Assembly (NCBI GenBank): GCA_030762175.1
Contig: CM060831.1
Location: 140,717,501-140,781,500 of the forward strand
Source of the DNA: Metallyticus violacea
Taxonomy: Eukaryota; Arthropoda; Insecta; Mantodea; Metallyticidae
DNA length: 64,000 nt
Direction: 5' to 3'
Below are positions 1 through 64,000 of this stretch, in pieces. Positions within the stretch are counted from its first letter, which is position 1. Every line of letters starts with the position of its first letter. Both the position numbers and the translations under genes were made by a program. The notes under the pieces are model-generated. The model worked only from the letters and a program-made list of their open reading frames with translations. It was not told the DNA's origin and made no database searches.

Positions 1-384
1 AAAGATTCCCTGCAATTTTACACAAATAAAATAAAAATAGTATATTTTAAATTGAAATCGTATCTTATTTTTAAAACACAAAAGCATAAATTTAATTTTT
101 GAGCAATAGATATAATTGTGATAATACTGATTGTTATATACATTGCAAATAAAGGGGACAATAATGTATAGTTTTTCAAAAATAAAATTTTTGTTTTTAA
201 TATCTACATAATCATTTTACATGCGGCATTAAGAAAGAAAGTTTATTCTTTATATTTCATTAATTACCGTAGTGCAGATTGTTTCTGACAGAGTTATAAG
301 TTCGAATTCTAGAGAAATCGGGACATACGCACATTTTTCCGGAAGAATATTTTATTTCGCCTTCCAGAAGTGATAGGAAATATT
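1..384. other. AT-rich spacer
   Basis: AT-rich DNA with no convincing coding frame and no repeat that I can match elsewhere in the window. Confidence 0.6.
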
Positions 385-918
385 CTACAGTGCGGTCCAT
401 TTCAAACTTGCCGGCGTTCTAGCGGGCCATACGGCGCGCATTCACTGGGAAGATGTACTGATGTTTCTGAAATCCGCATTATTGTGCTAATCGGCGTGAT
501 TGTTTCCTAGGACTTCTTCTTATTCTTGTCTGAACATTTGCAAGTTTCTTCTCTGTCAAAACTGTATTCTTTCGGTTTTTCTTTTAGTCTTTAACATACC
601 TAGTTTCACGCCACAATTCAGCTACGTATGGTCTTGAAGGGACATAGCTCCAGGAAAACGACGTCGAACTTTACGTGCACGTCTGTCGTAAGATAATCTC
701 TTTAGGAGATAAGTTTCAACAAGAAATATCATTGCTTGGCACTGTGCCGCACCATTGTAAACAAGGGATGTATTGTGCCTCAACAAGATGTTGAATGACA
801 CTGAGCGGCGTGTGTGTTTATTGATTTTCTTCCCCTGAGGGAGCAGTCGATCCTCCCCAGTAAACTCTTGCCGTACGACCCGCTAGAACACCGGCAGGTT
901 TGAAATGGACCGCATAGT
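385..918. repeat. Element with ~75-bp inverted arms
   Basis: The left arm (about 385-463) and the right arm (about 838-918) are inverted copies. Both read GCGGTCCATTTCAAAC, then TGCCGG, then GTTCTAGCGGG, and both carry a later ACTGGG block. About 375 bp of unrelated sequence separates them. This is the form of a non-autonomous DNA transposon or a foldback insertion. The short minus-strand open frame at 780-995 covers the right arm and is not taken as a gene. No target-site duplication was identified. Confidence 0.5.
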
Positions 919-1978
919 ATTTTGTTTTTCATACTCCGAAACTTCCTTCCTACTGCTTTAAAATAATGGAAGAATCGTGAGTCGATATGATGCATTGTTG
1001 CATTACAATAATTGCTCCTACTCTAATTAAGTTAAAACTGGACTTTATGTAAGATAGTTATATCATACCCAGTGTTGATTAATGATTTTATTTCGTTTTT
1101 GAATGTACCAGATGGCTGCAAGAACTTCCCAAATTTTGTTACGATCTTGGTAACGTTGAAAAAAAAAAAATCAACTTTGCTAAGAAAGCGCACCTATGCA
1201 TCGATTATGCATATTTTGATATGGCCTGAAGCAAAAGACTGAATAAACCTGGTACAAATTTAAAAAATTCCAAAGAAAATAGACAATGCTAAAAATTATA
1301 AGGTTATGTAGGTTACGATAATATTCTATTAAGCAGAAAACTGATTCATAAATTGATGTAACATAAAAATAATACAGAATTTCCATTTATATGTTGTAAG
1401 CGTTTCTCTAAAAGAAATTAAACACAAATTAAAATACATTTAACGTAAACTATAAGATATAAACCTGAAAATATTTAAAGAATGGAGCTAATAAGCATGT
1501 ATTACTGTACCAAACATAAGGATGTCCTGTTTTTCTGGCATACATTTAAATACACACAAAAAAGGGGACTTTTTTTCTTTTCTATCTTTCTGTTTTCAAG
1601 TTTGCATTTGAGCATTAATCAGTGTACTACGTTTTGGACACACAAATCCATATATTTTCTGTATATACATCAGCACTTAGTTATACCGCTTAGATAAACT
1701 TTATACATTTTTCCCCCACTGTGTCTCTTGCAAACAAACGCATGTAGACTAGCGGTCGCCGCGCCGGCGCACTTGGCCGAGTACCAACTGAAGCGGAAAA
1801 TGAAGTGTCATAAACAGTTAAATATTTATTGCATGCAGAATCATGCCAGCGTATTTGAGACGGGACAAGAATACCCGTCATCTGTCCCCTCGATAACATT
1901 CGTGTTCTAGTTCTGTCTTCCTGCATTCTCAAAAGTTGACGTCCGAAAAAACATTTCCTCTCTTACCATTAAAGGACT
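919..1978. other. Spacer without recognised gene
   Basis: AT-rich DNA. Short open frames at 1180-1386, 1482-1697 and 1690-1932 show no recognisable domain and are of the length expected by chance. Confidence 0.6.
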
Positions 1979-2643
1979 AAGGGCCGATCTCACCAATTTC
2001 TTACTAATGGAGAATTAACTAATACCTCCCAATTAAATCTTTTGCATCTCACCAAACTAAATACGAGTCAATTAGCTAATTAGGATTCACACCACGGCCT
2101 TCTGAGTTATAGAAAATCCAGGATTTAAAAGACCATGGACACAGCAAAGAATGCTCTATGCACCATTTATAAAATACCGGAGATCGTTACTCGTTTGTTT
2201 TTCATGACAATTGCACATCGGAATTGGAGGGAAACAAGAGGATTTAATGGTAAGGAAGTTGAGAGCGCTCACTCGATACGCAATTCGTTGGGCCGTTGTC
2301 TAAGTAGTACCAACCTGTGACCATTGCCCATCGAAATTTTACTCAACTGAAACCGCGTTTGGAAATCTGTTTTCTCCATACTATTAAATAAATCTTGTCT
2401 TTCGGAAATTATCCTCATCCGCTTTGGAATAATGAGTCTTCAAATAGCATATTCAACATTTGCCTTGCCATGATGAAAAGTTAATTGAGAATTAACTCGT
2501 TAAATGGCCAAATATACGCCAATTAACTTAATTTGAGTTTAATGAGGGATTAGCATACAATTGTTGATGGTGAGATGCAGTACCCCAATTAAAGGAGAAT
2601 GAAATAGGAGTTAAAAGCTAATTGAGCTCGGTGACATCGGCAC
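1979..2643. mobile_element. MITE-like element with GCCGAT-TCACC termini
   Basis: The left end reads GGGCCGATCTCACC. The right end is the inverse of TGCCGATGTCACC. ACTAA lies just outside both ends and may be the target duplication. Subterminal DNA is rich in CTAATT/AATTAG motifs, and GCATCTCACC recurs inside in inverse orientation. At about 660 bp and without a transposase, this looks like a non-autonomous cut-and-paste element. The superfamily is not certain. Confidence 0.6.
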
Positions 2644-2699
2644 TAACAACTTATAAAACGTCTTTAAAAATTCTCAAAGCCTATTGATCTCTAGATATC

Positions 2700-2966
2700 T
2701 TTTATTATTATTTGATTTATTTAAGGAGACTCTCTAACAGCTCTGGCCATTAGTGTGTCCCATTCAATTCAGGGCGTGAAACTGCCGATAAATTTTGCTT
2801 TGAGATCTCTTCTTTCAGATTTGAGTTTTTTTTTAATGATGCACGAGACCTGCGCTTTACTTCCATTCCGATAGGAACTAAGCCCCCTAAAATTCCATAG
2901 ACTGAGTTTGAACCCGCGACCTTGGATCTACGAGGCAAGTATGGTTTTAACTAGACTACTAGGACT
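2700..2966 (-). mobile_element. SINE family A, degraded copy
   Basis: A diverged minus-strand copy of the tRNA-derived SINE seen better at 3953-4261. The body blocks equivalent to 'GGGCGTGAAAC' and 'AAATTTTGC' are clear. The B-box is still recognisable as the inverse of GGTTCAAACTC. The head lies near 2960 and the tail near 2700. Confidence 0.75.
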
Positions 2967-3362
2967 AATGGCAATAGAACTACCGCATTCCCACATCCTC
3001 ACAATATGTCCGACGAGTAAGGCTGATGCTAGCAAGTGAAGACCCATACAATGCTGACTTAGTGCGGAAGCTGCCTACCCTCACTCGTACTCTGTGAGGA
3101 TCAGGGGGTGAGTTAAACTTATACGGGGCACTTATTTACCATTTTTAAGGCCGGTATAGTTTTTCTGTATGGAGAGATTTCCAAAGCACTGCGACTCTCT
3201 CTCTAGCTAACATCGATAGAATGCTAAATCTATAGGTTTGGTTCCCATCAATGCTCACAGGTCTAGTTTGTCTGTTTAATATCCAAGCGGCACCGTTGCA
3301 GTCTTCCTATTACCCTGCAAGTCCAGGGCAATGTTCAACGTTCAACCATTACTAAGGTCGTC
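2967..3362. other. Spacer between SINE copies
   Basis: No recognisable coding or repeat structure. Confidence 0.5.
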
Positions 3363-3663
3363 GATCCTGGTGGTGTAGTGGTAACTATACTTGCCTTCTA
3401 AACCCAAGATCGCGGGTTCAAACCCGGCCAGGATCGATGGATTTTTTTCGGGCGTAAAATTCTAAGCATGGCTTCCTTCGGAAGGGAAGTAAAGTAAAGT
3501 AAAGTCGTGGGTCCCGTGTCGTACATTTGCGGCACGATAAAGAACCTCAGGCCTGAAAGAAGAGGCCTCTGAGCAAAATTTGTCGGCCGTTTCACGCCCT
3601 GAATTGAATGCGGCGCTGATGGCCTGAGATGTTAAAGAGCGTCCGTAAGTAAAAAAAGAAATA
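3363..3663 (+). mobile_element. SINE family A
   Basis: The tRNA-like head has an A box in TGGTGTAGTGG and a B box in GGTTCAAACCC, and its ends pair (GATCCTGG with CCAGGATC). The family body follows (TTTTTTCGGGCGTAAAA, CTTCCTTCGGAAGGGAAGTAAAG, GGCCTCTGAGCAAAA). This copy has a short extra run of AGTAA repeats inside the body. RNA polymerase III promoter boxes are implied by the tRNA origin. A LINE would supply mobilisation in trans. Confidence 0.9.
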
Positions 3664-3952
3664 ATTACTAAGCATTGGCTCAATGTGGTGGTAGACCAGC
3701 ATGTGTAACTATTATCCGATTAAAATTATGCAAAATAAGTGCTGCTCTGTCCCCATGGGAATTGGACCCTGATCCATAGTAGATACTGTTCAGAGCTGTA
3801 AAGTAGATTTAAGAGTCAACGTTATTGTTATCTTCGCATGATCCCGGATTTTGATGAGAATGGATTGGAATACGGGATCCTAGGAGGATATTTAGATACT
3901 TCTGCCTTGTTCAATTACCGGCAGTTTGTTCCTACGTACCTACGTCCTCCGG

Positions 3953-4261
3953 GTCGGTCCTGGTGGTGTAGTGGTTACCATACTTGCCTCCTATACCCAA
4001 AACGCGGGTTCGAACCCGGCCAGGACCGATGGATTTTTTCGGGCGTAAAAATCGTAGGTATGGCTTCCTTCGGAAGGGAAGTAAAGCCGTGGGTCCCGTG
4101 TCGTACATTTACGGCACGATAAAGAACCTCAAGCCTGAAAGAGAGGCCTCTGAGCAAAATTTGTCGGCCGTTTCACGCCCTGAGTTGAATGGGACGCTGA
4201 TGACCTGAGCTGTTAAAGAGCGTCCTTAAATAAATCAATCAAAAAAAAAAAAAAAAAAAAA
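3953..4261 (+). mobile_element. SINE family A, best preserved copy
   Basis: The head folds like a tRNA: acceptor arms GGTCCTGG and CCAGGACC, A box TGGTGTAGTGGTTACC, B box GGTTCGAACCC. It ends in a run of about 24 A. The insertion is flanked by an exact 11-bp duplication, ACGTCCTCCGG, at 3942-3952 and 4262-4272. That is direct evidence of a target-primed retrotransposition event young enough to keep the duplication intact. Confidence 0.95.
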
Positions 4262-4272
4262 ACGTCCTCCGG

Positions 4273-4562
4273 AAGGAAGGAGGGAGACACTGGGCGGTTG
4301 GGATCGACGGGCTTTGAGGCACGGACGCCGGCGGAGACCCCCTCCACTCCAAAGCGTTTGAGCCTCTCAGAAATTCCAACTCTAAAGACCTCGGGACGGA
4401 AACCTTTTCAAAGCACAAAACATCGCCACACAGCGCCAGTAGATCTCACACTGGCATTTTCGGGCCTGTAAAAGAACCAACGAAGAAATGGGAGAGCGGA
4501 AATATGCATTCCATAATTCGCTTAAGCGACGAGGAGAAAACACGAAAAAATTCAAGGTCGAG
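4273..4562. other. Spacer, GC-richer
   Basis: Somewhat GC-rich DNA with no recognisable gene. It may include the body of the tRNA-like SINE whose head is at 4563-4641. Confidence 0.4.
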
Positions 4563-4641
4563 ATGACCGGCCCTAAGGGATTTGAACCCGATACCTCCCG
4601 AATGCGAGTTACTGCTTGAGCCAGCCCGTTCAAGATTTCGG
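4563..4641 (-). mobile_element. tRNA-like SINE head, third family
   Basis: On the minus strand the sequence has GGCTCAAGCAGTAACTC as a D-arm/A-box-like stretch. A T-arm with a perfect stem follows (GGGTTCAAATCCC, containing the B box). It does not match SINE A or B. I read it as the head of another tRNA-derived SINE. A true tRNA gene is unlikely because the acceptor arm pairs poorly. Confidence 0.5.
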
Positions 4642-5511
4642 TTCTCTAAGAGTTGAGTCCTCAATTGCGTTAGGATGTAGAAGGACGGTGTCTATAACAA
4701 ATCTGGGGATGGCGACAAACACCTTAATTAGGAAGCAGCAAAAGGTAGAGGTGCGTTAAGGCGAAGTGTTTACTAGAACCGCCACGCTCTGGGGATCTCT
4801 TGAGACTAGTCAGGCAAGTAATTGTGTTTGTGAGTGCGACGTGAAGGGAGGAGCGAGAAAACTTTCCTTCCTTCCTTGCTTCCTTCATTCCTTCCTTCCA
4901 CGCTTCGCTAAAACTCAAACCAGCTTAAACAGTAAACTGCATGTTCAAGCAACCTGTTTTTAATTACTCTCTGGCGAAATGAGGGAGGGTATCATGTGTC
5001 TTCAACAATCGCTAGTGACTAGCAGAACTTTCATGTCGGGGAAAAAAGTAAGAGATAGAGGGGGGGGGGGTGAAAATCGGGAAAAAGTCTTGTTGTTTGC
5101 GACTTGGAACAGCTTGTTTTACGTCAGTTAATTAACAGTGGATTTTTGAATGCTGGTAATTGTTATCGTGAAATAAATCCCTACTTAGAGTTTTACTTAC
5201 TAACGTCCTTCCCCCTTACACACACGTTTGCTGGATTAAAAATTTAAGGACATGCTGATTATCCACTTCTTCTTCATCTCCTGCTCATTTTCTTGTCTTT
5301 CCTCTTTTCTGCTTTGACATAACGCGGATCTTAAATGAAAGAAGTTACATCCTCTCTGTTTGGTGGCAGTGTGAGCTAAGGGATTAGCAACGTCATGGAA
5401 ATAGCGACCTAATTACACCGCACAACATTTCTGGCGCCTGGTTCAGCCCTTTGATTTAATCGTTTCTATCAATCGCTGATGTTGGGAGGTGGGAGGTGCA
5501 GCGTGCGTATC
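4642..5511. other. Spacer with short low-complexity runs
   Basis: Contains a short CCTT-rich stretch near 4860-4900 and a G10 run near 5061. No gene or repeat family recognised. Confidence 0.55.
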
Positions 5512-6052
5512 AGCAGCAGCAGTAGTAGTAGTAGTAGTAATAGTATTAGTAGTAGCAGCAATAATAGTAGTAATACTAGTAGTAGTAGTAGTAGTAGTAC
5601 TAGCAGCAGCAGTAGGAGTAATACTAGTAGTAACAGTAGTAGCGGTAGTAGTAGTAGTAGTAATAGTAATACTAGTAGTAGTAGAAGTAGTAGTAGTAGT
5701 AATACTAGTAGTAGTAGTAGTAGTAGTAGCACCAATAGTAGTAGTAGCAGTAGTACTAGTAATACTAGTAGTAACAGTAGTAGCGGTAGTAGTAGTAGTA
5801 ATACTAGTAGTAGTAGTAGTAGCACCAATAGTAGTAGTAGCAGTAGTAGTAATAATAGTAGTAGTAGTAGTAGCAGCAGTAGTAGTAATACTAGTAGTAA
5901 CAGTAGTAGCGGTAGTAGTAGTAATACTAGTAGTAGTAGTAGTAGCAGCAGTAGTAGTAGTAATACTACTAGTAGTAGTTGTAGTAGCAGCAGCAGTAGT
6001 AGTAGTAGTAGTAACTGTAGTAGTAATACTAGTAGTAGTGTAATAGTAATAC

Positions 6053-6093
<41 letters not shown>

Positions 6094-6403
6094 CTAGTAG
6101 TGGTAGCAGCAGTAATAGTAGTAGTAGTAATACTAGTAGCAGTAGCAGCAGTAGTAGTAGTAGTAGTAATACTACTAGTAGTAGTAGTATAAGTAGTAGT
6201 AGCAGCAGTAGTAGTAATACTAGTAGTAGTGTAATAGTAATACTAGTAGTAGTAGTTGCATAGTAGTAGTAATACTAGTAGTAGTTGTAGCAGCAGCAGT
6301 AGTATTAGTAGTAGTAGTAGTAGTTGCATAGTAGTAGTAATACTAGTAGTAGTTGTAGCAGCAGTAGTATTAGTAGTAGTAGTACTAGTAGTAGTAGTAG
6401 TAA

Positions 6404-6442
<39 letters not shown>

Positions 6443-6451
6443 TAGTAGTAT
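5512..6451. repeat. AGT/AGC trinucleotide array, ~940 bp
   Basis: Nearly uninterrupted AGT trinucleotides with AGC, AAT, ACT and GGT variants. Internal segments are duplicated, for example the block with ACTAGTAGTAACAGTAGTAGC. All six frames stay open for long stretches and give polyserine, polyvaline or polyleucine. These are artefacts of the repeat and not genes. Confidence 0.95.
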
Positions 6452-7640
6452 ATTTAGTTCAGTGTTACCAATATAACAAAATTTCACCAAGCACAAAGTT
6501 AAAAGGACAGTACGTGCTTTTATAATACAAGATTTGATTTAACACAAAGTTATTGATTATATATCTCACAATAAACTATAAAGCAAACATATATGAAACA
6601 ATAAAATAAAAACCAAAAATTAAATCAAATAAACAAAAGAGAAACTTTTAAAAATAAATATACATATAAAAATATACAGAAGTATGTTAGAAATGACACA
6701 CATAGAAATTTGCCCAATCTCTCTTCCCCTTCGTTGCCTGCTTGCATAGCCCAGCATGTCCATCTTCCTCTGTTAGGTCCTGTAAAGGAGTGCGGTAGAT
6801 AATTTTTCTTCCTTTCTTCCGTACCTTTACATTCAGACAGTATCTATACTCATGATTCTCCGCTCATAATAGTCAATGATTTTCATCATTCGCCATGTCT
6901 ATCGTCTGAACTACGCAAGCCCCTGTCTAGGTATTTTGGCTACTATTCCATTCCCCATTCAAATTTTAGCTCAGGTTGTACTTCCAGCTAAATCATCTCT
7001 ATGCATTCCGCAATTGTCTACTGCCTATCCACAACCCTTTAGCGGCTCTTAACCTTCCTCCATGCGTTCTTTCTATTCCCGTTACCCACCAACTAAATGG
7101 ATTCCAACCCTGTTGTTTTCAGTCCCTGATTTGACAAAAATGTTATCATTGTAAATTTATCTTGTTATCAAAAATGTTTATTGCGAAGTGTTATCATCCG
7201 ATAATAGGGAAACATTCAAATCGTTTCTTACAGAATGTCTATGCATTTGGTGAATTCGCAGATGAATAATGTATAATGTTCAAATAGTATTCAGTCATAA
7301 GACAACACATTACTGTGTAGCACATGAACAATATACGAATTGTACTGCTCGTTTGTTATCTGTATTGCAACTTAAATAATTTTGTTAAATGCAAGAGGGC
7401 ATTAAGCATATACTTTAAACGATTTTCTTAAATATCCATGTAGTTATCATTGATGTAACACAACTTAGTACATCTTGACTTTTCCATGTTCTGAAGTACA
7501 TACATTGTACAAGAACCTAGGAAAGTAGATAAATAGTAATTTTACTCTGTCATTTTTATGAGCGTTATTTACAATTTTGGATGATAGAATTCAGTACCTC
7601 ATTTTTTTTCCCCCGATTGTAGAGCAGTTTAGTCTCTGAA
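6452..7640. other. Spacer without recognised gene
   Basis: AT-rich DNA with no open frame of note and no recognised repeat. Confidence 0.6.
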
Positions 7641-7699
7641 ATACTTCTTAGGCTTTCACAACCGGTGTTATAGTTACAACAGTTAAACTTTTCCGTGGT

Positions 7700-7765
7700 T
7701 CATGGTTTAATATGCTACCATAGCTTTCACCAACTACTGCGGGTGGTATCATCAGTGGACGATGA
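7700..7765 (-). ncRNA. Hammerhead-ribozyme-like motif in Penelope terminus
   Basis: The minus strand has CTGATGA (7749-7755), a stem II region and GAAA (7725-7728), followed by a short helix GCTA-TGG-TAGC. These are the conserved boxes and order of a minimal type I hammerhead. Penelope-like elements are known to carry such ribozymes in their terminal repeats. In related copies at 20.0-20.24 kb, stem II (CCAAC/GTTGG) pairs cleanly. The cleavage-site position and stem I are not convincing, so activity is uncertain. Confidence 0.5.
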
Positions 7766-7907
7766 ACAACACCTGACTGCTTAAAGACGACAGTATCGAT
7801 CCGTCTCTGTCTGGTTTTAGTAGGTCGATCAATATTATGTAGTGGTGGAAGTGGAGAGGAGAGAGGAGGGAAAAGGGGGGTAGTTGTTTGTTTTTAAGAA
7901 CTGGTGT

Positions 7908-8138
7908 TCATGCGATACTCAGGTGATATCCGCCGTCTCTGTTAAAGCTATTTGAATGCTGTTGTATTTCCAATGCCTCTTTCCTGGCTAGATTGTAAAA
8001 GCCCGTTTTATTAAAGAGTATGACATGGCATTCATTTATGGCCTGTTTTGCTACCGCACATTGTTCAGGTTGATTAAGCGAAGGTGTCGCTGATGTTCCT
8101 CCAATCGTTTTTAATGGAGCCTGTGTACACTTTGCCAC
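7908..8138 (-). pseudogene. Penelope-like element C-terminal region (GIY-YIG side)
   Basis: A 76-residue open frame containing QCAVAKQAINECH, then FYNLARKEALEIQQH, then NRDGGYHLS. This pattern precedes the C-terminus of Penelope-like polyproteins downstream of the reverse transcriptase, next to or within the GIY-YIG endonuclease domain that nicks DNA for target-primed reverse transcription. The frame is a fragment. The catalytic GIY and YIG strands themselves are not visible in an open frame here. Confidence 0.65.
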
Positions 8139-8139
8139 G

Positions 8140-8733
8140 CTGACATGATATTTTATGAATTCCCGTGTGTCAAGAGGGTGCCTGGGGTCTTTGCATTACC
8201 AAGTTTGACGTAATTTAACAGTTGTTATGAAGATAGATTGTATGCCTTTTTTTTCTTTAATATACCTGCGATACGCACAGTAAAGTGTTCTATGTAAGTT
8301 AAAAAGCTTTGAGTTTTTTGTGTAAGTGTGAGATATTAGCTTAGGATGGATGCATTTGTTGCTATATTATTGGCCTTAAAACATCGCGGAGATGGTTTAG
8401 CTCATGTTTAAGATGTTCTGGTTCTGTGATGGTTTTAGCTCTGTGTATTAAAGACTATATTAGGATTCTTTTTTTGTGCAGTATGGTGATTCGATCTGGC
8501 GTTGAGATATCTTTCCGTATGTGTGTGTTTTCTATAAACTTGATGGCCAAGGGCTCCAGATGATTTCCTCCGAACTTCTAGAAAGAGAAGTGTATCATTA
8601 CTTTCTCTTTCTATAATTAATTTTATATTTTCATGGAAACTATTTAGATGTTCTAAAAAGGACTGCAGTTTGTGATGTCCATGTGGTCATATAACAAAAC
8701 TATCCTCCACATATCTCAACAAGAGTTAAGGTT
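8140..8733 (-). pseudogene. Penelope-like reverse transcriptase, C-terminal part
   Basis: Translating the minus strand across frames gives, from right to left, a 'VEDSFVI' block, 'LQSFLEHLNSFHENIKLIIE', then 'LLFLEV' and finally 'YRKHTHTERYLNA' followed by 'SNHH'. These are the consecutive conserved blocks of Penelope-like reverse transcriptases after the catalytic aspartates. Stops and frame changes between blocks mean no intact protein is made. The gene continues upstream on the far side of the inserted mariner. Confidence 0.7.
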
Positions 8734-8735
8734 TA

Positions 8736-10012
8736 CGAGGGTAGGTGCATAAGTTTCCGGCCTCGCCGATAAGGATTATCGCCATCACAAAAGCCTTATC
8801 GCCTTCACAAAATCCTTATCTGGTGTCTTATCTGGTAAGTAAACAATTGCAGCTGTAACTTCTGCTCTCCTGTGTTCAGTTGTTCAGATATAGTTCCATA
8901 AAGAAGGCTATGTGTAGAAGATTATGACAGGTTCAAAATGGAGTATCGACCTGTTATTAAGTTCTTAACAAAAGAAGGACTTACCCCAAATGAAATTAAA
9001 CAGCGATTGGATGGCATATATGGTGAAGGAACCCCCTCATACTTTACCGTAAAAGAATAAGCCAAACTTTTTCAAATGGGTCGAGAAAGCATTGAAGACG
9101 AAGAGCGTGCAGGTCGCCCTTGGAGGTGCTCACTCTGAAAGCATCGCTCTTGTGGAAGGAGAAATTATGGAAGACAGGCGGCTCAAAGTTACAGAAATAC
9201 CAAGGTTGGGTCTTTATAATTATTCACGAACATTTAAACATTAATAAGATTAATGCAAAATGAGTGCCTCAGTCCAAAAGCAGCAACGAGTCATCTGTTG
9301 TCAGGCATTTTTGGAGCTCTGCCAAATGAGAGAGAGAGAGAGAAGTTCTGCAAACCGTTGTTACAGGAGATGAAACTATGGTCCTTTACTATGGTCTCTT
9401 GCCCAAAAGAGAATCAATGAATTGGCGAAAACTTCGCGAAGCTTCGCCTCTATAGGCCAGGGTCACTTAGTCAACCAAGAAGAGCATGCCCACAATATTT
9501 TGGGACTGTGAAGGAAGATTCTTCATTGACTTCAAGAAGAGAAACACACAGTAAATGGGGAGTACTATGCTGGCCTACTGCACAAACTACGTGCTTCAAT
9601 CAAAGAGAAAAGGCGAGGAAAGCTGAGTAGTGGTGTGCGCCCTTTTCACAACAGCGCATCTGTGCACACAGTTCTTGTTGCAGAGGAAGCTGAGAAGAAA
9701 TGTGACTTCAAGGAGATGGGCCATCCACCCTACAGCCCATATCTAACTCCCAGTAACTATTTCCTCTTCTCAAAACTCAAAGGACCTTGGAGGAAGGAAA
9801 TGCAAGTGTGACGAAGAAGTGATGGATGCTGTTTATGCCCATTTTACAGACAAGACTTCCGACTATTTTCGGGGGGGGGGGAATTGAAATGTTAATTCAA
9901 AGATGTGCGAAGTGTATTGAAATAAAGGGCAACTATATTGAAAAGTGAAATATAGTTTTTGTCTTTATCATACATAGAAAATAGAGGCTGGGAACTTATG
10001 GACCTATCCTGG
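8736..10012 (+). mobile_element. Full-length mariner, copy 1
   Basis: Bounded by TA on both sides (8734-8735 and 10013-10014). Inverted termini read GGTAGGTGCATAAGTTTCC on the left and GGATAGGTCCATAAGTTCCC for the inverse of the right end. The length of 1,277 bp is typical for mariner. Inside is a broken transposase frame starting near 8938. It inserted into the Penelope-like element, so it is the younger of the two. Confidence 0.9.
8938..9811 (+). pseudogene. Mariner transposase, SETMAR-like, broken
   Basis: The N-terminus (MEYRPVIKFLTKEG) is the first helix-turn-helix of mariner transposases. Further on come 'VTGDETMV' (first catalytic Asp), 'FWDCEGRFFIDF' (second Asp region) and a 'YSPYLTPSNYF' stretch where the third Asp is normally seen in SPDL-PSDYF. 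That last motif has lost both acidic residues. Frameshifts and stops, for example near 9058 (TAA), interrupt the frame. The normal role is cut-and-paste transposition at TA sites. This copy cannot encode an active enzyme. Confidence 0.85.
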
Positions 10013-10101
10013 TATATTCAGCAGTGTCTAGAGCCTTCTCCTTGTAAAGTAATGCATAAAGAAATTGGCTATTACAGGTCTTAATGGACTTACCATTGCT
10101 A

Positions 10102-10401
10102 CTAATTTTTTCTGTTCATAGAATTTGCTGTAGTTAGGACTTTTTTAAATAAAGCAATTTCTACTGCTTTGAAGTGGAGTTGTAGAAGTTCCAAAGTGTC
10201 CTTGATGGATAGATTTGTGAACAGAGAATCAAAATCAAAGCTCACAAGAATATCGTTATGCTTGATGTTGACTCTATCAATGGTTTCCACTAAATGTTTT
10301 AGAATTCTTGATGTGATGTTCCGATTGTGGTAACATTGGACAAGACAAGGATGCCAAGTGCTGAGGTAATTTGTATGTTGGTGAGTCAAAGGTGTTGACA
10401 A
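10102..10401 (-). pseudogene. Penelope-like reverse transcriptase, central part
   Basis: A 99-residue open frame with 'DILVSFDFDSLFTNLSI' near residues 49-66. This is the conserved block in which Penelope-like reverse transcriptases place the first catalytic aspartate (usually D-x-LVSFDV-SLFTN). The preceding 'NITSRILKHLVETI' also fits the family. It is a fragment whose downstream part is displaced by the mariner at 8736-10012. Confidence 0.85.
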
Positions 10402-10649
10402 TAGCGCTTAAGGGAATATGTGATTTATGTACCTTCCGGAGTCCGTTCAGTCTAGGAGGTAGACTATTAGTTGTTTTATTTCCTCAGGTTTCCATTTGGT
10501 CTTCTTTACAAGAACACTTGTAGTTGGATCCTTGGCTAGCCTTGTGTAGGTGTCTGGTGTTTCATTTGCTCCTCATATTCTGCTGAATCCATCACGATCG
10601 TAGCATTGCTTTTATCAGCTGGCAGAATGATGATATTGTCGCAAGTTTT

Positions 10650-10898
10650 TCATTCCTGATCTTTCCTTCCTGTTAAGGCTGTTCTTAGGAAGTGCTTTGC
10701 TTTCTTTAAAATCCTGTATGCTTCTTCTGCGTCAGCTGTGGGAAGATCACAAATACCATTTTTCACCTGTGTGATAGTGGTTTCCTTTGGAATCTTCTTA
10801 GGCGCTAAGATAAAATTATGTCCTTTAGCTAGGAGTGCAACTGCATCTGGAGACAGCTGGTGGTTGAATAAATTCATGATTAGTTTATTGACGTTCAA
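10650..10898 (-). pseudogene. Penelope-like element N-terminal region
   Basis: An 82-residue frame with 'LFNHQLSPDAVALLAKGHNF', then 'PKKIPKETTI', then 'DLPTADAEEAYRIL'. This is the region just ahead of the reverse transcriptase in Penelope-like polyproteins (typically 'NLS...L-x-x-E-x-x-LL-x-KGL-F-x-PxP'). It lies upstream of the reverse-transcriptase block at 10102-10401 on the same strand, with frame breaks between. Confidence 0.8.
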
Positions 10899-11010
10899 AA
10901 TTTGGTTAGGCTCTTTGTGGTTAAACTGGTCGAATTTCTTTTTTTTTTCTTTTTTTTTTGGGGGGGGAGCATATTAAACCACGAACCACGGTAAAACAGC
11001 CCGGAAGATT

Positions 11011-11106
11011 TTTGATTCAAAACACAACTACATTTCTTGAACTTGCAAATCGCAATGAAATTAATAGTTAGCATTTATCTTCATAAAGTCAAAGAAATCT
11101 CTGGAA

Positions 11107-11139
<33 letters not shown>

Positions 11140-11438
11140 GCAGTTGTTCTAGCTAAATTTGAGCCCCTCAATGAAACACTTAGAACCTGAGTCACAGGAT
11201 TGCTCTATGTGTACAAAGCACAGGATAAAAATCCACAGTTTTTAAAAAAGCAATAATCATTTGTTTCAGCTGTAGAAGACGAGAACAAATAGTCATCTGT
11301 AAATTATTTTGAAGACTAATTTGTTTAATATATAGTTGTTTGAAAAGTTGTAATCTCATTTTTTATTTTCTAAACACAAATACTTGCAGTATCGAGATTA
11401 TAAAATGTAAATGTCCTTTACATACAGGCATACAATAC
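11011..11438. other. Spacer with CT repeat
   Basis: Holds a (CT)n run of about 28 bp at 11110-11137. Nothing else recognised. Confidence 0.6.
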
Positions 11439-12551
11439 CTTAGCACTAGAACGCCCGTACTTCAAGTATCCCTAAACAATTGACTGCTAAACAATTTTGC
11501 TGCTAATTTGCAAACCAGGTTCTCATCCAGTTTGGATTTAGCTTCCGGAGTGAGTTTGTATAGACTTGATGTCTGCTCACTATGACATATTTAAGTGCTC
11601 TTCTGACTCAGGCCGATGAAATTTCTTACTTACCAGATGTCTGTACTGATGTAGAGGGAACAATATGGCTCCTGGTCTGCGAACCAGGTTCGAATTCAGC
11701 TTGAACCGAGCTTCTGGTTACAGATATTTTTATGTTCATGGTTTTTGCTCACGTATCACGCATGTTTAGTGCTTTATGTTTCCAGGCCGCTTTGCCTATT
11801 CGTTTAATTTATTGGTAATTCAATGATTCATTCACGCATTTGTTGGTTCATTTTTTGTTCATCTTTTTTAGTTCTGGGTTTGCTCTACGCTATGTAATAA
11901 CAAATTATATGTACAAAAAAGACAAGGATGTACAAACACGGGTTATATCTGTACAGAGTGCTATTACATTGAAACATTCTCAGAGATATTGGCATGACAC
12001 GTTTAGCAGAGTTTTTGATTATACAAAAACCACATACAAAGTTTTACATGTCTTCGGTTTTGTTTTTATACATAACCAACCCTATTTGGCATGTCTTGCA
12101 TATAGCGGCCTTAGATGTTCTTTCGTCCCTATAATCAGCCATGAGTATGGTGACAGTAATCGATGAAAGCTACGTGAAAATGAAAAGCTAAGCGAAATTA
12201 TAGACACGGATACAAAAGCTGATAAACAATGACTCTTGCACTGCGCTATAATGAATATGAAACATGTTTGTTGTGCAGTGATGATTGTTGTCATTTACAA
12301 CTAAGCAATAAACCGAGTAAGAAACGTAAGGATGCGGTTAATTGACCGCCTCCAGGAACCGATGCTAAATTTGCCATTATTTTAAAAATTACGCCTGAAA
12401 TGAAAAAAAAAAAAAAATTGGTGTGCTAAACGTAATTGAAAGGGATTAAAAGTCACAAAACTATAAAAAAATTACTTCTAAAAACAGTGAAAATATGAGC
12501 GTTTGAAAGTATAAGTGGTTATTGACCGCTATTGGGCGTTCTAGTGCTAAG
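11439..12551. mobile_element. Non-autonomous DNA transposon, perfect 18-bp TIRs
   Basis: CTTAGCACTAGAACGCCC at 11439-11456 is repeated exactly in inverse orientation at 12534-12551. Subterminal DNA on both sides carries TTGACTGCT / TTGACCGC motifs. The termini resemble those of piggyBac-like elements of insects, but I see no clear TTAA duplication. An open frame at 11840-12166 (108 residues) has no recognisable transposase motif. I read the element as a non-autonomous derivative, possibly of the piggyBac superfamily. Confidence 0.65.
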
Positions 12552-13130
12552 TAAACAGCAGTAAAACATTAACCTAATGCTCTTAGAAACATTACGGTTT
12601 GTTTTTTGTAAATTTATGTATTAATGAATGCTGGATATAGGTATGAGAATACAGCCAATACTATGCTTTCTTTAATCGTTTAAATAACTTCATTTCTATT
12701 CAACTATATATTAAAATGCATAGCGAATAGCAGCCTATGAGAAGAAAAAAAAGTACAAGACCCCATTTCTCATTCGCTACTCTGGTCACGGGCCCCCTGT
12801 CTCTCTTGAGTTAATTCAATAAACACAGACTTTTGGGTGCTCATTTTCGGTTTTTTTTTTTTTTTTTTTTTTTTTTTAACTGACGCCTCTGTCATCTTGT
12901 CATGTCACATGTTAGTAAAGGCTACGAACGAAAATATTTTGTCTTTTTATTTTCATTTACATAAAATCCACTTTTGTGCTTGCCTTTCTTTTTTTTCAAA
13001 GTGAACGTTATAGTTAACGCACAGTTGATTTGACGTTTGTTAGCATTTAAACATATGAATAATTTCAACAATGCAGTGTTTAATCTGATAATATTTCTCT
13101 ATATTTACACATTTTTTTCCATCCACAAAG
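12552..13130. other. AT-rich spacer with poly-T
   Basis: Contains a T run of about 28 at 12850-12878. No gene recognised. Confidence 0.6.
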
Positions 13131-13137
13131 CTATTGA

Positions 13138-13690
13138 TATATGCCGAGTTTTGTTGTGAAAAAACTCGGCATATACCATTTAAATCCAATAAGAAAAATT
13201 GTTATCAGAAGGGGACTAAAACCTTTGTGGGTTAAGTCCAAATTTACAAATCGCTCTCATCCGGCCGCAATTTTAAAAGTTTTAAAGGATAATCAATATG
13301 TACCATTGAAATAAAATAAGAAAAATAGTTTCTGAAAATCAGTGAAATTGGAGTTTTAGCAGGGGTGGTTACCCAAAATTTAAAATTCGCTCTAGAGCAT
13401 TAATATTTATTTCCCAACGAAACTCTGCATATACCATTTAAATAAAACAAGAAAAATAGTTTCTGAAAATCAGCGAAATCGGAGCATTTGAAAGGGGGGT
13501 TACCCAAAATTTAAAACTCGCTCTAGAGGCACCATAAACATCCTCACAACAAATTTCGCTATATACCATTTAAGCAAATAAGAATATTAGTTTTTGGAAA
13601 TTAGGGAAATTGGACTATATGCAGTAAAGATATACTTGAAAACCGAAATTTAAAAAGTGCTCCTGCGTTTGATTTTCTGTATATTGTTTT
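13138..13690. repeat. ~130-bp tandem repeat, four diverged units
   Basis: The marker ATACCATT (or GTACCATT) recurs at about 13173, 13300, 13431 and 13563. Each time it is followed by AATAAGAAAA/ACAAGAAAAATAG-type sequence. Then come a GAAATTGGAG block and an AAATTTAAAA-CTCGCTCTAGAG block. Spacing is 127, 131 and 132 bp. The array begins with a hairpin at 13139-13176 whose 14-bp arms are ATATGCCGAGTTTT and its complement. Confidence 0.75.
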
Positions 13691-14098
13691 AAAATAAAAC
13701 GAGAAATTAATTCAGCATATAAATTATATTTATAATGTTGCATGTGTTTTATATTTAAAAAAAGTATCGTCGTGAAGATAGCAGCTGTGAAATATCTATT
13801 TAATATGTGTGTGAGAATTATATTTGTATTTAAGAGCGCTCTGTAATAACCTTCAGAAGACGTTTGCGTTGTATGTTTTCAATACAATAACATTTAAGCT
13901 AAATTTCAAAGCCAGGGAAAATCGGTGTAACTTTCGATTGTTCTTTGCTGATTCTGTATGTTATTTGCTTAGTACATTGAAATTGTTTTTAAATAGTAAC
14001 ATTTTTTTTTGTTTTATTCAACATCTTCTTAAACACAGAATTAAACTTGAAACTGTTTGTTATTTTTTTCTACTTAAGTGAATGTGAAGATATCAATC
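13691..14098. other. AT-rich spacer
   Basis: The open frame at 13824-14081 is AT-driven and has no recognisable domain. Confidence 0.55.
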
Positions 14099-14108
14099 GG
14101 TAAGTTTA

Positions 14109-14392
14109 CCCCCACGGGTGGCCGAGGTCGTTAAGACGCGGACTTGTTAGCGGGAGGTCTGGGTTCTAATCCCGTCAGGATCATCCTCCCTGATTGAGGT
14201 TTTTTCCAAGTTTTCCTCAGTCCTCATAAATGGCCCCGGAAAATGCCGGGGAGGTACCTTAAACTTAGGCCTGGAACGTTTCCTACCTTAAAAAAAATCC
14301 TTTCCCAATTTATCATTTCATCTCATGTATCATCAGTGTCACCGCCTGTGGTGCCTCATTAGTAAAAACGGGCGTTAAACACCATTAAAAAT
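14109..14392 (+). mobile_element. SINE family B
   Basis: The tRNA-like head resembles a class II (Ser/Leu-type) tRNA: GGGTGGCCGAGGTCGTTAAG (A box), then GGTTCTAATCCCG (B box). The body contains CCCCGGAAAATGCCGGGG, a strong hairpin, and CACCGCCTGTGGTGC. The flanks carry GGTAAGTTTA at 14099-14108 and 14393-14402, a 10-bp target-site duplication. A second copy is on the minus strand at 34638-34905. Confidence 0.9.
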
Positions 14393-14402
14393 GGTAAGTT
14401 TA

Positions 14403-14571
14403 TAAATATGGTTACATTAAAAATGTTTAAATATATAGCTTTAGTGGTCATCTATTTTCTTTAATTAATACTACACCATTAACTTTTATGGCTTAATCTC
14501 AATAATAATACTTCTAAAAATGTAATTTCTCTTTTGTGAAACTTACAGATTGCAAGAGTTCTAATTTTGTT
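14403..14571. other. AT-rich spacer
   Basis: No recognisable feature. Confidence 0.5.
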
Positions 14572-14812
14572 CTCCTAATACCGCACGTGAAACGACCGAT
14601 AAATTTTGCTCATAGATCTTTCTTTCAGTTTTGAGGGGGTTTTTTTCCGTGCCGTAAATGTACGACACGAGATTCACGGCTTTACTTCTCTTCCGAAGAA
14701 AGCCATACTTAGGATTTTTATGCCCAAAAAATCCATCGATCCTGGCCTGGTTTGAACCCACGACCTTGGGTTTAGAAGGCAATTATGGTTACCACCACAC
14801 CACCAGGGTAGA
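14572..14812 (-). mobile_element. SINE family A
   Basis: Minus-strand copy. The head at the right end reads as the inverse of CCTGGTGGTGTGGTGGTAACC. The B box is degraded (GGTTCAAACC). The 3' body is shortened compared with the copy at 3953-4261, and the A tail is missing. Confidence 0.85.
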
Positions 14813-17800
14813 CAGGAAATAGGATGGGTCGGGATATGCTTCAAGCTGGTGTGAAAGTGTCAATTGAAGGGGACGAGGAAACCCATTGACGGGTGTCATC
14901 CACAAATATGAGATACTGTAATAATGCATTTGTCTTGAATGTAAATGTAAAATATTGCATGCTAAATATTATTCCATTGATTCTTATAATTTCATTCTTG
15001 AAGATAATTATACCTAATTACATAAGAGAGATAAATGTAAATTTAAAGATATAGTACCGGTGTTGTTTTATTAGTATTTTTAAAATTGGAAGCCTATGGC
15101 ATCGTTCCCCCGGAGGAAAGCGGCAGGATTCCTCATTGATAAAGGTAGTTTCGTCTGCATTCAATGTATATTAATATGTGGGTAAATGGGCAATTCACTA
15201 GAAAAACTTAAAGGTCCTATAGCCCTGAAGTATTTTTATGACTGAAGTAATATCAGTTCAGAATGATGTATAAAACAAAGCTCTAATTTTTTAAATGAAA
15301 TACTGCTTGAAACCGTGTCAAAGGCTTTGGTGAATTTATAAGTGTTGTAGAAGTGAACATTTTGCTTTCAAAGTTCACAATGACGGAATTTATTACACTT
15401 TCTATAGTTTTAATAGAGAAGAATTGTACCTAAATCCATACTTAGATATGTGTTAGTTTTAGTTAGTGTGTTACTTATAAAATGTTATACGAATCAGAGA
15501 ACTTGGCCCGCAGATCAACCCATAGCATAAATTTAAACACCGCACATTTCTGAAATACAGCAATGCCAATATTAACATTATAGTTGCTATTGTGAAATAT
15601 ATGAAGTATGAAATAAAGTATATTATCGCGCACGTTATTTAAAATATTATTTTCATTTTAAAATAATTGTAAAATTGCCTATTGTTGTATAACTAGAAAA
15701 TAATGTTTCCCTGTCCTTTTATGTCGTTTGCATTTCATAATAATATTCAGCAATAATAGGAACATTTCAAGATAAAATGGCTTATGTATTGTGCCCCAGA
15801 GAAACAAAAGACGTCTGAAAGCACAGTTGGTAATATGGTCAATGACCTTTAACCTGCAGTCAGCGTGTTGCTTGTTTCGCGTCAACTGCTTGTGCGATCT
15901 GGTTCCTGGAGTGAAATGTCAACTGCTGTGAGTAACTGCAACAATATTTATTGCTTATGTCATTGAGTATAATTTAAGACTTTTTTTCCTAGGTCCCAGA
16001 CTGGAAAACTTGATCTTAATACGGAATTATTTGTAGGACATGACAGTTCCCTTGCATTTTGGTTTGCGTTCTGTAGATTCTTATGTAGCCACAATGGCTA
16101 ATGAATGTCAGATATATCAGTTGTATTAATATAAAGTGCTAAATAAAACTAAATTAAGTTGTGTAAATCTTACACTTGTAGACAGGTAACTATAATCGTC
16201 AAGCAATTAATTAACAGAGTCATAGGCGAGTTTATATATGGAGTAGTTACGGAAACCTTTTTATTGCCAATAAATGTTGAGAGTATCTGTACATACATTA
16301 AATATTTTAATACTCTGGGGACAAACGTCTTAGTAACAGTTCCGAGTAGTTCATCTATTACACGGTAATAGTTTCGCCGCAATTCAGGTGCAATAAGACA
16401 ACGCATGATAAAAAGTGGTAAAATGAAGTTTAAACATGCCTGAAAAAAAATATCTCAATTTTGTAATAAGGAACAACACATTACCAACGCATTTTTATTG
16501 TTATATTTGTTGCTAGCATAGGAGTTTATTTTGATTGAATATTTTAATACATGTTTAAGATGTAATTAGACAAAGTTTATTACACGGCCCACCATTCAAT
16601 AAACAGTTAAAGGTAGCCATGAAAATAAGGGAGAATCATGGAGATTCCTAAAGACGTTTTAGATAAATATTTAGAAGCCATGGATAAATTAATCTGCATT
16701 AAATCGAAACAAAAATACGAACAAAAGTCTTTTCTGTTCATGGAAAAAAGTGTTTTTGTTTTAATATCACGTTTTAAATAAAAGTTGTCATAATCCGTAA
16801 CTGAGTATGACAAAATGAAGGAGATTAGAAAGGTGACAGTATTGTAAGGAGGAAGATATAATTTTTACCGCGAAATATATTTGTATATTTGCACACTATG
16901 TCCAAATGCATTTGTTTCCAAACTGAAAACAGTGCAGAAAATTAAACTTAACGATATAGCAGCTATTTTCCACACTGCATGTTTCTGATATTCATATGAG
17001 AAATCTAATATTGGAATTGTTCAGATTACAACAGGATAGTAGTTAACAATAATATAAAAATCGGAAAACAGAATAATAATTTCATACCACGTCAATTTTC
17101 GTTTAAATAATTAGGAAAAAAAAAAGAAATTTATGATTACCGTAATCTAATTAATAATAATAATAATCATTATTGTCAAAGGTTGCTGCTATAAACACAG
17201 TCAATTAGCTAATATACAGTCGTACAGAGATAAAATAATACGTAATTATTATATATTTAGGATAGGCATTTATATATACAATAAATGCAAGATAACTACA
17301 AACAGAGTAACAAATACAGTAAAAGAAGTGAAAAATAGTGCTGACATTTAGTAATTTTTACTAAATTATGGTGTGGGTAGGTCATATACAATTTTCAGAA
17401 TATACACACACAAGAAACAAAATTTGCAGAATGCTTTAACTGCCAGGCATAACATAATAAATGCAAGTATAATACTAAAACTGCTGCTATAGTTTAACTT
17501 AAGTTTGGATTATTATGTTTTACCATTTATAATCTTCATATTCTTTGATACTGTAAAATGACATGTCCTTTATTTTTCCACGCAGGTTTTAAAAATAAGA
17601 TAGGCACATTTTGAGGTAATTTATTAATGATTTTAAGCTTATATGTTAATAAAAATTCTGAGTTTTTCTAACTCTTAAGTATATTTCTGAGTCATTACTT
17701 TTTAATGTTGCTGTTATGTGGTCAAGTATTTCTATTGGGTGTATTTTTGTAGTAATCTTTTACTTATAATAAACAGGCAAGGATATAGTAACCTTTTATA

Positions 17801-19179
17801 CGATTCTCTCAAGAATCTGTATTTCACGTTTAATTAGGCGAATTGCCTTTTTGTCACTTAACAGCAGTATTGCCCCGTTTGATTTTCTCTATAGTAGTAT
17901 AGCATGGTTAATGTGACAGTGAAACAAGACATAATATACATTCAGCAGTGATCTCTCTCTTAAAATATATTTTAGTCTATTAGGTGCCTGCATCACTTTA
18001 GCCAATTTTGAACAAAGTTTATTGGTCTTTACTTCCCCGTTTAACTTGCTGTCTTGGTATAGGCATTTAAGCAGCCAGTGCAGCATTTAAGCTATCCTTC
18101 TCAAAGCTTTGCAATCCTAATTTTCAATAAAACGAAACAGAACAACGTTCAAATATTTGCATTAAATGTAAATTTAGAATCTACGTTTCTATCGGCCTTA
18201 ATTCAATTTTTGCGGTGAAAGTAACAAATTCAGCTTTTCGCAATATTTTCACGAACTTGTAATCTCACCAAATTAAGCGTAAATTTCGCCATAATTAGCT
18301 GCGAATTGCGGAAGAATAAGTCTAATATCGCATATAAAACAACCCCATTTTCCATGAAAAGAATTCCTTATACTGTTTTTCACGTCTTTGTTTTGATTTA
18401 AATTTCGCTCGACTTCTTAAGGATTATCCACAATATATAACACAGGGACAGCTTGTGCATATCTGTGCTGTTCTTGCTCATAAAATCCGGCTCAGAGTTG
18501 ACTGTAGTCCTTAGTGTGACCGTTTGATGACGCTTTATCACTGCAGCTAAATTATGATTGACAATAATCTGTAAATGTGAAAATTACAGATTCGTTTATT
18601 GAAACTTTAATCCTAATAAACATTTACTATTTCTGTTCAAAATATATATGAAATTACCGTATTTGATATTGATATAAAAGATAATGTAGAATAACACTAA
18701 ATTAATCTAGATAAATGTTCTTGTTTTAACTGATTTTCGGTTTTGATTGTTTATTGGTGGTTTCTGATTGAAGGTCAAGCAATTTGAACCATTACTATTA
18801 TTTTTTCTCCTAAATTCCTACTTTATGTTCAGCGGAAAAAGTAAAACAACTTTTTTGAATCATAACATTTCCGATATAAAAAAGTAAGGTTGAGGATATG
18901 ACAAACGTAGCCTAGTTTTATAATTACCGTAAATGGCAGATCGCTGAAAAGCGTATATTGTGTTTTCCATGCTTTACATCACCTTTACCATATCATAATC
19001 AGATAGAAAAAATAGAGATAAATAACGTAAAGAGTTATTAGTGATATTCTGCAAAATTACTATATAAAATAAGCAATTATTCAAGAGCAAATTTCACTGC
19101 ACAAATACCACCTCAATTTGTTAATTTTTCTGCATTCATTTTCTTGGCAGCCTATATAAACAGCTTAATGTAACCTGAA
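14813..19179. other. Long AT-rich stretch without recognised features
   Basis: About 4.4 kb of AT-rich DNA. Short open frames (for example 15679-15885, 16170-16406, 16607-16813 and 17889-18086) lack motifs and are consistent with chance. No repeat of it was matched elsewhere in the window. Confidence 0.6.
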
Positions 19180-19256
19180 GTAGTAGTAGTAGTAGTAATA
19201 ATAATAATAATAATAATAATAGAAGAAGAAGAAGAAGAAGAAGAAGAAGAAGAAGA
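19180..19256. repeat. Compound microsatellite AGT-AAT-AGA
   Basis: Consecutive runs of AGT, then AAT, then AGA trinucleotides. Confidence 0.9.
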
Positions 19257-19942
19257 CAGGATCGTGCTGTTTATTCATCAGTTTTAATTATTTTTCGGCG
19301 AAGTACTTTTTAATGCTAAGATTCCAGTAGTGAATTTAGAACTACAAGGTCATTTAATTAGAATTATTCATAGAATTCAATTCATCATCAGCATGTGTAT
19401 TAATGTCATCACTAGTTTTCGGATTTTTAGGTTTTTATAAACTCTGAGTTAGTTTTTTTTTTAACATGTTAAGATAGTTTTTAACACATTTAGGGTACAT
19501 TTTTTTACTTTCTCTTAGCAAAAGTGAAAAAAAGACATTAAAACAAATGCACGTTATTATAAATTTATCTTAATTCAATTTGACTGTATTTTCCATTGTT
19601 CTGAAGCACAAAACTACACGAACACTTAAAATTCCTAAGTTTTTATAATGTCGGGGCGCTGCATTTTTTAAGTTGTAAAGCACTAAACTTGTTTAAATTA
19701 TTTATAATGCAATTTTGCATTTATGGTAAAATTGGTATTGTTGCCGACACTGTCTAATCAACCCAGTTTTAGAAACCTTTCCTTTTGGCATCTTGTTAAT
19801 AAACTGGAAGTGTAATCTTCTTACTAATGCTTCTAAATAAGGGTTACATTCGACAATTTTCTTTCACAGAACGTGACGGACAGTAAAGACACAGAATACG
19901 TCCGTTCGATAGTAATTGGAGAAAAATAGCATTGAACGCATT
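19257..19942. other. AT-rich spacer
   Basis: No gene or repeat recognised. Confidence 0.55.
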
Positions 19943-20280
19943 TCTTAGGCTTTCAAGGCCGGTGTCATAATTAAAACAGTTAAAATCTTCAGGGATGTTT
20001 TTTCATGGCCCATGCTTTAAATTGCTACCTTAGCTTTCGACCCACTTCAGCGGTTGGCATCATCAGTGGACGATCAGCAACATTTGACTGTGGCGGAAGT
20101 GATAGCGATCGACCTTCAAAAATCAGACATAGACGGATTAATACTGTCGTCTTTTAGCAGTCAAGCGTTGCTCATCGTCCATTGAAGATGCCAACCGAAG
20201 TAGTTGGTGAAAGCTATGGTAGTAATTTAAACCATGAACCACAGCGAAACAGCCCGGGATTTTTAACTGTTTTAGGCATT
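19943..20280. mobile_element. Penelope-like terminal repeat, head-to-head hairpin
   Basis: The two halves are inverted copies of the Penelope terminal sequence also seen at 7641-7790. Both include TTTAAA followed by TGCTACC/TACTACC and the GGTTGGCATC block, joined through GACTG-rich sequence around 20090-20160. The left half carries the hammerhead-like boxes on the minus strand (CTGATGA then GAAA). The right half carries a mutated pair on the plus strand (GAAGATG then GAAA) with a clean CCAAC/GTTGG stem II. There is no coding part. Confidence 0.7.
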
Positions 20281-21552
20281 GAGGGTGATTTACAACAACG
20301 TATTATGAAATTAATTTCAATTTGCTTCCAAAAATAAGTTAATTTCGACAATGTTAACACAGCATGACAATATTGTAATATAAAATTAATGGAATGATAT
20401 ATGAAGTTCATGAAGATGAACATTGTTGGCTAATATTTTGAAAATAATTTTATCGTAAATATTATTAAATTTAATTTCAATAATTTAAAATTATTTATTT
20501 TTTAAAACTATAATTGTAGGTATTTTTAGGTTTCGGCGTCCTATTTAGCCCTTTTTAGGTTTCGTAAGAATCAACTATGCGACTGCCATAATAAAGAAAC
20601 GGATAATTATGTTAAAATGTCACAGTTAGCTACAAAGGAATAAAATAGTTTAAAACTCAAGAATCCGGGCCCTAGTCATCACCTTTGCAACTGAAATTGT
20701 ACAACTAGGAGAATATCGCAGGCTTTAATTCACAAACTTTAACATTAATAATAATTATTTCGTAATGCTTACATTCGGAATTATTATTGGACTTTCGCTG
20801 AAATGATAGTTTAATTATTTAAAAATAGCAAATAAATATTCTCGGTTAGCATGCAATTATGCCATCCTCTTAATCACCTAGAGACATCTAAAGAAGAATA
20901 CAAGTGGTAGAGTCAATTTCCTGACATGCGCACTTAGAATTCGATCCCGTGAAATACCCAAGCCATTCCTACTGTGGTTTAACTAAAAGGTATGAACGTC
21001 GCAAGAGTTTGTCTCCATGATTTTCCTTTATTCAAATATTTCAAGGCTACCTTATTGAACGTCCAAATTGGTGAACCGCGCGCCCATCTTCAACATATAT
21101 TACAAAATTAATATACTGTCGACACAGCGTAGAATAAAATATATTACAACACTACAAAGAAAGTGCCATTGTATACGATCTTCGGTTATCTCTCTTTCTT
21201 CTTTTGTAAGGGCAACCCTTACTTCTAAAAACTTGTGAGAGACTCGCATGAGCTAGAATATTTATTTAAATAATTTACATAGAATTTATTGCTAATTTGT
21301 TTGCATTAAACCCACTAGCGCGTCACTGTGTTCTGTCTACACATCTCATTCAGGTATCTTATTTTGTACTGTCTGCTCACTGTTTATTCTCTGTTCACAT
21401 AACATATATCCATGTTTTTAACTTTTCCACTCCGTTTCTATCCCTTTTATATTTTCTGGTATCACTGTAAAGCGTTACATTATTGTTTATTATTTTTTTA
21501 ATATCCCTTACTCCTTACCAAATAGTAAAATAGAACTAACTGCATATAAGAT
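20281..21552. other. AT-rich spacer
   Basis: About 1.3 kb without recognised genes or repeats. The frame at 20214-20423 overlaps the Penelope hairpin edge and is not supported. Confidence 0.6.
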
Positions 21553-21554
21553 AC

Positions 21555-22655
21555 AAGGGTAGATCCATACGTTTCCGGCCTAACCATTTTATAGCTATGA
21601 TAAATACAAAAACTTTTTTTTCACTTTTCAATATAGTTACCTTTTATTCCAATGCACTTCTCACATATTTGAATTAACGTTTCAAACCCCCCCCCCCCCG
21701 AAAACAGTCAGAAGCCTTGTCTGCAAAATGGGCATGAACAGCATCCATCACTTCTTCATCACACTTACATTTCCTTCCTCGAAGGTCCTTCGAGTTTTGA
21801 GAAATAGTCACTGGGAGTTAGATCTGGGCTGTAGAGTGGATGGTCGATTTCCTTGAAGTCACATTTCTTCTCAGCTTCCTCTGCAACAAGAACTGTGTGC
21901 ACAGATGCGCTGTTGTGAAAAGGGCGCACACCACCACTCAGCTTCCCTCGCCTTTTCTCTTTGATTGAAGCACGTAGTCTGTGCAGTAGGCCAGCATAGT
22001 ACTCCCCATTTACTGTGATGTTCCTCTCCTTGATGTCAATGAAGAGTATTCCTTCACAGTCCCAAAAGATTGTGGTCATGTTCTTCTTGGTTGACTGAAT
22101 GACCTTGGCCTTTGGAGGCGTTTACGCCACTCCATCGATCTTCTTTTGGACAAGGGATCATAGTAGAGAACCACAGTTTCATCTCCTGTAACAATGGTAT
22201 GCAGAACTTCTCTCTCCTTACCACGGCAGAGTTCCAAAAATGCCTGATAAAAGATGACTCGTTGCTGCTTTTGGACCGAGGAAAGAAGTATAGGCACTCA
22301 TCTTGCACTAACCTTATTCATGTTTAAATGTTCATGAATAATTCGAAGGACTGTAGTTTTAGAATGTCCGAAAAAGTTTGGACCATTCTTTTACGGTAGA
22401 ATATGAGGGAGATGCTCCCCATATACAATAGCTGTTTAATTTCGTTTGGAGTAAGTCCTTCTTTTGTGAACTTAATAACATATCGATGTTCCATTTTGAA
22501 CCTGTCACAATCTTGTACACACAGCTTTCTTTATGCAAGTATATCTGAACAACTGAACTCAGAGGAGCGGAAGTTATAGCTGCAATTATTTACTTAACAG
22601 ATAAGGTTGTGACACCATACAAGGGTTTTGTAAAGGCGATAATTATTATCGAAAG
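21555..22655 (-). mobile_element. Mariner copy 2, 5' TIR lost
   Basis: Same family as the copy at 8736-10012, on the opposite strand. The 3' terminus at 21555-21590 keeps GTAGATCCATACGTTTCCGG. The 5' untranslated part can be followed to about 22655, but the outer 5' terminal repeat is missing. The C10 run at 21690-21700 corresponds to a G10 run near 9850 in copy 1, so the homopolymer was probably present in the shared ancestor. Confidence 0.85.
21765..22495 (-). pseudogene. Mariner transposase, SETMAR-like, frameshifted
   Basis: Two overlapping minus-strand frames hold the protein. The first (22076-22297) has 'QQRVIFYQAFLELC' and 'TIVTGDETVVLYYDP', which contains the first catalytic Asp. The second (21765-22079) has 'TIFWDCEGILFIDI' with the second Asp and 'YSPDLTPSDYF' with the third. 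The usual HDNA motif is altered to HNSAS. The N-terminal part near 22495 is readable in a third frame. The frame changes and the incomplete 5' end make it inactive. Confidence 0.88.
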
Positions 22656-22770
22656 TATTGGAAAGAAAAATACTCGACGTTACAGCAATTACATGCAATC
22701 CCGAGTGACAGCGGAGAGAGCCGAAGATAGTGGCCCACAAATATACCTAGGTGGTAAGGCTTTCAAGCGC
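22656..22770. other. Short spacer
   Basis: Nothing recognised. Confidence 0.4.
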
Positions 22771-22774
22771 AACG

Positions 22775-22853
22775 GCATGATAGCTCAGAAGGTTAGAACG
22801 TCGAGCTATAGTTGTGAAGGTAGTGATTTCGAATCTGCATGTCCATATGTTTG
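22775..22853 (+). mobile_element. tRNA-like sequence, probable SINE head
   Basis: GCATGATAGCTCAGAAGGTT resembles the acceptor plus D-arm of a tRNA, with an A box. GATTTCGAATC is a B box. The ends GCATG and CATGT pair only partly and the anticodon arm is poor. A tRNA-derived repeat is more likely than a functional tRNA. Confidence 0.45.
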
Positions 22854-22855
22854 TT

Positions 22856-23012
22856 TGTTTTTTCTGCCAGAGTTAAAGGAAACTTTACCCGCCCCCATCA
22901 ATGTATAGTTTTCAAAAAGAAGGCGAGCGTAGGCCATTAGGCCGTAGCCAGCCGCAGGAAACCACTGGGTCCACCGGTTTCTAGGATTTACCCGAAGTTA
23001 TCGTTAAAGTTA

Positions 23013-23047
<35 letters not shown>

Positions 23048-23184
23048 TTCCGAATTTTAACAAAAGCAAATTTGCCACCATTACAATATTTTACCCACCC
23101 ATCTAATAGACACAATCATCTATCAATTTATATGTAAAAGCTAGGAAGGACAACACATAGGTTACATTATGATTAACAAAAAAA

Positions 23185-23246
<62 letters not shown>

Positions 23247-24626
23247 CAACTACAAGCGTCCACCAAATCAGTAATTTGGCTCCTCCGCTGTCGCTTGGGA
23301 CTGCACATACATAGCACAGCAGCCGGAATTTACTTTCTGTAATGTCAAGTAAAGTAGACCCGTGTGATACTAACAATCCGGGGGGTGATCGCAAATCAAG
23401 TGCCCCTGCTTCATATTCTACCTTTGACACAAGTGCGCCTAGTTCGGTGATTGACTTAAAGCAAGCGTAAATATGATGCGAACTATTTGGGGTCATCTGG
23501 TGATAAAGGCAAACCCAATGTATATTATGTTAAGATGTTTTTTTTTTAAAAAAAACACATCTGTGAAAACAAATAAATGACGAAGGCACTTAGAAACAAA
23601 TCATCTAGGTGCTAAAAACAAAAACGAAAATTGTGTCACGGCACTTAACGCGATTAAAAGGGAAAAAGTCTGTTGTAATTAAAGTAGTGTCACTGAATTA
23701 AAAGGATATGGAATAATCGTATTTATACTGCTGAAGTTCAAAAACCTCATTCTAAAAATGGGGAACTTATCTTTCTTGTAGTTAAGAATATTATTAAAGT
23801 TCATATCCAGTGAAAAAGAAACGAAGCAATTAAATTTAATTTCCATGTTCAAGTGCATCGCCTTATTGACGAAATAGCTATTGACATGAAAATCAATTTA
23901 TCATAAGAATAAAATACATCACATTTTAAGCATTACAAATTTATAAATAAATGCACATCGTTGATTCGTTTCATCTTATTTGTTGCATTAGGGTACTGTA
24001 AATTAAGAGAACTTATCCATGTATACAACAGCAGAATATTTTTCTGAAGTTGGTAATTTATATGTAGTTAAGCACAGCATTGATTGAACTACAATGTCTT
24101 AACGATACAGCACAGTGATTGTAATCGTGAGCTCGTTATGTGGCACCGGATGTGATTTGGGTACACTAATTTATTCACACAAGAAAGCATTGGTCGTTAA
24201 CACCAAGCGAGTAATATAAAGTGAATATAAACACCCCTTGATTTGCACAGAAGTGTACTGGCATTCAAGGAGTGAAGTCCTTGTAAGACTTTTCGAGCTT
24301 AGGCAAAATTTTACTTTCTCTGAATAATCTTAACTGTAAGAATGATTATGTGACTGTTTTTAGATTACAATTAACACGTATATTTTCTAAACTAAATGAA
24401 TACAATTTGTCCCTTCAAGGTCCAACCATCACTATGATCCAAGTTTATGATCTGTTGTCAGAGTATGTCAAAATTAATACTTTTTCCAATCGAGAACGAT
24501 CTTTCCTTATCTTCTGATTTTTTTGTGATTCTGTAGTGTCCCATCTTCCTGCTCTCAATAATGAGATACAAAATTACTTTCCAGAAAATTACAGAGAGTG
24601 CAATTGGATTCGAGACTCATTCCTAT
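22856..24626. other. Spacer with (TA)n and (AAT)n arrays
   Basis: Contains a TA repeat at about 23017-23044 and an AAT repeat at about 23188-23244. The minus-strand frame over 23173-23496 is driven by the AAT array. No gene recognised. Confidence 0.6.
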
Positions 24627-25121
24627 ACAGAAGGAGCCAAAAAAAGTATGCACACTTCAAGCAAAGAAAAAACTGTATTAAGATAAAACCGAATTCACAC
24701 AAACAGAAAATGATGAGCACTAATCATCTTAAACTTTTACAGTCACAACAGTTGCTCAAAATGCCCACCATCGGCGGCGTGTACATTTCTGAGAACGTTG
24801 AACTACTGATTGGGCAACGTTTGCGAAAGTGTCCTCAGCGATTGCAGCACACGCCGTTTTAATTTCTTCCCGAAGTGCTGCCAGTGTAGCTGGTTTTCTA
24901 CGGTTTACAACATCCTTAAGAGTTCCCCATAGGTAGAAGTTCAAGTTCATTGTTGATATACCAGTCACGTAGCATAATGTATGTGAGTCACATCTGTTTA
25001 CAGAACAACATACTACACTTTACTGTTGTTTTTCGGCCCAACTTATATATTAAATAGATATCTAAATTGAAATATATTAAATAGATATCTACTGTGAAAG
25101 TGTGTATACGTTTTTTGGCAC
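24627..25121 (-). mobile_element. Internally deleted IS630-Tc1-mariner element (family X)
   Basis: The left terminus (GCCAAAAAAAGTATGCACAC) and the inverse of the right terminus (GGTGCCAAAAAACGTATACA) match as inverted repeats. Between them only the C-terminal end of the transposase remains on the minus strand (24756-24968). It reads 'NFYLWGTLKDVVNRRKP', then 'LREEIKTACAAIAEDTF', then 'VVQRSQKC'. In this superfamily that follows the last catalytic residue (the 'LDFFLWG-LK' block). A related fragment is at 58421-58710. Confidence 0.75.
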
Positions 25122-26229
25122 CCTCGGCATTTAAAGTTCAAAATTGTTGCTAGTGAAATTAAGAAAATAGCAGTGTGATATCAGTTATTCTGACATTAAA
25201 ACTACATTTTTTTTTTCACTCAGATATAACTACTTTTTAGATATCATTAAGTTCAATACTCCGAACTTTCGGATCGGGCATTAAATTTGCACGTGCCATT
25301 CGCCACTTCTAGTGCAAAAATAGACCTGACGCACACTCGGATTTAGACTGAAATTAACTTCACTTTTACACCAACTTATACAGAAACAGCAGACCCTACA
25401 ATCAAATTAGTTTGGTAGGTACAAAATGTAACAGCGTATACTCAATTAGAGAAATTTATATTTTACACTTTGTATGTCATGAACACAGTATTTACTTTTT
25501 CATCGGGGATTAGAGAGTACTAATTTAACTTATGGTGTTGCAGGGCCCCAAACTTGGAAAGGTTGAGAACCAATGAAACAGGCTATCGATTAGAAAGTGT
25601 TCCTCGAAAGTCTTTAACACGATTAGCCCAAGTTGATTTATCTGATAGCAAGTGCGTATAAAGCCACTCAGCTGCTGCATCTTTATCCATATAATTGACT
25701 GCTGTACTTGAAATAAAACATCCGTGAAGCAATTAACAATATTGGGGAGGGTGAATGTTTCAAAATCTTTACAAAAGTATTCAGACTTTCTCACTTGGCA
25801 TGTAATATGTTGATGAGTACAATGCTAATTACTTTTTACTACTAATGAACGAGACCACCTTCTTAATCTAGTGGTTATCGTTGTTGGCTGGTAACTACTT
25901 AGTAATTTTTCTAAGTTAGGGAGGCTTGGAACGGAGTCCAACCAGCCTCGTGAGGACAATGGAAAGCTGCCTGATGGAAAGGTGACGAAAGGCGCGTATG
26001 CTGATCACATTAAATGCCCTCTATCAATAAAGTCTTAAAATGGAGGTAGCCGCGGAGGCAGGGGCTGTAGCGCCAAATGAAAAGAAGAGAAGAATAATCA
26101 ACGAAAGAAAAAAATACACTCTGTGAGTTCTGACCACGTGACATGATTTCCCTCAGCAAGTGGCAAGGCCGTTACGCAGTAACTTCCGATTGCGTAGCGG
26201 AATGAGAATCTTGTAATAGTATTATAATA
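25122..26229. other. Spacer without recognised gene
   Basis: Just to the left, inside the element end, is a short direct duplication of AAATATATTAAATAGATATCT (25040-25095). Around 25858-26090 a tRNA-like A box (TCTAGTGGTTATCG) and a GGAGTCCAACCAGCCTCG block may be a decayed SINE. The minus-strand frame at 25525-25794 has no recognisable domain. Confidence 0.45.
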
Positions 26230-26909
26230 CGAGGGTCGTTCCGAAACTAATGTCTCCTATTTTTTTGTGTTGACTTTGGATGTCCGAGTCAGATGTCCTT
26301 GGTGTAGTGCTAATGCTTGAACCTTCCTCTTTCATTTGCAGGTGGTTCCGTAATTCTGCGGTAGTTGGCGCCAGCAGAGGAGTGTTTCAAAATGGAGTGT
26401 GATATGGACGCGCGTATAAACAGAGATGTGTGATTGAATTCCTCACTGCTGAAGAAATTGCACCGATTGAAATCTATCGACGCTTGCTAAACGTACAGCC
26501 AACATTCAGGTTTGCACACAATTCTTTCGTTATCAACCGATCACACGGATGAGTTGATCAAGACGCTCTTCATTGTGAGGCGTGACAGCTGCGCAGGGTC
26601 GACCGGGACGTGACTTGTCATGCACACCCTTTTCACGACTGTTAAAATGCCATACCCATAGCCTCACATTGCTCACGTCTAGTGTATCGTCTCTATACAC
26701 CTTTAGCAAGCTCGATAGATTTCAATCGGCGCAATTTCTTCAGCAATGAAAAATTCAATCACACATCTCTGTTTTATATGCACTCCATTTGGGAACACTC
26801 CTCTGCTGGCGCCAACTACCGCAGAACAACGAAACCACCTGCAAATGAAAGAGGAAGGTTCAAGCATTAGTACTACACCAACGACATCTGGCTCAGATAT
26901 CCAAAGTCA

Positions 26910-26962
<53 letters not shown>

Positions 26963-26992
26963 ATGTAGGCACAAGTTTCGGAACGATCCTCG
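26230..26992. mobile_element. Foldback mariner derivative
   Basis: Begins CGAGGGTCGTTCCGAAAC and ends with its exact inverse, flanked by TA (26228-26229 and 26993-26994). The two arms, roughly 26230-26480 and 26695-26992, are inverted copies of the 5' end of a mariner, including the start of the transposase ('EFLTAEEIAPIEIYRRLLNV' on the plus strand in the left arm). The centre keeps a minus-strand piece, 'AVTPHNEERLDQLIRV', of the second DNA-binding region. A (CA)n run of about 47 bp sits in the right arm near 26912-26958. Confidence 0.85.
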
Positions 26993-26994
26993 TA

Positions 26995-28970
26995 AAAGTG
27001 AAACCTCTTAAATATATCTCATGTTGCGTACGCAAGGCATTCTGCTATTGAAAGGTTCTTCATTAATAAGGATATATACAAAATAAATATTTAAATGAAC
27101 ACAATGCGTGAAAGTTCAAAATTGTTTGATGCTGGTCTCAAAAGACTAGTATGGGACTCAAAATTTGAGCCTTTTGGGGTAAGAAATAGGAGACAGACCC
27201 TTAAATTAAGATGACTGTAGTCTCTTTTTCTGCACGACGCGCAACGGCCACATAATATAAAAGAAGTACGCCAGAAATCTAATTTTAACCTTAACGAGAC
27301 TTTATATTTTAATACAGATAAACGCGAGATTTTTTCTTCTTCTTTCTTAAGCGCGCTCGAAACACATTCTCTGCTCCTGAAGAAATATTTCGAGCAAGTC
27401 TTTTCTAATTAAAAGTGATTTCACGTCGTTAATACAGGGAATGATGAGGGCGGCATCCCCCCACCCCGTTGGGCGAGTCACCAAGAACTCGACTTATCTT
27501 TTTAATTACCTTTTAAGGTCTCTTTATACGGTGCGCTATTTTTCACAAACGCTAAGCGTCTCTTGCTTCCTCTTGTACTTTGTATGAAGTGAAAGTGAAG
27601 GAAAAAGACGGAGAGGGGTTTTTGTATGGGCATAAGATTGGGAGTTTTCTCCGCTAGATCAACAATCTCTGTCTGGTGAATTTATTAACACGATGCAGGG
27701 CTCATTAGCTTGCTTTCTTCTTGCCATCACTGCACCAAAGCCAAACCAGTGAAACGAACATCCTTGTTCACAGCTGTCGAAAACTTAATCGTGACTCCCC
27801 TTATGTATAAATTTATACACTTAAAAATGCCGAACTAGGATTTTCAACTAAATATTTGTATAGATATGTTAACCAGAATAAACAATAGGAAAAGTTAAGA
27901 GGAATTTATTACATGATATAATAACTGATGGACAAAGAATTAACTTGAAGTTGGTTAAGACCCTCAAATTTTACGAGAGGGATAAAGATTCAATCAAAAC
28001 CAACACAGAAAAGAACTTTTAGCTAACGAGGAGGAAACAAACGGCTCAAAAAGCTTAAATATGTGGAATACAATAACAAGGAATTAATTGACCTAGTGTT
28101 GATAAAGCTACAGATTGATTAAAGAAGAACTACAGTGCGTTCAGCGATGCTTTCCTCCGCAACGCAGAGCAAGCCCCAACTCGTTTGCCGCGCCTTGGAG
28201 TAGTAAGCCTGCTTGCTTACTTGTTGACATTGCTGACAGTTGCAGTCGCAGCGCAGCTGTTCCCGGGTGTATGTTGTGTTTTTCGTTTCTTATTTCGACA
28301 GTATACATAAAGTGCATTATACCTTGCGTGTTTACTGCACAGCGTGTCTTTATGAACGATTCATATGTGTTAACTCAGTAGTGAAAGAATCACAGGACCA
28401 AATTTTTTGAGCATGGAATTGATTCTGTTACTTATGTGAATAACATACTAACCCATTTTTTCAGGGAATTAACCGACAAGGAGCATGCATTTTTTTCAAC
28501 AGGAATGTGCTACTGCTCTCACTGCGAATAATTTCATGAGAGCAATTCACAGCGTGTTTCCACAACAGAGTATTATTAGGGATTTGTGGTTCTCTCGGTC
28601 CACCGGTTTAACAGCCTATGGGATTTCTCAAAATGAACTACAGTGAGTGATGAGTTATTTCCTAAAGAGATGCCAAAATATGTGGAGAATGAAGGCAGGA
28701 GGTTTCAGCTCACTTGTTAATTTGATAAGTAATGACTTAATGAACCTCTTAAATTGGTTTGCTTTATTGTTTTATCCTCCTGCTAATCACTGGGACCGGC
28801 TGGCAGGCTAAATGGCTAACGAGAGGCATGGCAAAGCATCCGGAGGAAAATAAAATGTTATTTAAATATGGAAGCCAGAAACTGAAAAATGGGACTTCTC
28901 CCATTCGTTATTAACGAATATGGGCAGCATTTCAGATGAATAGATGGTGTCGTTGTGAAAATATAGGGAG
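26995..28970. other. Spacer without recognised gene
   Basis: About 2 kb. The stretch 28120-28280 is GC-richer, and an open frame at 28115-28381 covers it. It has a hydrophobic segment (about residues 50-65) but no known domain. A block near 28480-28770 has protein-like pieces (for example 'ATALTANNFMRAIH') in several frames and could be an old transposon, but I could not name it. Confidence 0.45.
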
Positions 28971-29559
28971 ATAACTTAATAAACATTGAATATAGTAAAG
29001 TATATTACAATCTATAGCTGAAAAGGTATTCTTAAGAGCCCCAATTTGTATTTAGGAGAGGTAGATGATGCGATTTCTACTTTTAAGGTGATATTAAAGA
29101 AAAGAATACTAGTAGGAGGAACACGTATGTAAATCTGAAAAGCAATACAAACTACCAATCTATATGCTATTTATAAATTGCATAAAAGACTATGATCAAG
29201 TTCAAATACCTCTTTTATAGAGATTTTTGGAGGATACAACTCCCGTTTAATTTAATAAGTGCTATTAAGTCACTTATGATAAAATTAGAATAGACTTTAT
29301 CGAGGAAACAACAGAGAAACATACTGTTAATGAACCAAGGACTTGGACAAGACTGCGTTCTGTCACCGCTATTGTTTTATTTATACATACGTACAATTCT
29401 AGAAAAATGCGAAAGAAATTGATCCTGAAAATAATGTCTATATAACTACAGCCTTATTCGTCGATCAGGTGCTAATTACCAAATCCGCAGATTTACAGGA
29501 AATGCAATGAAATTAAACAGGATTCTAATAAAATATGACATGAAGATATTTGCTGTTTC
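28971..29559 (+). pseudogene. LINE reverse transcriptase fragment
   Basis: The plus strand reads 'NQGLGQDCVLSPLLFYLYI' around 29332-29392. This is the conserved block usually seen as G-x-RQGC-LSP-LFN-YI in non-LTR retrotransposon reverse transcriptases, here with Asp in place of Gly. It is followed by 'LFVDQVLITKSADLQEM' (29455-29508), the position of the catalytic ADD box, here changed to VDQ. Upstream 'RLWSSSNTSFI' fits the AFD-containing segment, mutated. The fragment is degenerate and dead. A SINE inserted downstream at 29573. Confidence 0.75.
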
Positions 29560-29572
29560 AGATGGACCACAG

Positions 29573-29860
29573 TCCATTCTGGTTGTCTAGTGGTAACCAT
29601 ACATACCCCAAGATCGCGAGTCCAATCCCGGCCAGGGTCAATGGATTTTTTCGGGTGTAAAAATCCTAAGTATGGCCTCCTTCGGAAAGGAAGTAAAGCC
29701 GTGGGTCCCGTGTGGTAGATTTGCGGCACGAAAAAGAACCTCAAGCCTGAAAGAAGAGGCCTCTGAGCAAAATTAATCGGGCGTTTCACACCCTGAATTG
29801 AAGGAACGGTGATGACCTGATATGTTAAAGAGCGTTCGGAAATAAACCAAATCAGCAAAA
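29573..29860 (+). mobile_element. SINE family A inserted in a LINE remnant
   Basis: Head CATTCTGGTTGTCTAGTGG, then a degraded B box, then the typical body. It is flanked by AGATGGACCACAG at 29560-29572 and AGATAGACCACAG at 29861-29873. That is a 13-bp target duplication with one difference. It sits directly after the LINE fragment, so the SINE is younger than that LINE. Confidence 0.92.
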
Positions 29861-29873
29861 AGATAGACCACAG

Positions 29874-30602
29874 ATTTCAGGCTCAGGTCTGTGAAACATA
29901 GAAACTGAGTAGTAGCATAGTAGATGGAGAGCAGAAATTCGCAGGTGATCTACACGAAGATAGCCGAATGACACGAGTGCACTGGTTATGAAATACTAGT
30001 ACATCGCAAGCAGGGTCAGTCGATCTGTGCTTCGGTCTGGCCTTATTACTGTTGTGGGAATGTATCATATTGCAGAACACAACTGTACATATCTAACGAA
30101 ATAAAATGTAGAAGTTAGCTGTTATCGACGTAACTGTGCAATGCTGTTCTGGTACTAGTATCATCACCTTCTACCTATTTCTGCAATTGCTAACTTAGCA
30201 CGTAGGTCTTTTCTCCAAACCAATCTAAGAAGAATGCGAACTGCTATCTTGTCAGTGCACATTTTTTTTTTTTTTTTTTTTTTTTTTAAGTTTGGAGAAT
30301 ATATACTGAATGTATGATATAATTCAATGACTTTATTTAAACTTGCTTTAAATTTTTCTTTAAAATAATACACTCAGCAAATATGAGCAAATCATCCATT
30401 GTCTAATAAGTCAGAGACAAATGAAGAAATCATTATTACGAAAAACTTCCTGACCATATAATAAGCAGTAGAAAAATATTGTAAGAAATAAAATATTTAT
30501 ATATTGATAGAAATTTAAAAAATGGTGCTAAATGAAACCAAACGATAATATTTAATAGTTTAAAACAGCTATATTTTCAAATGTTGATAAAATAGAATCG
30601 CT

Positions 30603-30641
<39 letters not shown>

Positions 30642-31474
30642 TCAAACCTTTAAAGAACCCAGAAATGAAGTACAATTAATAATTATTCCATTACGACTTA
30701 ACGGCTATAAATATTTCAGCTGTAGGCTCATCACTAAACTCCTCGTGAGCTCAAGTTTTACACTTGCAACACTTGAAATTGTGCAAAGAAAATCTTTGCG
30801 ATCTTTCTTTCTTTTCTTAATTCTCTGAGAGAATTTTAAAATTTATTTTCTATTTTTTTTTTCTCTCTTTTAGGTTTAATTCTTTTCTCATAATAATTTG
30901 TTCTTACTTGATGGTTGGGACACAATCTGCGCGCGCGCAAACACACACATACATTGGAAATATTAACACACATTAAACCCACCAATTTACAACGTAATCA
31001 TAATTTAAAAAATATCACCAGACAACCTCATTATTAAAAAGATGAGGCACATTGGGCAGCCCTATATTACACCTAAATCAACGATTTCAGTAAAATATCC
31101 GTTTACAATTATAATTTCTGAATCCTCGTACATTATTTTTATACCATATTATTAAGTACTTTGGGTAGTTCTTTTGTAACGTTATGGGGGCATTCAAACC
31201 TGATTAATACTCTTTAATTTAAAATAATAAATTCGTCTGCACAATTATGCAGATTATTTTAGCTAATGTTTTAAACCATTGAATAAAAAAAAAATTATAA
31301 GGAATATCCCAGAGATTCTCCAAATTTCATGTCACATCACAATGATCAAACCTTGTTCCTTGGATTATTAAATTACTGTAAATATTTTTGGAAGGCTCCC
31401 AGTTCCATCTAAAATAATATTCCCTGTGTTTTATACTATTTAAACTGAAATACTCAATAATTTATATAAAATTA
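29874..31474. other. AT-rich spacer with simple repeats
   Basis: Contains a T run of about 25 (30263-30287) and a TA array (30604-30637). No gene recognised. Confidence 0.6.
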
Positions 31475-31476
31475 TA

Positions 31477-32054
31477 CGAGGTGATATAAAAAGTTCCCGG
31501 ACTGGTTCTGTAGCGCGCCAATAGATGGCAGTACAGAGTTGCGCGTGCAGCGCTAGGGAGCTATAACCTTGAACTAGCAGTGTGCCAAGCGACAGTGGGA
31601 GGAGAGCAATCGGTATTTTGTCATCAAGTGAGTGTAGCAAGTTGAAACAATAAGCTAACGTGAAATTTGCATTAAACTTGGGAAAGCTGGTACAGATACA
31701 TTACACACGTCTCGGCAAGCTTACGGCAATGATACAATGTACATGTAGGCAATGTTTCGAATGGCACGGGCGCTTGAAAAGTGGAAGTCCGTGAAATTGT
31801 TAATGCGGCTCATTGGAGAACAATGAAATATTGCGAACTTCTTTTTTCAGAACACGAAGACCCATCTAAAAGGTCGCCGTTTCAACACCCTAAACGAGAT
31901 ACAGCGTGAATCGCAGAAGGTTCTGCACTCACATACAAACAACGACATTGAGGGCTCATTTCAAAAGTGGCAGAATCATGGGACATTGCTGCCAAAGGAG
32001 ACTCATTCGAATTTCTTTGTAACATCATTCCGGAAACTTTATGATATCACCTGG
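31477..32054 (+). mobile_element. Internally deleted mariner (second family)
   Basis: Flanked by TA (31475-31476 and 32055-32056). Ends are AGGTGATATAAAAAGTTCCC on the left and the inverse AGGTGATATCATAAAGTTTCC on the right. The inside keeps an N-terminal transposase trace with 'LNLGKAGTDTLHTSRQAYGND', the helix-turn-helix region of mariner transposases (normally ...LGKT...AYG-D). The catalytic core is deleted. At 578 bp it is a non-autonomous relic. Confidence 0.8.
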
Positions 32055-32056
32055 TA

Positions 32057-33480
32057 TATAAATGCTCTGTACTTCACCCTAAATAAAACTTGTTGTATTG
32101 TGACACTGCCGCATTATTTTTCAAGGGAGGGGCACCTGCAGATCTATAAGTGCTTGACATGTTAAACAACCAGTTACACAATCTACTAGCCAGCACAAGC
32201 TTAAAAAGAACTAACTAACCCCGAGCCCAAAAGCCTTGAAGGACAAATGCTTATCGCATAACCGCTGCGTCCTCTGTCTCCGTCTTATGACATTGTGGAC
32301 AGAGTGCATTATTCCAAGGTAGCTTGCGATTAGCACACCGCACCCCTTCAGTCGCTAACTCTCCATGAGATAGCTACCACGGGGCTGAATGGACCCCGTT
32401 CCAGGCTTCCTTAATTTGGAAAATGTCTAATAAGCAGATACCGGCGTTGAAATCTCTCGGTCAGCAAGCAACAACTAGACCAAGAAGCTTGTCGTCTGTA
32501 TACGAACTGAATCAATTATAGAATTTTCTATAATCGTTGACCTATTCTATTTAACACCATTTCTTATATTCCATGAAACTTTAATGTCAAGTCTAAGGAA
32601 AAATTGGTGCAAATAATTTGTTATACAGAAAATTAAATTGCAGACTGAAAACTGAAATACATTTTTTCTGTCGCATGCTCTGAAGCCGTTTTCTTCTTAA
32701 CATTAATACAAGGTGTTGTACGACATCCACTGGTTGATGTCTGCGCATCGAGTCAAATTTGGAAATCATGCCAAATGTAGCCGGGATAGGTAGTTTCATT
32801 TACGGGAGAAGATTTGCGCAAAATGTACATTTATATAACAAGGAAATAATAAAAGTATAATATTGAACACTGTAGTAGGCAAATACAATTCAAAGGTTTA
32901 ATGGCAAAGTACAATCAAATGTAATATTAAAAGTAATAACATTACGTGCTTGCTTTTAATTTGAAACGTCCAAGAAATTAAATAAAGTGACTTAAAATAT
33001 TAATATCAAAAGTACCTAACTTGCAATTACGGATATTTATACCTAAAAATCCTATATATGAAAATCCCTGAAATTATAGATAGTTACAATGAATAATATA
33101 TAACTTATATACAAATGCCTTTGTCAGTGGGTGAGACGTGGGGAAGGAGCAAGGATACCATAACTTTTTTATAGTTGATCGAAAATGTTTTCATGCCTCG
33201 AAGTAGCTACTCCTCTCTTTGTAGTCAGCACACTTCTAGTAAGCCCGGAGTAAGGCTCTAACGTCATCATGGTAGACGCTTCCACACTGTTCTCGACCAA
33301 TCAAATGTAAAATTCCGGAGAGTGGGTTAGAATATGAATGGACGAGAGAAGAAAGGATTTTAACATAGATCTGACACAGCAACAGATAGCACTGCACATA
33401 CATTTAAAGCCGATAAAAGAATATGGGATTATGAAATTATGTTATAATAAGGTGTAAATTGCTTTACTCACATTTATGTC
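32057..33480. other. Spacer without recognised gene
   Basis: No open frame with a recognisable domain. The frame at 32593-32799 has none either. Confidence 0.55.
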
Positions 33481-33483
33481 GAA

Positions 33484-34550
33484 ATTACGAGGGTCTCTGA
33501 ATGAAGCACAAAATTAAAATTTTAAAATTATTATTCTTTAACATAATCTCCGTTGACATTAATGTACTTTTCAGCGATGCTCCAAAGTCTTTATCCTAGG
33601 AACGTCAGATTCCTTCATGACTGCAAATACGCCTTAACTGATGATTTAAGCTCTTCATCGGACGACTTTCTTTTCCACTAAAGAATTTTCTCAGTTTAGG
33701 AAGTTCAATTGAGCCAAGTTAGGGAAATAAGTTGGATATGGCAGCAAATTGTGCCCCATCGCCATCGCAACGACATACGTGTGAGGGCGAGTATTCTCTC
33801 GATGCAAGATGACATTCCTGTTTGATAAACCGAGCCTTTCCTGGGTATTTATGTCTTCAATAGGTCCATAATAGGCTCCAATGTTAAATGTTCCAGTGGG
33901 AAGATAATCAATTAGCGGCACACTCTTGGAAAACCGACACTTGGCCTTATATAGCGATGAAGAATCGTGACACTTGCATAGTTTAGACTGCTGTTTTGTT
34001 TTAGGTGTGAAATAGTGCAAACATCCTCGTGCAAAAGACACTTTTGATCCTGTCAACAGTCGCGGCATCCACCTTGGCGATCATTTTTTCAAGCGCATTC
34101 TTCCCTCAAAATGTGAAATACGCGTTCTCCTAAAATGCCCAGAGCTTCAGCAATTTGGCACACCTTTGATCGGCAATCCTTCAGAACCACGTTATGTATC
34201 TTGTCGATAATTTCTGATGTCATGGCGGATTCTGGTCGTCATCTTCAAGCTTTCTTAGCCGTGTTTATACTCCTTGATCTACTTGGAAACGGTTGAAAAT
34301 AATGGTAGAGGTTTGTCAAGCCTGTATGAATTTCTGTTGCATTTATATACCAAGTATATATTTAATAATCGCATGACGGTTATGAATGGTTGGTCTTAAA
34401 TGCAACAAACAACTGTACTACTATAGTTCTTGACCAATCCATCTATTATTGAACAAACGTAACAATGGAAGATGATAAGTGTTAATAACAAAATTGTTTC
34501 GGAACTACTGCTGTAATCTATGGGGTCTTTCCGAGAACTTTTCCAATTAC
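33484..34550 (-). mobile_element. Decayed mariner (third family)
   Basis: The minus strand carries transposase remnants (33691-34068). TACGAGGGTCT marks the left end. The right end is placed loosely near GGGGTCTTTCCGAGAACTTT at 34522-34541. The terminal repeats no longer match well, so the limits are approximate. Confidence 0.6.
33691..34068 (-). pseudogene. Mariner transposase fragment
   Basis: A 125-residue minus-strand frame with 'IDYLPTGTFNIGAYY' (the segment after the second catalytic Asp), 'NVILHRENTRPHTYVV' (normally hDNARPH, with Asp replaced by Glu) and 'YPTYFPNLAQLNFL' (normally YSPDLAPSDF, with the third Asp lost). These are unmistakable positions of the mariner core, but the catalytic residues are gone. 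Confidence 0.85.
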
Positions 34551-34637
34551 GCTTGTATTTAGACAAAATTTGGATTCTCCTTGGTTATTTATATCATTTT
34601 TCAGATAAAAAATCCTATGATTTTGTTTTTTTGACGA

Positions 34638-34905
34638 GAAAAAATTTTTAATAGTGCTTAACGTCCATACTGAAGCACCACAGGCGGTGGACACTGATAA
34701 TACGTGATATAAAATGATAAATTGGGAATAGGCAGGCCTAAGTTTACTTTACTGTGGGTACTTCCACAGCATTTGTTATTTATGAGAAATATAGCAAAAC
34801 CGGAAAAAACTTCAATCGGGAATACGGTCCTGGTGGAATACGAACCCCAGATCTTCCGCTAATGAATCCGTGCCTTAACGACCTCGGCCACCCGTGGCGA
34901 TTCCA
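34638..34905 (-). mobile_element. SINE family B, diverged copy
   Basis: Minus-strand partner of the element at 14109-14392. The head at the right is the inverse of CGCCACGGGTGGCCGAGGTC. The B box is the inverse of GGTTCGTATTCC. The CACCGCCTGTGGTGC block is near 34676-34690. Confidence 0.88.
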
Positions 34906-35589
34906 TTAACTGATACCATATACAAACCGCTAAGACGATATTGTTGTTCTTAGCCATGTTTTCAGAGTAGTATAAATTAAACATTATTAAAACGCAGTAC
35001 ATTATTTTAACATTATTCTACTGAGAAAATCAGGTTAAAATAATTAAATACAAACACTGCTATTACACTTGCCAAATAGAATTAACTTTTTTTTTAGCTC
35101 ATCAAAATGTCAACAGATAGAAAATGAACAAGTGATGCTGCTAAGAGCAGATGATAGAGCGGGTAGAAATCTGGTGTGATATAGGTTACCTAGGTCTATT
35201 TCGCTAGTTTCTCATTCAAATTGTTTCTTTGCAGGTGTTAAAATTATCCAGTAGATATTCGTATAGCTTGTATTATCCTGTAGCAGTTTACTGCACTTAG
35301 GTTTTAGGGACATATTAATTTGGGATGCAAACAAACTATTTCATTAGCTCCCCCTTTTTGTTCTAAAAATGTTTTTAACTGTAAATCAGGGAATCGATTA
35401 TATGTAATACTCAATGCTAAAAAGTAGTAAGATTTAAAGGTTGAATGTTGTTGTGCAACTTGCAAAAACACCTTCTACAAGAATTATATTTTCTCTTTCA
35501 CATATCAAAACATTAATATCTGGATGTGTTCTGGAAGTTCCAAGAGATCAATATTCACTTACCTTTGTGGTAGGTTCTTGGTAATATTT
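34906..35589. other. AT-rich spacer
   Basis: No recognised feature. Confidence 0.55.
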
Positions 35590-36129
35590 TTAGTTATTTA
35601 TTTTTTTATTCTGGCAGAGAGCTAAGGCCATTCCACACTACCAGCGTAATAATAATACACTAAGTTATAGGGACAATACTCGTATATATAAACCCATGTA
35701 AAACATGAAATAGTTAGATAAATGCATGCTAATACATAAATATAGATTATGAAAAATATGAACTTAAGCAGAAGAAAAATAAAAAGAACTAATAATACGC
35801 AAGCACTAACAATGACAATTTATGCACATATCAAACTATAAATAAGCAAAACAAAAGGAAAAACTCTCAAATTGTATGAAGAAGAAAAGAACATTAATGG
35901 TAGTAATAACAGTAAGAATAACAATAACAGAATGGATAATTCTACAGCAAGATACCTGTACAAAAGGAATCTTAATTTACAGTAATCGATTATTTCTAAT
36001 AATATTCCACAATTTCTTATGAAATGCTCCTAACGTTTGGCAGTCTCTGACATCTCGTGGCAATGCATTCCAGAGACGGGCAGTGGTTACGGTGAATGAT
36101 GATGAGTAAAGTGATGTTCGGTGCAATGC

Positions 36130-36173
<44 letters not shown>

Positions 36174-36990
36174 GTGCTGGTTTCAGAACGTGTATTAACG
36201 TTATGAGGGAAAGATAGATTTTGAAAAAGAGAAGAATAGATAAGATGGAGAAGATGTATGGATAATTGTGAAAAGTAGTGAGAGATAATGAATTATTTTT
36301 CCATCTTTCAGGCAGAACCAAGACAGCACATTAAGGGAGGGTGTTATATGATGGAACAAACGTACATCGCAGATGTAACGTATGCACATATTATTAACAC
36401 GCTGTAGTTTTTGATTTAGGTTTAGAGTTGTGAGCAGAAAACCGCAACCGAAGTGAGGCATCACCAGGGATGGCATCACTCTAGGTAGGGACACTCCTTA
36501 GTGTGCATTAGAGAATTTACCTTCCTGCAGGTTTCAGCAACATGGTTTTCCAAACAGAGACTATTATCTATAATAATCCAAGGCTTTTCGCATAGTCTGT
36601 AAAGGGAATACAGCGTGATATGTTGATGGGTGAATTTTTCCTATGCCTATGGAACTTAGCAATCGCTGGTGTCCCACGACCATAGCCTGCGACTTTAAGG
36701 GAATAAGACCAAGACCCAGAGTACGCGTTCATGAACGGAGTCCAGATCTTGGTTAATGTTAGTTATTGCTTCATGAATGTCATTGGTTTGAGAGTGCATG
36801 TAAGTCGTCGGCGTAGAGGTGCAACAGCGAATGATAAAGGTTGTATAAAATCTCAGTAGGGACAACTACCTCTATGTGGCCCTCCGTGAGGGCTGAATTA
36901 TTCAGAAAATGTAGTCGCAAGTCCCTCGTATCAATACTGAATTCAGTTTTTGTTTCCACAGTTTATACACGTCCAAAATCTTTTTCCCGC
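35590..36990 (-). mobile_element. LINE (non-LTR retrotransposon) 3' fragment
   Basis: Reverse-transcriptase and C-terminal sequences lie in order on the minus strand: the YADD box at 36804-36815, a thumb/C-terminal segment (36201-36494) and the extreme C-terminus (35977-36321). About 350 bp of 3' flank with AATAAATA-type motifs follows. A (AAT)n microsatellite at 36130-36171 has expanded inside the coding part. The 5' part of the element is not recognisable beyond about 36990. Confidence 0.75.
35977..36840 (-). pseudogene. LINE reverse transcriptase, C-terminal half
   Basis: 'HLYADDLHAL' at about 36795-36823 contains the catalytic YADD. In another frame come 'LQRVNNMCIRYICDVRLFHHI' and 'HTSSPSYLFF', the C-terminal region of jockey/CR1-like reverse transcriptases. 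The last block, 'RTSLYSSSFTVTTARLWNALP', is typical of the end of such proteins (S-F-x-x-x-x-x-R-x-WN-LP). Stops and frameshifts separate the blocks. The enzyme would copy LINE RNA at a nicked target. Confidence 0.8.
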
Positions 36991-37906
36991 TGCAGAAATA
37001 CTCGAAAACTATCTAACCTATATTAAAAGTTTTAACATCCATGTCATCTTTAAAGCATTTTTTGATCATATCATTTTTATCTCAGTTTTTAATTGTTTCG
37101 TAATATCAGTTTTTATAATGCACTTTTTACAATTTTAAAAGCATCTTTATTATTTCGTATACTCTTTACAATATTATGGTACACGAAATTTTGGGCTCTT
37201 TACATGTATCTTGTTAACCATTAGGACAGTGTGGTTAATGAATGGGCGTTTATAAGAACAAAATCCTTAGTGGAACTTGAAGCGGTGTATATCGGCATGG
37301 GTACATGTTGTAGGAACAGAACTAGGGCGGGGCAGAAAAGATGCCCTGCCCGCCCAATTATTTTCCATGAAGACTAAGAGCGTTCGGGCGGGCTGCGCGG
37401 AGAAGGGGACCCCCTTTAATATTAGCTCCGCTTCGCTGGTCTTTTCTCCGGTAAAATTATATCAGAACGCGCTAGCAAACGCTCTATAGGTTGTACAGAA
37501 TGTATGATGACAAAAACACTATCGAAAATGGGTGGTGTAATATCTGGCGTTTATGTGTATATTTATCTAGAGTTGTTAAAATATTCCCATTACTTCTTAA
37601 ATTTTCATTTTCGTAAGTATTTTAAAGAAACTATTAGAAAACAATTCCGAAGTTCTAGGAATATTAATGTGATAAAATTGTATAAAATAAAATGAGATCA
37701 ACATTTACTTCCAGGTACAAAATTTAAACTACATTTTAGTAGCATTATATTTATTTTTTAAAATTCTGTTTGGATTATAGAAATAAACATTTTTCCGGAT
37801 AGATAGATCATATGGTAAAAAGTTGATTATGTCCCCACATACCCATTATATTCTATAGATAAAATAAGTGGTTCTTAGTAAAATTTCAGATATCAAGTGT
37901 GTTAAT
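36991..37906. other. Spacer with a GC-rich patch and hairpin
   Basis: A GC-rich patch lies at 37310-37480. It starts with a hairpin: GGGCGGGGCA (37325-37334) and TGCCCTGCCC (37342-37351). The frame at 37277-37489 covers the patch and has no known domain. Confidence 0.5.
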
Positions 37907-37907
37907 A

Positions 37908-38690
37908 CCGGGTGTACCAATAAAGTACGACCAAACTTTCGCGGCTCATTTCTCCACATAAAATATACTTCATATGTACTGGGGTCCGAAAACGCTTTAT
38001 TCCCATGTTGAAACTGATTTTCTACAACTCTTCTTAACACATTAATCGTGGGAAACACACAGGAATAGAGCACACCAGAAACCCTTTCTTACATGATCAA
38101 AATTCCCTCTTGGTTTCGGCCGGTATTATGGGTGACTGTTTTTCAGGGCCTCATCTTCTTCCAGGCTCAATGAACAAATTTATCATGCTCTCTTACACAA
38201 TACTTTACCAGTTCTGCTAGAAGATGTGGCTTTACCAGTGCAACGGAACATGTACTTCATGCACGATGGAGCTTCTCCTGAAGTGTTAATGACTATCGAC
38301 TTCTAAATAAAAAATTCCGTGACAGATGGATAAGTAGAGGTGGACCAATTCCCTGGTCTCCACACTATCCTGATCTAAACTCACTAGACTTTTATATGTG
38401 AGGACAGATACAAGATGCAAAGATTCTTTGTGCCCGTTTTGTGGAAGGCTGTGAAATAATACGCAATTTTCCAGGGATACATCAGCGCATCCGGGATTCA
38501 ATGCGACGGCGAGTTGGTGCATTCACTGCTAACGGAGGACATTTTGAACATTTCAAGTAAGAAAGAGTTTCATGTGGTATGCTGGTACGTTCTGTTCCGG
38601 TGTGATTCCCATGACTAATGTACTATGAAGAGTTGTAGAGAATGAGTTCTAACATGGAAACAAAGCGTTTCCGGACTCTGTCCATATATC
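37908..38690 (+). mobile_element. IS630-like DNA transposon relic (family Z)
   Basis: About 100 bp near each end are inverted copies: left 37980-38085 (CGAAAACGCTTTATTCCCAT, then CTACAACTCTTCTTA) and right 38590-38680. The left terminus CCGGGTGTACCAATAAAGT follows TA. The right outer end is eroded. The plus strand between them holds transposase remnants. Confidence 0.75.
38235..38560 (+). pseudogene. Tc1/mariner-superfamily transposase, C-terminal part
   Basis: 'YFMHDGASPEV' (normally HDGAP-H) is followed, in another frame, by 'DRWISRGGPIPWSPHYPDLN' and 'SLDFYM' plus a stop where LWG is usual. The end is 'GIHQRIRDSMRRRV' and 'GGHFEHF'. These are the last catalytic block and the C-terminus of the long-TIR Tc1/mariner-like transposases common in arthropods. 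Frameshifts and stops make it inactive. It is related to the proteins at 24756-24968 and 59499-59756. Confidence 0.8.
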
Positions 38691-38773
38691 ATATTTTCTC
38701 TCCCCCTTTTTTGACCTCTAGGCGATTAACAAGGCAGGAAATGAGTCCCCAGAAATGCCTCAGTAGTATATAT

Positions 38774-38922
38774 CCCTTTTCCGGTGATAAATTGAAATGT
38801 AAATGATATCATAAGTTGGGGATGTGGGGTGAGGTGGTTTGGTGGGCGTGGTTGGTGGGGGTGGAAGTGACGAGGTACAATTTTGATATCAAAGCTCTTC
38901 AATTTAAATCACCGGAAAAGGG
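38774..38922. repeat. Long inverted repeat at viral element end
   Basis: Left arm 38774-38810 and right arm 38885-38922. CCCTTTTCCGGTGAT is identical in both, then AAATTGAA and GATATC also match in place. The ~74-bp loop is G/T-rich on the plus strand (GGGGTGAGGTGGTTTGGTGG). It lies just downstream of the last viral gene and could be a terminal or origin hairpin. That role is inference. Confidence 0.65.
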
Positions 38923-38927
38923 GTATT

Positions 38928-39310
38928 TTTATTATACAGAAAATTAACATATACATTTTTAATGTGTTACAAAAAGAATTGGTTTAAATGCAATTAAAAT
39001 ACAAAATGATGTCACTGAATATTTTTATTGTATTTTTTTTATACAAATGTGAAAATTAACATACATTTAATGGCGGTCTTTTTTTTTTTACAAAAAATGG
39101 AGGTTTTACCACTTTAAAAAATGAAGGTTTTACACTTTACAAAAATGGCGGTGCAATTCACACATCACTAATGGGATTTACTCCTTTATGGTATGATGGC
39201 GCTGGTTATTTTTATTATACAAATGTGAAAATTAACATGGATCCCTTAATAAAAATGGCGGTGCAGTTCACACATTACAGGCGGTTTTTACCCTTTATGG
39301 TGCTACACAC
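38928..39310. repeat. Short imperfect repeats at viral element end
   Basis: TATACAAATGTGAAAATTAA occurs near 39040 and 39217, with a shorter version near 38933. AAAATGGCGGTGCA-TTCACACAT occurs near 39141 and 39253. They form diverged direct repeats of about 110-180 bp. The last viral reading frame (ends 39275) runs into them. Confidence 0.6.
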
Positions 39311-39778
39311 AGGCGGCTTTACAAAAATTGCGTCGGTGGTGGATTTACAAAAATGTATACTAAAATATGTAGTATATGTCTTTTTAACAAACGACACTTC
39401 ACTGTCTTCGTCGCTGCGGCTTTCCTCCTCCTCGTGTGGTGTGGTGACGCAGGTGAGTGACATGTGGGAAAAGTTGTTGAGGAGTTCCTGGACCGACGGA
39501 ATGACGATGGGGACAACGAAATCGCTAATGTCGATGGTTCCCAGGTAGATGGTGCAGCGTGTGTCTATGCCGTAGTGGCCTGACTTCCACGATGTCGCAG
39601 TTGGTTGCTAATTTGACAGTGACAGTTTTGTCTTCGCCAAAGAAGGAGATTTCTGTTGAGATGAGGTTGATGTTTGCAGGATACTCACTGCTTGTTGTTA
39701 CGTGAATTTGGTTGTCAAAACTAGTTTGACAAATACATTGTTGCCTACCCCCCCCACCGGATCTGTTTGACACGCCAT
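39275..39778 (-). pseudogene. Viral-element gene 7, unknown, frameshifted
   Basis: Starts 5 nt after the stop of the gene at 39784-40095, at an ATG at 39776-39778. A run of eight G soon follows, and the frame beginning at that ATG stops within about 30 codons. Beta-rich sequence ('ANINLISTEISFFGEDKTVTV') continues in a second frame (39525-39773). Then, after a shift near 39585, a third frame leads to an acidic tail ('HEEEESRSDEDSE') and ends at 39275. So at least two frame breaks interrupt what looks like one gene of about 165 codons. I cannot assign a function. The size and beta content would suit a small capsid or accessory protein, but that is a guess. Confidence 0.5.
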
Positions 39779-39783
39779 GTTGT

Positions 39784-40095
39784 TTATTTCGGGGTAAACT
39801 TCAATGCGTGTCTCCTCCGGTAGCCGTTTCTGAGAACCTCTTCACCCTGGTACATGATGTAAACGTCGAACGAGTTGAGCTGGTTGATGAGTTCTGCAGA
39901 AAGATTGCTAAATCTTGTGGGTAGAAAAACTTCTTTCCCGTTTTCGAGGCGAACAAGCGTTCTGGGTCCGTGCTTTGTGGATATGTTCCGGACCCCTATC
40001 ACGACGTATGGTACGCTTGGCTGTAACGTGGACACTGATACATAATCAGAGTTGATCGCTACTGTAGCTAGTTGGCGTAAAGCGTCGTTGATCAT
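39784..40095 (-). CDS. Viral-element gene 6, compact beta-rich protein
   Basis: An intact 103-residue frame. Its ATG overlaps the TGA of the upstream gene in ATGA (40092-40095). Residues about 24-60 ('LQPSVPYVVIGVRNIST' then 'RTLVRLENGKEVFLPTRFSNL') show alternating hydrophobic strands with a conserved-looking FLP-R-SNL motif. Short proteins of this pattern accompany virus-derived DNA in invertebrate genomes. The fold looks OB-like to me, hinting at single-stranded DNA binding, but no motif proves it. It is the best-preserved frame of the block, though expression is unknown. Confidence 0.55.
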   Translation of the reverse strand: MINDALRQLATVAINSDYVSVSTLQPSVPYVVIGVRNISTKHGPRTLVRLENGKEVFLPTRFSNLSAELINQLNSFDVYIMYQGEEVLRNGYRRRHALKFTPK

Positions 40096-40343
40096 ATTGA
40101 CTTCTCTGCAGAACTTTTGCTACTGACACACATCGGACATTGTTTGGTGAGAGGGGAAGGACCTTCAATGTGGGTAATGGTGGTCGGGAGGTGGTAGTGA
40201 TGGTTGCAGCAGCGGTAAGGAGCGTAAATTCCTTTAGCTTCAGGTGTAAGCCCCGCCCATACAGCGTCCACATTCACTGGTGAATGATGCATAAAGATGG
40301 CGTTTCCCTCCACGGCTAGTAGATGACGTTCATTTGGTTCCAT
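40092..40343 (-). CDS. Viral-element gene 5, small Cys/His protein
   Basis: An 83-residue frame with an ATG start at 40341-40343, just downstream of the repeat-rich region. Residues about 43-72 contain 'YRCCNHHYHLP' and 'KQCPMC'. That is a CC-x-HH ... C-x2-C arrangement which could bind zinc. No family recognised. The stop overlaps the next start by 4 nt, so the two genes look co-transcribed. Two other open frames overlap this region (40046-40273 among them) and I treat them as shadows. Confidence 0.5.
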   Translation of the reverse strand: MEPNERHLLAVEGNAIFMHHSPVNVDAVWAGLTPEAKGIYAPYRCCNHHYHLPTTITHIEGPSPLTKQCPMCVSSKSSAEKSI

Positions 40344-40627
40344 CGCTGTGAGACGTCAACCATTTTTCAGAAACTTTATCACAAGGTCCTTGGCTTGCAG
40401 GAGACTTGTCATAAGTGTGCAAGCTCACCTTGCCTGGACTTGTTCGTGACGTCAAAATGTGCGTGTTTGGACTTGTTCATCAGGGTGCAGTTGCTTGTAC
40501 TTGTTCGTGACGTCATCACGGTGCAGGTGCAACCTCGCCTTGAACTTGTTTGGACATGTCCATGGCGTCCTGGTCCAACTCCCTAATGAATATTGGTTTT
40601 AGAAAACACACCTTCTCTAGGAACACT
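40344..40627 (-). promoter_or_regulatory. Repeat-rich control region with TGACGTCA sites
   Basis: A 284-bp non-coding gap between viral genes 4 and 5. ACTTGTTCGTGACGTCA occurs twice (ending 40454 and 40515). Half-copies of ACTTGTT are at about 40471 and 40543. TGACGTCA at 40447-40454 and 40508-40515 is the palindromic CRE/ATF-type binding site. A near copy, AGACGTCA, is at 40351-40358. The position ahead of genes 5-7 suggests an enhancer or promoter. That is inference. Confidence 0.5.
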
Positions 40628-41059
40628 CTATTCGGTGTATTTCACTTTTCCCTCGGAAACGTGGGCGTGAAGCAAATACTTGCGATAGGCTGCTATTTGA
40701 TTTTGTTCTTCGAACTCTTCTTTCTTCTTGTGATAGATGTTGTCGGTGACCATACGCTGTAAGCTTTCTAGTGTCCTCCATTCCAGAATACTCAGCGATA
40801 TACAGCGACCTTCCATTTTGATGATAATATTTTGTGCGCCAAATAAACGTTTAAAAAATATGGATAGTCGGTTGGTTAACTGCCACTCTCTTAGATGAAG
40901 AGTCAAGCTCTGTATCTTCGGCATCACCTCTGCAAGTTTCTGCCACTCTGTCGAACCCAAAACCACCGCGCTGCGTCGTCTACCAACGTTAACCACGATC
41001 TTGTGTGGAGACTTAGGTGAAAACCAAACGGCTGCAAACTTGGACTGCTTGCTGTTCAA
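40628..41059 (-). pseudogene. Viral-element gene 4, protein with two PC4-like motifs
   Basis: A 143-residue frame. Two segments share one pattern: residues 20-50 ('KIVVNVGRRRSAVVL' then 'EWQKLAEVMPKI') and residues 77-104 ('NIIIKMEGRCISLS' then 'EWRTLESLQRMV'). The pattern, hydrophobic strand then G-R then L-S-x-x-EW-x-x-L, resembles the C-terminal half of the PC4 single-stranded-DNA-binding fold. If right, the protein would be a DNA-binding factor. No good ATG opens the frame: the listed start is TTG, and an ATG just upstream (about 41073) lies in another frame. The start is therefore probably broken by an indel. Homology is inferred from pattern only. Confidence 0.5.
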
Positions 41060-41281
41060 GAAGAAAACATCTCCATGTCACTGTAAAAACAAGAACGCCC
41101 CTTATGTAGCACACTATTTCATTCGTCAATTAACCACACATAATGAAGCGACTTACCTGTTCATCTCTCTCGGAGCAACTGGTAGAGCGGATCGTGTATT
41201 GCCACATGCGCCTTCTAAAAAAATACCGGAATTAGCAACATAAATGTATCAGTGTATATTCATACAGAATTTGTATCAATA
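41060..41281. other. Gap between viral protease and gene 4
   Basis: About 220 bp with no good frame on the coding strand. It may hold the decayed start of gene 4 or a promoter. Confidence 0.4.
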
Positions 41282-41773
41282 CTAGCCTTTAACGATACGC
41301 ACCTCTGATGTGTAGTTTGTGAGCATCCGCCAAGATGTAGGTTTTTTCAATGACGTCATCATTGTGATTAAAATCACTTTGCTAAATTTTGAAAAGAATT
41401 TCTCCTTACACAGGTTTTGGAAGCGGTGAGATAGGTAAGCAACGACATAATGGCCACAAGTGGTGCTGACATCGCCTTGGAACCTTCTAGTGTTGTGAGT
41501 CCATCTTGTACCACAACATCGATTTAAAAAATTTAGAATTTCCCACAAAAGAGGTTCTACCATAGCTATCGAAATATTCACCCCGTCGTTCTTTGCAACA
41601 AAGATACAGACCCATTGTTTCCCTGATTTCGTGCTTGGATCAGTGTTAATGAGAACTGCTATGGGAAGCTGTCTATTATGCAAATTTATCGACGACAATT
41701 GGTCGCAAGTGTACACGCCTAAAAAGTGTGGGGTACATTTATACAGAAGTCGGTGTATTTGCAGCGTATTCAT
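41282..41773 (-). pseudogene. Adenain-like cysteine protease of viral element
   Basis: A 163-residue frame matching the adenovirus-type maturation protease (family C5) found in Polintons and adintoviruses, which cleaves capsid proteins during assembly. 'GVYTCDQL' near residues 19-26 and 'LINTDPSTKSGKQWV' lead to the place of the catalytic His, where Gln53 stands before Trp54. 'FQGDVSTTCGHYVV' holds Cys106 with Gln99 seven residues ahead, the spacing expected for nucleophile and oxyanion Gln. The usual aspartate motif is not in this frame: EYFDSYG is encoded at 41559-41579 in a different frame. At least two compensating shifts have therefore damaged the middle. The ATG overlaps the capsid gene stop as ATGA. 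Confidence 0.85.
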
Positions 41774-43056
41774 AATACCAAAATTGCCCTGTTAGTATCA
41801 ATTTCTATAGTGCGATGTACTTCTCCCATCATCAACAGATTGATAGGTTCTGGAGTTTGAATTTTAAAACCTATACTTATAGACACAGTGCCGTACCGTT
41901 GCCCTGAAATGTAAGACTCGTTAGCGCTCATATCGGCTGTTAGATCAAATGCCATAATGGGATAGCCGTGAGAATATTGATGTCTGGAAATTGAATGCTC
42001 TTCGTCCTTAAAGTGTATACCGAGGCTATCTTGAAGAGTTGGAAAACATTGGAGAAAGTGACCGGCACCAAAATTGGGTTGTAGAAGTTGTGAGGGAAAA
42101 GGCTGTCCGATCATATACAGTTGAAAAGAATTTATTTTAAAATGTAAATTGTACGGGTTTTTGTTAATGTTACTTTTGTATGCCTGGTCGGCAACCATTG
42201 CCACAACCACCCTTCGGGGTATTTGCCCTATGAAAACGTCATTGAAAGTCATATTACTGACCCCCTTTGGAATGTTGAGAGCGTGAAATCCTACATCTTT
42301 GAGATGGTACTTTGCATTACTCTTTGCTAACACCGCCTGATGTGCAAGCTTGATGGTCGGCGACGGTCTCACAGCTTTCAAAATCAGTCTAGCAGACTGA
42401 ATCTCTGTGAAAGCTTTAAAGTCCTTTGTATCTGAAAAGAGATGAAAGTTGGGTGAAGAAGATGAGAGTTTAATGGTAACCCTCACATTGTTCAAGAACA
42501 GGTTTTCCTAAATAAAGAGTGCATTGGAAAGATTATCCATTAACTGCACAATTTTGCTTCCTTTGGTATAGTCGTTACGCCACTTAATTCAATCATTTGC
42601 TACATACGCGTCCATCATTCCTCCCTTGTCCTTTTTCCAAAGCGAGGACTCTAGTCTGCTGTTCATGGCATCTTCCGAATAATTGAGCGACGTTTCAATG
42701 TAAGTTCTATAGGGGTAGCCTGGTTGAGGCATGGAAACTGTGTCATTGTTGAGTGATACTTCCAATTGCTGAAACAAGTAATGTAGAGTATTGTTTACAA
42801 ATGTAATCTGTTTGTCCTCTTTCAAGTCGTTTCCACTGTCATCAACTATTCGCACGAACAGCTCAAGTACTACATAAGTCATGTCAAGGTAATGGTCTGC
42901 ATTGCCCGAGTAATGAAATGTGATGGGGGCGTTTTTCATAAGTGTATTTTGAGGGTTTAGAGAAATGTAACCGCACTCCTCCGCGTTCATTTGAACGGGC
43001 AAGTGTTTAAAGATGTCTAATTCTGAACTCATGTGCACCGACGATTCGTCAGCCAT
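41770..43056 (-). pseudogene. Major capsid protein, F54H12.2-like (Polinton/adintovirus), two stops
   Basis: A single frame of about 428 codons from the ATG at 43054-43056 to TGA at 41770-41772, broken only by in-frame TGA (42589-42591) and TAG (42508-42510). The N-terminal part has 'SELDIFKHLPVQ' and 'GNADHYLDMTYV'. The C-terminal part has 'IPRRVVVAMVADQAYKSNIN' and 'GYPIMAFDLTAD'. Both match the double-jelly-roll capsid proteins annotated in invertebrate genomes as F54H12.2-like. They form the virion shell in Polinton/Maverick and adintovirus elements. Length is normal for the family. Everything outside the stops looks well kept, so inactivation seems recent. The start overlaps the upstream gene stop (TAATG). 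Confidence 0.87.
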
Positions 43057-43426
43057 TATGAAAATACGTCCACCACCTTACGTCTTCGGCGTTTAATCTT
43101 AAACTTATTGTATATTTCACCGTTCGGGCGCTTTAATAGACCAGTGTCTATAATAAAGTCTATCTTTACATCAGCTTTCCTCTTCAAATTAGTTCCCGCC
43201 TAGTCTTTAACGATTCCTTTGGTGGTATCCCCGAACTTGCAGCATCTACAAGCACATTGGCCCTCATTTTCAATGCCTCTTTACCGATAGCTTTCACACC
43301 GCTCTTGAAAAACGGTGGCACGTTTTTGAAAAGATCACCGAGAGTAGAGAACAAGCCGCTACCCTTTTGATAACGCTTGCCTCTGTACAGGAGAAAATCT
43401 TGATTGTATAATGCTCCTCCATCTTA
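43056..43426 (-). pseudogene. Minor capsid/core protein, adenovirus pX/pVI-like, frameshifted
   Basis: The first part (43184-43423) reads 'YRGKRYQKGSGLFSTLGDLF', then 'PFFKSGVKAIGKEALK', then 'DAASSGIP'. This is the G-rich/amphipathic pattern of the small protein encoded just ahead of the capsid gene in Polinton-like viruses and comparable with adenovirus pX or pVI. It meets TGA at 43184-43186. The C-terminal part, ending in a basic KRRRRK tail, continues in another frame and stops at TAA (43056-43058), overlapping the capsid ATG by one base. The start is also damaged: ATG at 43421-43423 lies in a different frame. The role would be DNA condensation or membrane lysis during entry. Confidence 0.75.
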
Positions 43427-43755
43427 AAGTATTTGGAGAAACTGTAAGGAACGTTTCAAAAAATGAAAGGAAACGAAAGCGGCGGCGGTAGCAATAGTGG
43501 TAGGAGTGTGGTGATGGTGGCAATAGTTCGGTGGTAGCGATGGTAGTAGCGGTAGTGGTGTAACTGTAGCGATATTCGTAGTAGTGATGCTGTTATGGTA
43601 GTAGCGCTATCGGTAGGGTAGCGTGGCTGTAGCCATGGCAGTAGTAATAACTTTAACCTATCGATATCTTTGGTTATCAATTTAGCTAGCGCAGTCGCTA
43701 TTATTTTTGCTATCGCTATGGATTGAGATAATCGCTCTCGCTGTCAATTTGAACC
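43427..43755. repeat. Degenerate GTAGCG-type repeat edge
   Basis: Plus-strand sequence rich in GGTAGCGGTAGTGG-like units that grade into the ATC/GCT array to the right. The minus-strand frame at 43456-43680 is a product of this repeat. The recognisable part of the viral element ends at this border. Confidence 0.6.
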
Positions 43756-45520
43756 GTTATCGCTTGCTGTAGACATGGATATAGCTATAGATACCGCTAT
43801 CGCTGTCACTATAATTATCGCTATCACTATGGATGTTGCTATTGCCTTCGCTATGGATATCGTTATCGCTGTCACTATGGATGTCGCTACAGATGCCGCT
43901 GTCGCTTAATCGCTATCGCTTATATCACTCTCACTGTCTCCATGGATATCATTATCGCTGCCGCTCTGGCTATCGCTATTGATATGGATGTCGCTATCGC
44001 TGTCGGTATGGATATCACTATCGCTATAACAATGGATATCGCTATCGCTATGGATATCGCTATCGCTATGGATATCGCTATCGCTATAGATGTCGCTATT
44101 GCTATGGATGTCGTTATCGCTATGGATATCGCTATCGCTATGGATGTCGCTATGGATATTGCTATCGCTATGGATGTCGCTGTTGCTATGGATCTCGCTA
44201 TCGCTATGAATGTCGCTATCGCTATGGATGTCGCTGTCGATATGGATGTTGCTATCGCTAAGGATGTCGCTGTCGCTATGGATATGGCTATCGCTTGCTG
44301 TAGACATGGATATAGCTATAGATGCCGCTATCGCTGTCACTATATTTATAGCTATCACTATGGATGTTGCTATTGCCTTCGCTATGGATATCGTTATCGC
44401 TGTCACTATGGATGTCGCTACAGATGTCGCTGTCGCTTAATCGCTATCGCTTATATCACTCTCGCTATCTCCATGGTTATCATTATGGATGTCGCTATGG
44501 CTATCGCTATTGATATGGATGTCGCTATTTCTGTTGCTATGGATATCGCTGTTGCTATGGATATCGCTATCGCTATGGATATCGCTATCGCTATGGATCT
44601 CGCTATCGCTAAGGATGTCGCTATGGATATCGCTATCGCTATGGATATCGCTATCGCTGTGGATGTCGCTGTCGCTATGGATGTCGCTATCGTTATGGAT
44701 ATCGCTATCGCTAAGGATGTCGCTATCGCTAAGGATGTCGCTATGGATATCGCTATCGCTATGGATATCGCTATCGCTAAGGATGTCGCTATCGCTAAGG
44801 ATGTCGCTATCGCTATGGATGTCGCTGTCGCTATGGCTATCGCTATGCATAACGCTATCGCTATGATGTCGCTATCGCTAAGGACATCGCTATCGCTATG
44901 GATGTCGCTGTCGCTATGGTTATCGCTATGCATAACGCTATCGCTATGATGTCGCTATCGCTATGGTTGTCGCTACGAATATCGCTATCGGTATGGATGT
45001 CGCTATCGCTGTAACTATTGATATCGCTATCGCTGTTACTATGGATGTCGCTATATGCCGCTATCGCTTAATATGTCACTCTCGCTATCTGCTTGGATAT
45101 CGCTATTGCTACTAATGTCTCTATTGCTGTTGCTATAGCTATCGCCATCGCTGTCACTCACTACTGAGGTTGTTATCGCTTATTATGTCACTCTCGCCAT
45201 TTCCAAGGATATCACTATCGCTACTAATGCCTATATCGCCGTTGCTATGGATATCGCTATCACTGTCACTATGGATGGCGCTATCGCTTAATATGTCACT
45301 CTCGCTATCTGCTTGGATATCGCTATTGCTACTAATGTCTCTATCGCTGTTGCTATAGCTATCGCCATCGCTGTCACTCGCTACTGAGGTTGTTATCGCT
45401 TATTATGTCACTCTCGCCATTTCCAAGGATATCACTATCGCTACTAATGCCTATATCGCCGTTGCTATGGATATCGCTATCACTGTCACTATGGATGGCG
45501 CTATCGCTTAATGTGTCACT
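43756..45520. repeat. GATATCGCTATCGCTATG-type array with higher-order duplications
   Basis: About 1.77 kb built from 6-nt GCTATC/GGATAT/GGATGT units. Two larger repeats are visible. The block beginning GCTTGCTGTAGACATGG at 43762 returns at 44293 (period 531). A 220-bp block at 45081-45300 is repeated at 45301-45520 with few changes. Open frames run through it on both strands (for example 43942-44949 plus and 43906-44406 minus), giving MDIAIA or SDSDIH repeats. They follow from the period-6 sequence. Confidence 0.95.
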
Positions 45521-46677
45521 CTTCCTATCTCTATGGATATCACTGCCGCTTTCGCTCATTTATTTCCGACTCATACTCACTTCCACTCTCTTAGAAACGC
45601 ACTCACTCTCAGAAACTTAATCGCTCCCTCAGACACATTTCTTTCAGACACCCACTTACTCTTTCAGATTCTTTCACTCTTTTAGACGCTCATGCTCTGA
45701 GACACTGATCGCCTACTCTCTCAATCACTCTTAGACCCAAACTCATTCACTGTTCACTCGTTCTCATATACTGACTTATGCATTTTCTTCCTTACTAATT
45801 TCGTAAAGCGGTTGCTTTAATTGGTTTTGTGTTAAGTGAATGTAAAGTATTGTAGATACGTAAACTTTTTCTTTGAGACCATTAGAGGAGAAAATTGAAA
45901 ATAAAAATGGGTTCGACTAATTTTAAGTCTTTCTTTGAATTAAACTAATTTCTAAAGTATAGAAAGTGTACAGTGATTTCCGCAGATAGGCTTCATCCTG
46001 CAGATTTCAGACAAGTTTTTTGGCATTAATAATACAGGATTTTTTTTTAAACAGGTGCGTTGCTACGATGTTTATTAAATTCTCTTTCTCTCTTCGGTAA
46101 TACAAATTCGAGTATCAATTCGAGTTTTGTGGTTAAGATTCTAGAGCTTCAGATCTGTTTTCACCACCAGCAGTAGCAGCCGTAAAAGTGTGCAGCTCAG
46201 GTTGTTTTTGCCGCGAGTTTACTGAAAAAATATAAACATCGATGATATAACTGCCCAAGGACACCCACGTAGATGGGCAGAAAGTCACAAACTCAAATTG
46301 TGAACATTTATGTGAAGAGTAAAAAAAATTACATTTTTCAACTGAAAACAAGCGACTATTTTATTCTGTAATGCAATGTTATCATCGCTAAACAAATACC
46401 TCATACTATCTCTAATGTCAGATTACAATTAATTTGAAATATATTCTGTTTTATTAAAAACGACGTATACATTGTGAATAACATATTTTACTCTGGTTTT
46501 TATAAACTGAAATAACAAATCTCAAGGCATAACATGCTCTATGGGTGCAAATTACTGTCAGATAAAATACCTTAAGTGACAGATACCAAATTGGAGATAC
46601 CCGAAATAATGATTTAACAAGTAATCTTCGTCTAAAACCATTTTATAAGAAATCAAAAAAGTGAAAGATTGTAAAAA

Positions 46678-46717
<40 letters not shown>

Positions 46718-46825
46718 TTTTTTTTTATTATTATGTTTTAAAACATTTTCTTGTTTTCTCTTATGTTACTACCTCAACAATTCATAACAACGAAGATTTA
46801 AACAGAAAATGAATGAATGCAGCGA
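45521..46825. other. Spacer, repeat-derived then AT-rich
   Basis: To about 45780 the DNA is rich in CTCACTCT-type motifs, probably a decayed flank of the array. An ATT microsatellite is at about 46679-46719. No gene recognised. Confidence 0.5.
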
Positions 46826-46905
46826 TCTTACAGGATTTGAAACAGGGACCTCTGGATTTGCAGGCAAACAAACTTGACCACAAGTCCACGAAGTCGGTCA
46901 ATGTA
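46826..46905 (-). mobile_element. tRNA-like sequence, probable SINE head
   Basis: On the minus strand an A-box-like TGTGGTCAAGTTTG is followed by a B-box-like TGTTTCAAATCC about 40 nt later. It is short and diverged and does not match SINE A or B. Confidence 0.4.
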
Positions 46906-47205
46906 TTCTCTTATATTTCTATTTAGGCTTTATGAATATGAACTTTACGCCCTTTTAAAAAGTGATTTAAGACAATAGAGGTTATACAACTGGTAACGAA
47001 ATCAGTAACTTGACTTTCGTCATATTATGTCATATACCCCCACCGAACGAGGAGTTTCCGGTAGAAGGCTGATCGCAGTCATCAGTCCTGGTAGAAGGAT
47101 GATCACGGCCCTCACCGTTACTAATAGAAGATTTATCATCTTTGTTGACGACCCCGTCTAAAATTGACGTGAAGCCGTCAACTAGGCTGCACTCATGTCC
47201 ACTGC
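46906..47205. other. Spacer
   Basis: GAGTTTCCGGTAGAAGGCTG at 47051-47070 returns in altered form at 47326-47345, so this DNA may belong with the repeat to its right. Confidence 0.4.
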
Positions 47206-47300
47206 GTGCTCTCTTGAGAGTAAGCTTGTTCCCACACCGGGCTCCCTTGAGAATAAGTTTGTCCCCGCTACCCGCTACGTGCTCTCTTGACGGCGGAAGA
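47206..47300. repeat. Short tandem repeat, ~33-40-bp units
   Basis: GCTCTCTTGAGAGTAAGCTT, then GCTCCCTTGAGAATAAGTTT, then GCTCTCTTGACGG begin successive units. The minus-strand frame at 47030-47380 is open through them and has no known domain. Confidence 0.6.
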
Positions 47301-47371
47301 CACCTCACCAACGATACCAGACGAGAAGTTTCCGGTAGGAAGCTGTTCACCACCATTATTTCTAGAAGTTT

Positions 47372-47771
47372 CATTCCCAAAGAGAAAAGGCGAGGAAAGC
47401 TGAGTGGTGGTGTGCGCCTTTTTCACGACAACGCGCCTTGCACACAGCTCTTGTTGCAAAGGGAGTTGTGCAGAAATGTGGCTTTAAGGAGATCGACTAT
47501 CCATCCTATAGCCCAGATGTAGTTCCCAGTGACTATTTCCTGTTCTCAAAACTCAAGAAGGAAATTTAAGTGTGACGAAGAAGTGATGGATGCTGTTTAT
47601 GCCCGTTTTGCACACAGGGCTTCTGACTATTTTTGGAGGGTGGAATTGAAATATTAATTCAAAGATGTGAGAAGTGTATTGCCATAAAGAGTAAATATAT
47701 TGAAAATTGAAATATAGATTTTGTCTTTATCATACCTAAAAATGGTTAGGCCCGAAATTTATGGACCTACT
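47372..47771 (+). mobile_element. Mariner copy 3, 5'-truncated
   Basis: From AAAGAGAAAAGGCGAGGAAA onward it matches the 3' third of the mariners at 8736-10012 and 21555-22655: the HDNA region (here 'LFHDNAPCTQL'), a YSPDVVPSDYF-type block near 47505-47540 and the 3' untranslated part. The right end is the terminus ATGGACCTACTCACGTA. The 5' two thirds are missing, and the junction abuts the unrelated repeat at 47206-47345. Confidence 0.85.
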
Positions 47772-50700
47772 CACGTAACACTATTCTGAATCTTGTTTCA
47801 CTTCACAACTGACTTCTTCGGTCAGTCCACAGTGCCAATCATCCAGCCATCGACATCAATGAGACGCACTGCTAGTTAGTGGGCCTTAGCACAAAAATAA
47901 ACATCGTGACATCCATGTTTCGTAAGGGAAACAAAACAATACCTTGGCTCTTAAGGTAAAAGACTAAGAAGAAAAACAAAACAAAACAAAAGAAAGCAAA
48001 CAATAGGCTGCCAGGAAACAAAACATCTGACTCAAATGACATGACAGCGTCTAGATGTCTACGGATAGCAAAAAACATCGATGATGTTGCTGCTGAAGAC
48101 GAAGCTGAATATTCCCTTTATAACTGACTTATTCAAGGATAAATATGAACAGGAAATATTTCTTTGATTTCTTGAAACTTGCTGCATTACTCAGACAGAC
48201 AAATTCGTGTGACAAAGTGGTCTAGAAGGCTGAAAGCAATTGAAGATATAGTTCACAAAATTCCATAGTATTTAATTATTGTAACACGTGTTGTAATAAA
48301 GTCTTGTATTTTGAATTGAGAAATGATAGGACGAAATTAAGAACAGTTTCCTAGTAATTTAGATTTTGCTTTTTTAAAGTTTATTTTAATAATATCTACT
48401 ATATAGGACATCTGAAATCGAACATACGTTTAAAAATATAGCATTTTATTAGAGTTACTTAATTTTTTTAATGTTCTACAAAATATAAAGTCCTTATTCC
48501 TAATACATTTTGTTATAATAATTGTTACATATTTGGCATTTTAAGAAAAATTGAAAATAAAACTTTTAAAATATATCTGGAACTATACACTACAGAAACA
48601 CAAATTAAAAACTTACGCCATTTCCTATTTCAACCTTTTTTAATGCTTTATAATCAATATTTATTTACTTACCCAAAGTATTGTTGTTTCATTATAACGC
48701 AACACTTTGAAATATTGAAATGTACATTAAAATGTTCTAGTTTAAAATTAGAAAAATAATCAGATTTCTAAAATATGGTCCGGTATCAGAGAAAGCTTAC
48801 AATAATTAAAACTTCATATAAATATTAATTTTAGCATGTGGTGAAGAGTTGTGGGTATGGAACACATCGCGGAGTTCTTGTTGTGCTGTAGTTAACTGTT
48901 TCCCAATCATCCCTTTCACATTCATATACCATGCACTCAATGGAGAAACTGGAAGTAAATTGAAACTACTTCGTTTAATTCCGGGTTCATTTTTTCGCTT
49001 CATATTAAAGCTACCAGTTATCTTATGCTGTATAAGTAATGAATTATGATGCATTGTAAAACTATTTTAAAGTGACCGCAAGATGGTGGTACAAATTAAT
49101 TCCAAAATCAACCCTTTAGGTCTGTATAATATTTAATAAAAAAAACCAGGAAGCTTCCACTTAATATTAATTTGATTTATACATTCCGAAACATTTAAGA
49201 CTTACTTGCTTCGAAAGTTAAAAGTATTTTAACTTAATAGCATATAAACTATTGATGATAAATTGCCCATATTTTGCATTTCTATAAGTTTGGGTTTAAT
49301 AGAAATATAAAAATAATTTTGCTCTCAGATTTCACAGGAACTATATCATAATGACGTCCATGTGAACATGGATAACAACATTCCTTTTATGCTTATATGA
49401 ATAGAATTGCAAAGAAATCTAAATATTTATTTATTTTAACATTAAGTAGCTGTACTTTAGTGTTCATTTTAGCTTACTTGACATCAATTTTCTCCTCTAT
49501 TCATATTTATTCTCCCACTTATTCTCCTGCAAAGGTATTGTCTGCATTTCATTAATTCCTTCCATTTTCTTTTCTTTTGTTTCCCTGTTCTTTTATTCCT
49601 AGTTGGGAGCCATTCTAAAGTCTTCTTTGGCATTTTTCATCCATCCTCTTGACACGCCCAAACGGAAGGAGAATAATCCTTTAATTTCTTCTCTTGTTCT
49701 CATTAAGAATGTAAATGTTATGTTATAAAATATATTTCTGCCATTTTCTTTAATATAGCTTTAGGAAATTAATTTGAAGAGCTCGCCAGTATTTTTCATT
49801 GGCATTGCTATAGACAAACAACTTAAATTAACAACTTCTATCCAGGTTCTAGGCATAGTTGACGATTGATGAGCAACTGAATCGATCTGTCAGATCTGTT
49901 CGCTCTAGAAATTGGGGGGGGGGGGGCTTTCTGCAGTAATTAAACATTTATACCACTGGTCAATAGTGAAAATATTTTTCACTTGTCAATACTTATGTCA
50001 TATTGATTTCAATGTGTTAAAAGCAAATATGACATTTAAAATGCTTAGCTATGCAGCGGTTTTTTTTATATAATGGTGGCGATTGATTACTGGATTGTGT
50101 ATTTTAATTAACTTTTAAGTAATTAAAATTGTCGGAAGAGAATATTTTTGAATGCTTGGATATTAAGGATTGGTTGCTTGACGGGTATCTCAGGGATATC
50201 TTCTTCTTCCTCACCGATAATTACCCCCTGAGTTACAATTGTTCGAACTCTTGATGGAATTTTTGTTATCCGTAGATAACAGGGAAAGGAATTTTACCAG
50301 ACTTTGATGAGGGAATGAATAGATTAGCTGTATTTCGTGATGAACTGCAGTTTGTTGTTCCATGTCTATTGTGCTGCGATGCCTGTCACTTTTGCATAAT
50401 CATTAGTATTTCATTACGACGTCACAAGCGACGTTTTGGCCGTGGCACTTTTTCTGAGGCACAGTTCGATATTAACACGAAAGTTTACAGCTCAAAAGTT
50501 TTAAACTTCACAAACTTACTGGTATGGCATGCCTGATTATTTACTTAACTCACCCATACTACATGATGTTGAACTAGTAAATTCACCCGGCACTCTCTCG
50601 CGGGAAACTTAGCAGAGTTGAACACTGGACTGTGTCCCCAAGATAAGAACTGAAAGACTGGCTTCGTTGGTCAAGGATACGACTTCCACCCCTCCAGCAA

Positions 50701-50922
50701 GTATCCCAGGTATATTTGTTTACAAAACAAAGGAACAGGTTTTTCTCTCCTCAATTCAGGTCAGCCCAACAACCCCTTGATTCTGGGCTCCGGTTGCAGG
50801 CATTCAAGAGGACAACACATTTTTCTAAAACCAATATTGTACTCCCGTCAGACTTTAGGGAACACATACAAACTGGTAATTATAATATCTGGAATAACAA
50901 TAACCTTACGGCTATTTATTTT
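47772..50922. other. Long AT-rich stretch without recognised genes
   Basis: About 3.1 kb. Short open frames (47872-48078, 48806-49054 and 50315-50536) have no recognisable domains. A G12 run is at 49915-49926. No repeat matched. Confidence 0.6.
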
Positions 50923-51130
50923 GGTTGATTTATTTATGGACGCTCTTTAACATCTCAGGTCATCAGCGTCCCATTCAACTCAGGGCGTGAAACGGCTGAC
51001 AAATTTCGCTCAGAGGCCACTTCTTTCAGGCTTGAGGTTCTTTTACCTGCCGTAAATGCACGACACGGGACCAACGGCTTTACTTCCCTTTCGAAGGAAG
51101 CCATACTTAGGATTTTTACGCCCGAAAGCC
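50923..51130 (-). mobile_element. SINE family A, head missing
   Basis: Minus-strand copy of the body and tail only. It starts with the tail side (GATTTATTTATGGACGCTC) and runs to TTTTTACGCCCGAAAG. There the tRNA-like head should follow but does not, which is the usual 5' truncation. Confidence 0.88.
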
Positions 51131-51530
51131 TGACAGCTATAAATGTATATACATAATACTAAGTAATGATTAATTAATTCATTATCATTTATTACCTAAA
51201 CCAATCAGCTAGCTCTCATTTCCAAGATATAGCCCATTTATGTTTTAGAATATGTATATGCAGAGCTCCAAATGTATAAGTAACTTGTAGCACAAAAGCA
51301 AATACAGGTGTTGCCGAACTTGCGAGCGGCAATGAGGAATACTGCGGTTCTACTTAGCCACTTGTCTGTTTATAGATTGGTGGTTGCTAAGGTTCAAGTG
51401 TTGTTTGTATTTTGTATGTATATACTTAAATAAATCTGATAATTTCTGTTAAGTATCTGGCATTGTGACATTTCTGCCCAGAAACGCCCAATTACTCCAC
51501 TTGTAAAGACAACCTATCACCAATATTTTG
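51131..51530. other. AT-rich spacer
   Basis: No recognised feature. Confidence 0.5.
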
Positions 51531-51534
51531 ATGT

Positions 51535-52420
51535 GAAAGCAGGGAATCAAGGCATCTCATATTTGATGCTATACTTGTTCTGTGAATCTATTTGGATCAG
51601 TAAAAACGGACGCCCAATGCCCTTTGAGATTCCAATGATTTGGTGAGAGCCGAAAATAATGTAGATAGTTCCTATTTGTACACGATGCCTCTATTAAGAA
51701 AACAGAAGTTGAGAATGAAATACTGCAACATCCGACCAATGTCCCATGGGGACCAACAGCCTGTACCTAACCCTCCAGAGGAGTAAAATCTGGACTATGA
51801 TGAAGACGGCACAGAGGAGATATCAGGTCCATAACCTGAGGTTGTAGCGTCAGAGGATTCTGTTTCGAACCTGAGTCATTGAACGAACCACACAGATTTA
51901 GCCAAGGTGAACTAGCAAAAATACAAAGTCTGGATTCTAGGTTCTAGGTTAAGACAGTGACATCTTCAAGAACGTATTGTTAAAGTATTAGTGTACAGGA
52001 GTCGGTGGAATGATTTACGTCCTTGATTTAAAAACGACAATAACCTAGTTGCTTGCTATGATGTGACTGATTTGATGGGCACAAGACACAGGACTGGATA
52101 CTCATCAAAGCTTAGGTAAAAGTTGTTTTGATACACAATAGCAGTTCTCTTACTTCAGTTCATAGCTCATGTTGTCCATAAGAAAGAAATTTATATCAAT
52201 GTGAAGCAATTGAGTACGAAGACAATCAATGGAAACTTTTTGAATATCTGAAAGCCATTGCAACATCGCTGGACATGCAGTTGAAGTACATCAAGTACTA
52301 CTGGTGTCTGAGTGGACAGTTGATTTAGATCCTCACACTGTAACATAAAAGACTGGTCCCCAAAAGAAACTCTGCACCCCGGGGAAATTCCCTGTTTGGT
52401 CGACGTTAAGTTCTTCTGCC
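51535..52420 (+). pseudogene. Pseudogene of widespread arthropod repeat protein
   Basis: Pieces in order on the plus strand: 'ESIWISKNGRPMPFEIPMIW', a 'PMSHGDQQPVPNPPEE' block followed by acidic sequence, then 'WKLFEYLKAIATSLDM', 'QLKYIKYYWCLSEW' and 'LCTPGKFPVW'. They recall the multicopy arthropod protein family with an N-terminal PMPF-x-(I/V)PM-(I/V)WREP motif and a later W-K-x-x-x-DLK ... FLCEWDSR motif. The later motif is altered here to CLSEWTVD. Many stops and frame changes. I do not know the biochemical function of this family. Its abundance suggests a transposon origin. Confidence 0.55.
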
Positions 52421-53215
52421 TCTTTCAAACATCAAACTTTCCGTTTCAAATAGAAGAAGTCTTAGAAGTATGAACATTCATACATACACTTTTTTTTTAA
52501 CAAATAAAGAAAAAAAAAAACATTACTTTTAAATATAACTAGTATGATTAGTAACTTTGGTAACTGCAGAAGGCACTAAATCCAATTTATTCCAATTTGA
52601 TTGGCTCTGCCCCCCGGTTCCCGGTTTATCAGCAGCTACCTATTGGAATATCCGGGGGACCAGGCTCCAGTCCAACCAAAGAACACAATACTATAAATAA
52701 TTTATACATTCATACAGTATTAAATTACATTTCATGCAATAATGATCCTTCTCCTCTTCCAATTAAATCCATTGAGCTAAATTTCTATCCTTAAAAGTTG
52801 TTTATTCCTTTCCACCTTATATACAAACAAACAAGTAAATTATTAAAATAAACATATTAAAATAATTAAAGTAAACAGTTTTCCTTTCCATGTTATCAGT
52901 TCACGTAGACTTTTATTAATAAACTTTTAAATTTTCCACTTGCTTACCCTAACTTTATGGCATTACAATTAACTCTCTTAGGAAGTAAATACCCATACAA
53001 ACATTAATAACATTCACGTCATAATTCCTGCCGCTTTCCTACATTCAATGCGGAACAAAACGGTACTGTGGGGCAACGGTCTCATTTCCCTCTCCGCCAA
53101 GAACTTTTCATCCTTAACACTCACCTGCAAAGTAGCTACAAGCGGAAGGTACAAAAATTTCCCTTAATGACATTTATGAAACAGTGAAGAAAATTGTTCT
53201 CATCGATATGCCTTT
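52421..53215. other. AT-rich spacer
   Basis: No recognised feature. The open frame at 52597-52794 is not supported. Confidence 0.55.
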
Positions 53216-53229
53216 CTGGTTCAAAGGTG

Positions 53230-53532
53230 TTTTTTTTTTTTTTTTTTTGATTGATTTACGGACGTTCTTCAACATCTCGGGTCATCAGCATCCCATTCAA
53301 CTCGGGGCGTGAAACAGCCGACAAATTTTGCTCAGAGGCCTCTCTTTCAGGCTTGAAGTTATTTTTCGTGCCGTAAATGTACGACACGGGACCCACGGCT
53401 TTACTTCCCTTCCGAAGGAAGCCACACTTAGGATTTTTACGCCTGAAAAAATCCCTCGGTCCTGGCCGGGTTCGAACCCGCGTTCTTGGGTGTAGGAGGC
53501 AAGTATGGTACCCACTACACCACCAGAACCGA
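53230..53532 (-). mobile_element. SINE family A, complete with target duplication
   Basis: A minus-strand copy with the A tail as a T run at 53230-53249 and an intact B box (inverse of GGTTCGAACCC). It is flanked by CTGGTTCAAAGGTG at 53216-53229 and 53533-53546, an exact 14-bp duplication. With the copy at 3953-4261 it is the youngest-looking SINE here. Confidence 0.95.
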
Positions 53533-53546
53533 CTGGTTCAAAGGTG

Positions 53547-56250
53547 ACAACCATATCCCTGCCACCTGGTATTTTATCTCTTCTTTAACATTAATACTGG
53601 AGATCGGCCTAGGTATGTAGTGTGCAGGGTTTTGCAAAAGCCTAAATGTGTTCTAATCCGAATTCAAGTCTTCCAGCTTTAAACAGCAACTGTTTTACTT
53701 GATACTATCTATAGATGAAGGAAATTTTTTTGTTAAGTCACCTAGACAAGTTTCACCAATGTAGGATTTGAGCCTATGCCCTCTGCACTGATTTATGAAT
53801 ATCACAACACTACTATGAATTAAATTGCATCTTTGTACCGGCAACTTATATATTAATATCCTCAAAATAAAACAAGACCCAAATTCTGATATAGTTAAAA
53901 TAAGCCTTAGTTACTAATGTACGAGGGAAGGTCCATAATGAAATGTTTTCGCTGACATTGCGTGATAAATATGAAGTGGCTTGAGCATTTTTGGAACGGT
54001 AATCTTATTTCAGCCCCCGCACCAGAAACTCTAATTTTATAACGTGTTATGTGTGGCGCTGCTTGGCCTGCTTATAAAGGAAAGGACCGCATAACGCTTA
54101 AAAGGGAAGATGTCTTTTCTCTCAGAAAAATCTCGGAGTCATTTCTTACACTGGTTCCACCTAGTTTTGACTTATAATTGCACATGAATTGCTGTATATT
54201 CATGGCCTAAATGCTCTATAACTTTGTTGCCTACTTATCATTACATATAAACACGTTTCTTCTTTTTGAGGACCTAAAACGTCAATTATTATTCGTTTTG
54301 ACTGTCTCAAACAATGCTTTCCTTTTTATATAGCACGTGATAAGTTTATTTCTACATCACTGCCTTACCTAATCGTTTGTGTTGATGTTGTTTACAGTTG
54401 ACATTTTTTAAAGTTTTTTTTATCATTTTGCATTTTATGCGGAGCCTAACCTAATTTCAATCTCAAAGATCTTATAAAATTGACGGCATTATTTTATAAT
54501 TTTGTTTAAATGGGCGTGTTCTGAGCTGCAGAATATATATATATTTTATAAAAAGTTTCTAAATTGTCAACTTCATCATTTAATACTTGAACTCAGTCGC
54601 TTAGCTGCAAGCTAACGTTCAAGCTAAGCGAGTGATGCTCACACTTTTTTGGCCGTGAGCATATTCGATCATTTTACCGGAAAGGAGAGAGTCCTGCATA
54701 AAGGATCCGTGAAGAGCAGGAAGGAGCGGATATCGGAGAGCACGTATACCCTCCTCCACCTCATTACTCTTCTCCCTGTTGAGGATGCTGCCTTGGATCC
54801 CAATTACTTGTTATTAGTCGGTATTTTTCTTCCCTACTTGAAAGGGTTAATAACCAGAATTTTTCATTACGAAAGGCGATTTGTCTTGGCTTTAGTTCCC
54901 GTTATCGCTTCTGTTGACGTGTCCTTAAGGCGCATTGTAGTACATGATGCTAATCTGTGATGAACCACCTCTTTGCTCGAGTAAGGACGTGTCACGACTT
55001 CTATTAACTCTATCCCCTCTTTTTGGTAACACGTATTAAAGGGCGCAGCTCAGTAAATTAGAGGATTTCTACCCTCCCGGGTCTTATAAACGAGGCATTT
55101 ATTTTCAAATGTGCTTATATATGATAATTAACATATTTAAGTTGAGACAATAATTATCTATCATTAATTATACATAATATATATGAAATATAGTTACGAG
55201 AAATAATATAGATATGGTTTGCACATGTATTTACAGAAAACGAGAACATATGGCAAATATAATAGGAAAGTTTGCAAGGAAAGGGGCTAGCAATGTAATC
55301 TGTTTGGGTCTCTTTGTAATGTTACTTCAGATCAACTAGAACTTTGAAAACAACCGGATATTGAACAAAACACAATCTCGGGAATTTGCAAAGGACGAGT
55401 AATTCTTTTGTTAACTGTGCAGGGAAAACTCAGGCAATAAATATCCAGATGGAATCACACTACTTCTGTTACGGCTCTCTTTTATAATATATTAAGTATA
55501 TCAAGAATCTAATATTTAAGATATTGCTGTGGGTGGACCCGAATAAAATCTTAGAAGAGAGCCTATAAGAGTTAAACGATAATAGATAAGCATAATAGCC
55601 CACCAATAGAAATATATATTGGAAGATGATATCACGTTACATTTAGAAAGCCATGTTGATTATATTTATAGCGCCTAGACCGACGGATATGCGAATTAAT
55701 AAAAGAAGTTGTAATAGGGTATAGAATATTTGTTATTTGAAGCTGAAGTGAGTGGGAGAAGTACAAGAAAAAGCAAAAGAGCGAAACAGAAAGAGTCACA
55801 AGATACAATGCCACGGGAATTAATCAGCTAGACAATTTACATGTTATAGAAGTCAGTCATTCAGTTAAGTCAGGCCAGAGTTGAAGATAGTTGAGGTGAA
55901 AATAAAATCTTGTGAAGGAACTCTCAATTAATCAGTTCGATAAGCGGAAACGTTTCTCAAGATTCTATCGTGACCTTATAGGAAATATATTTATGACATT
56001 GTGTTAATAAATGATGAAAACTGGAACAATGAGTGTTATATAATTGTTTTTTATCATCTCCTTTCACAGTAATTGTAATCACAAAAACGTTCAGCTTATA
56101 AATTGAGCTTATAGACGAGGACTAAACATTAGAAGATTGCGGTATTGGCGCGACCAATCACCCCTGAGATACCAATCCATTTATAATACTTCTCCCCTCC
56201 TTATAAACAACTAATCCAAGCCCAAACCTATAAAATAAATTTATACTTAC
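53547..56250. other. Spacer without recognised gene
   Basis: About 2.7 kb. The 103-residue frame at 54649-54960 (GTG start) has a hydrophobic middle but matches nothing I know, so it is not called. Confidence 0.5.
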
Positions 56251-56257
56251 ACAAATT

Positions 56258-56345
56258 CGCCGCAAAGTCTACAGATGGAGGTGGGACACGCGTTTAGGCA
56301 AACGACACAGAGGCAGGCCAAGATGGCGAACGTCAACTTCGAAAC
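56258..56345 (+). pseudogene. Possible LINE C-terminal scrap
   Basis: One frame reads 'RWRWDTRLGKRHRGRPRWR', like the W-x-D-x-x-x-x-x-GRP-x-RW stretch often found at the end of arthropod LINE proteins. It is only about 30 codons long and without further support. Confidence 0.3.
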
Positions 56346-56463
56346 AAATGAAATCTGATGAACAAAAGTGTAACGCAATACTACTGTACACAATCCTAAT
56401 CGTATTAGCGAATAAGAGCTACTCTCTTGCATGAGGCCTTTGCCATTTTTAGGGACATTCGGA

Positions 56464-56465
<2 letters not shown>

Positions 56466-56536
<71 letters not shown>
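56466..56536. repeat. (ATT)n microsatellite
   Basis: Uninterrupted ATT/TTA trinucleotides over about 70 bp. Confidence 0.95.
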
Positions 56537-56537
<1 letters not shown>

Positions 56538-57611
56538 ATTCGAGAGATTCCATTCCAACAGGCAGTGTTAAGATTACATGTAAAGGACTTCGTTTCTAAA
56601 CTGGAAGTAGGACTGGATGACATTGCAGATGTAACGGTGTATTGAATGCACTGTAAAATCACTCTGTTTTTATTATTTATTGTTGCTTATTTCAAAACGT
56701 ATTTGGTAAGTCTAATGTGGTTTTGTAGGGTATAATTTTGATAATTTCTCGATCTGCACTTTCCATGTTACCTCCCTTAGAGAATCTGTACAAGTTTGTT
56801 ATATATCATGATAGACTATATGGCTTGGTACTGAATTACAATTACCTATTATTAGTCAAGATGCACAACGCAGTGTGAGCTGACAAAGGGTATAACCGAA
56901 GCCTGGTGTTTTAAGAAAATACAGACCACTTCAAAAGTTTATTAATGCACATATTTTAAATCTTTTCTAACTATACCATGAGGATATTACATTATCGCAT
57001 TTAAAAGGCAAAATAATCAAGTTATGTTAAATTATATTTTAAGTAACAGAGCAAACTAGTGTGCTTTATTGAAAGTTACATAGCTTTTGGGACGTGCATC
57101 GTGTATGTAGTGTTACCAGCTCTCTGGCAAATTAATTTACCTCGCCTCCTCGGTCCACCGCCGCATACGAAAATTCAGAATTTCCTTCTACTTACGTTGC
57201 GCAAATGAACCACCTCAGTGGTGACGCACGTCAAACTCTAATTGGCTGCGGCCTATTTGATCTGCAACTTTCTGTTCGCTTCTTCTATGGCGTTCTCCAG
57301 CCCCTGTACGCTTATAATGATGGGAAAACGGTACAATTTTTAGAAGCTGGCCCTTACCTTGAACGATTCTTACCGCGAAAGTTGTTTCAAAGCAACCTTG
57401 AGACATACTCTGCATATGCCACACCTGTATAGCAGGAATTTTAACGAAAGCTCGCTATGTTTTGCGAGTTCTGTGACCACTTTGCACCTAGTAGAAACAA
57501 TGCGATGCCTGCGAATTCAGACCACGACAAATATATACTATGATAAATCCAAAGTTTGTAATGTTGCAATGTTTCATTTCTTTACTTCCTTTCAATCAAG
57601 TTAAGTGACTA
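56537..57611. other. Spacer without recognised gene
   Basis: A GC-richer part at 57145-57430 has overlapping open frames on both strands (57205-57432 plus and 57215-57424 minus), neither with a known domain. Confidence 0.5.
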
Positions 57612-58420
57612 TACAGGGTGGATCATTTAAATTTGCATCGCAAATATTTCTGAAATTAGGAGTACTTTCACAGAATTGAACCTTAGAGAGCGGCTCATAA
57701 TTGCAACCGATGCACAGATGTTAACAATTATTAAAAAATATATTCTTGAATAAAGTCAATTTTTTTCTTGAAACAGAAAATGCCTATTGACATCAAGAGA
57801 GTAAAACTAGAGGTAATTACAATGTCAGTGGTGTACGGTTCTAGTGCAAATTGTTTACGAGCTATAGTAATAAGAACTTTTTAAATACCTATAGTTGTCT
57901 ACCCTTTTAACTCCTTAGTTACTAGGCTATGATGTTCGTATGTTTTTTACATTTTGTTTTCTTTGCATTGATTTTATTGGGACTTACTTGCCGGCACTTT
58001 ATGATAATAGTTGAATTTGGACGTGACGACACAAGGTATTTATTATGCTGAAAAAAATATAGAAAGTGTAGATGATGTTCTTTCTTGTAATGTTAGAATA
58101 GGTAAATGTTATCATATTAAAATTTCAAAAATCGGTTTTAAAAATAAGATAAAGGATCGTTTAGCATTTTATAGAATTTTTATGTTAGAATTTAGCATTT
58201 TTTTTAACTTTTTTTTGGTGAAACTTGTCTCTTTTGAAAGAATAATTGTAAGATGGAAATTTAAATTTGCACTTTATTGATGTCTCATAATTTATGAGCA
58301 AAAGGCAGTCACACCCTTAATTTTGTTTTATTAGCTTACTAATTTTCTCTGATACTTCACTGACAAATATACATCGAATCTCTACTGTCATAAAACTAAT
58401 TTCATCTTTTAAAATATAGA

Positions 58421-58710
58421 GGGTGTCAAAAATGTATGCACTCTTCAACCAAAGAAAAAACTGTGTTAACATAACAAAACTGAATTCACACAAACAGAAT
58501 TGTTCAATCATCGTAGACTTTCACAATTCCAACAGTTGCTCAAAATGCTCAACATTGGCGGCGATGCACTATGAGTACGTTGAACTACTGATTGAGCAAC
58601 GTTTGCGCAAGTGTCCTCTGCGATTGCAGCACATGTCGTTTCAATTTCTTCCCGAAGTGCTGCTAGTGTAGCTGGTTTTCTACGGTGTACAACATCCACA
58701 AGAGTCACCC
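58421..58710 (-). mobile_element. Family X transposon fragment nested in family Y
   Basis: Same family as 24627-25121. The left terminus is AGGGTGTCAAAAATGTATGC. The minus strand (58508-58708) reads 'VVHRRKPATLAALREEIETT', then 'CAAIAEDTCANVAQSVVQR', the C-terminus of the transposase. The right terminal repeat is absent. It lies wholly inside the family Y element and so inserted later. Confidence 0.8.
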
Positions 58711-59498
58711 GAGCTTAACACATACCTTTAAAGATAGAAATAATCAAAATGGTTTTATTTTAAAGTGTAGTAATACAAACGTCGTGATAGACATATTTCT
58801 ATAAAACAAATAAAGCAGTAAAATATGTATATAAAAAGCCTAAGCTTAAATATTGAATATTAAATACAATAGTAAATTTAAACACTTTTAAATATTTTCA
58901 AACCGTGAAATTCAGATTTTAATGCTGTACTTACTTTTTCAAATATTCTCGCACAGTTGAATGTTCCAGTATATTCATTGGAATGCTGACTCGTAAACAC
59001 ATCTTCACCCCATCTTCAACAAACTCACTTTTTACGAGCATTCTTTGCTTTCCAGTTCTGAAATGGTTACCTATCGATTAACACCATGTGTTTTTGAAGC
59101 TAAGGTTTCCTTTTCGCTTACGTATTGATTGCATTAATTGCATTTTTTCCATATCTCTCTTCCCCCACGACAACCTCTTTGTACACAATTTGCATGTGAA
59201 AATATTTAAACTGCTCAGTTTTATTACTTTCGTTATTTGATAGTTATTTTGTCTCGGCCCATGCAGTGCGTATGCGACTTGCAGTGACAAGACGAACAAA
59301 TCGTTGCTTTTAAGCGAGGTCATTGTAAATTTCTTTGGCAACACTGGAGATAAAGAGTGAACGGAAGCAAAGGATGTCCAAGCGCAAGAAAATATAATGG
59401 TTGGCCAAGACATGCAAAACAAATAAAAAATAAATAATTAAAAATTAAAAAAGTAAAAAATAATGGAGTAATATTTTCTCACTTATTCGCAGAAACTC

Positions 59499-59756
59499 TT
59501 GTATTTCGCATTTTATCACGACTGCAACAATCTACCTCGCTATTGTAATGTGTACTCTGAAAGATATCCCAATAGACATAGTACATTTGTCTTTAGCGAT
59601 TGTTTTAAAATCGTTGGATTAGACGAAGGAGAATTGATGTTTGCCTGTCGTTCACCAAATTTGACCCCTTTAGACATTTCTCTGTGGGGAAAGTTAAAAG
59701 ACATGTCTACAAGGACATACAGACTACACCAGAAGTATTACAGCTGCCTGTTCTGA
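59499..59756 (+). pseudogene. Family Y transposase, internally deleted
   Basis: An 85-residue frame. 'VYSERYPNRHSTFVFSDCFK' is the N-terminal segment of these transposases (Y-x-x-RYPNRR). 'ACRSPNLTPLDISLWGKLKD' is the last catalytic block (RSPDLTPLDFFLWG-LKD), with Asp replaced by Asn. The two normally lie hundreds of residues apart, so the core has been deleted in frame. The C-terminal part continues in other frames to about 59870. Confidence 0.8.
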
Positions 59757-60343
59757 AACTTCTGCTGAAATGCGACAACATTTACATGACGCACTGAAAG
59801 TTTGTATTGTAGCTGGTGGTCATCCTTTTTTAAACACAACCTGTGAAGATCAATTTTCGTATTTCTTAAGAGAGTGCTCACAAATGGTACAGCAAAACAC
59901 ACACAAATACAAAATGTAACATGTGTTTTCTTGGAAATTCAGAAAAAACAAAAACACACACCAAACACTAAATAAGAAAAGTAAACATACGAACATCGTA
60001 ACTAAGCAGTTAAAGGGAGCAGAGAGCTGTAGATTTTTAAAAGTTTCTAATTGCAATAGTTCTTAAACTAGTTGAATTAAAATCTACAAAAAACACAATT
60101 AACATTATAATTTCCTCTAGTTCTATTTTCTTGATGTTCCTTCAAAAATATTCCAGGCAATTAGCTTGCTAGTAAAGAACGAGATACAAAAATGTAACTT
60201 TTTCAAGAAATACATATTCTAATGATTATTAACATCTGTGTATGGGCTGCAATTATGAGCCCTTGTTTAAACTTCAGTTCTGTGAAAGCAGTATATTAAT
60301 AGCACCTTCCATTTCAGAAATATTTAAGGTGGCTCACCCAATA

Positions 60344-61180
60344 CAGTAACATTTCTGAAGATTTTTTATGGTTAGCGGTACCCAAGATGAACTTTGAACA
60401 AAATATTTCCCGTCAAAAAGCTTAAAAAAAAAAAAAAAAAAAAAAAAAACTGAAAAGTTCCTGCTTTTTTATTATATAATTATAAAGAGCAACTCAATGA
60501 GTTATAAACCAAGGTGAGGTGTTTTCTCTAAACTTTTACTAACCAACTTTTGAAAGGTGGTGGTGAATTTGTCTGATATACAATATTTTTAATTCACCCC
60601 AGATATAAAAGTCTGAAACTGACTTTTAATTTCATTCACAAAAATATTTGTGTATGAATGTAGCAGAGTCTTTTTGAAAAAATTTGGAAACCACGCTTCC
60701 TATAGGCTACTTGTAAAAAAAAAAAAAAAAAAAAAAAAACCGTTTTTACCCATGCCTGTACAGTTTTGATTAATTAATTGGGATCACCTGTACAGATAAC
60801 ACAATAGAGTTAAAAACAGAAGTCCACTAATAAATAAGCTTTATTTTGCAAATCAACATATGTATATTTAAAAGCAAACTTATACCAAATATATATACAT
60901 ATGGACTCTTCTATCTTGAAAAATTTTAGAGACCCCATATGCGTCCGCGCAATCACGGCTTGTAGATCCTGGCGCAAGGTGTTTTCCTTAATTCATCCCT
61001 TCCTCTCGCAGTGCCTTATTGGGGGTTACAAACGGCCAGCCGTGAGCAAGTCTCAAGTACTGAAAGTATCTTTCTCCGCCCCAGACCTTCCATATTATTA
61101 GCTTTTTATCACCCATTGTTGAGTAGAACCTCTTATCAGCTCCCTTCAATAAAGTTTTTGCTAATGGTTTACACCTTTTC
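60344..61180. other. Spacer with two poly-A runs
   Basis: A runs of about 28 (60422-60449) and 27 (60715-60740) might be tails of unrecognised retroposons. No gene recognised. Confidence 0.55.
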
Positions 61181-61198
61181 TGTTTGTAATATATATTT

Positions 61199-61493
61199 GT
61201 GTCCTGGTGGTTAGTGGTAGCAATACTTGCCTCATAGACCAAGATCGCGGGTTCAATTCCGCCCAGGGTAGATGGATTTTTTCGGACTTAAAAATCGTAA
61301 ATATAGCTTTCTTCGGAAGGGAAGTGAAGTCGTGGGACTCATGTCATAGATTTACGACATGTAAAAGAACCTCAAGCCTGAAAGAAGAGACCTCTGAGCA
61401 AATTTATCGACCGCTTCAACCCCTAAATTGAATAGGACGCTGATGACCTGAGACGTTAAAGAGGGTCCATAAATAAATCAAATAAATAACAAA
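61199..61493 (+). mobile_element. SINE family A
   Basis: Head GTCCTGGTGGTTAGTGG, B box GGTTCAATTCC, typical body, tail AAATAAATCAAATAAATAAC. TGTTTGTAATATAT at 61181-61194 and TGTTTGTAACATAT at 61494-61507 form a slightly diverged target duplication. Confidence 0.92.
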
Positions 61494-61507
61494 TGTTTGT
61501 AACATAT

Positions 61508-62872
61508 TTATAATATGTCTTTGAAGATCTGAAATAGAAATAACAATAATTAATACGGTTGGATAGCGGTCAATTGTGCTACCTGTTTAGCTTGTTTTGG
61601 ATTGACTCTTAACATAACTTTTATATTTGTACTATAACAGAAAGCTGCAGTAATCATTCAGGAACCTTAAAGAACTTTTAATCAAATTGGTACATTACTT
61701 AAACATACAAATTATTCAGGCAAGATTAATTTTAATCTGGCCACAATAGGTAGATGTATTCATTCAAGAATGTCATGGCCACTGACCAAAAACCGTTGTA
61801 ATCCAATGCTACTCAATCGAGTCAATTCTCTCTTACCCCTGACCATAAATAGCTCAGGAACAGCTAAATGGGGAAAACATTGAATTTGTCTCGAAACTGA
61901 AGTCTACGACAGAGTGCACTAGACCAGTAAAAAAGAACCGTTTCTCAGAAAAAGTTCTTTAAGAGCAAAGAGGAACATGACTTCATTATCTTTACAAGCA
62001 AAATGTAAGATTACTTGAACCTTACCGATTACAACAATATAACGATTATAGTCTCATTCTAATGAATAAATTACGAATTACATTCACTAAAAAGTTACAT
62101 TTACAAGTTAAATTCATCACACAAGCAATTTTATATGTAATTAAATTATTTTTACTTGTTTATATGCAAGCATTGATTGCTGGTAGCACAGTCAGATTCG
62201 TCACGCAGTAAAAACGTAATTGATCTTCACGGGTATGCGCTATACTCTGACTGCAGTGTGACAACGCCACTCGCTCTCTTCTATAGCCATGCTCCTTATA
62301 TTCCAAAGTACATCAGACTTTCTCTGATTTAAATACATTAGTTTGAAAGTTATAAGGGTAAAGCAGGGGCCGAGAACGAGTGAAACACCCCGTTTATTGT
62401 ACAACTGTGAACGTGTTGTGTTATCACTTGTCTCTTCACACATACTCAAGTCAGCCAGCCGTTATCTAGGCTGCTAGCCTCGACTTCCGAGCGCTCCGGT
62501 TTCTAGATCGAGATATCGATCAGCTCGACTCGGATTCTCGGCTCAGATCTACTAGACCGACAAACAATCCGTAATATCCAATTTCACAGTTGGAAATTGC
62601 ATCGTAATTGTCTTGCTTTTCCAGATTTGACTCGGCGGCAAACAGGAAATGTATATTTTATGTGGATGTTAAACACCTGACTAGGTGATTCTCAAGGTGC
62701 TGCTTAGGGAAGCATGCTAAGAAAGCACTTGTGCATGAAAATGTGCGAAATAGTTCCTGCTTCCCTGGTGCTACTTGATGCAAAACACATTTAGCTCTAA
62801 TATACACGGAAATTTACCTAGCCTGACAAGAAATCTAAAAGTTTAGTTTTTCTTCCATTTAGTACTACAACC
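61508..62872. other. AT-rich spacer
   Basis: About 1.4 kb. No gene or repeat recognised. Confidence 0.55.
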
Positions 62873-63112
62873 TTGGCCTGCCGCAGCGACCTCTGCTTCC
62901 TCTACCTCCGTCTTACACTTTATCAGCTTACCGGCACCCCACGACTCCCTAGATCGAGGAAGCCAGGCAGCTTCCCAAATATTCTAACGAAGTGGGTGGA
63001 CCCTGTCCCAGACCTATCTAACTTAGAAAAATTCTTAAGTACATATCGGGAATCAAATCCAGACCTCCCGGCCAGCAGCCAGCAATTCTAACTTCTATAC
63101 CAAGGAGGACAA
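62873..63112 (-). mobile_element. tRNA-derived SINE, another family
   Basis: On the minus strand TCCTTGGTATAGAAGTTAGA (A box) is followed by GGATTTGATTCCCG (B box). The remainder runs into GC-rich body DNA to about 62873. It does not match SINE A or B. The plus-strand open frame over it is a shadow. Confidence 0.6.
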
Positions 63113-63340
63113 TTATTTTATCATCCTTTTAATTTATAGTATACTTCAATATTTCTATTTTCTATAATCATTGGTTTAGTTCGCTGGAATGGACACTCTG
63201 GCATCACACAAAGAACACACTTGCATTAGGAAAACTCTCGGGCTCGCACCAAATTTGAGCTTTAGACCATTTACTTAACTCTGAATTCGTTTTTCTATAA
63301 GACGCCGCAGTTGCTCACTAGAGGGTCATCCTTTGATTGC
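63113..63340. other. Spacer
   Basis: Nothing recognised. Confidence 0.4.
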
Positions 63341-63374
63341 CTTATGCTACGCCAGATTGCCACGAGTTACCCAA

Positions 63375-63785
63375 ATGAGTATTTTTTGGGATATAAGTGA
63401 TCCTATATTGATGCACTTCTAGGAAAAGAATCGCACTTTGATAATACTGCATACAGTAATATGCTGGTGTACATGTTGAAACGCATTATTAAGTCGAAAC
63501 GCCACAGACTTAACTCAATAAGTGTGTTGTTGCTTCACGATAATGCCCGCTGTATAATGCTATTATTTGAATTTAGAGATGTTGAACCAGCGGACTTCCA
63601 GTTTTCGGGCCTATGAAATAATATAAATATTTTGAAAGACTCTTATTTGCAGATAAAAATGAAGTAATGGACGGCGTGGCAAATTGTTGAAAGTTTCTTA
63701 ATAGCATCTGCAAACTCAATGTAAACTAGACCAAGTGTGTTGCAAAGAAGGCTGATTATATCAAAAAATAGACTCGTATCCCAGT
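63375..63785 (+). pseudogene. Mariner transposase remnant at window edge
   Basis: 'FWDISDPILMHF' (second catalytic Asp region) is followed after frame changes by 'VLLLHDNARCIMLL' (the HDNARPH motif), then by residues of the third block and 'CVAKKADYIKK' at the C-terminus. Many stops. It is distinct from the SETMAR-like mariners elsewhere in the window. Terminal repeats were not identified. Confidence 0.7.
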
Positions 63786-64000
63786 ACATTTTTATTATAA
63801 AAGTCCTGTTATTTAATGACTTTCCCTTATATGTTTAAAATAAGGATGTTTTCTGTATATATGGGAGTATAATGAATTGTTGTTGCTACTGTTGAGTGCA
63901 CGAGTATACACACATTGCCTTTCAGGTTTATTTTGGTCTCACTTGCTATTTTATGTTCAGCATTGGTCTGATTTGATTCACTTTGTTCATAGGAAGGTCT
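63786..64000. other. Window edge, nothing recognised
   Basis: AT-rich DNA, no feature seen. Confidence 0.5.

What the first reader, a model, noticed from the sequence alone, without database searches (positions are those of the whole stretch)
38774..43426. Endogenous Polinton/adintovirus-like gene block
Seven genes on one strand, with a recognisable capsid protein, adenain-like protease and pX-like protein, form a virus-derived block in otherwise transposon-filled insect-like DNA. Genes 4-7 downstream of the protease have no firm family, so the lineage may carry undescribed accessory genes. No polymerase, integrase or ATPase is seen within the window. Either the element is truncated on the right by the simple-sequence array, or it belongs to a small capsid-encoding lineage.
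Basis: partly seen in the sequence, partly recalled or inferred. Interest (0 to 1): 0.9.

Follow-up and report, generated by a model that had tools for sequence, protein, structure and literature searches.

The report
Old cut-down Polinton virus-transposon copy
This stretch of an arthropod genome holds the decayed remains of a virus-like transposon (a Polinton) that kept its shell genes but lost its copying genes, in a genome where full-length relatives have recently multiplied.

Summary
Window 38,762-43,421 (minus strand) holds seven decayed Polinton genes: pX-like, double-jelly-roll capsid, adenain-type protease and four accessory genes. Its left end is exactly a Polinton terminus (38,762). 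The element continues through the simple-sequence array to about 47,378, so the array lies inside it. The same junction occurs at five loci, and a 1.4-kb segment specific to this lineage at seven. Two of the five have a terminus at each end and flanking duplications (6/6 and 5/6 bases). The window copy is therefore an old member of a non-autonomous Polinton lineage that lost polymerase, ATPase, integrase and the penton candidate but kept the capsid block. The capsid or protease frames are broken in all five.

The same arthropod genome carries complete Polintons of about 15 kb. All 13 copies with both ends located have perfect 6-bp duplications. Of 150 scored capsid matches, 142 have full-length frames and 127 share one score; six polymerase genes differ by 0-12 bases in 4,296. 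The capsid gene is strongly constrained between full-length subfamilies (omega 0.07-0.09) and much less so in the derivative (0.41-0.89). This is a new variant of a known kind.

The parts
38762..39030 (-). Terminal repeat region at the 3' end of the element; terminus AGTAGTATATATCCC at 38,762-38,776
   Evidence: Exact terminus of the full-length copies; 38,762-39,029 matches L006 at 81%; alignment to the C4 and C17 derivatives begins within two bases of it
39344..39778 (-). g174, accessory gene remnant, two stops
   Evidence: tblastn 49%
39784..40095 (-). g102, accessory gene, frame open, function unknown
   Evidence: 88% to intact copies; 41% to a second Polinton family
40098..40388 (-). g114, accessory gene remnant, one stop
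   Evidence: tblastn 79%
40525..41071 (-). g208, accessory gene remnant in two frames
   Evidence: tblastn 82% and 57%; 26% to a second family
41269..41773 (-). Adenain-type cysteine protease, broken; catalytic His position reads Gln and the Asp region is out of frame
   Evidence: tblastn 83%; alignment; profile match to ASFV S273R E 3.7e-8
41776..43056 (-). Major capsid protein gene (double jelly-roll), two in-frame stops
   Evidence: 88.6% to an intact capsid; fold searches
43059..43420 (-). pX-like gene, first 14 codons missing, one frame change
   Evidence: tblastn 84% and 81%
43421..43421 (.). Junction: homology to full-length copies stops here; the same junction is at four other loci
43815..45544 (.). 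Simple-sequence array (units of 12 to 112 bp) inside the element
   Evidence: TRF; arrays of related units at the same place in all five junction loci
45640..47034 (.). Lineage-specific segment, long matches at seven loci only; origin unknown
   Evidence: no Pfam match in its longest frames
47141..47188 (-). DNA stub of the 5' part of the polymerase gene
   Evidence: 81% over 48 bp to L010 1941-1988
47189..47378 (.). Last stretch shared with the C4 and C17 derivatives; right terminus not found in the window

Best explanation
The window holds a decayed member of an old, non-autonomous Polinton lineage. A Polinton close to subfamily B of this genome lost the interval from near the start of its polymerase gene to codon 14 of its pX-like gene (polymerase, ATPase, integrase, penton candidate). 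It carries instead a simple-sequence array and about 1.4 kb of lineage-specific DNA, and it kept both termini. Inferred: polymerase and integrase supplied in trans by full-length relatives copied it from its termini and inserted it elsewhere; later mutation broke its capsid, protease and accessory genes. Shown: the shared junction, termini and duplications at other loci, absence of the replication genes at the sensitivity used, broken frames, and full-length relatives that could serve as helpers.
For: Terminus at 38,762. Junction shared by five loci at 88-90% and lineage-specific segment at seven. C4 (10,921 bp) has both termini and a 6/6 duplication, C17 (9,682 bp) both termini and 5/6. Similarity to C4 and C17 begins within two bases of the terminus and not in the flank. 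No PolB, ATPase, integrase or 356-aa gene in the right parts of the five loci by tblastn at E <= 0.01, only DNA stubs. Full-length helpers exist.
Against: Only two of the five junction loci have both ends, and one of these has a 5/6 duplication; C5 and C13 are rearranged or truncated on the left, and C13 holds a second, inverted capsid-protease piece. The window's own right terminus was not found, so its own insertion is seen from one end only. Divergence between copies is 10-20%, so the order of events is blurred. No transposition was observed.
Confidence: 0.82

Rival explanations
1. Satellite: the derivative was not a passenger but was selected for its own capsid and protease while borrowing polymerase, packaging ATPase and integrase from a helper Polinton.
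For: The whole block pX-capsid-protease-accessory genes was kept while the replication genes were lost. Some omega values are well under 1 (window against C13 0.41; C13 against subfamily B 0.28-0.31).
Against: Omega among derivative copies is 0.41-0.89 against 0.07-0.09 between full-length subfamilies. Capsid or protease frames are broken in all five copies. The penton candidate and ATPase are missing.
Confidence: 0.1
2. Simple truncation: one full-length Polinton was cut by the array, and the other loci are segmental duplications of that fragment or assembly artefacts.
For: Two of the other junction loci lack a left terminus in the stretch examined (C5, C13). The array is hard to assemble.
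Against: C4 and C17 have termini at both ends and their own flanking duplications, and alignment with the window stops at the terminus. Junction and segment recur at 88-90% identity on different contigs.
Confidence: 0.06
3. Domesticated capsid: the host kept this copy of the capsid block for its own use.
For: One accessory frame, g102, is still open.
Against: The capsid has two stops, the protease is broken and has lost its catalytic His; other copies are decayed as well.
Confidence: 0.02

Closest known systems
Polinton/Maverick elements, VSR-bearing 'group I' type
   Same: Full-length relatives here have PolB with a VSR-like stretch of about 140 aa, chromo-integrase, capsid, protease, termini beginning AGTAGT, 6-bp duplications and about 15 kb length; vertebrate Mavericks are reported with (AGT)2 end motifs, 6-bp duplications and 12.7-24.6 kb (PMC8097293 passages)
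   Different: The host is an arthropod, whereas one paper places insect elements in group II without the VSR stretch (PMC10328495 passage). The VSR match is weak. The window copy itself lacks polymerase, ATPase and integrase
Non-autonomous Mavericks/Polintons
   Same: Internal loss of enzyme genes with termini kept; such versions are stated to exist (PMC6327564 passage)
   Different: This one keeps the capsid-protease block and carries a simple-sequence array and a lineage-specific segment
Maverick copy in Cotesia bracovirus
   Same: Best capsid match: R9XLG5 of Cotesia sesamiae Mombasa bracovirus, 29% identity, E 3e-20; a rearranged Maverick copy is reported in Cotesia congregata bracovirus circle 31 (PMC5704228 passage)
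   Different: The paper names another Cotesia species; that R9XLG5 lies in a Maverick was not tested
Adintoviruses (MELD viruses)
   Same: Capsid model matches a MELD virus protein (rank 5) and the capsid of Drosophila-associated adintovirus 3 (rank 34) in BFVD
   Different: Only 12-13% identity, no tree was made, no particle is known, and the founding paper was not held

Membership tests
Polinton/Maverick (full-length relatives in this genome) | Family B DNA polymerase | tested here: met
   PF03175 E 8.7e-50; open over 1,432 aa in 6 of 8 front halves
Polinton/Maverick (full-length relatives in this genome) | RVE-family integrase | tested here: met
   PF00665 E 5.4e-14 and chromodomain PF00385 E 5.4e-9
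Polinton/Maverick (full-length relatives in this genome) | FtsK-like packaging ATPase | tested here: inconclusive
   P-loop matches all below Pfam cut-offs: AAA_14 E 5.6e-4, Adeno_IVa2 E 0.0072, FtsK E 0.064
Polinton/Maverick (full-length relatives in this genome) | Adenovirus-like cysteine protease | tested here: met
   ASFV S273R E 5.4e-5 for the intact protein, 3.7e-8 for a four-row profile
Polinton/Maverick (full-length relatives in this genome) | Double-jelly-roll major capsid protein | tested here: met
   Fold searches E 3e-20 (BFVD) and 3e-10 (Sputnik, PDB), but from a weak model (pLDDT 46) with low TM-scores; no sequence match in Pfam or PDB
Polinton/Maverick (full-length relatives in this genome) | Penton (single jelly-roll) gene near the capsid gene | tested here: inconclusive
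   A 356-aa gene lies one gene upstream, the place given in PMC4028283; no family or PDB match of weight
[quoted passage not shown]
   Inverted match of about 0.83-0.9 kb between the two ends, perfect duplication in 13 of 13 copies with both ends located, 16 tried; 14,758-15,304 bp
Polinton/Maverick (window copy) | Own polymerase, integrase and ATPase | tested here: not met
   None by blastn or tblastn in the window apart from a 48-bp DNA stub; hence a non-autonomous derivative
Polinton/Maverick (window copy) | Two termini with target duplication | tested here: inconclusive
   One terminus at 38,762; the other not found in the window; sister loci C4 and C17 have both
Adintoviridae | Placement with adintoviruses in a tree; evidence of particles | not tested
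   No reference set at hand; protein database switched off

The most novel reading that the evidence does not exclude
The derivative was a satellite of full-length Polintons: a mobile unit that made its own capsid and protease while borrowing polymerase and integrase, with the array or the lineage-specific segment favouring its copying or packaging, so that animal genomes hold Polinton helper-satellite pairs.
Probability: 0.1. Interest if true: 0.75.

Novelty: new variant of a known kind. Interest (0 to 1): 0.5.

Why it matters
This arthropod genome holds many near-identical Polintons with open capsid frames: 142 of 150 scored capsid matches. A survey of vertebrates found at most 38 intact elements in one genome (PMC8097293 passages; its test of intactness covered all core genes, mine for the 150 only the capsid). 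Whether Polintons still form particles in animals is an open question, and strong constraint on the capsid gene says that it mattered in the active lineage. The derivative lineage gives an internal contrast: the same capsid gene without its own polymerase, evolving under much weaker constraint. A VSR-type polymerase in an arthropod element, if confirmed, would qualify the statement that insect elements lack it.

Tried and rejected
Relatives in IMG/VR viral contigs: two capsid pieces, a degenerate capsid motif and the integrase gave none (4 of 8 scans used; close relatives only). Pfam, PHROGs and NCBIfam gave nothing significant for the window's own frames. PDB sequence searches with the capsid gave only chance-level matches. 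A single-sequence fold of the window's capsid piece was useless (pLDDT 32.5). Truncation by the array was rejected. A host gene cluster was rejected, because copies with termini and target duplications lie at many sites. Frames g91 and g83 were set aside as possibly spurious because they overlap other frames. Papers: PMC4028283, part 1 of 4 and passages; passages only of PMC10328495, PMC11071308, PMC6431247, PMC8097293, PMC6327564 and PMC5704228; all others seen only in listings. The listings showed no title or abstract start describing an array-bearing, capsid-keeping Polinton derivative; this is no claim that none is in print.
Full report
What is there. On the minus strand of window 38,762-43,421 lie seven genes that match, in order, the rear part of Polintons elsewhere in the same genome: pX-like, capsid, protease, g208, g114, g102 and g174. 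The left boundary is exact: the element begins at 38,762 with AGTAGTATATATCCC, the terminus of the full-length copies. The capsid gene has two in-frame stops, the pX-like gene lacks its start and has a frame change, the protease frame is broken, and its catalytic His position reads Gln. Only g102 is still open from end to end.

Full-length relatives. The window lies at G000:C2:140717501-140781500 of a 2.32-Gb genome with 123 Chitin_bind_4 matches among 129 candidates, hence an arthropod. The capsid piece had 2,064 first-look candidates; 150 were scored and matched, the window's own place included; by my count of the rows 127 share one score (468.3 bits), 142 lie in an open frame of at least 436 aa and 8 in shorter ones. 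The first look keeps the best only, so these are lower bounds and say nothing on how many weaker copies are broken. Thirteen copies with both ends located measure 14,758-15,304 bp, and all 13 have a perfect 6-bp duplication; in 3 of the 16 tried the front end was not found in the stretch. In six copies compared, the first 380 bp of the two ends differ by 0-6 substitutions, with 0-26 gap columns. Gene order from the front: PolB, P-loop ATPase-like (215 aa), a 122-aa protein, integrase with chromodomain (351), a 356-aa protein, pX-like (138), capsid (429), protease (172), g208, g91, g114, g83, g102, g174 (pX and capsid lengths from L003, the rest from L010 and L018). PolB is open over 1,432 aa in 6 of 8 front halves; those six differ by 0-12 substitutions in 4,296 positions, three of the 15 pairs by none. 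In the other two, L009 and L016, it is broken or absent. This is a recent burst.

Protein identities. PolB: PF03175 E 8.7e-50; integrase: PF00665 E 5.4e-14; chromodomain E 5.4e-9. Between the two PolB blocks sits a stretch of about 140 aa with a weak VSR match (PDB 1odg E 5.7e-4; Pfam E 0.0037, below its cut-off). Protease: ASFV S273R, E 5.4e-5 and 3.7e-8 with a four-row profile that includes the window copy; His, Asp, Gln and Cys are placed as in adenain (the adenain correspondence is recalled). Capsid: a weak model (pLDDT 46). Its best viral match is a bracovirus protein (29% identity, E 3e-20), followed by adomavirus LO7, a MELD virus and virophages, with some unnamed or otherwise named rows lower down; all 50 PDB rows shown are chains of Sputnik, mavirus, iridovirus, Faustovirus, PBCV-1 and adenovirus capsids. 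TM-scores are low (mostly 0.3 or less), as expected from a poor model, so the fold rests on E-values and on the consistency of the list. The ATPase matches are below cut-offs, and the penton reading of the 356-aa protein rests on position alone (PMC4028283).

The derivative lineage. Homology to full-length copies stops at 43,421, inside the pX-like gene. A 351-bp query across this point matches over its full length at five loci: the window, and C5, C4, C13 and C17 at 88-90% (40 of 575 candidates scored). In all five an array of related units begins 0.4-0.6 kb beyond the junction. A query beyond the array (45,640-47,140) gives long matches at seven loci and otherwise short ones, nearly all to its last 100 bp (40 of 420 scored). 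C4 and C17 have a terminus at each end, C4 with a 6/6 and C17 with a 5/6 duplication; they measure 10,921 and 9,682 bp. Alignment of the window with C4 and C17 begins within two bases of the terminus. No PolB, ATPase, integrase or 356-aa gene is detectable in the right parts of the five at E <= 0.01; short DNA stubs show that the lost interval reached from the start of the PolB gene to pX. In the window the right terminus is missing: homology ends at about 47,378, where a dispersed repeat begins. Capsid or protease frames are broken in all five as far as they are present.

Selection and age. Capsid omega between subfamily A (one copy, L005) and subfamily B is 0.07-0.09 (dN 0.013-0.020, dS 0.20-0.22). 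Within B it is 0.27-0.82 at dS of 0.02-0.03, and several B copies are partly broken. Among the five derivative copies omega is 0.41-0.89, and derivative against B 0.28-0.73, with dS of 0.12-0.16, except C4 with 0.36-0.38. C4 aligns in overlapping frames with many stops, so its values are unsafe. So the capsid was strongly constrained in the full-length lineage and much less so in the derivative, which is nearest to subfamily B. The method does not correct for transition bias and skips stops, so values under 1 do not by themselves prove selection.

Other families. The PolB search shows open frames of several other lengths. Three loci from it were examined. L053 and L054 have the order integrase, 356-aa-like gene, pX, capsid, protease; L055, whose capsid is 91% identical to that of L053, was fetched too short to show the first two. 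Their capsids are 58-64% identical to the main one. In 1.9 kb behind the L053 protease, g102 (41%) and g208 (26%) have counterparts and the other four accessory queries none.

Mechanism. Most likely the derivative arose by internal loss, kept its termini, was copied and inserted by polymerase and integrase of full-length relatives, and then decayed. Mobilisation in trans is inferred, not shown. The capsid block was most likely a passenger; a satellite with its own selected capsid is not excluded.

Limits. The protein database was off, the genome search was busy in 34 tries, counts are lower bounds, and no tree against published Polintons could be made.

Noticed in passing
G000, e.g. C14:4263159, C6:49517790, C1:94145952 (places): Several further Polinton families, with polymerase frames of about 1,315, 1,274 and 1,463 aa, many of them open.
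   Followed up: partly
L049 (C13 derivative locus), 2636-4376: A second capsid-protease piece in inverted orientation to the right of the junction, so this locus looks palindromic or nested.
   Followed up: no
L007, 3140-3714: The accessory-gene part lies inverted next to the pX-like end of a Polinton copy.
   Followed up: no
window 47378-47777, also 8736-10015 and 21546-22651: Copies of a dispersed mariner-like repeat; the copy at 21,768-22,121 has a Transposase_1 match (E 2.5e-14). One copy adjoins the right end of the element.
   Followed up: partly
L010 residues 858-956 of PolB: Weak VSR-like endonuclease match between the two polymerase blocks, in an arthropod element.
   Followed up: partly
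window 5521-6450: A trinucleotide array of about 0.9 kb.
   Followed up: no
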